DNA of 23,062 nucleotides. Origin: a virus. This document shows positions 1 through 23,062 of the stretch, piece after piece (within the stretch, counting starts at the first letter, position 1; every line of letters starts with the position of its first letter). The DNA lies in the IMG/VR virus record IMGVR_UViG_3300035670_001290, positions 1 to 23,062 of that record; one strand, given 5' to 3'. Under the pieces are notes generated by a model. The model was not told the DNA's origin. It did no database searches and saw only the letters and a program-made list of their open reading frames with translations. The translations under genes and the position numbers were made by a program.

Positions 1-12
1 AAGGAGCAAATT

Positions 13-195
13 ATGATCAAAGTCATTACCAACAGCAATGGATCTGGAGATTGGATTCATATCAAGGAAGGCGACGAGACTATTTTTGAGGGTCACCGAG
101 TTGGAGTACATGACCTAGTATTTCTCCTTGAGCGATATGCCAATGTTAAACTAATTGAACTCACCGACGAAGAAATGGAAGACGGAGTAGAATAA
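13..195 (+). CDS. hypothetical protein, 60 aa
   Basis: Small acidic protein of unknown function. The start is well supported: an AAGGAG ribosome-binding site at 1-6 precedes the ATG by six bases. The N-terminal half looks beta-rich (MIKVITNSNGSGDWIHI) and the C-terminus ends in a run of acidic residues. Its stop TAA shares its last base with the next ATG (TAATG at 193-197), so the two genes are probably translationally coupled. The operon probably begins upstream of the window. No domain recognised. Confidence 0.8.
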   Translation: MIKVITNSNGSGDWIHIKEGDETIFEGHRVGVHDLVFLLERYANVKLIELTDEEMEDGVE

Positions 196-401
196 TGACT
201 GAACATACCGTATCTCCTATGAGCCGTAAGTTGGGACAGATTTCCGAAGTTATGGCTGATGGTTTCCACTTCGTCCAACTTCGAGCTTTGGTAGAGACTT
301 GGCAGAAACAAGCTGATGCAGGTGATGTTCAATCACAAGAAATGATGAAGGTCATTGACACCTTCCATCGTCTCTGTCAAGTGGTTAAGGGTGAAAATTA
401 A
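195..401 (+). CDS. hypothetical protein, 68 aa, helical
   Basis: Predominantly helical small protein (MTEHTVSPMSRKLGQISEVM...) with one Cys near the C-terminus (HRLCQVVKGEN). No known domain recognised. It is coupled to the upstream gene by a one-base overlap, and the next gene starts one base after its stop. Its place in an unbroken run of same-strand genes is the main reason to believe it is expressed. Confidence 0.78.
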   Translation: MTEHTVSPMSRKLGQISEVMADGFHFVQLRALVETWQKQADAGDVQSQEMMKVIDTFHRLCQVVKGEN

Positions 402-402
402 A

Positions 403-549
403 ATGATGGATCAATTCAAAGTTTCCTACATCCCTGGTGGTATGGGGCTTAATCATTCTGGATGGTGGCTCACTGAAAGAATTCTGTGGGCAGACGGAAC
501 ATACTATGATCATCGTGTTAAGTTTCTACGAAAGGCGGATTACCTATGA
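403..549 (+). CDS. hypothetical protein, 48 aa
   Basis: Reading MMDQFKVSYIPGGMGLNHSG..., an aromatic-rich protein (WW, W, YY). The frame is open from 355, but that would overlap the previous gene by 47 bases. The tandem ATGATG at 403-408, preceded by TAAGGGTGAAAAT, fits the local packing much better. The stop overlaps the next ATG (ATGA, 546-549). Function unknown. Confidence 0.72.
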   Translation: MMDQFKVSYIPGGMGLNHSGWWLTERILWADGTYYDHRVKFLRKADYL

Positions 550-773
550 ACGAACGAATTGAATCGTATTTGAAACAGCATTTCTGTCGAGACTATTTCA
601 ATAGTTATGGAGATAGTGTAGAGGATGAACACTACTTTATGTACCGCGAAGAAGTAGATGGGTTGATCGAGTTGATTGTTCGGGAATGTCTGTCTAAGAT
701 TGAAGATGAACGGTATGTAATTCCTGATTTTATTATTAATAGAGTTAAACAACATTTCGGAGTTGAATCGTGA
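546..773 (+). CDS. MNERI/HFGVE paralogous family protein, 75 aa
   Basis: Member of a small-protein family with several copies in this window. The marks are an N-terminal MNERI, a central [F/D]xELIVREC motif (here GLIELIVRECLSK, about residues 37-49) and a C-terminal KQHFGVES. Similar short proteins are common in T4-like phages; their function is unknown to me. The start overlaps the previous stop by four bases. The TGA stop is interlocked with the GTG start of the next gene (GTGA, 770-773). Related copies start at 1163, 7510 and 8797, with 9262 a more distant one. Confidence 0.85.
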   Translation: MNERIESYLKQHFCRDYFNSYGDSVEDEHYFMYREEVDGLIELIVRECLSKIEDERYVIPDFIINRVKQHFGVES

Positions 774-976
774 TTGTGTATAAAGTATTTTACGGACCAG
801 TTCCATTTAAAAACAAGATGTTTAAGTCCTGGAAAGATGCAAACGCATTCATAAAGAAACAACTGGATACTGATGGTATTGTTCGATCAGTATCTAAAGA
901 GCATATTGATGTTGAAAATCGTCGTGATGATCGTGATTCCTTTATTCAGTCAGTTGACATTATCGAGGATCGATAA
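770..976 (+). CDS. hypothetical protein, 68 aa (GTG start)
   Basis: Small charged protein beginning MIVYKVFYGPVPFKNKMFKSW and ending in DIIEDR. The only start that fits the packing is the GTG at 770, overlapping the upstream TGA as GTGA; no in-frame ATG lies nearby. The stop TAA shares its last base with the next ATG (976). The middle (SWKDANAFIKKQL) looks helical. Function unknown. Confidence 0.72.
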   Translation: MIVYKVFYGPVPFKNKMFKSWKDANAFIKKQLDTDGIVRSVSKEHIDVENRRDDRDSFIQSVDIIEDR

Positions 977-1161
977 TGACATCATATCCTTCTAATGTAG
1001 AACCCTATATTCAATGGGATCATGTAGATGGTGCTCTCTTGATATGCAGAGATGGCACCCCACATTGGCTCACTGCGTCAGAACGTCTATGGTTGAGATT
1101 TGGATTTACTAACATCAATCAACTGGACGAAAAATATTGCAGAGAACCACAAAGAGGATAA
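976..1161 (+). CDS. hypothetical protein, 61 aa
   Basis: Reads MTSYPSNVEPYIQWDHVDGA..., with several Trp residues. It is coupled upstream by TAATG, and its stop lies one base before the ATG at 1163. The end of the gene (AAAGAGGATAAC) also supplies the ribosome-binding site AGAGG for the following MNERI gene. No domain recognised. Confidence 0.75.
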   Translation: MTSYPSNVEPYIQWDHVDGALLICRDGTPHWLTASERLWLRFGFTNINQLDEKYCREPQRG

Positions 1162-1162
1162 C

Positions 1163-1384
1163 ATGAACGAACGAATCCGAGAACTAGTCAACGAAGCCAA
1201 CTTAGTCGAGATCATAGATGATGCTTACCTAAAACGACACGACTGGCAACCGTTTGCTGAAAGATACACTGAGTTGATTGTTAGAGAATGTGTCAGTACA
1301 CTAGATCGGCATCACCCCTACACTAAAGACCCAGGCGCATATCTATACGCAATTTCATTAATTGAAAGAACATTTCGGAGTTAA
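1163..1384 (+). CDS. MNERI family protein, 73 aa, probably frameshifted at its C-terminus
   Basis: MNERIRELVNEAN... with the family core YTELIVRECVS marks a paralogue of the genes at 546, 7510 and 8797. I chose ATG 1163 over the upstream open frame from 1100 because it restores the MNERI start and follows an AGAGGA site. The annotated frame ends IERTFRS. The next frame from 1362 to 1391 encodes LKEHFGVKE and a TGA that forms an ATGA junction with the gene at 1388. This is the family terminus and spacing expected. Removing one base near 1361 would join the two, so the gene looks like it carries a one-base insertion (or a sequence error). Confidence 0.75.
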   Translation: MNERIRELVNEANLVEIIDDAYLKRHDWQPFAERYTELIVRECVSTLDRHHPYTKDPGAYLYAISLIERTFRS

Positions 1385-1387
1385 AGA

Positions 1388-1591
1388 ATGAATAAAGTTT
1401 ACTTGACAAAACAGGATCTTCGTAAGATAATTGAATTCGTCGATTCCTTTCCGGACAGTGGTGAGATGGTTACGATCACAGTTGAAAACGACAACGGTAT
1501 TGGCTCAATCATCAATGCTAGTGTTGATACTACCATTAAAGATCATCTGGTAACAGTAACCAAAGAAATCGTCAATGAGGAATCTTGGTGA
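1388..1591 (+). CDS. conserved phage hypothetical, 67 aa
   Basis: MNKVYLTKQDLRKIIEFVDSF followed by a beta-rich segment (MVTITVENDNGIGSIINASV, then TIKDHLVTVTKEI). This resembles a family of small phage proteins with one helix and a beta-sheet, but no biochemical role is known to me. Its TGA stop overlaps the next ATG as TGATG (1589-1593). Its start coincides with the shifted-frame stop of the upstream MNERI gene (ATGA at 1388-1391). Confidence 0.78.
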   Translation: MNKVYLTKQDLRKIIEFVDSFPDSGEMVTITVENDNGIGSIINASVDTTIKDHLVTVTKEIVNEESW

Positions 1592-1806
1592 TGGATGAAG
1601 ACCTTGTATATCGATTGAGGAAACGAGCCGAGATTCGTCGGCAAATCCCACATCGAAAAAGCGTTCAAGAAGGTAAGCCAGATCGAATGGCAGATCTTCT
1701 TGATGAAGCTGCATTGGAAATCGAAAACCTTCGCAGGTTCATCGATGCTGCATTTGTAGCTCATCCGAATCTGGATTCGGATGTTGGTGACTACACTAAA
1801 ATTTAA
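1591..1806 (+). CDS. conserved phage hypothetical, 71 aa, helical
   Basis: Starts MDEDLVYRLRKRAEIRRQIP and contains DRMADLLDEAALEIENLRRFID. A helix pattern with DRxADLLxEAAxEIExLR is typical of a common phage accessory family, probably a coiled coil. The frame is open from TTG 1585 and GTG 1588, but ATG 1591 overlaps the upstream TGA by one base, the local norm, so I chose it. Function unknown. Confidence 0.78.
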   Translation: MDEDLVYRLRKRAEIRRQIPHRKSVQEGKPDRMADLLDEAALEIENLRRFIDAAFVAHPNLDSDVGDYTKI

Positions 1807-1815
1807 GGATATATT

Positions 1816-2016
1816 ATGGATGAAACATGGCGGGCATTTTGCTTTGGAGCTATTTTTGGTGGTGGGATCGTAATTGGTACATCATTTTCATTGGATACTC
1901 ACACTAAACTTTACAAGGCTGGTCAGATTGATGCGCTTTCGGGTAAGGTATTGTTTGAACTGAAACAACAACCAGATAATACTGTAATCTGGGTTCGTAA
2001 GGAGGAAGTGAAATGA
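1816..2016 (+). CDS. small single-pass membrane protein, 66 aa
   Basis: Residues about 6-26 (RAFCFGAIFGGGIVIGTSFS) form one likely transmembrane segment, followed by a cytosolic or periplasmic tail reading YKAGQIDALSGKVLFELKQQ. The tail motif GQxDALxGKxxxEL is familiar from small phage membrane proteins. An AAGGA at 1807-1811 serves the ATG. The tail also contains a strong AAGGAGGAAGTG, which is the ribosome-binding site of the next gene. That ATG (2013) overlaps this stop by four bases. Confidence 0.8.
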   Translation: MDETWRAFCFGAIFGGGIVIGTSFSLDTHTKLYKAGQIDALSGKVLFELKQQPDNTVIWVRKEEVK

Positions 2017-2339
2017 TTACACAAGCATTTGGTCAGCCAATTCCCAAAAAATTACCAATGGCGGATTACTTCTCTCCAGAACCAGAAGAACGCATCATGA
2101 CTATTCGAGAACAACTAAAGTTCAACGATAGCCGTCTGGCTCTTCTTGAAGATGGACTATGCGAGTTGATTGGTAAACTTGAACCTATTCGCACTCTTCG
2201 ACCAGTCAATGAAAAAGCTATGCTGGAAGAACCAAGTGAACCGCAATCTGAGGTACTTCAAGACCTGATTCGACAGGCGGATAAAATCAATCATCTCATC
2301 TATCGGCTTAACACCCTTATCAATTCTATTCATCTATGA
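2013..2339 (+). CDS. conserved phage hypothetical, 108 aa, coiled coil
   Basis: After a Pro-rich start (MITQAFGQPIPKKLPMADYF) the protein is mostly helical, with heptad-like segments around residues 30-60 (ERIMTIREQLKFNDSRLALL) and 83-106 (LQDLIRQADKINHLIYRLNT). This suggests an oligomerising coiled coil. It has a very strong ribosome-binding site (AAGGAGGAAGTG, about 2000-2011) and overlaps the neighbours on both sides through ATGA. Function unknown. Confidence 0.8.
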   Translation: MITQAFGQPIPKKLPMADYFSPEPEERIMTIREQLKFNDSRLALLEDGLCELIGKLEPIRTLRPVNEKAMLEEPSEPQSEVLQDLIRQADKINHLIYRLNTLINSIHL

Positions 2340-2866
2340 GCAATTATCACACACATGCAATCCGAGAATTCCAAGCAGCTGGTTGGATGACCGAAGATGG
2401 AAAATATGACGATGATATGCAGGAAGCTATTTGTAAGCACGTTTTAGCATTGCTAGATGTATTCGCAGATGAGGGGCATTCAGGATCATCTGCTCCGTAT
2501 GCTATCAATCTGTTCAAGAAACTTGCGATGTTCGAACCTGTCGTACCATTGACTGGAGAAGATTCAGAGTGGAATGAAATTTGCGATGACCGTACGAACA
2601 ATGTGACAGTCTATCAGAATAATAGAATGAGTTCAGTATTCAAACAATCAGATCGATTCGATGGTAAACCATATTGGTTGGATGGTAAGGTGTTTTGGTC
2701 ATGGCATTCAACTCCTGATATTGATGATGGTAAGCCATTTAAGAGCTATTACACAAGTTACGATTCTAAGGTCATAATTGAGTTCCCTTGGGTTAAACCA
2801 GAATCGCAATACGTGTTTGTGCCAACAGAAGAGTTTCCAAATGAGGTGCTAGATGAACAAAATTGA
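2336..2866 (+). CDS. conserved phage hypothetical, 176 aa
   Basis: MSNYHTHAIREFQAAGWMTE..., with a helical N-terminal half holding FADEGHSGSSAPYAINLFKK (about residues 44-63) and then PLTGEDSEWNEI. The C-terminal half is beta-rich and aromatic (DRFDGKPYWLDGKVFWSWHS...VIIEFPWVKP...YVFVPTEEFP). I recognise it as a widespread accessory protein of tailed phages, but no activity is known to me. It overlaps the previous gene by four bases and the next by 14. Confidence 0.85.
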   Translation: MSNYHTHAIREFQAAGWMTEDGKYDDDMQEAICKHVLALLDVFADEGHSGSSAPYAINLFKKLAMFEPVVPLTGEDSEWNEICDDRTNNVTVYQNNRMSSVFKQSDRFDGKPYWLDGKVFWSWHSTPDIDDGKPFKSYYTSYDSKVIIEFPWVKPESQYVFVPTEEFPNEVLDEQN

Positions 2867-3155
2867 ACTATTCAAGTTTCTCAATACAGAGTATCGTCTT
2901 CGCGATCAATACATTGATACTGTGCCTAAAGAATTACAAGAAGCTATATTTGATAATACCTATATCAACTCTGCTCTGCTATGTATTGATCGCTTGATTG
3001 AATCAGTTTATGGTGAACACTCTGAGGCTATCTTCTGGTTTCTACATGAATGGAAGCCAGGATTTTGCATATGTATTGGTCACATAGAATATACAATTAA
3101 CAACATCGATGACTATATCGATTTTATGAAAAGTTGTGAGGGGTTTACAGAATGA
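2853..3155 (+). CDS. hypothetical protein, 100 aa
   Basis: MNKIELFKFLNTEYRLRDQY..., an acidic, aromatic-rich protein with Cys residues in SALLCIDRL and GFCICIGHI. The start lies within the last 14 bases of the previous gene, with a GAGGTG at 2842-2847 as ribosome-binding site. Coupled to the next gene by ATGA (3152-3155). No domain recognised. Confidence 0.78.
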   Translation: MNKIELFKFLNTEYRLRDQYIDTVPKELQEAIFDNTYINSALLCIDRLIESVYGEHSEAIFWFLHEWKPGFCICIGHIEYTINNIDDYIDFMKSCEGFTE

Positions 3156-3529
3156 GCAAATTAGCAGATGCATTCAATGGTGAATTGATGGACTATTACA
3201 AGGCACCTCGGCGTAATATTCTAACCAACTTCAGCGCAAAGACTATTGTTGACCCTACTGTCCGCCATGAATTCTACAGAGAGCGACAAGTTAAAGTCAT
3301 TGCTAAGTTTGAATATACCGGATGGATCAGTGATGTAAAGGCACATCCTGGTGATGAGAATGGTGATTACACTGAGTTTCTAAAATCCGTTCGCCGTCAA
3401 GTAATCGAAGAAGTTTTCGGGGAGTTTCGACCCATGATCTATGAGATGCATACAGCATTGTATGATGAAGATCTCACTAGAGTTAAAAATATTCTTGCTA
3501 AGTTAGAAAACCAAATGTTCGTGGTGTAA
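3152..3529 (+). CDS. hypothetical protein, 125 aa
   Basis: Begins MSKLADAFNGELMDYYKAPR. A beta-type stretch (RQVKVIAKFEYTGWISDVKA) is followed by a helical C-terminal half (RRQVIEEVFGEFRPMIYEMH...RVKNILAKLENQM). Coupled to the upstream gene by a four-base overlap; the ribosome-binding site GAGGGG sits inside that gene. Function unknown. Confidence 0.8.
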   Translation: MSKLADAFNGELMDYYKAPRRNILTNFSAKTIVDPTVRHEFYRERQVKVIAKFEYTGWISDVKAHPGDENGDYTEFLKSVRRQVIEEVFGEFRPMIYEMHTALYDEDLTRVKNILAKLENQMFVV

Positions 3530-3531
3530 AA

Positions 3532-3885
3532 ATGACGATAACCTATGGAATGAATCGATGGCGATATTTTCAATCAGAGAATGACCAAAAGTGGATCATC
3601 ACTGATGACAAGTATAGTTACTCAGTTGACACGCCTCGCAGTGCAAGTTTTCTCACTAATTTATGGAATAGAACTGAGCAAGAACTGAAATATGGAAATT
3701 CCACGTTAACGTTGACTTCAGATTTAGGTGCTGTATCTTTTCACTCTCCGCCGAAAGCTAATTGGAAATGGTGTTTTGGAGATAGTCCAGATGTATGGTT
3801 TCAGTTCCACATCAAGAATCCCCCGAATAGACTTCAACGCTGGTTCTTCAATAAAATGACAGGAATAAAATGGACGTCAATATAA
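3532..3885 (+). CDS. hypothetical protein, 117 aa
   Basis: Aromatic-rich protein (MTITYGMNRWRYFQSENDQK...). A beta-rich first half (KWIITDDKYSYSV, STLTLTSDLGAVSFHSP) is followed by WFQFHIKNPPNRLQRWFFNK near residues 90-109. That last motif resembles a family of phage hypotheticals. The start lies two bases after the previous stop and the end overlaps the next ATG by 16 bases. No catalytic motif seen. Confidence 0.78.
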   Translation: MTITYGMNRWRYFQSENDQKWIITDDKYSYSVDTPRSASFLTNLWNRTEQELKYGNSTLTLTSDLGAVSFHSPPKANWKWCFGDSPDVWFQFHIKNPPNRLQRWFFNKMTGIKWTSI

Positions 3886-4061
3886 TGCGGAAACGATGCG
3901 AGTTTCTGGTAATCGTAATGGTCGGAGCTAAGATGGCTCCGCAGTGGTGGAACAGCCCGAACAAAGCGTTCCATATGAAGACACCTGAAGAAGAATTTTA
4001 CTTTAATCCAGAACGGGTGTATAATTACATGATGACGTACTCTCGTGGAGACTATTACTAA
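3870..4061 (+). CDS. hypothetical protein, 63 aa, WWNSPNKAF motif
   Basis: MDVNIMRKRCEFLVIVMVGA... with a core reading APQWWNSPNKAFHMKTPEEE followed by ERVYNYMM. The pattern W(W)xSPNxAFxxxTPxE...xxVYxYLM recalls the C-terminal part of DUF2384/MbcA-like proteins and many phage hypotheticals, but the match is short. ATG 3870 has an AGGA five bases upstream; ATG 3885, which overlaps the previous TAA as TAATG, is an alternative start. A promoter-like element (3997-4025) lies inside this gene. Confidence 0.7.
   Translation: MDVNIMRKRCEFLVIVMVGAKMAPQWWNSPNKAFHMKTPEEEFYFNPERVYNYMMTYSRGDYY
3997..4025 (+). promoter_or_regulatory. intragenic variant of the phage early promoter
   Basis: -35 TTTACT (3997-4002), a 17-base spacer and a perfect -10 TATAAT (4020-4025). 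The first 15 bases match the window's promoter core at 13 positions (TTTACTTTAATCCAG against TTTACTTTTATTCAG). It lies inside the coding region of the 3870 gene. The next start codon (4061) is 64 bases from the -35, close to the 53-61 seen at the seven intergenic copies. It could drive 4061 and the phosphoesterase at 4387. Confidence 0.5.
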
Positions 4062-4387
4062 TGGACGATGACAAGCTGAAAGAGTTCTTTGAGATTTCTG
4101 AAGAACTGCAAAAGACCTTCGAAGAACAAAGACTTCAAGACGAAATAAGTGCCGATAATTTCTGGAATTCTCTTTCATACGAAGAAAAGTGCAATGCCTT
4201 CCATGCTGTAGTATCACGAATCTTTGATGGTGATGTTAAACAAAGGGGAACATACCGTTATGTTCTCTATGATGTGTTTGGTTTTGGACCAGACATGTAT
4301 GCTCGTGGAATGAACTGCGGTTTTATGGCTCTGCACAACTCTATCATGGATGACGAAACATTTAACGAGAAACACAAGGATATGTAA
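4061..4387 (+). CDS. conserved phage hypothetical, 108 aa
   Basis: Acidic, helical N-terminus (MDDDKLKEFFEISEELQKTF) followed by a conserved-looking block with GTYRYVLYDVFGFGPDMYAR (about residues 63-82) and NCGFMALHNSIMDDE. I recognise the RYVLYDVFGFGPxxY block from phage hypotheticals; no function is known to me. Joined to both neighbours by one-base TAATG overlaps, so probably co-translated with the metallophosphoesterase. Confidence 0.8.
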   Translation: MDDDKLKEFFEISEELQKTFEEQRLQDEISADNFWNSLSYEEKCNAFHAVVSRIFDGDVKQRGTYRYVLYDVFGFGPDMYARGMNCGFMALHNSIMDDETFNEKHKDM

Positions 4388-5184
4388 TGAAAGTAAGTTT
4401 GGTCAGCGATTTGCATCTTGATATTAGTCAACATTTGGAACTTCCTGGAGGCGAGGTTCTAATTGTTGCTGGTGATGCATTTGAATCGCGAGAATATGTC
4501 AAGGAGTGTCGTCTTCCTGTAAAAGAAGGAGAACGTCGCGCTGCTTGTGCAGATTTCTTTATTGACCAATGCTCCAAGTATGATAAGGTATTCTATGTTC
4601 TTGGTAATCATGAATTCTATAGTGGAAAGACTTGGAAGGTTGCCAATGAACTTCGCGAAGTATTGCCAAAGAATGTAACTCTGCTGGATGATTCCAAAGA
4701 AGAATATAACGGTGTTCTGTTTGTTGGTGCTACGTTATGGACAGATTGCGATAAGGCTGATCCATTGAAGATGATGATTGCTCGAAATGCAATGAATGAT
4801 TATCGTCGAATCACTCATCGTGGTGAGTATGACGATTATCGCAAACTGCGACCGAGTGACACAGTAAAGATGTTTAACAAATCAAAGAGATTTATTGAAG
4901 AATCTTTAGTTGGCGTCGATAAAGCAGTCGTCGTCACACATCATGGACCTAGTTGGTGGAGTATACCCGATGAATATGTTAGTTATGATAACAATCATTG
5001 TTATGTTAGTGATCTCCATGAGTTTATCATGGATCGCCCTTCGATCAAGCACTGGGTTCACGGGCATATTCATACTGCTTGTAGCTACGACATTGGAACT
5101 ACTACTGTTCATTGTAATCCTCGTGGGTATCAACCCTATGAAGGTGATACTGGATTTGATGTAAACTATTCTTTTGAGGTGTAA
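4387..5184 (+). CDS. calcineurin-like metallophosphoesterase, 265 aa
   Basis: Binuclear-metal phosphoesterase fold with all signature motifs in order: D8-x-H10 (SDLHLD), G29-D30 (VAGDAF), G73-N-H-E76 (VLGNHEFY), T184-H-H186 and G226-H-I-H229. These residues supply the metal ligands and the catalytic His in this superfamily, so the enzyme should be active. The substrate cannot be read from sequence: phosphoesters of nucleotides, nucleic-acid ends or proteins are all possible. Length is normal for a single-domain member, with no signal peptide, so it is cytoplasmic. It sits 250 bases upstream of a kinase and 2.5 kb upstream of an RNA ligase, which makes a role in RNA-end processing conceivable but unproven. 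A possible promoter lies upstream at 3997. Confidence 0.93.
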   Translation: MKVSLVSDLHLDISQHLELPGGEVLIVAGDAFESREYVKECRLPVKEGERRAACADFFIDQCSKYDKVFYVLGNHEFYSGKTWKVANELREVLPKNVTLLDDSKEEYNGVLFVGATLWTDCDKADPLKMMIARNAMNDYRRITHRGEYDDYRKLRPSDTVKMFNKSKRFIEESLVGVDKAVVVTHHGPSWWSIPDEYVSYDNNHCYVSDLHEFIMDRPSIKHWVHGHIHTACSYDIGTTTVHCNPRGYQPYEGDTGFDVNYSFEV

Positions 5185-5415
5185 ATGCGATACTTTTCTT
5201 ACAATGAATATGATCCAGAATCACAATGGGCTGATGAGATGGGTGGATATATTATTACTCTTTCCGAGAAAGAGATTCTTGAACAATACTACCCATACTG
5301 GTATCGAAAGATGTGTGAGAAATTTGGTCAGGAATACGTTGACGCCACGTATTGCTTTGAAGATTGTTTGACGGATTGGTGCACCATTCATTGGGCATGG
5401 AAGTCTGAAACATAA
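5185..5415 (+). CDS. conserved phage hypothetical, 76 aa
   Basis: MRYFSYNEYDPESQWADEMG...GGYIITLSEKEILEQYYPYW, then CFEDCLTDWCTIHWAWKSE at the C-terminus. This arrangement (an N-terminal YFSYNEYDPES, an EIL..Y.P.W helix and a C-terminal DC..DW..VHWAW) is a very common small protein of tailed phages with unknown role. The start abuts the preceding stop (zero gap). GAGGTG at the end of the phosphoesterase gene is the likely ribosome-binding site. Confidence 0.87.
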   Translation: MRYFSYNEYDPESQWADEMGGYIITLSEKEILEQYYPYWYRKMCEKFGQEYVDATYCFEDCLTDWCTIHWAWKSET

Positions 5416-5441
5416 AGAAAATATATTTTTAAGGATTGATT

Positions 5442-5897
5442 ATGCCAGTATGTTATCAAATGATTGGAGTCCCTGGCTCCGGTAAATCGACTTGGATTGG
5501 AAACCAACATTGGGAAGGTGTCGTAGTATCAACTGATCATCATGTAGAAGAATATGCTCGATCTGTAGGTAAAACGTATAACGAAGTGTTTGAGGAATAC
5601 ATGCCGACAGCGGTCAATTTGATGGCGTTTGATGTGGTCAAAGCTAGGGAACGTGGCGCTGATATTATCTGGGATCAAACTTCCACAACGATTAAGAGCC
5701 GCCAGAAGAAGTTCAACATGCTTCCAGACTACCATCATGTGGCGGTTTGGGTTCAGACTCCACCATTGGAAGAACTTGCCATACGGTTAAAGAGTCGTAA
5801 AGGGAAATTGATCCCGTGGGTTGTCGTTCGAGGAATGATAGAGCTCTTCGAACCTCCAACCGAGGAAGAAGGGTTCGCGTCTATCATCAAGGTATAA
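5442..5897 (+). CDS. P-loop kinase, polynucleotide-kinase-like, 151 aa
   Basis: Small single-domain P-loop phosphotransferase. Walker A is GVPGSGKST (residues 9-17), followed by the STDHHVEEYA segment where T4 Pnk-type kinases place the acceptor-binding Asp. A strand ending WDQTS (about 77-81) matches the DxT segment of AAA_33/Pnk-like kinases, and an Arg-rich lid follows (AIRLKSRKGK). Likely reaction: ATP-dependent phosphorylation of a 5'-hydroxyl of RNA, DNA or a nucleotide; the substrate is inferred from family only. There is no C-terminal phosphatase domain as in T4 Pnkp. ATG 5442 follows AAGGATTGATT; the frame is also open from TTG 5436 but that start would overlap the ribosome-binding site. 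Confidence 0.85.
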   Translation: MPVCYQMIGVPGSGKSTWIGNQHWEGVVVSTDHHVEEYARSVGKTYNEVFEEYMPTAVNLMAFDVVKARERGADIIWDQTSTTIKSRQKKFNMLPDYHHVAVWVQTPPLEELAIRLKSRKGKLIPWVVVRGMIELFEPPTEEEGFASIIKV

Positions 5898-5900
5898 AAT

Positions 5901-6056
5901 ATGTTTTGGAAAATCTGGTGTAAAGCATTAGGCGAGAAGGCATTTCCAGCTAACACTGATGCTGACAAGGTGGCTTGGATACGTACATTCCTTGTTATCC
6001 AAGCCATTGTCACCAACTGCTTCATTGTAGCTGGAGTGATCAGACACTGGAACTGA
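5901..6056 (+). CDS. small membrane protein, 51 aa
   Basis: Translation begins MFWKIWCKALGEKAFPANTD and ends VAGVIRHWN. Residues about 27-46 (IRTFLVIQAIVTNCFIVAGV) form one transmembrane helix. The MFWKxWCKALGEKA start followed by a helix is familiar from small phage membrane proteins; function unknown to me. ATG 5901 comes three bases after the kinase stop, in the same operon. The gene ends five bases before the promoter at 6061. Confidence 0.8.
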   Translation: MFWKIWCKALGEKAFPANTDADKVAWIRTFLVIQAIVTNCFIVAGVIRHWN

Positions 6057-6060
6057 TAGG

Positions 6061-6089
6061 TTTACTTTTATTCAGGTTTAAGGTAAAAT
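6061..6089 (+). promoter_or_regulatory. phage early-type promoter
   Basis: TTTACTTTTATTCAG at 6061-6075 containing -35 TTTACT, a 17-base spacer and -10 TAAAAT (6084-6089). The downstream ATG (6122) is 61 bases from the -35. The start of its leader (AACTTATGTTGA after the -10) is shared with the promoter at 7457. The GTTTACTTT-like -35 resembles T4 early promoters used by host sigma-70 polymerase (family knowledge). Confidence 0.85.
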
Positions 6090-6121
6090 CAACTTATGTT
6101 GATTAAGTTTAGGAGTTAATT

Positions 6122-6265
6122 ATGATTATTTTGTTTACAGCAGCTTTCCTCTGCACATTGGTGTCTTTCCTTGATGCATGGCGCAAACAAGATCTAGGAT
6201 ACTTGTTTACCGTTGCTGCACTGTCATTGATGTTTGCATCTGAAATTGTTGACTTATTGAAGTGA
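6122..6265 (+). CDS. small two-helix membrane protein, 47 aa
   Basis: MIILFTAAFLCTLVSFLDAW is a first transmembrane segment. A short polar loop (RKQDLGY) precedes a second segment (LFTVAALSLMFASEIVDLL). A TAGGAG ribosome-binding site at 6110-6115 precedes ATG 6122, and a dedicated promoter lies at 6061. The TGA stop interlocks with the GTG of the next gene (GTGA 6262-6265). Function unknown; small inner-membrane phage proteins can be host-interaction or lysis accessories, but nothing here decides. Confidence 0.78.
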   Translation: MIILFTAAFLCTLVSFLDAWRKQDLGYLFTVAALSLMFASEIVDLLK

Positions 6266-6627
6266 AACCATACCTGCACTCCAAGATTCATGTCAAGAAA
6301 TATGGCGGTAAACCAGAAGATTATGCCGACATTGATGACTTCATTGACAGTTCCAAAGCAGCAGTTGCAGATGTGCGCCACCGTGCTGTACTGCATTCTG
6401 CTTTTGGTTGTTTTATCGTTGAACAGGTATTTGGAAGAACAAGACGAAACTCCGATGGGAAAGAATATAGCCCAAGGGATGTAGCGGAAGATCACATTCA
6501 ACAAGACTTAGGATTCATCCCTACGATGGAACAATACCTGAACAACATGTCGATCCAACCATGGATGTCAGGTACAGAAAAGAAGAACGCTGGATCAAAA
6601 TCTAAATTTATCAAACTTGAGGACTAA
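6262..6627 (+). CDS. DUF6915-like phage protein, 121 aa (GTG start)
   Basis: MKPYLHSKIHVKKYGGKPED..., then FIDSSKAAVADVRHRAVLHS and AFGCFIVEQVFG, with the late motif RDVAEDHIQQDLGFIPT. The HxSAFGxFxxEQVFG block and the C-terminal VAExHIxxDLGxIP match a conserved phage/bacterial family that I recall as DUF6915, of unknown function. The His-rich HRAVLH...F pattern might bind metal, but this is a guess. The GTG at 6262 overlaps the upstream TGA; it is the only start matching the family beginning K/RPY. Confidence 0.8.
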   Translation: MKPYLHSKIHVKKYGGKPEDYADIDDFIDSSKAAVADVRHRAVLHSAFGCFIVEQVFGRTRRNSDGKEYSPRDVAEDHIQQDLGFIPTMEQYLNNMSIQPWMSGTEKKNAGSKSKFIKLED

Positions 6628-6630
6628 ACA

Positions 6631-7116
6631 ATGACTACTTTGCGACAAACCTTTGACAATCTGCTGGAACAACAACGCAAGCTGCGGGAAGAATTCCAAG
6701 CAACTGCACAAGAACTGTTTAAGCAGACTACCAAGCAATTCTTTGATCAGAATCCTGGAGTCACAGCGATCCATTGGACTCAGTATACGCCATACTTCAA
6801 CGATGGTGACGCCTGTGTGTTCAGGATCGGCGATATCCACTTCACTAATGCAACGCCTGAGCAGTTTGAAGAAGACGTCACAAGCTGGGGTGATTATGAA
6901 GGCGAAGATGAGAACGTCTGGTCAGAATCTGCTTGGGGATTCAAATATCATAAAGACCGTTATTACAAAGGCATCAATATCGACCAAGCAGAAGAATTTT
7001 CTAAACTCGTTGGTTCATCTGATATGGAAGAAGTGATGGAAGCTATGTTTGGTGACCATGTTCGAGTTGTTGCTACTCGCGAAGGATTTGACGTACGAGA
7101 ATACGATCATGACTAA
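6631..7116 (+). CDS. conserved phage hypothetical, 161 aa
   Basis: Helical N-terminus (MTTLRQTFDNLLEQQRKLRE...FKQTTKQFFDQNPGV) followed by WTQYTPYFNDGDACVFRIGD and an acidic middle (GDYEGEDENVWSESAW). The helix plus QYTPYFNDGDxCxF motif is common in phages and some bacteria; activity is unknown to me. It starts three bases after the previous stop. Its last eight bases overlap the next gene's start. Soluble and acidic, probably cytoplasmic. Confidence 0.83.
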   Translation: MTTLRQTFDNLLEQQRKLREEFQATAQELFKQTTKQFFDQNPGVTAIHWTQYTPYFNDGDACVFRIGDIHFTNATPEQFEEDVTSWGDYEGEDENVWSESAWGFKYHKDRYYKGINIDQAEEFSKLVGSSDMEEVMEAMFGDHVRVVATREGFDVREYDHD

Positions 7117-7453
7117 TAGATACAATTCAGCCGACAGGTGGGTAGTATTAAAACTCACCAATGCTGAAGGAGATATTCATTACCGCCTTTTCATGGGTTG
7201 GTATGGAGGATACACTGGCAGTGACGCATGGCAGATGAACTCTGGGATTATGAAAGTTGTCCTGGAGGAAGACGGCTATCTTTCTTTTCATGGGTTTTCT
7301 GGTAGTGTTTACTACGTGCACCCAAACACTTATGGCATGAGTGGTTACATGGCTAGTGTTTTCAGTACTTACGAGAGTGCCTCGAAGAAAGCTGGTGCCA
7401 ACATGGAAGTCATGCCAGAGGGTCTTGATTGGTTTGCGTTCGACTACAGTTAA
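7109..7453 (+). CDS. hypothetical protein, 114 aa
   Basis: MTNRYNSADRWVVLKLTNAE...YRLFMGWYGGYTGSDAWQMN... SVYYVHPNTYGMSGYMASVF, a beta-rich and aromatic protein with no recognised domain. The frame is open from 7049, but ATG 7109 limits the overlap with the upstream gene to eight bases, so I prefer it. No strong ribosome-binding site; translation may rely on coupling. The stop precedes the promoter at 7457 by three bases. Confidence 0.75.
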   Translation: MTNRYNSADRWVVLKLTNAEGDIHYRLFMGWYGGYTGSDAWQMNSGIMKVVLEEDGYLSFHGFSGSVYYVHPNTYGMSGYMASVFSTYESASKKAGANMEVMPEGLDWFAFDYS

Positions 7454-7456
7454 CGG

Positions 7457-7485
7457 TTTACTTTTATTCAGGTTCCAGGTAAAAT
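7457..7485 (+). promoter_or_regulatory. phage early-type promoter
   Basis: TTTACTTTTATTCAG (7457-7471), a 17-base spacer and TAAAAT (7480-7485). It is followed by the same CAACTTATGTTGA leader start as at 6061. The start codon at 7510 is 53 bases from the -35, and the leader contains AAGGAA seven bases before it. It drives the MNERI paralogue and, by coupling, the RNA ligase. Confidence 0.87.
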
Positions 7486-7509
7486 CAACTTATGTTGAAA
7501 GGAACTGAA

Positions 7510-7692
7510 ATGAACGAACGAATTAAAGAACTGGTTAAATCGGCTGAGGTTGCTTACGAAAAAGAAGATATTCTGCTTTCATTGGTTCTTGAAAAGTTCG
7601 CCGAGTTGATTGTCAAGGAATGTGCTGAACTATGTGATATCAATGACCAAGAACAAGGCGATATTTTGAGAGAACATTTCGGAGTTGAATGA
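7510..7692 (+). CDS. MNERI/HFGVE paralogous family protein, 60 aa
   Basis: Clean example of the family: MNERIKELVKSAEVAYEKED, then KFAELIVKECAELCDINDQE and LREHFGVE at the very end. I chose ATG 7510 over the in-frame ATG at 7492 because it restores the family N-terminus and sits seven bases after AAGGA. The ATG at 7492 would also fall almost at the transcription start. Its stop overlaps the RNA ligase start. Function unknown. Confidence 0.88.
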   Translation: MNERIKELVKSAEVAYEKEDILLSLVLEKFAELIVKECAELCDINDQEQGDILREHFGVE

Positions 7693-8720
7693 TGCGCAAG
7701 TTAGCTACTGTAAGAAAGATTTCTGAGATCCGCCCGATTGACGGCGCGGATTCTATTGAGTTAGCCATCATCGACGGATGGCAAACTGTGATCAAGAAGA
7801 ATGAATACCGTGTAGGTGATCTCGCCGTTTACTGCGAGATTGATAGCTGGATCCCTACTACTCTAGCTCCATTTTTGTCAAAGGGTAAGGAACCCCGTGA
7901 ATTCAATGGTGTCAAGGGTGAGCGGCTGCGTACTGTGAAGCTCCGTGGCGCTCTGTCACAGGGATTGTTGCTTCCATTTAACGACCTGTTAAAGATGAAG
8001 TATGATAGTGAGGCTGTGGTTGCTGAAGGAGATGATGTAACCGAAATGCTAGGGATTCAAAAGTGGGAGATGCCTATTCCTGCGCAACTTGCTGGTCAAG
8101 TTCGTGGTAACTTCCCTACTCAGATTCCTAAGACTGATCAAGAACGTGTCCAGAATCTGGTCAAGGAAGTTCAAGAAGCTGCGGCTAATGAATTGCAGTT
8201 CGAGGTTACGGAGAAGCTGGAAGGATCGTCAATGACCTGCTATCTGATTGATGGCGTCTTTGGTGTCTGCTCTCGCAATCTTGACTTGAAGGAAACTGAA
8301 AGCAATGCATTCTGGCAAGTTGCTCGTCGGGAGAAGATTGAAGAAAAGATGCGAACCGCATGGACGGGAAGTGACTTTGCCATTCAAGGTGAACTGATTG
8401 GACCTGGGATTCAAGGTAACATCTACAAGTTGTCACAATGTGAGTTCTACGTCTTTGATGTTTACAATGTCAGCGGTGGGTTCTATGCTATCCCGTCGGA
8501 ACGCCGATCATTGATTGATGATATGGGTCTGAAGCATGTTCCTGTTCTACACTTGTTTAAGGATCTAGGTACTGGAAGCGTTGCTAACATCTTATTTGAT
8601 GCTGAAGGAAAGAGTTGGCTCAATCCTTCGCAAGAACGAGAAGGCATTGTGTTTAAGGAAAACAATGGTGGTATGACCTTCAAGGCAATCAGCAATCGCT
8701 ATTTGATCTCCGAAAAGTGA
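7689..8720 (+). CDS. RNA ligase, DRB0094/Rnl5-like, 343 aa
   Basis: ATP-dependent RNA ligase: it adenylates an active-site lysine, transfers AMP to a 5'-phosphate RNA end and seals a nick or ends. The N-terminal part (about 1-110: MMRKLATVRKISEIRPIDGA... CEIDSWIP...RLRTVKLRGALSQG) is the OB-like domain typical of the DRB0094 family. The nucleotidyltransferase domain follows, with motif I K176-LEGSS, motif IV E318-GIVFK and motif V F331-K332-AIS. All catalytic motifs are intact. Tandem ATGs at 7689 and 7692 are equally plausible starts. Seventeen of 18 Arg codons are CGN. Together with the kinase at 5442 it could repair cleaved tRNA, as T4 Pnkp/Rnl1 do, but that role is inferred. Confidence 0.9.
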   Translation: MMRKLATVRKISEIRPIDGADSIELAIIDGWQTVIKKNEYRVGDLAVYCEIDSWIPTTLAPFLSKGKEPREFNGVKGERLRTVKLRGALSQGLLLPFNDLLKMKYDSEAVVAEGDDVTEMLGIQKWEMPIPAQLAGQVRGNFPTQIPKTDQERVQNLVKEVQEAAANELQFEVTEKLEGSSMTCYLIDGVFGVCSRNLDLKETESNAFWQVARREKIEEKMRTAWTGSDFAIQGELIGPGIQGNIYKLSQCEFYVFDVYNVSGGFYAIPSERRSLIDDMGLKHVPVLHLFKDLGTGSVANILFDAEGKSWLNPSQEREGIVFKENNGGMTFKAISNRYLISEK

Positions 8721-8740
8721 AAGTAACCACCTTCGGGCAG

Positions 8741-8769
8741 TTTACTTTTATTCAGAAGTGGAGTATAAT
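8741..8769 (+). promoter_or_regulatory. phage early-type promoter
   Basis: TTTACTTTTATTCAG (8741-8755), a 17-base spacer and a consensus -10 TATAAT (8764-8769). The ATG at 8797 is 56 bases from the -35. The 20 bases between the RNA ligase stop and this element (8721-8740) hold nothing recognisable. Likely drives the series of small genes from 8797 to 10979. Confidence 0.87.
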
Positions 8770-8796
8770 TACTTCTTAGATTGATAAGGAACTGGA

Positions 8797-9021
8797 ATGA
8801 ACAGACGAATCAAAGAAATCGCAGGGCAAGTTGAAAGGTATATCTCAACGACCAACTTTGAAGGCATGCCGGAAGACGAAATGACCTATGATGAAATCTT
8901 CCAAAAGAAGTTCGCTGAGTTAATTATCCGTACCTGTATTGCCAAATGCGATGATCTGAATAGTATGAAATATATTGCCGATCACTTTGACATTAAATTT
9001 GAGTTTGATTGGATGAAATAA
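8797..9021 (+). CDS. MNERI-family variant, 74 aa
   Basis: MNRRIKEIAGQVERYISTTN with the family core KKFAELIIRTCIAKCDDLNS (about residues 44-63) and a degenerate C-terminus YIADHFDIKFEFDWMK in place of HFGVE. It is first gene behind the promoter at 8741, with AAGGAAC in its leader. Probably a diverged paralogue of the 7510 gene. Function unknown. Confidence 0.83.
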   Translation: MNRRIKEIAGQVERYISTTNFEGMPEDEMTYDEIFQKKFAELIIRTCIAKCDDLNSMKYIADHFDIKFEFDWMK

Positions 9022-9022
9022 T

Positions 9023-9265
9023 ATGAACATTCAACAAATTGTAGAAGAAGCTAGAATGATTACTGGTATTGCTTATTATAAAGGCGATATCATTAATTCG
9101 TCTTATGGTGATGGCAAGGATGCACTTGTCGATTACACCAAGCAAGTGATTGATATTTGTATTGGACATATCGAGGGTAAACTAGATCCAACATGGCAAT
9201 TAAATTACTATGGTGGATGGAAAGGTGCCATTGAAGAACTTAAAGAATTGCAGAAACTAAAATGA
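9023..9265 (+). CDS. hypothetical protein, 80 aa
   Basis: Begins MNIQQIVEEARMITGIAYYK and ends GGWKGAIEELKELQKLK; a mixed helical protein with a central YTKQVIDICIGHIEGKLDPT. The latter loosely recalls the helix of the MNERI family but lacks its diagnostic residues. It starts one base after the previous stop and shares ATGA with the next gene. Function unknown. Confidence 0.78.
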   Translation: MNIQQIVEEARMITGIAYYKGDIINSSYGDGKDALVDYTKQVIDICIGHIEGKLDPTWQLNYYGGWKGAIEELKELQKLK

Positions 9266-9540
9266 ATCCTAAAGTTCGAGAACTATTTGAGAGTACTTGT
9301 GTACCAAATTTTGTGGGGAACTCTCATGGAGTACGCCGTAAGGAAAATGGCGAATACACTAGTGATTCACTAGAAGATCATTGGCAGACATTTCAAGAAG
9401 CATTTGAACTTGCGGTCATGGAATGTGCCAAGATCTGTACGGCTGATGCTATTAAACACACTCAGAATGATCGTATGATTGCTGCTGGAGTAGCTAGAAA
9501 TTGTGGTCATATGATCTTGAAAGAATTTGATTATGAATGA
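9262..9540 (+). CDS. distant MNERI-like protein, 92 aa
   Basis: MNPKVRELFESTCVPNFVGN... with a later helix FQEAFELAVMECAKICTADA at about residues 45-64. That segment aligns by pattern with FAELIVKECAEL of the MNERI family. The C-terminus (HMILKEFDYE) replaces HFGVE. Family membership is plausible but weak. Upstream overlap is ATGA; the stop region overlaps a possible 18-codon ORF (9533-9589). Confidence 0.76.
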   Translation: MNPKVRELFESTCVPNFVGNSHGVRRKENGEYTSDSLEDHWQTFQEAFELAVMECAKICTADAIKHTQNDRMIAAGVARNCGHMILKEFDYE

Positions 9541-9589
9541 TAATGAATATACAGTGATGAAGCCGTCGCTGAAGGAGAAAAATACATGA
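9533..9589 (+). CDS. possible 18-aa micro-ORF
   Basis: ATG 9533 opens MNDNEYTVMKPSLKEKNT and stops at 9587-9589. It overlaps the end of the previous gene by eight bases and shares ATGA with the start of the next. It would otherwise leave the only unfilled gap (9541-9585) in this packed run. The AAGGAG for the next gene lies inside it. It may be a coupling peptide or the remnant of a larger gene; chance cannot be excluded at this length. Confidence 0.3.
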   Translation: MNDNEYTVMKPSLKEKNT

Positions 9590-10026
9590 AAGAAGAACTT
9601 GAAAAACAACTCGTGGAAAAATACCCGAAAATCTTTGTCAATGTAGGTAGTACACCACAGCAAAGTCCAATGGCATTTGGCATTGAAACTGGTGATGGTT
9701 GGTATAACATCATCGATAAACTTTGCGGGAATATCCAGAATTACATTGATTACACGAATACAAGTAGGGAATCGCTTCTCAAGAAAAATTCGTACAATTG
9801 GCCAATTCCTGATGAGATCGAACAAGTAACGGCTGATCAGATCAAAGAAAAGTTTGGCACTCTACGATTCTATTACTCTGGCGGTGATACCAAGATTGAT
9901 GGTATGGCTCGGATGGCGGAATCAATGAGTGCAGTTACCTGCGAGAAATGCGGTAATGCTGGAAAGATTCGTGGCAAGCACTGGATCTATGTTTCTTGTG
10001 ATGAACATGCACGAGAAGGTGATTGA
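9586..10026 (+). CDS. conserved phage protein with C-terminal zinc-finger-like motif, 146 aa
   Basis: MKEELEKQLVEKYPKIFVNV opens a family common in tailed phages. A GDGWYNIIDKLCGNIQNYID block (about 36-55) follows, then VTADQIKEKFGTLRFYYSGG (about 83-102). The C-terminus holds CEKCGNAGKIRGKHW...SCDEHA, a possible zinc site from C-x2-C plus a C-x3-H. The role is unknown; the composite of a KFGTLRFYY strand and a Zn ribbon suggests nucleic-acid or protein binding. AAGGAG at 9573-9578 precedes the ATG. Confidence 0.86.
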   Translation: MKEELEKQLVEKYPKIFVNVGSTPQQSPMAFGIETGDGWYNIIDKLCGNIQNYIDYTNTSRESLLKKNSYNWPIPDEIEQVTADQIKEKFGTLRFYYSGGDTKIDGMARMAESMSAVTCEKCGNAGKIRGKHWIYVSCDEHAREGD

Positions 10027-10028
10027 AC

Positions 10029-10298
10029 ATGACATATAAGCAAGAGGTTGTTGATACAGCTATTGCAGCCATGAAGACTGGTGGTTACGCTGAAGCTGAC
10101 ATATTCAGATTGATTTTTGAACGAATTTACGACAGTGGTTATAACGAGGCTGTGAGAAATCTACATCAGTTTGAGTATAATAAACCAGTGCCACCGCTTC
10201 TTTCAATGGGATGTCACGTATGCGGGCTTGGAGCAAATGGAGAAATCATGGGTTATGTTTGTCACAATCCAGGTTGCCCAACAAAAATTACCTGTTAA
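10029..10298 (+). CDS. conserved phage hypothetical with Cys-rich C-terminus, 89 aa
   Basis: MTYKQEVVDTAIAAMKTGGY...FERIYDSGYNEAVRNLHQFE is helical. It is followed by CHVCGLGANGEIMGYVCHNP and GCP, a likely zinc-binding C-x2-C...C-x4-C arrangement. Similar proteins are frequent in phages; the role is unknown to me. I chose ATG 10029 over the TTG at 10023; AAGGTG at 10017-10022 is suitably placed. Confidence 0.8.
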   Translation: MTYKQEVVDTAIAAMKTGGYAEADIFRLIFERIYDSGYNEAVRNLHQFEYNKPVPPLLSMGCHVCGLGANGEIMGYVCHNPGCPTKITC

Positions 10299-10308
10299 AG
10301 GAGGTGAA

Positions 10309-10467
10309 ATGTCTAATTGGAAAGTAACATGGTGGGATGGTGCTCAATTACGAGAGACCATCGTCTATTCTGATGCATATAATGTAGCAAATTATGCAAT
10401 AAGTCGTGGAGTATTCTCTTATTCGATTCTTAAAATGGAACGAGTTCCTGCAAATTTTGAAAACTAA
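10309..10467 (+). CDS. hypothetical protein, 52 aa
   Basis: MSNWKVTWWDGAQLRETIVY followed by SDAYNVANYAISRGVFSYSI, which looks like two strands and a helix. The frame is open from 10171, but ATG 10309 lies six bases after an exceptionally strong AAAGGAGGTG, which settles the start. Small conserved-type phage protein without known function. Confidence 0.82.
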   Translation: MSNWKVTWWDGAQLRETIVYSDAYNVANYAISRGVFSYSILKMERVPANFEN

Positions 10468-10475
10468 ATAGACTT

Positions 10476-10497
10476 GATTGGAGTCTTTAATCCAATC
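10476..10497 (+). other. short hairpin in intergenic gap
   Basis: A perfect 7-base inverted repeat (GATTGGA 10476-10482, TCCAATC 10491-10497) encloses an 8-base loop. It lies in the 60-base gap (10468-10527) before the 10528 gene. No U-tract follows, so it is not a standard terminator. It could stabilise or process the mRNA just upstream of the leader of the next gene. Confidence 0.4.
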
Positions 10498-10527
10498 GTT
10501 CACACACTTACACACAAGGAGACTATT

Positions 10528-10761
10528 ATGTCTAACAAGAACGGTTTCGAACTACGCACTGATATCCTGGCTATGGCTAAGGACTACATGGATAAGCAAT
10601 ACCAATTGAATATGGAATTTGCTCGCAAGGCATTTGACGAAGCAGTTGCTGCTCAAAAGGTATCCGCTGATGCATGGAAGAAGTATGTTCCTGAGATTTA
10701 TACAATCGAAGACCTTATGAAAAAGGCGCAGGAGCTATACGGATTCGTTTCTTCCAAGTAA
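10528..10761 (+). CDS. conserved T4-like phage protein, 77 aa
   Basis: MSNKNGFELRTDILAMAKDY...QLNMEFARKAFDEAVAAQKV...YVPEIYTIEDLMKKAQELYG, entirely helical. This NGxExRTDxLxxAxDY...YTIEDLxKxAxxxYGFV pattern is common in T4-like phages of aquatic bacteria. The protein may be structural or assembly-related, but I know of no demonstrated role. ACAAGGAGACT supplies a strong ribosome-binding site. Start 10528 is preferred over an open frame from 10474. Confidence 0.85.
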   Translation: MSNKNGFELRTDILAMAKDYMDKQYQLNMEFARKAFDEAVAAQKVSADAWKKYVPEIYTIEDLMKKAQELYGFVSSK

Positions 10762-10769
10762 GGAGCGAT

Positions 10770-10979
10770 ATGTTAGGTCGAATTAAGAAGTTTTTTAATG
10801 CTATCTTTGATGTTGATACTCCACAACAAGAACTTGATGATTACTTGGAAAGCAAGAACATCAATTCAATTGTAGAGTTAGAATACTGGATGGCAGAATA
10901 CGATCGCAAGAAGCGAATTCGTTCTCGGTTAATATCAGAAGGAAAATATCGCGAAGCTGCGTGGACTATGAAACTTTAA
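10770..10979 (+). CDS. small phage protein, DUF3563-like tail, 69 aa
   Basis: Begins with an amphipathic MLGRIKKFFNAIFDVDTPQQ, then ELDDYLESKNINSIVELEYWMAEYDRKK. The acidic DxYL...DxxxLEYWMxEYDR pattern resembles DUF3563-type proteins and small T4-like phage proteins. AAGGAGCG precedes the ATG. It is the last gene with early-type codon use before the radical SAM island. Function unknown. Confidence 0.8.
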   Translation: MLGRIKKFFNAIFDVDTPQQELDDYLESKNINSIVELEYWMAEYDRKKRIRSRLISEGKYREAAWTMKL

Positions 10980-10986
10980 TTATTTT

Positions 10987-12489
10987 ATGGCTGAGTGTAT
11001 TATAATATCCAATGGAATCAGAAGGCAACACGAGTTTTTCTTACCTCAACGTTCTCTTGGACCGTATAGAATACACTCAGCGTTAAAGAATGCAGGTTTC
11101 GATGCGCTAGTTATAGACTTTATTGAAGATTTTAGCGAAGAAGAAACGTATACTGCTTTAAAAAATAACATAGGCAAAGAAACTCTGTGGGTTGGATTTT
11201 CCACAACGTTCTTTGGTAGTTACGGCACTGACCCGAATCAAGTTGATTTTGTTGAACGGGTTATTCGAATAACAAAATCTCTTAGTGACTGCAAAATAAT
11301 TTGTGGTGGTGCATCATTCGCACCGAGGATCTTAACTAAACTCGGAATAGATTATTTCGTTAATGGTAGTGCAGACGAATCAATAATAAATTTAACGAAT
11401 TACATAAAAACAGGCGACAATACACATTTGCCATACGTCGAAGAACTCGTGAATTCAGATGGGGTTGTGATAAAGCATATTTTATCAGAGAAGTATAAAA
11501 CTCCAGATTTGGATAAAATCTTTACAGATTGGACAGATCCGTCATACGGTTTAACAAAAGGTGAGCCAGTGACTATTGAGTTGGCTAGAGGGTGTATTTT
11601 TAAATGCAAATTTTGCGATTATCCTCTTCTTGGAAAAAAGAAGGGTACTTATACAGTCGATCCAGGTTTGATGCGAGAGAACCTCATTCGTTTGTGGGAA
11701 TCAAATGGCACAACGGATTATTACCTAGCCGACAATACCTTTAATGATGATAATGATAAGATGGAAACTCTGCATAAGATGTTCACGTCTTTACCCTTCA
11801 GACCAAGATTCAGCACATTTATTAGGTTGGATTTAATAAATAGATTCCCTCACCAGGCGGAAATGCTCACTGAGATGGGGTTGGTGTCAACCTATCTTGG
11901 TATAGAATCACTCAATTATGAGTCCGCCAGAGCAATAGGTAAAGGTCTACACCCAAACAAAGTGAAAGATAGGTTATACTGGTTGAAGGAAAAATGGAAT
12001 GGAAAGGCATCAATAACGGGTGGGTTTATCTTTGGGTTGCCATATGACACCGAAGCGTATTTTCAAGAATTCTTAAAGTGGTGTTTGCAAAAGGACAATC
12101 CATTAGATTGTATTTCTATAAGCCCTCTGTGGTTATCGAATAAACGATCTGAATTTTCAAGCAGATCTGAATTTGAATTGAATCCGGAAATTTATGGTTA
12201 TGAAATAGAAGAATCTAAGCAAAACAGTTGGGCATTACCATCACAAAATTTGTCGTACGAGAAATGTAAACTAATAACCGACACTTATCTCACAATACTG
12301 CAAAAACGGCAGAAAATAAACGATTTTTCATTAATAACTGCGATAAATTCCGGCGTTTCTTTAGAAGATGCTCTGTCTTTGCCATTCGTGCAGATATATG
12401 CGAAATACAATTTCAGGGATAAATACACCAGAAAAGAGTCAGTTAATGAGTATAAACAACGCACACTAAGAAAAAATAAAACACGCTAA
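10987..12489 (+). CDS. B12-binding-type radical SAM enzyme, 500 aa
   Basis: Class B-like radical SAM enzyme. Residues about 1-145 resemble the Rossmann-like cobalamin-binding domain (RSLGPYRIHSALKNAGFDAL, VGFSTTFFG, IICGGASFAP, VNGSADESI), although no DxHxxG cobalamin-ligating motif is seen. The radical SAM core carries C203-x3-C207-x2-C210 (GCIFKCKFCD), binding the [4Fe-4S] cluster that cleaves SAM. It continues YLADNTFNDD, STFIRLDLI and YLGIESLNYESARAIGKGL, typical of the B12-radical SAM barrel. Such enzymes methylate unreactive carbons or rearrange substrates, including peptides. No Shine-Dalgarno is visible (TTAATTATTTTATG), and the start is seven bases after the previous stop. AT-rich and AGA-rich, unlike upstream genes. 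Immediately followed by three putative substrate genes. Confidence 0.9.
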   Translation: MAECIIISNGIRRQHEFFLPQRSLGPYRIHSALKNAGFDALVIDFIEDFSEEETYTALKNNIGKETLWVGFSTTFFGSYGTDPNQVDFVERVIRITKSLSDCKIICGGASFAPRILTKLGIDYFVNGSADESIINLTNYIKTGDNTHLPYVEELVNSDGVVIKHILSEKYKTPDLDKIFTDWTDPSYGLTKGEPVTIELARGCIFKCKFCDYPLLGKKKGTYTVDPGLMRENLIRLWESNGTTDYYLADNTFNDDNDKMETLHKMFTSLPFRPRFSTFIRLDLINRFPHQAEMLTEMGLVSTYLGIESLNYESARAIGKGLHPNKVKDRLYWLKEKWNGKASITGGFIFGLPYDTEAYFQEFLKWCLQKDNPLDCISISPLWLSNKRSEFSSRSEFELNPEIYGYEIEESKQNSWALPSQNLSYEKCKLITDTYLTILQKRQKINDFSLITAINSGVSLEDALSLPFVQIYAKYNFRDKYTRKESVNEYKQRTLRKNKTR

Positions 12490-12513
12490 ATATAAAGTTC
12501 GTTGGAGTAACGT

Positions 12514-12873
12514 ATGTCAGTAACATTACAATCAGATAGACTTTTAATAACAAACACAAACAATAGGTGGGTCCACAAAGACGGAAGCAACCTAATGGGG
12601 TTTCTAAACACCAGTGCTGGGTGGGACATGTACGTTAATAATAGCGGTCAAATTTGGACTGCCAATTATGGTTGGTTGCACGACTATTTGTTTAACGCAA
12701 CGTCAAATTGTACCGCAGGGAATTATACTATATCCAGCGTGGTAAATTGTTATGGAAGCGGTAATATAGTGACTGCAAAAACGTTCGAATTGCAAGAATC
12801 CGGTGGCTCTACAGTGTACCCACGAGTTGTTCAATCACTAACCAACTGCAATTGCGCTTGTGATTGTTTATAA
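12514..12873 (+). CDS. tandem fibre-like Cys-tail protein, copy 1 (putative modification substrate), 119 aa
   Basis: Beta-rich, Gly/Asn-rich protein: residues 28-49 (MGFLNTSAGWDMYVNNSG and on) resemble the repeat units of phage tail-fibre proteins. NYGWLHDYLF, SNC (C66) and NCYGSGN (C79) follow, and the C-terminus is QSLTNCNCACDCL with Cys 112, 114, 116 and 118. It shares this plan with the next two genes and a 22-residue identical block with copy 2. A TGGAG ribosome-binding site serves ATG 12514. It sits directly behind the B12-type radical SAM gene, and a SPASM maturase follows, so it is a candidate substrate. No signal peptide. An unmodified disulphide- or metal-rich virion protein is the alternative. 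Confidence 0.88.
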   Translation: MSVTLQSDRLLITNTNNRWVHKDGSNLMGFLNTSAGWDMYVNNSGQIWTANYGWLHDYLFNATSNCTAGNYTISSVVNCYGSGNIVTAKTFELQESGGSTVYPRVVQSLTNCNCACDCL

Positions 12874-12891
12874 ATTCTTTCGGGTAATGAC

Positions 12892-13236
12892 ATGACAATA
12901 ACAGTAGGAACAAATACAGTAGATATCAACGGTAGATCTGTGCATTCAGACGGAACTAATATGGGGTTTCTGAACACGAGTGCTGGGTGGGACATGTACG
13001 TTAATAATAGTGGTCAAATTTGGACATCCAATTATGGATGGTTACATGGAACATTTTATAATGCAACAAGTAATTGTCTAACAATATCCACTGCTATGGG
13101 CGGAACTATCAATTGTTATGGAAGCGGTAATATAGTGACTACAAGAACGTTCGAATTGACCGATGCGGGTAGCCAAGTTTATGCACGAGTTGTCCAATCA
13201 CTAACTAATTGCAATTGCGCTTGCGATTGCCTATAA
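12892..13236 (+). CDS. tandem fibre-like Cys-tail protein, copy 2, 114 aa
   Basis: Same architecture as copy 1: the fibre-like block at residues 24-45 is identical in protein to copy 1 (28-49). SNC (C62) and NCYGSGN (C75) follow, with the C-terminal NCNCACDCL carrying Cys 107, 109, 111 and 113. DNA identity to copy 1 is also high in the block and around the NCYGSGNIVT segment, so duplication or gene conversion was recent. The N-terminal about 20 residues and the C62-C75 loop vary between copies. The ribosome-binding site is weak (TCGGGTAATGAC). A TATAAATT lies at 12869-12876 in the gap. Confidence 0.88.
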   Translation: MTITVGTNTVDINGRSVHSDGTNMGFLNTSAGWDMYVNNSGQIWTSNYGWLHGTFYNATSNCLTISTAMGGTINCYGSGNIVTTRTFELTDAGSQVYARVVQSLTNCNCACDCL

Positions 13237-13251
13237 AATAGGAATCAGGCT

Positions 13252-13593
13252 ATGTCTGTAACTTTAGAAAATACTGCAGTATTAGTTAACGGTCGCCGTT
13301 TACATAACGACGGCACGCTTATGGGATTCCTCGATACCAGCGGGAACTGGGATATGTATGCCAATAACGGCGGTAACGTTTGGAGTAAAAATTATGGTTG
13401 GTTGCATGATTACTTTATGAGAACGGTATCCAATTGCTTAACTGGTGGTGGTATATCAAGTGCAGTTAATTGTTATGGTGGTGGTAATATAATCACCGGC
13501 GCCACATTTGAGTTGCTTGATAATGGAGCAAGTTTGGGGTACAGAACAATACAATCGCTGACTAATTGCAATTGCGCTTGCGATTGCTTATAA
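13252..13593 (+). CDS. tandem fibre-like Cys-tail protein, copy 3, 113 aa
   Basis: Most diverged of the three copies: GFLDTSGNWDMYANNGGNVW at 25-44, NYGWLHDYF at 47-55, SNC (C62), NCYGGGN (C74) and the invariant QSLTNCNCACDCL end (Cys 106, 108, 110, 112). The exact conservation of the last 13 residues, while loops and N-terminus drift, indicates selection on the Cys tail. AGGAATCAGGCT supplies the ribosome-binding site. Candidate substrate of the flanking radical SAM enzymes; alternatively a virion appendage. Confidence 0.88.
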   Translation: MSVTLENTAVLVNGRRLHNDGTLMGFLDTSGNWDMYANNGGNVWSKNYGWLHDYFMRTVSNCLTGGGISSAVNCYGGGNIITGATFELLDNGASLGYRTIQSLTNCNCACDCL

Positions 13594-13615
13594 TTAAAGA
13601 CACGGAGATCTTAAA

Positions 13616-14482
13616 GTGGAATATTTTTATTTCGACTCATATAAGGGCGAGGATGTTTTATTTTCAATATCTTCCAATTCATCAGGTTTTTCTCTAGAGG
13701 TGTATGAGCAAAGCGAATACAGAGAATACACCAAAGAAGAAATAGAAGAGTTGAATACTAGCACCGCCGGCGATTATAGATTAGAAAGAGTGCCGTACCA
13801 AACTCCATGGGGGAATATACCGTTCCGACTAAAAACTACCATTGAGTTTTCTTTGGACGAGCTTTCGCAACAGAGATTAATCTGCGATCAGTCATATTTG
13901 GTGTATCAATATGGCATGACCCAGGCAAATGGTTGGAAGAACCTCACACAAGATCATTTTGTCACCAAAAAACCATTTAGACTATATTATATTGAAAATG
14001 ACATGAAGAATAATAATGTGACTGGTAGATTTGCTATCATAGTCCCATTCAAAGACAGCTCAGATTATAGTCTAGTTTTTTATAGAAACCATGAAGAGCA
14101 CCCAATCTTAATTGATGGTTCTCCGATATCAACTTCAAATAAAATAGAATTCAGTAGTGCTGCAGAAATAATCTCCATCAAAATCAAAGATAATTTGCTT
14201 AATGGTATGCAGTTGATGGTTCCATCAACTGCTGCTGTTGGTGAAGTGGTTGATTGTGAAGTCAAGATACTAAAAAATGGAGTTCCAATTACAAACGCAA
14301 ATTGCGAAGTGTATCTTGAAAATATTGGCGGTAGCTTGCCGATGTCTAGAATACAGGTATATAATGGAGTTGGGTCATTCAAGCTAGACACGGTTGGCGC
14401 TATATCTGGTCAAACCATACGAGTAAAGGCTGGATGGAAGTACTGGTCTGGAGAAGCAGAGGCTATCATAAACGTTGTTTAA
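13616..14482 (+). CDS. hypothetical protein with C-terminal Ig-like domain, 288 aa (GTG start)
   Basis: Residues about 1-200 (MEYFYFDSYKGEDVLFSISS... YLVYQYGMTQANGWKNLTQD...) are beta-rich and of no family I recognise. The last about 85 residues (MQLMVPSTAAVGEVVDCEVK, ILKNGVPITNANCEVYLENI, SFKLDTVGAISGQTIRVKAG) have the strand pattern and small-residue signature of bacterial/phage Ig-like (Big/invasin-type) domains, which often decorate virion surfaces. The GTG at 13616 follows CACGGAGATCTTAAA and is the first start after copy 3. Its place between the Cys-tail proteins and the SPASM maturase suggests a partner or scaffold, perhaps virion-exposed; this is inferred. Confidence 0.78.
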   Translation: MEYFYFDSYKGEDVLFSISSNSSGFSLEVYEQSEYREYTKEEIEELNTSTAGDYRLERVPYQTPWGNIPFRLKTTIEFSLDELSQQRLICDQSYLVYQYGMTQANGWKNLTQDHFVTKKPFRLYYIENDMKNNNVTGRFAIIVPFKDSSDYSLVFYRNHEEHPILIDGSPISTSNKIEFSSAAEIISIKIKDNLLNGMQLMVPSTAAVGEVVDCEVKILKNGVPITNANCEVYLENIGGSLPMSRIQVYNGVGSFKLDTVGAISGQTIRVKAGWKYWSGEAEAIINVV

Positions 14483-14500
14483 TTATATTTGAAGGATATT

Positions 14501-15868
14501 ATGTTTAAAATTCATGCACTAACGCCTGACAAACAAAACACTGTGATTTATTATTATGATCAACATACTTCTACATTAACAGATGAAGTCGGAGCCCCAG
14601 TAGTTCCTTTGGTTGAATCTGTCGAATTTGATAGATCATCGTTTAAACAGTTTAAATCTGTTTCAAAACACAACCCAGGAAAAAAATCTTCAGAACCAGA
14701 AGTTCTAAAGATTAGTCTTGGACTTTCTTGTAATTATTCATGTGAATATTGTTCACAAAGGTTCGTTCCACATTCGGATTCGACGAACCAAGACGACATA
14801 GATGAATTCTTGAGTATGTTGTTTAAGAACATAACAAAACCACCACAGAGAATACAATTCTGGGGCGGGGAACCATTTGTTTATTGGAAAACATTTAAAC
14901 CTTTGGCAGAGAAAATAAAAGAACACTGGGGGGAAGAACCAATATTCTCAGTTATAACCAATGGAACTCTGTTGGACGAAGAGAAAAACGAGTGGCTCGA
15001 TAGATTGAATTTCTCAGTCGGTATATCTCACGACGGTCCTGGATATCATGCAAGAGGGCTGGACCCATTGTTTGATCCAGAGAAGAAAAAACACATAATG
15101 GATTTGGTGCAGAGACTTAAACCAAAGAAACGAATAAGCATAAATGCAGTCCTGCACAAAGCAAACAGGTCAAGAGCGGATGTACAGGCATTCCTAACTT
15201 CTGTTTTCGGAGAAGACATTAATATCGGAGAAGGCGAATACATAGATTCATACGACGAAGGCGGATACGATTCTATGATGGACACGGTCGACGATCATTT
15301 TGCCTTTAGAAAACAGGCAATATACGATATAAGAAATGGTCTGGCGAAGAATTTTAACGTCGTGCACATTAAAATTCATGAATTTATAAAATCATTACAA
15401 TCAGGAAGACCATCATATGCGCTGGGGCAGAAATGCGGGATGGACAAACCAGAGCATTTAGCGGTGGATCTGAAGGGTAATGTTGTTACATGTCAAAACG
15501 TTAGCGCTGCCGCTGTATCCCATAATGGAGAATCGCATAAATTAGGACATCTAACTGACTTGGATTCTGTTGAATTAAAGACAGCAACTCATTGGGCGAA
15601 TAAAGACAAATGCAAGGCATGTCCCGTTTTGCAACTCTGTAAAGGTTCTTGTATGTTCCTCGAAGGCAATCTTTGGGAAGAATCTTGTAATTCCTCATAC
15701 TCAGGGAATATAGTTTTCTTGGCAGCTGGTATAGAATCAGTTACTGGAAATATCCCAGTCTTTATAGATGGCGAGGGGTTACCAGAAGAGCGCAAAGATA
15801 TATTCAACTTAATGAACAAACAATACGGAATCGCAAAAAAGAAGTTTATACCAATAGCACAAGTTTAA
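14501..15868 (+). CDS. radical SAM/SPASM peptide or protein maturase, 455 aa
   Basis: Radical SAM core with C77-x3-C81-x2-C84 (CNYSCEYC), a GGEP motif (FWGGEPF, about 118-124) and FSVITNGTLL. The C-terminal SPASM domain is complete: C312-x13-G-x4-C331, then C371-x2-C374-x5-C380-x3-C384 and C396. These are the seven Cys that bind two auxiliary [4Fe-4S] clusters. SPASM proteins mature peptides or proteins (anaerobic sulfatase maturase, PqqE, thioether-forming sactipeptide/ranthipeptide synthases), so a peptidyl substrate is expected. Residues 1-70 are an extra N-terminal segment that could bind a substrate; a RiPP recognition element cannot be confirmed by eye. ATG 14501 follows GAAGGATATT. Eleven of 13 Arg codons are AGA/AGG. 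Likely substrates are the proteins encoded at 12514-13593. Confidence 0.93.
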   Translation: MFKIHALTPDKQNTVIYYYDQHTSTLTDEVGAPVVPLVESVEFDRSSFKQFKSVSKHNPGKKSSEPEVLKISLGLSCNYSCEYCSQRFVPHSDSTNQDDIDEFLSMLFKNITKPPQRIQFWGGEPFVYWKTFKPLAEKIKEHWGEEPIFSVITNGTLLDEEKNEWLDRLNFSVGISHDGPGYHARGLDPLFDPEKKKHIMDLVQRLKPKKRISINAVLHKANRSRADVQAFLTSVFGEDINIGEGEYIDSYDEGGYDSMMDTVDDHFAFRKQAIYDIRNGLAKNFNVVHIKIHEFIKSLQSGRPSYALGQKCGMDKPEHLAVDLKGNVVTCQNVSAAAVSHNGESHKLGHLTDLDSVELKTATHWANKDKCKACPVLQLCKGSCMFLEGNLWEESCNSSYSGNIVFLAAGIESVTGNIPVFIDGEGLPEERKDIFNLMNKQYGIAKKKFIPIAQV

Positions 15869-15871
15869 ATT

Positions 15872-16594
15872 ATGTTTAATGTGAATTATTCAATCGGGGG
15901 TGTGAACACCAACCGTGTTGTTGATCAGATTTATGAATTGGTGAATTTTGAGCCAGTTCCTTTATTGAAACATATAAAGGAACAAAACCCAGGCTCAGAA
16001 TTCATTCACTGCCCTGCATTCATAGAATATGTTAAAAACGCCTTTGTTATAAAATCCGCATACAACTTAAAAATTCTAATAGACTCGGAGAATCAAAGGG
16101 TTTCAGTGAAACCGCACTCTATCAACGAGTCTGAATTTAATTATGACGTGATTAAACCAACATTAAAGAGCAGAGGGTTTAATTCTGGTTCTTTGACGCT
16201 AACCCTACCTCCGTCAATCTATTTTTGGTCAAAAAAATCGTGTCACATCGAATCAATGTCAATGATATTGGATACAAAACACGATATATGTCAAAAAGCA
16301 AAGGTAATTCCAGGTACGTTTGATATATCGCGATGGTTTAGGCATTTGGATTTCACGTTTCAGATTAATGAAAACATCAAAGAAACAATAATAAACAGAG
16401 GCGATCCATTATTCGCAGTTAGATTTGTGACTAAAAATAATGAGAAGGTTTCTTTGATGCGAGTTAAATTTGAAGACAAACATATTGCCCTAGAAAACTC
16501 AACTGTAGGGTTAAAGAGGATTTTCAAAGAACCCAAATTAGAAAACCTATATACGATATTCGATAAAATTAAAAAAATGACAGGTGTTTTTTAA
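15872..16594 (+). CDS. conserved phage hypothetical, 240 aa
   Basis: MFNVNYSIGGVNTNRVVDQI..., EFIHCPAFIEYVKNAFVIKS (about 43-62) and a later VIPGTFDISRWFRHLDFTFQ (about 146-165) followed by NRGDPLFAVRFVT. The combination of CPAFxxYxKNxFVIxS, IPGxFxIxxWFRxxDFxF and RGDPLFxVRF is one I associate with a phage family of unknown function, found in T4-like phages of aquatic bacteria. It sits three bases after the SPASM gene and nine bases before the oxygenase, in the same low-GC style. It may be an accessory of the modification system or a virion component. Confidence 0.82.
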   Translation: MFNVNYSIGGVNTNRVVDQIYELVNFEPVPLLKHIKEQNPGSEFIHCPAFIEYVKNAFVIKSAYNLKILIDSENQRVSVKPHSINESEFNYDVIKPTLKSRGFNSGSLTLTLPPSIYFWSKKSCHIESMSMILDTKHDICQKAKVIPGTFDISRWFRHLDFTFQINENIKETIINRGDPLFAVRFVTKNNEKVSLMRVKFEDKHIALENSTVGLKRIFKEPKLENLYTIFDKIKKMTGVF

Positions 16595-16603
16595 GAGTTT
16601 ATT

Positions 16604-17257
16604 ATGGAAATACAAAAAATAACATTTAAAAGCGAATCCGCTTGCTTACCTTCTCTAACAATACCATTCGGTATTTCAAAGTTCGATTCAAACGATGAAC
16701 TGTTAGACTTTTGTTTACGAGAAGAACCGAATATATTAAGAGAAGTATCTCCACCGCCTACTAGAATTGGCGACGAGAATTGGATGACATCAAGACTATA
16801 TTCTTATAATTTATTCGACTACGAAGACGATGTTATACAAAAATTAAAAGATCATATAAGACAAGGATATCAGTCATACATAACACATTTCGGCAGACAA
16901 GACCATAAAGTGTACGTACATGGCTGGATCAATGTATTACAATCAGACGGAAGGTTTATAACTCCGCACGATCATAGAAATGCGCATTGCGGAGCGCCTG
17001 AGAATACGTCATTTATATCCGGTAATATGAGCCTCCGAGCGAAAGACACGAATACGTATTATATGAATGTCTTCACATCAGCAAGAGTCTCTATAAAAAA
17101 CATACCTGGGGAAATGGTTTTCTTTCCGTCTTTTTTGACTCACTGGACTGATAAAAACCCATCGTCTGAAGAATCAAGGGTTTCTATTGCATTCGATCTC
17201 ATAACTGAACCGGTTTATGAGCAATATGGACGAGACTTGTTCACTCTATTAGTATAA
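16604..17257 (+). CDS. putative 2OG-Fe(II) oxygenase, 217 aa
   Basis: Resembles the TIGR02466-like/prolyl-hydroxylase-like oxygenases, with a double-stranded beta-helix carrying non-haem iron. YVHGWINVLQSDGRFITPHD leads to H122-D123-H124. The distal iron His is H180 (FFPSFLTHWTDKN), and R192 in SRVSIAFDL would bind the 2-oxoglutarate carboxylate. MVFFPSxLxHxxxxN...ERxSIAF is the family's most recognisable block. Which of D123 or H124 serves as a ligand is uncertain. Such enzymes hydroxylate proteins, nucleic acids or small molecules. As the third redox enzyme in the island it may hydroxylate the same substrate. Nine of 12 Arg codons are AGA/AGG. Confidence 0.8.
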   Translation: MEIQKITFKSESACLPSLTIPFGISKFDSNDELLDFCLREEPNILREVSPPPTRIGDENWMTSRLYSYNLFDYEDDVIQKLKDHIRQGYQSYITHFGRQDHKVYVHGWINVLQSDGRFITPHDHRNAHCGAPENTSFISGNMSLRAKDTNTYYMNVFTSARVSIKNIPGEMVFFPSFLTHWTDKNPSSEESRVSIAFDLITEPVYEQYGRDLFTLLV

Positions 17258-17261
17258 TTCT

Positions 17262-17495
17262 ATGATAAATTTATATAAAATACCAAATGATAAACTCCCG
17301 CATTTCATTGTTGGCACGTTAGTTTTCGCAGTATTCCATTTCTTTAACCCATTGACTGGGATAGTAGCTGCAACAGTTGCAGCAGTCGGAAAAGAAATTT
17401 ACGACTATTTCCATAAAGACAAACACACACTCGATCCATGGGGTGCCATAGCCACTATCCTCGGTGGCGTTATTGGATTCATCTGTAGCATGTAG
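17262..17495 (+). CDS. two-helix membrane protein, 77 aa
   Basis: MINLYKIPNDKLPHFIVGTL starts a hydrophobic hairpin: TM1 about residues 13-38, then GKEIYDYFHKDKHTLDPWGA, then TM2 about 60-77 (AIATILGGVIGFICSM). The DKxxHFxxGxL...AAVGKEIYDY...DxWGAIATxLGGxxG signature belongs to a common family of small phage and bacterial membrane proteins of unknown role. It starts four bases after the oxygenase stop, and its own stop touches the promoter at 17496. Whether it belongs to the island or to the flanking phage core is undecided. Confidence 0.83.
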   Translation: MINLYKIPNDKLPHFIVGTLVFAVFHFFNPLTGIVAATVAAVGKEIYDYFHKDKHTLDPWGAIATILGGVIGFICSM

Positions 17496-17524
17496 TTTAC
17501 TTTTATTCAGGTTCTAAGTAAAAT
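17496..17524 (+). promoter_or_regulatory. phage early-type promoter
   Basis: TTTACTTTTATTCAG (17496-17510), a 17-base spacer and TAAAAT (17519-17524). It begins on the base after the TAG stop of the membrane protein. The ATG at 17555 is 59 bases from the -35, with AAGGAAC in the leader. Marks the return of early-type transcription after the island. Confidence 0.87.
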
Positions 17525-17554
17525 TGTCCCTGTTGACTTTTGAAAGGAACTTGA

Positions 17555-17830
17555 ATGAGTGATGATCTGACCAAGGAACACCGCAGCAAGCGGTTCCACT
17601 CCGAACATTCCAAGATCAAACGTCAAGTGAAGATCGCTAAACAATATGGCGCTCAGCATAACGACGAGGTTATACGACAGCCTCATCGCCTTGCCAAGCA
17701 CAATTACGTGAACTGTGGCAATCCGACCTGCCCAATGTGTATGAATCCACGTAAAGCATTCGGTGATCTGACAGTTCAAGAACAGCGATTTTATCAAGAT
17801 AAGTTTTATGAGGAGTTGTCAAATGAGTGA
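17555..17830 (+). CDS. conserved phage protein with CxxxxCxxC motif, 91 aa
   Basis: Basic, helical N-terminus (MSDDLTKEHRSKRFHSEHSK...KRQVKIAKQYG) followed by HRLAKHNYVNCGNPTCPMCM, then NPRKAFGDLTVQEQRFYQDK. The CGNPxCxMCxNPRKxFGxLTxQEQ block is highly typical of small phage proteins and probably binds zinc. The basic N-terminus suggests nucleic-acid contact; no function is established to my knowledge. Transcribed from 17496. Confidence 0.87.
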   Translation: MSDDLTKEHRSKRFHSEHSKIKRQVKIAKQYGAQHNDEVIRQPHRLAKHNYVNCGNPTCPMCMNPRKAFGDLTVQEQRFYQDKFYEELSNE

Positions 17831-17990
17831 TGGTGGAAAGGGTAGCGCACCGAGACCATTCAGTGTTTCGAATGAAGAATACGCAAAGCGTTGGGATGCA
17901 ATCTTTGGGAAAGATCTAAAAGAATTAGACGACGCCAAAGCAGAAGATGAAGAATTTGAGCGAATTCAAAATGAAAATCAACGTCGATGA
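17823..17990 (+). CDS. conserved phage hypothetical, 55 aa
   Basis: MSDGGKGSAPRPFSVSNEEY followed by AKRWDAIFGKDLKEL. The KGSAPRPFSVxxxxYAxRWDxIFGKD signature is one of the commonest small phage ORFs; role unknown to me. ATG 17823 is chosen over 17808 because the family starts MSxGGKGS and a GAGGAG lies suitably upstream. It overlaps the preceding gene by eight bases and the next by 20. Confidence 0.86.
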   Translation: MSDGGKGSAPRPFSVSNEEYAKRWDAIFGKDLKELDDAKAEDEEFERIQNENQRR

Positions 17991-18435
17991 AGTGAAACAG
18001 TTCATTAGCAAGCAATCAAAACAAACTAAGATTTACTTTGGTGCTGATAGTGAACGTGTAATGGTTAATAACAAATGGTTCGTGGATTATCTCTTGATAA
18101 TCGCTGTTCATATTGACGGGAAACACGGCGGAAAAGTATTCGGTGAAGTTCAGAGAGAAATGGACTACGATAAGAAACTGGATCGCCCAAAAACTCGCCT
18201 AATGACTGAAGTGTATAAGTTATCAGAATTATACCTTCAATTCGCCGATTTCTTGGAAGATATGCACGTCGAGCTCCATTTGGATTTAAATCCAGTTCCC
18301 ATTTATGGCAGTTCCTGCGCAGTATCCGAGGCAATCGGTTATGTCAAGGGGGTTTGTGGAATTGATCCAGTGGTGAAACCAAACGCATGGGCAGCTACAA
18401 CGGTGGCTGATTCGGCGAAGAGGATCCTCACCTGA
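17971..18435 (+). CDS. YkuK/DUF458-like RNase H-fold protein, 154 aa
   Basis: MKINVDEVKQFISKQSKQTK, then IYFGADSERV (about 21-30), a strand pair through FVDYLLIIAVHIDGKHGG, VELHLDLNPVP (about 99-109) and the C-terminal VKGVCGIDPVVKPNAWAATT VADSAKR. The acidic residues in GADSE and LDLN, plus the KPNAWAAxxVADxxKR terminus, fit the DUF458 (YkuK) family with an RNase H-like fold. Nuclease activity is therefore possible but not shown. ATG 17971 gives the family-like start; the frame is open from 17947. Confidence 0.85.
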   Translation: MKINVDEVKQFISKQSKQTKIYFGADSERVMVNNKWFVDYLLIIAVHIDGKHGGKVFGEVQREMDYDKKLDRPKTRLMTEVYKLSELYLQFADFLEDMHVELHLDLNPVPIYGSSCAVSEAIGYVKGVCGIDPVVKPNAWAATTVADSAKRILT

Positions 18436-18438
18436 CGC

Positions 18439-18467
18439 TTTACTTTTATTCAGACTCCGGCTAAAAT
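18439..18467 (+). promoter_or_regulatory. phage early-type promoter (copy A of duplicated leader)
   Basis: TTTACTTTTATTCAG (18439-18453), a 17-base spacer and TAAAAT (18462-18467). From the -10 on, 25 bases are identical to the region behind the promoter at 18682, including TCACTGCACTGTGA. The ATG at 18498 is 59 bases from the -35, exactly the offset seen for the GTG at 18741. Confidence 0.87.
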
Positions 18468-18497
18468 CACTGCACTGTGATGAAAACGGAGTTTGAA

Positions 18498-18674
18498 ATG
18501 AAATCTTCTTCTTTTATTTCCGAATCTGGCGTAAAAATTACCGTCGCCGCTTATCGGGCTCCCCGGAAAACTGAGCGGACCTGGAAAACCTCTACCCTTC
18601 ATGCTTACGCTTACGCCGGAATCGGCGGTCGGGGTAACCGTAAGGGAAAGTCTACTAAAACCTTTCAACTCTGA
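18498..18674 (+). CDS. small basic protein, 58 aa
   Basis: MKSSSFISESGVKITVAAYR ... LHAYAYAGIGGRGNRKGKST, strongly basic and rich in Ser, Gly and Arg. No family recognised. I chose ATG 18498 because ACGGAG lies seven bases upstream and because it aligns with the start of the next gene behind the duplicated leader. ATG 18480 would sit only about 13 bases behind the -10 box. A lone gene between two early promoters with codon use like the adjacent ATPase gene; an early host-takeover protein is possible. Confidence 0.72.
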   Translation: MKSSSFISESGVKITVAAYRAPRKTERTWKTSTLHAYAYAGIGGRGNRKGKSTKTFQL

Positions 18675-18681
18675 GGGTTAT

Positions 18682-18710
18682 TTTACTTTTATTCTGGTTC
18701 GGGTTAAAAT
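18682..18710 (+). promoter_or_regulatory. phage early-type promoter (copy B of duplicated leader)
   Basis: TTTACTTTTATTCTG (18682-18696), one mismatch to the core, a 17-base spacer and TAAAAT (18705-18710). It is followed by the same 25-base stretch as copy A at 18462. The GTG at 18741 is 59 bases from the -35. Drives the AAA+ ATPase. Confidence 0.86.
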
Positions 18711-18740
18711 CACTGCACTGTGATGAAAAAGGAATTTATT

Positions 18741-19643
18741 GTGAAAAACGGCGTTTCAAAAGTGGGCGGTCGCTTCGTGGCTTATTTTAACGGCGAGAAG
18801 GTTATCTCCTCCAAAAATGAGGCTACGGCTCATCTGATGTACAACCGTGTGGCAAAGAAGAATTCTACCGTGAATTTCGCTCCTGTGACCATTGAACCTG
18901 AAAATAAATTTCACATTAACAAGCGTTTTGAGTTCTTGGAAAAGGCAGTCCGCATGGTCGCTACTGGCGTCCAGTCTTCGGTGGTCGTTTCCGGTTCCGG
19001 TGGTCTGGGCAAGTCCCACTCCGTGAAGAAGGCTCTGACCGATTGCGGTCTTCGCGATCTGTCTTCTGCTCTCGCTTCTTCTGAAGAAGGTTCTATCGTT
19101 AACCGTAGCCGTAGCTTTGTCTTCGTTAAGGGCTTCTCTACTGCTAAGAACCTCTATCGCCAGTTGTTTGAAAACAATGACTCGATCATCGTCTTCGACG
19201 ATTGCGATTCTATCCTGAAGGATCCCGTTGCTCAGAACGTTCTGAAGGCAGCTCTGGACTCCTACGATACTCGCATCATTAGCTGGGGCGCTGAGTCTCG
19301 TGGCGATGATGACCTGCCTCGTAGCTTCATCTTCACTGGTCGCGTTATCTTCATTACCAACATGACCATGGATCGCGTTGACCAAGCTATCCGTTCGCGT
19401 TCTATCACGATCGACGTTTCGATGACTACGCAAGAAATGGTTGACCGTATGCGTGTTATCGCTGAGTCCGACGATTTCCTGCCTACCATTGAACCCTCTG
19501 TTAAGATTGAAGCTCTGAACTTCATCAATCGCAACAAGGACAAGATGAAGGAAATTTCTCTGCGTACTCTTATCACCGTTTCCAAGATCGTAGCCACCAA
19601 TCCTGAAGGCTATGAAGAATTCGCTGAATACCTGACTGTTTAA
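18741..19643 (+). CDS. AAA+ family ATPase, 300 aa (GTG start)
   Basis: P-loop ATPase with Walker A GSGGLGKSH, Walker B SIIVFDDCD and a sensor-1-like RVIFITNMT. These are followed by VDQAIRSRSITIDVSMT, in which the Arg residues may act as an arginine finger. The FVKGFSTAKNLYRQLFENND and LKAALDSYDTRIISWGAES blocks mark a phage AAA+ family. The substrate remodelled is unknown. I prefer GTG 18741: AAGGA is seven bases upstream, and the offset matches the duplicate leader at 18498. ATG 18723 is the alternative and would add six residues. Every Arg codon I checked is CGT or CGC and Leu is mostly CTG/CTC, consistent with heavy early expression. Confidence 0.88.
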   Translation: MKNGVSKVGGRFVAYFNGEKVISSKNEATAHLMYNRVAKKNSTVNFAPVTIEPENKFHINKRFEFLEKAVRMVATGVQSSVVVSGSGGLGKSHSVKKALTDCGLRDLSSALASSEEGSIVNRSRSFVFVKGFSTAKNLYRQLFENNDSIIVFDDCDSILKDPVAQNVLKAALDSYDTRIISWGAESRGDDDLPRSFIFTGRVIFITNMTMDRVDQAIRSRSITIDVSMTTQEMVDRMRVIAESDDFLPTIEPSVKIEALNFINRNKDKMKEISLRTLITVSKIVATNPEGYEEFAEYLTV

Positions 19644-19656
19644 TGAATGGTAAATC

Positions 19657-19797
19657 ATGTTTGAAGCTATCGCTATCGTCGCTGTTTTAGTTTGGGTCTT
19701 TGTTACTGCCCTTTCCATGAAGGGAAGTGGGTGCTCCGGTTCGTGCAACCAGGGTCGAACTAGCTGCGACGCTCAATGTAAACGAAAGAGGCAATAA
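19657..19797 (+). CDS. Cys-rich single-pass membrane microprotein, 46 aa
   Basis: Residues 3-21 (EAIAIVAVLVWVFVTALSM) form one transmembrane helix. It is followed by KGSGCSGSCNQGRTSCDAQC and a basic end (KRKRQ). Cys 26, 30, 37 and 41 make a C-x3-C-x6-C-x3-C arrangement that could bind metal or form disulphides. Similar TM plus GxCxxxCNQGRxxC microproteins are familiar in phages. Its TAA abuts the next ATG. Topology and role unknown. Confidence 0.8.
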   Translation: MFEAIAIVAVLVWVFVTALSMKGSGCSGSCNQGRTSCDAQCKRKRQ

Positions 19798-20529
19798 ATG
19801 AACGTTAAACTTGGTCCATATCGCAACTATTTTGGTCCATACCAGCTAGCAGAGACTCTCTGTTTTTGGGCTAAGCCAGTTGAAGATGAGTATGGAATTG
19901 AACGTAAACCTGACTGGGTTCACAACTTCGGTTCTTGGCTAGCAGGTGATAAACTTGACGAAGATGGCAATAACATCGGCAAAGATTCCTACTTGTATAG
20001 ATTTCTCCGTTGGGTTGACACGAAAAAGAAGCGTAAGATTAAAGTTCGCATTGACATGTGGGATACTTGGGGCACGAGTACAAATCTTGCCCTGATCATT
20101 TTGCCAATGCTCAAGCAACTGAAGGAAACCAAGCACGGTTCTCCATTCAGTGATCCAGAAGATGTCCCTGAGTCCATGCGGTTGGTTGATCATGAAGACT
20201 ATGAGGATCAACAGTGTTTTGAGTTTTATCATAAAGACGAAGAACTGAACAAACAGAATATCCAGTGTGACGTTCATCATCGCTGGGATTGGATCCTGGA
20301 TGAAATGATCTGGACCTTTGAACAGTTGCAACCTGATTGCGATTGGGAAGAACAGTATCGTTCTGGTGAGATGGACGTCAAATGGAAGAAGTGCGAAGTT
20401 GGTTACGAAATGATTCGTGGTCCAAATGATACATACAAAGTCGATATGGATGGTCTGACTGCGCATCAAGATCGTATTCAAAATGGTTTGATCCTGTTCG
20501 GTAAATATTTTCAAGGGTTGAATGACTGA
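19798..20529 (+). CDS. conserved phage hypothetical, 243 aa
   Basis: MNVKLGPYRNYFGPYQLAET..., then KIKVRIDMWDTWGTSTNLAL, IILPMLKQLKETKHGSPFSD and HHRWDWILDEMIWTFEQLQP, with LILFGKYFQGL at the end. The KIKVRIDxWDTW...TLALIILPMLKQLKxTKHGSP...WxWILDEMIWxFEQ blocks identify one of the most widespread proteins of large tailed phages. Its biochemical role is not known to me. The start follows the previous stop without a gap; AAAGAGG is the ribosome-binding site. Confidence 0.88.
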   Translation: MNVKLGPYRNYFGPYQLAETLCFWAKPVEDEYGIERKPDWVHNFGSWLAGDKLDEDGNNIGKDSYLYRFLRWVDTKKKRKIKVRIDMWDTWGTSTNLALIILPMLKQLKETKHGSPFSDPEDVPESMRLVDHEDYEDQQCFEFYHKDEELNKQNIQCDVHHRWDWILDEMIWTFEQLQPDCDWEEQYRSGEMDVKWKKCEVGYEMIRGPNDTYKVDMDGLTAHQDRIQNGLILFGKYFQGLND

Positions 20530-20531
20530 TA

Positions 20532-20765
20532 ATGAGTTACGACGTAAACGAACTGGTTGCAATCGCAAAGGAAATCGGCATGGAGGATGACATTGACTTT
20601 GGTTATCTCGCCGTCGATGAAAACTCTGCATACAATGTTCTTGCTTTAAGTGTGGTTGAGAATCACGAGAGGACTTCCCCGGAAAACCGAGAGAAGATTC
20701 TTCTGGCTACAGTGATACACTTACTTGTGGAGAACATGGTACTACATATGAAAGCTCGAGGATGA
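20532..20765 (+). CDS. hypothetical protein, 77 aa
   Basis: MSYDVNELVAIAKEIGMEDD...FGYLAVDENSAYNVLALSVV, then a helix EKILLATVIHLLVENMVLHM. A helical acidic protein without a recognised domain. It lies two bases after the previous gene and shares ATGA with the HAD gene, so it is translated with the nucleotide-metabolism genes that follow. Confidence 0.8.
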   Translation: MSYDVNELVAIAKEIGMEDDIDFGYLAVDENSAYNVLALSVVENHERTSPENREKILLATVIHLLVENMVLHMKARG

Positions 20766-21262
20766 AGACACTTTACTTGGATATGGATGGCGTTCTTGCT
20801 GACTTCCATAGTGGATATGAGAAGTTATTCGGGGAGTTCCCTGAAGGTGAATGGCGTTCAAAGAAACATTTCTGGGAAAACTGGAAGAGTTGGGTAAGCC
20901 AGAGAGGGTTCGAGAATCTTTCCCTGCATAAAGGTGCAGAAGAACTTCTGGCGCATGCTCGTTCTATGCGCGATTCTGGTTGGAAAGTTGAGATTCTATC
21001 GTCTTCAGCTGGAGGCGACACTCATGATTTCGTAACCGAGCAGAAGAAATTCTGGCTGCATAAGATGGGGATTGATTTCTTTCCGAATATTGTACCTGGT
21101 GGTTCGAAGAAAGCGGAATACGCAAGGAAAGACGCTATTCTTGTTGATGACACGGAACGAGTACTAGATGGATTCATCAACGCTGGTGGTATAGGTGTAC
21201 TACATACTGATGCAAAGAACACTATATCAAAGTTGATCAATTTACAAAAGGAACTAGCATGA
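20762..21262 (+). CDS. HAD-superfamily phosphatase, 5'(3')-deoxyribonucleotidase-like, 166 aa
   Basis: HAD motif I is D7-M-D9-G-V-L-A-D (nucleophile D7, acid/base D9). Motif II is likely the Ser run in EILSSSAGG (about 80-84), and motif IV is ILVDDTERVL with the metal-binding Asp pair (about 122-131). The KAEYARKD region would supply the motif III Lys. Size and LYLDMDGVLADF start fit the NT5C-like deoxyribonucleotidases, which dephosphorylate dNMPs. Position next to ThyX suggests a role in nucleotide pools, but phage HAD proteins may also trim nucleic-acid ends. Overlaps both neighbours by ATGA. Confidence 0.88.
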   Translation: MKTLYLDMDGVLADFHSGYEKLFGEFPEGEWRSKKHFWENWKSWVSQRGFENLSLHKGAEELLAHARSMRDSGWKVEILSSSAGGDTHDFVTEQKKFWLHKMGIDFFPNIVPGGSKKAEYARKDAILVDDTERVLDGFINAGGIGVLHTDAKNTISKLINLQKELA

Positions 21263-22179
21263 CTACAATCACCGGAAAGAATAACATCAGCGCCAAGATC
21301 ATTGCAGACTCAACCTCGAAGTTCGGTACTCGGATGACTACGTTTGAACTTGAGTACCCTCGATTCATCCACAGTGAATTGATGACCCACCGAATGCTTT
21401 CAAAGAATGCAGCGAGTTCTCGGGCAATTCCTATCCAACGCATGCATGATGTTATAATTGAGAAACCCGCCAGCCCTGTATTCTGGGGTAAGAACCAAGC
21501 TGGAATGCAGGCGAATGAGGAAATCCAGCATGTTATGGCAGCGAAAGACCGCTGGAATGCAGCAGCAAAGGAAGTCGTTAAGATAGCCCAAGATTTGGCA
21601 GAGCTCGGTCTACACAAACAAATCGTCAACCGAGTGACAGAGCCATTCCAGCTAATGAAAACCGTGATCTCCGGGACCGAGTGGAGCAACTTCTTGTGGT
21701 TGCGAAACCATGAAGATGCTCAGCCTGAGTTCAAAGAATTGGCTCAATGCGTCGAGAATGCTATGATCACGAACGTTCCAATGCGCCTAGAAGCGGGAGA
21801 ATGGCACGTTCCGTATATTCGTTTGGAACGTAATCGCGTCGGTGGTAAACTTAGGTATTTCGTGGGCGACGACGTGGAACTTACTATGGAACAAGCAAGG
21901 ATGGTAAGCGCTAGCTGTTGCGCTCAGGTTTCGTATCGTAAGAACGACGATAGCCTAGAAAAAGCGTTGCAGATTTTTGATCGACTTATCAACTCCCAAC
22001 CGATTCATGCTTCACCCGTTGAACATCAGGCTACGCCGATGCAAGACCTTCGAAACGACTCCAAATATAATTGGGAAGACGGCATGACCCACGTTGATCG
22101 AAACGGCAACCGATGGTCGGGTAATATCCGCGAATGGGTGCAGTTCCGCAAGTTGATTCCTAATGAGGCAAAGTGGTGA
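21259..22179 (+). CDS. thyX: flavin-dependent thymidylate synthase (ThyX), 306 aa
   Basis: Makes dTMP from dUMP using FAD, NADPH and methylenetetrahydrofolate. The ThyX signature RHR-x7-S appears as T43-H-R45-x7-S53 within THRMLSKNAASSRAIP. The first Arg is replaced by Thr and the usual Glu of the NExS segment by Ala, but H44, R45, S53 and R55 are kept. FLWLRNHEDAQPEFKELAQC (about 151-170) is the second conserved ThyX block, and the C-terminal half carries RMVSASCCAQVSYRKND and SPVEHQATP. The protein is longer than many bacterial ThyX and matches the phage subtype. It provides thymidylate for phage DNA synthesis. Start overlaps the HAD stop by ATGA. Confidence 0.9.
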   Translation: MTTITGKNNISAKIIADSTSKFGTRMTTFELEYPRFIHSELMTHRMLSKNAASSRAIPIQRMHDVIIEKPASPVFWGKNQAGMQANEEIQHVMAAKDRWNAAAKEVVKIAQDLAELGLHKQIVNRVTEPFQLMKTVISGTEWSNFLWLRNHEDAQPEFKELAQCVENAMITNVPMRLEAGEWHVPYIRLERNRVGGKLRYFVGDDVELTMEQARMVSASCCAQVSYRKNDDSLEKALQIFDRLINSQPIHASPVEHQATPMQDLRNDSKYNWEDGMTHVDRNGNRWSGNIREWVQFRKLIPNEAKW

Positions 22180-22340
22180 GAGACTTCCTACTCAGAGAAG
22201 TTTACAAGCTAGTGGAGGCTACTGAGGATCCTCTTTTTGAGGATCTACGTAACTGGTCTAACGCAGATCTGCTGGAGTACTACGGGAACCTTCGGGTGCA
22301 GGAGTACATTGATTCAGTCAAGGAAGACCCTTCGAAGTGA
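22176..22340 (+). CDS. hypothetical protein, 54 aa (GTG start)
   Basis: GTG 22176 interlocks with the ThyX stop (GTGA) and opens MRDFLLREVYKLVEATEDPL, ending IDSVKEDPSK. The protein is acidic and helical, and the frame stays open for 54 codons to TGA 22338-22340, seven bases before the next promoter. A perfect inverted repeat GATCCTC-TTTTT-GAGGATC lies inside it (22227-22245). No family recognised. Confidence 0.65.
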   Translation: MRDFLLREVYKLVEATEDPLFEDLRNWSNADLLEYYGNLRVQEYIDSVKEDPSK

Positions 22341-22344
22341 AGGG
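22328..22344 (+). terminator. possible weak terminator hairpin before promoter
   Basis: CCCTTC (22328-22333) and GAAGGG (22339-22344) form a perfect 6-bp stem with loop GAAGT, followed by ACATTTACTTTTATT. The stem spans the stop codon of the 22176 gene. The T-rich run after it belongs to the promoter core, so it may act as a weak terminator insulating ThyX transcription from the next unit. The T-tract is interrupted, hence the low confidence. Confidence 0.3.
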
Positions 22345-22347
22345 ACA

Positions 22348-22376
22348 TTTACTTTTATTCAGAAAAGGGTTAAAAT
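22348..22376 (+). promoter_or_regulatory. phage early-type promoter
   Basis: TTTACTTTTATTCAG (22348-22362), a 17-base spacer and TAAAAT (22371-22376). An ATG directly behind the -10 (22378) would lie at or before the transcription start. The GTG at 22405 is 57 bases from the -35, in the normal range. Drives the 22405 gene and the DNA ligase. Confidence 0.87.
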
Positions 22377-22404
22377 AATGTCTCAGTCAGTAGGAGAACC
22401 TATC

Positions 22405-22563
22405 GTGAATGTGATTTATGACGAGAAATATCTGCAAGAACTGCGCGCACGCAACGAAGTTCGGCTAAAGGAAGCCAAGGAAAAATTAGGCGTCAAGTGG
22501 TTGCTGCATCCGGATAACAAGAAAACCCGAGTGCGCACCAAGAAACCAACTTTGAAAAAATAA
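22405..22563 (+). CDS. small basic phage hypothetical, 52 aa (GTG start)
   Basis: MNVIYDEKYLQELRARNEVR LKEAKEKLGVKWLLHPDNKK, helical and basic, ending in a Lys-rich tail. The LKxAKExLGxKWLLHPxN block is common in small phage proteins of unknown role. GTG 22405 has TAGGAG eight bases upstream and agrees with the promoter-to-start distance. The in-frame ATG at 22378 overlaps the promoter's start region and is probably not translated from this transcript. Confidence 0.75.
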   Translation: MNVIYDEKYLQELRARNEVRLKEAKEKLGVKWLLHPDNKKTRVRTKKPTLKK

Positions 22564-22565
22564 TC

Positions 22566-23062
22566 ATGACTATTTTTGAAATTGTGGAACTATTACGTTC
22601 CACCGCTTCGACGAATGAAAAACAAAGAATCCTCGATGAAAACAAATCGAACACCATTCTCAAAAAGGTATTCAAAATGACAGAGGATCCTTCCTATAAT
22701 TATTACCTGAAGGTAGATTATGCATCATATCGAGAATTGGATAGCGGACCTCGAGATCTCACTGAAGATCTGTTGGATGAGGTTTTGGCGAATCTTAACG
22801 GTCGCCGATTCACTGGTAATACCGCAAGGGACTATATTGATAACGTACTTCGTTCATTAAACAAATACGATCGAGCAATCCTTGCTGGGGTTATTAACAG
22901 AGATTTGGATTGTAAAGTAGCAGTTGGTTTAATCAATCGGGTTTGGAAGAACCTAATTCATGAAATGCCCTGCATGCTGGCATCTAAAATGGATGAGAAA
23001 ATTGCTAAAACCATTGTTGATAAAGAAGACGCGTATTACGTCCAAACTAAAATGGATGGTGG
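22566..23062 (+). CDS. ATP-dependent DNA ligase, T4 gp30-like (N-terminal part, runs off the window)
   Basis: 165 codons are present. MTIFEIVELLRSTASTNEKQ, RILDENKSNTILKKVFKMTE and the later KYDRAILAGVINRDLDCKVA VGLINRVW and MPCMLASKMDEK match the T4 gene 30 ligase in order and spacing. T4 has ...MRDLECGASVSIANKVW... and ...PQMLAS.... The adenylated lysine is K162 in TKMDGG, close to K159 of T4 ligase (KADGA). It seals nicks during replication and Okazaki-fragment joining. The catalytic core and OB domain lie beyond 23062. It follows the 22405 gene by two bases and shares its promoter. Confidence 0.93.
   Translation, partial: MTIFEIVELLRSTASTNEKQRILDENKSNTILKKVFKMTEDPSYNYYLKVDYASYRELDSGPRDLTEDLLDEVLANLNGRRFTGNTARDYIDNVLRSLNKYDRAILAGVINRDLDCKVAVGLINRVWKNLIHEMPCMLASKMDEKIAKTIVDKEDAYYVQTKMDG

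Follow-up and report, generated by a model that had tools for sequence, protein, structure and literature searches.

Alternating-cysteine tails on phage tail-fibre proteins and their radical SAM/SPASM companion: a probable fibre-tip maturation cassette

The gene run and its three tandem proteins

The window, by which we mean the whole stretch of DNA that was analysed, is a virus record of 23,062 bases. It carries a compact run of genes on the + strand, separated from each other by 3-24 bases, in the following order: a B12-type radical SAM enzyme (10987..12489), which stops 24 bp upstream of the next gene; three copies of a putative fibre-tip protein, located at 12514..12873 (copy 1, 119 aa), 12892..13236 (copy 2, 114 aa) and 13252..13593 (copy 3, 113 aa), each of them ending in NCNCACDCL; a 288-aa protein with a C-terminal Ig/invasin-like region (13616..14482); a radical SAM/SPASM enzyme of 455 aa related to phrog_1802 (14501..15868), with a CxxxCxxC motif and a complete 7-Cys SPASM motif, which is our candidate for the maturase of the tail; a 240-aa protein related to phrog_17480 (15872..16594); and finally a 2OG-Fe(II) oxygenase (PF13759, phrog_81; 16604..17257), a gene type which recurs in the cassettes described below.

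A first-pass annotation of this DNA had described three tandem proteins, each with exactly six Cys of which the two internal ones are 12-13 residues apart, with a GFL[ND]TSxxWDMYxNNxG block and with the same 13 final residues. All these features were recovered in all three copies. The 13-residue tail, QSLTNCNCACDCL, which we propose as the substrate of a radical SAM enzyme, is encoded on the + strand at 12832..12870 in copy 1, at 13195-13233 in copy 2 and at 13552-13590 in copy 3. The annotation had also spoken of drifting bodies, which is correct for the N-terminus, for the loop after WLH and for copy 3 but not for the GFL...WLH core, where copies 1 and 2 are nearly identical (1 non-synonymous codon of 28). 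When the codons of the tail are compared between the copies, the three pairs have 5, 6 and 3 synonymous differences and no non-synonymous one, while outside the tail every pair has 12-13 non-synonymous codon differences in the N-terminal part and 22-27 between the core and the tail. Since the differences within the tail are all synonymous while these two regions differ non-synonymously, the codons indicate that the tail is kept by purifying selection and not merely by recent copying or chance.

Taken alone, the three proteins have no significant match in Pfam, PHROGs or NCBIfam, and none of them contains an HxH motif of the type found in iron-binding fibre tips. A tblastn search of copy 1 against 50,697 phage records gave weak matches only, one of them being a Hint-bearing fibre of Achromobacter phage 2-1. 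We built a body profile from the three copies and one relative, with which 80 viral loci were found. A single round of model building brought the number of matching ORFs to 83; most have about 190-545 aa, and in these the body forms the C-terminal part and is followed by tails of the NCNCNCNC type. The relatives which end in an NCxCxC(xC)n tail range from 113 to 616 aa, the protein of 616 aa belonging to a bacterial genome. Longer members of the profile have matches to the tail-fibre families of PHROGs and to collagen repeats; so do the tail-bearing proteins, which also match Shufflon_N. These matches place the tail on fibre proteins and identify the body, by profile, as a domain of phage tail fibres; the suggestion that longer tail-fibre proteins of related phages might end in the same tail proved right. 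The form seen in the window is short and triplicated, and single short forms exist at four loci (L005, L021, L030 and L032). By eye, one can notice a fatty-acid desaturase-like ORF without a Pfam match within the fibre-tip cassette of L030 (11562-12308). The AlphaFold monomer of the body is of low confidence (pLDDT 66) and its Foldseek matches are non-significant; no solved structure similar to the body by sequence was found.

The SPASM enzyme and its pairing with the tail

The radical SAM/SPASM enzyme of the window has its catalytic and SPASM motifs intact. Its Cys C77, C81 and C84 (CxxxCxxC) and C312, C331, C371, C374, C380, C384 and C396 (SPASM) are invariant among 40 sequences, and the canonical SPASM arrangement (CX9-15GX4C, CX2CX5CX3C, C) is present. 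The SPASM model TIGR04085 scores 35 bits for a cut-off of 27, PF04055 is above its cut-off, and phrog_1802 matches residues 53-401 with an E-value of 1e-60. The reaction-specific models behave differently: the top sequence profile, NF047865 (PapB), scores 75.9 bits for a curated cut-off of 340, TIGR03942 (anaerobic sulphatase-maturating enzyme) 53.9 bits for 349, and TIGR03906 (QhpD) 49 bits (E 2.7e-13) for 453. The predicted model of the enzyme is confident (pLDDT 92.8), and its best VIA-align matches are CteB (Z 24.0), ChlB (21.7), anSME (21.1) and TigE (18.8), with rmsd of 3.4-5.0 over 317-367 residues. These matches span enzymes of different reactions, and the predicted common fold does not by itself show function. 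We take the enzyme to be of the peptide- or protein-modifying SPASM type, in a family without a name, whose reaction is not readable from homology because its scores are far below every reaction-specific curated cut-off.

The association between tail and enzyme was examined with three scans having different anchors. When the anchor is the body, 72 of the 80 viral loci, like the window, have an orthologous enzyme on the same strand at a distance of 0.8-5.4 kb downstream; at the 8 others the contig ends 2-1,877 bases past the body gene. Among 50 whole records with a body gene, PF04055 is present in 46, and the other four end within about 220 bases of that gene. The orthologues at the viral loci are about 50% identical to the enzyme of the window, and clustering at 80% identity sorts the 66 full-length enzymes into 20 groups. 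A scan of viral sequences with the enzyme as single query had no match.

When the anchor is the tail, the scan uses a DNA pattern for NCNCNCxC, which is blind to the enzyme and misses tails with other spacers. Among the matches listed, 49 are genuine tails, of which almost all close their ORF and six lie at a contig edge; for the remaining tails, 43 out of 43, a radical SAM gene is found in the same record. Two of these 43 are of a special kind: in L195 the ORF continues beyond the motif and the enzyme is upstream, and in L197 the ORF continues into a Hint-like domain. As a control, again among the matches listed, we considered 24 records whose match falls in non-coding sequence, is in the wrong frame or for another reason is no tail: only one has a radical SAM gene, and it is a 103-kb contig with seven such genes. 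Seven more records among the matches listed, where the Cys motif is not C-terminal (mostly a small KNCNCNCHC protein), have none. Across many unrelated phages, a C-terminal tail of alternating Cys is thus hardly ever found in a record that lacks a radical SAM gene. The first-pass annotation would have abandoned its link to this chemistry if such tails were common in phages devoid of the gene; among the matches listed, they were not found.

The small protein just mentioned is a viral product of 56-79 aa in which KNCNCNCHC stands close to the N-terminus and more CxC motifs come after it; it is seen on six short contigs (L175, L176, L177, L182, L193 and L224) on which no radical SAM gene was found, and is perhaps metallothionein-like. 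In L179, a record of 47 kb, a fibre-like ORF (9830-11279) carries a Cys-rich NCNCNCNC stretch close to its beginning and not at its end; no radical SAM gene was found in this record.

When the anchor is the enzyme, in bacterial genomes, we counted the 63 loci having at least 5 kb of upstream sequence: a tail gene lies upstream on the same strand within 5 kb in 50 of them, and the mirror positions give 1, 2 and 1 of 63. The count at 70% identity is 23 out of 33. After pooling of the loci, with enzymes made non-redundant at 80% identity, a tail is nearby in 53 of 61 cases. Among the eight enzymes without a nearby tail, L153 has an Ig-like gene and the other seven have no cassette partner in the scanned range; these seven are mostly in chromosomal, non-phage-looking surroundings, and for one of them (L162) a tail gene was found on the downstream side, at 3.6 kb. 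As no upstream tail and no other cassette partner was found at seven of 61 loci, the enzyme family seems to have further jobs besides the tail cassette. Chromosomal relatives of the enzyme without a Cys tail, mostly beside an ORF of about 770 aa, were seen in Ramlibacter, Variovorax and a gammaproteobacterium (L145, L149, L154, L156 and L165); they perhaps represent a different use of the same family.

The three scans agree with each other, and the link between the constant tail and the radical SAM gene is strongly supported by the test which the first-pass annotation itself had set. We considered whether the pairing could be an artefact of the ancestry of one phage lineage, and rejected this, as the paired enzymes diverge to about 30% identity and are distributed over 14 body families and several host orders.

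Body families and cassette partners

The body families were defined by BLAST on the 140 residues preceding the tail, for 164 tail proteins with a downstream enzyme. The 14 families obtained share no detectable sequence with each other, so the pairing is independent of the body. Since the tail persists across all of them, the comparison indicates that the partner of the enzyme is the tail and not the body. Among 55 distinct tails, the number of alternating Cys varies from 3 to 9, an Asn precedes the first Cys in 48, and the approximately 228 spacer residues include 147 Asn, 32 Asp and 22 Ala.

A Hint domain directly follows the tail in two Achromobacter phages, JWF and 2-1, and in Burkholderia paludis. 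A Hint-type domain (CFPAGT...) after the Cys tail was seen in L085 (5685-7127), L086 (5679-7130), L112 (5727-7253) and L197 (1163-2593), the call for L197 being by sequence only. Self-cleavage just past the tail might there expose the tail end. Polynucleobacter necessarius (L009 and L135) has a frameshifted enzyme and a split oxygenase, and one Cys is missing from its tail, NCNCDRNCGC; the parts of the cassette thus decay jointly.

The tail is the most constant partner of the enzyme. Two other genes often lie between them: an Ig/invasin-like protein, to which the product of 13616-14482 in the window belongs, at 41 of the 61 non-redundant loci, and a 2OG-Fe(II) oxygenase at 31 of 61, with a coiled-coil-like protein instead at 8 of 61. 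Given its nearly equal frequency, the Ig-like protein could also be a substrate. Three non-redundant loci have the tail and the enzyme without any detected partner. PF13759 matches 20 of 27 representatives of the oxygenase set, and it matches the oxygenase of the window with 34 bits, above the cut-off of 27; the identity of the set rests on Pfam, the hhalign comparison with the oxygenase of the window being circular as the set includes it. The 240-aa protein which separates the SPASM enzyme from the oxygenase has no profile relation to oxygenases and no homologue in other cassettes.

The B12-type radical SAM enzyme has no homologue in the 50,697 phage records; its homologues were found only in L194, which has two copies beside a tail and a SPASM enzyme. 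From its position, it is probably an extra tailoring enzyme of the cassette of the window. Several radical SAM genes were also seen beside tails on other viral contigs: L189 (3054-10408) has four profile-scored ones and a fifth ORF with the motif next to a Cys-tail gene, and L181 (173-4353) has two, with three tail genes sharing an SDDS-type end.

Proposed function and known systems

We interpret the locus as a cassette for fibre-tip maturation: the SPASM enzyme would modify the Cys ladder, with thioether cross-linking as the most likely chemistry. As a whole, we regard this reading as probable. Short tail-fibre tip proteins would carry a C-terminal ladder N-C-x-C-x-C-x-C, where x is mostly Asn, Asp or Ala. 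In the infected cell, the enzyme encoded at 14501-15868 would modify this ladder post-translationally and may join the sulphurs of its Cys to neighbouring residues by thioether bonds. The 2OG-Fe(II) oxygenase would help by hydroxylating some of the spacer residues, and the B12-type enzyme would perhaps assist in the phage of the window. The outcome would be a rigid cap, resistant to reduction, on the exposed fibre end, the part which presumably meets the receptor during infection; such a cap could set this contact. The parts of this reading are not equally firm. The pairing itself is established; that the ladder is the substrate of the radical SAM/SPASM enzyme we infer with good confidence; the thioether chemistry is put forward tentatively and is slightly more doubtful than not. 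In a broader form, tailed phages of Burkholderiales, Rhodobacteraceae and other hosts would use dedicated radical SAM enzymes, often together with 2OG oxygenases, to cross-link a C-terminal Cys-Asn ladder into a non-natural structure which they need for adsorption, a generalization on which we are evenly divided. If true, it would amount to a kind of virion maturation, and a type of substrate for radical SAM enzymes, not described before.

Other readings of the tail must be weighed against this one. The first-pass annotation saw in it a constant processing or recognition site on a variable displayed body, the reverse of a leader-core RiPP. If the tail were a recognition handle only, the enzyme would modify the body or the Ig-like partner; the tail is indeed the most constant part of the copies, and the Ig-like gene is frequent. 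But the families of bodies have no detectable sequence in common and the tail stays nonetheless, some loci consist of the tail and the enzyme with no detected partner, and it is the tail which holds the Cys, a common target of SPASM enzymes, so that we find this reading quite improbable. Because the tail is C-terminal and Cys-rich, varies in length and spacers and persists on swapped bodies, it is more likely a modified core than a recognition site, and a core at the fibre end has the usual N-to-C order, not the reverse one. Proteolytic processing left no sign in the window, and a self-processing Hint domain follows the tail in some relatives only. These Hint domains (JWF, 2-1 and Burkholderia paludis) could suggest the release of a bacteriocin-like RiPP by cleavage at the end of the fibre; in most cases, however, and also in the window, the fibre protein stops with the tail, and profile scanning of the window ORFs at 10770-17495 revealed neither a protease nor an exporter family, which makes this reading extremely improbable.

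The ladder could also stay unmodified, the CxCxC tails of a trimer binding metal or forming inter-chain disulphides while the enzyme acts elsewhere. A strand with Cys at every other position is well suited to metal or disulphide clusters, fibre tips that bind metal through HxH are known (PMC11705849), and both the N-terminal ladder of L179 and the small KNCNCNCHC family occur without a radical SAM gene. A purely structural role, however, would not predict the constant company of a radical SAM gene, mostly of one family, across the 14 body families, and we consider this reading unlikely. Alternatively, the enzyme could convert the Cys of the tail to a reactive group, such as the formylglycine made by anSME, with which the tip would bond its receptor covalently. 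This would agree with the strong structural match to anSME (Z about 21) and with the annotation of the JWF enzyme as an anaerobic sulphatase-maturating enzyme; yet the sequence profiles favour PapB above anSME, and four or more alternating Cys fit repeated cross-links better than a single aldehyde, so that conversion to such a reactive group appears to us decidedly unlikely.

If the preferred reading, a maturation cassette acting on the ladder, is true, an enzymatic carbon-centred modification takes place at the point of first contact between phage and host. The reading would also assign a role to a family of enzymes which so far bears only the name "radical SAM domain-containing protein". Biochemists would have at their disposal a large natural set of SPASM enzymes and substrates, with a simple repeat as substrate in 55 distinct versions. 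Known phage fibres mature by folding, chaperones, self-cleavage or metal binding. No earlier description of a link between radical SAM enzymes and tail fibres was found in the open-licence literature searched, and an enzymatic finishing step for phage tail-fibre tips is apparently undescribed so far.

Among known systems, QhpD (TIGR03906), the maturase of quinohaemoprotein amine dehydrogenase, is a SPASM enzyme acting on a protein subunit and not on a short peptide; its substrate is different from the one proposed here. In proteusins such as polytheonamide, a repeated Asn core is tailored by radical SAM, B12-radical SAM and Fe/2OG-type enzymes; proteusins differ by their epimerases and N-methyltransferases, of which we saw none, and by a substrate which is not a fibre. 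Another comparison is with Achromobacter phage JWF, whose gp30 (phrog_1802) belongs to the same family as the enzyme of the window and whose gene order matches after a fibre gene carrying NCNCDCNC, the JWF fibre having a Hint domain past its tail while those of the window have none; no function of phrog_1802 and no link of it to fibres was found in the open-licence literature searched. The metal-loaded tips of T4 gp37 (HxH) and of alterophage R22Y also have a short repeated ligand motif on a trimeric fibre, but with His rather than Cys and with no maturation enzyme described (PMC11705849). Finally, PapB and the ranthipeptide maturases (NF047865), as well as CteB, likewise join a radical SAM core to a SPASM domain and have a Cys-rich substrate encoded nearby; their substrates are small peptides, whereas the one proposed here is the end of a tail-fibre protein. 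The Cys-X3-Asp/Glu motif of PapB substrates is absent from NCNCACDCL, where the Cys-Xn-Asp spacings are n = 0, 2 and 4, not 3; PapB, which forms thioethers between Cys and Asp or Glu, accepts Cys-Xn-Asp with n = 0-6 (PMC9413430).
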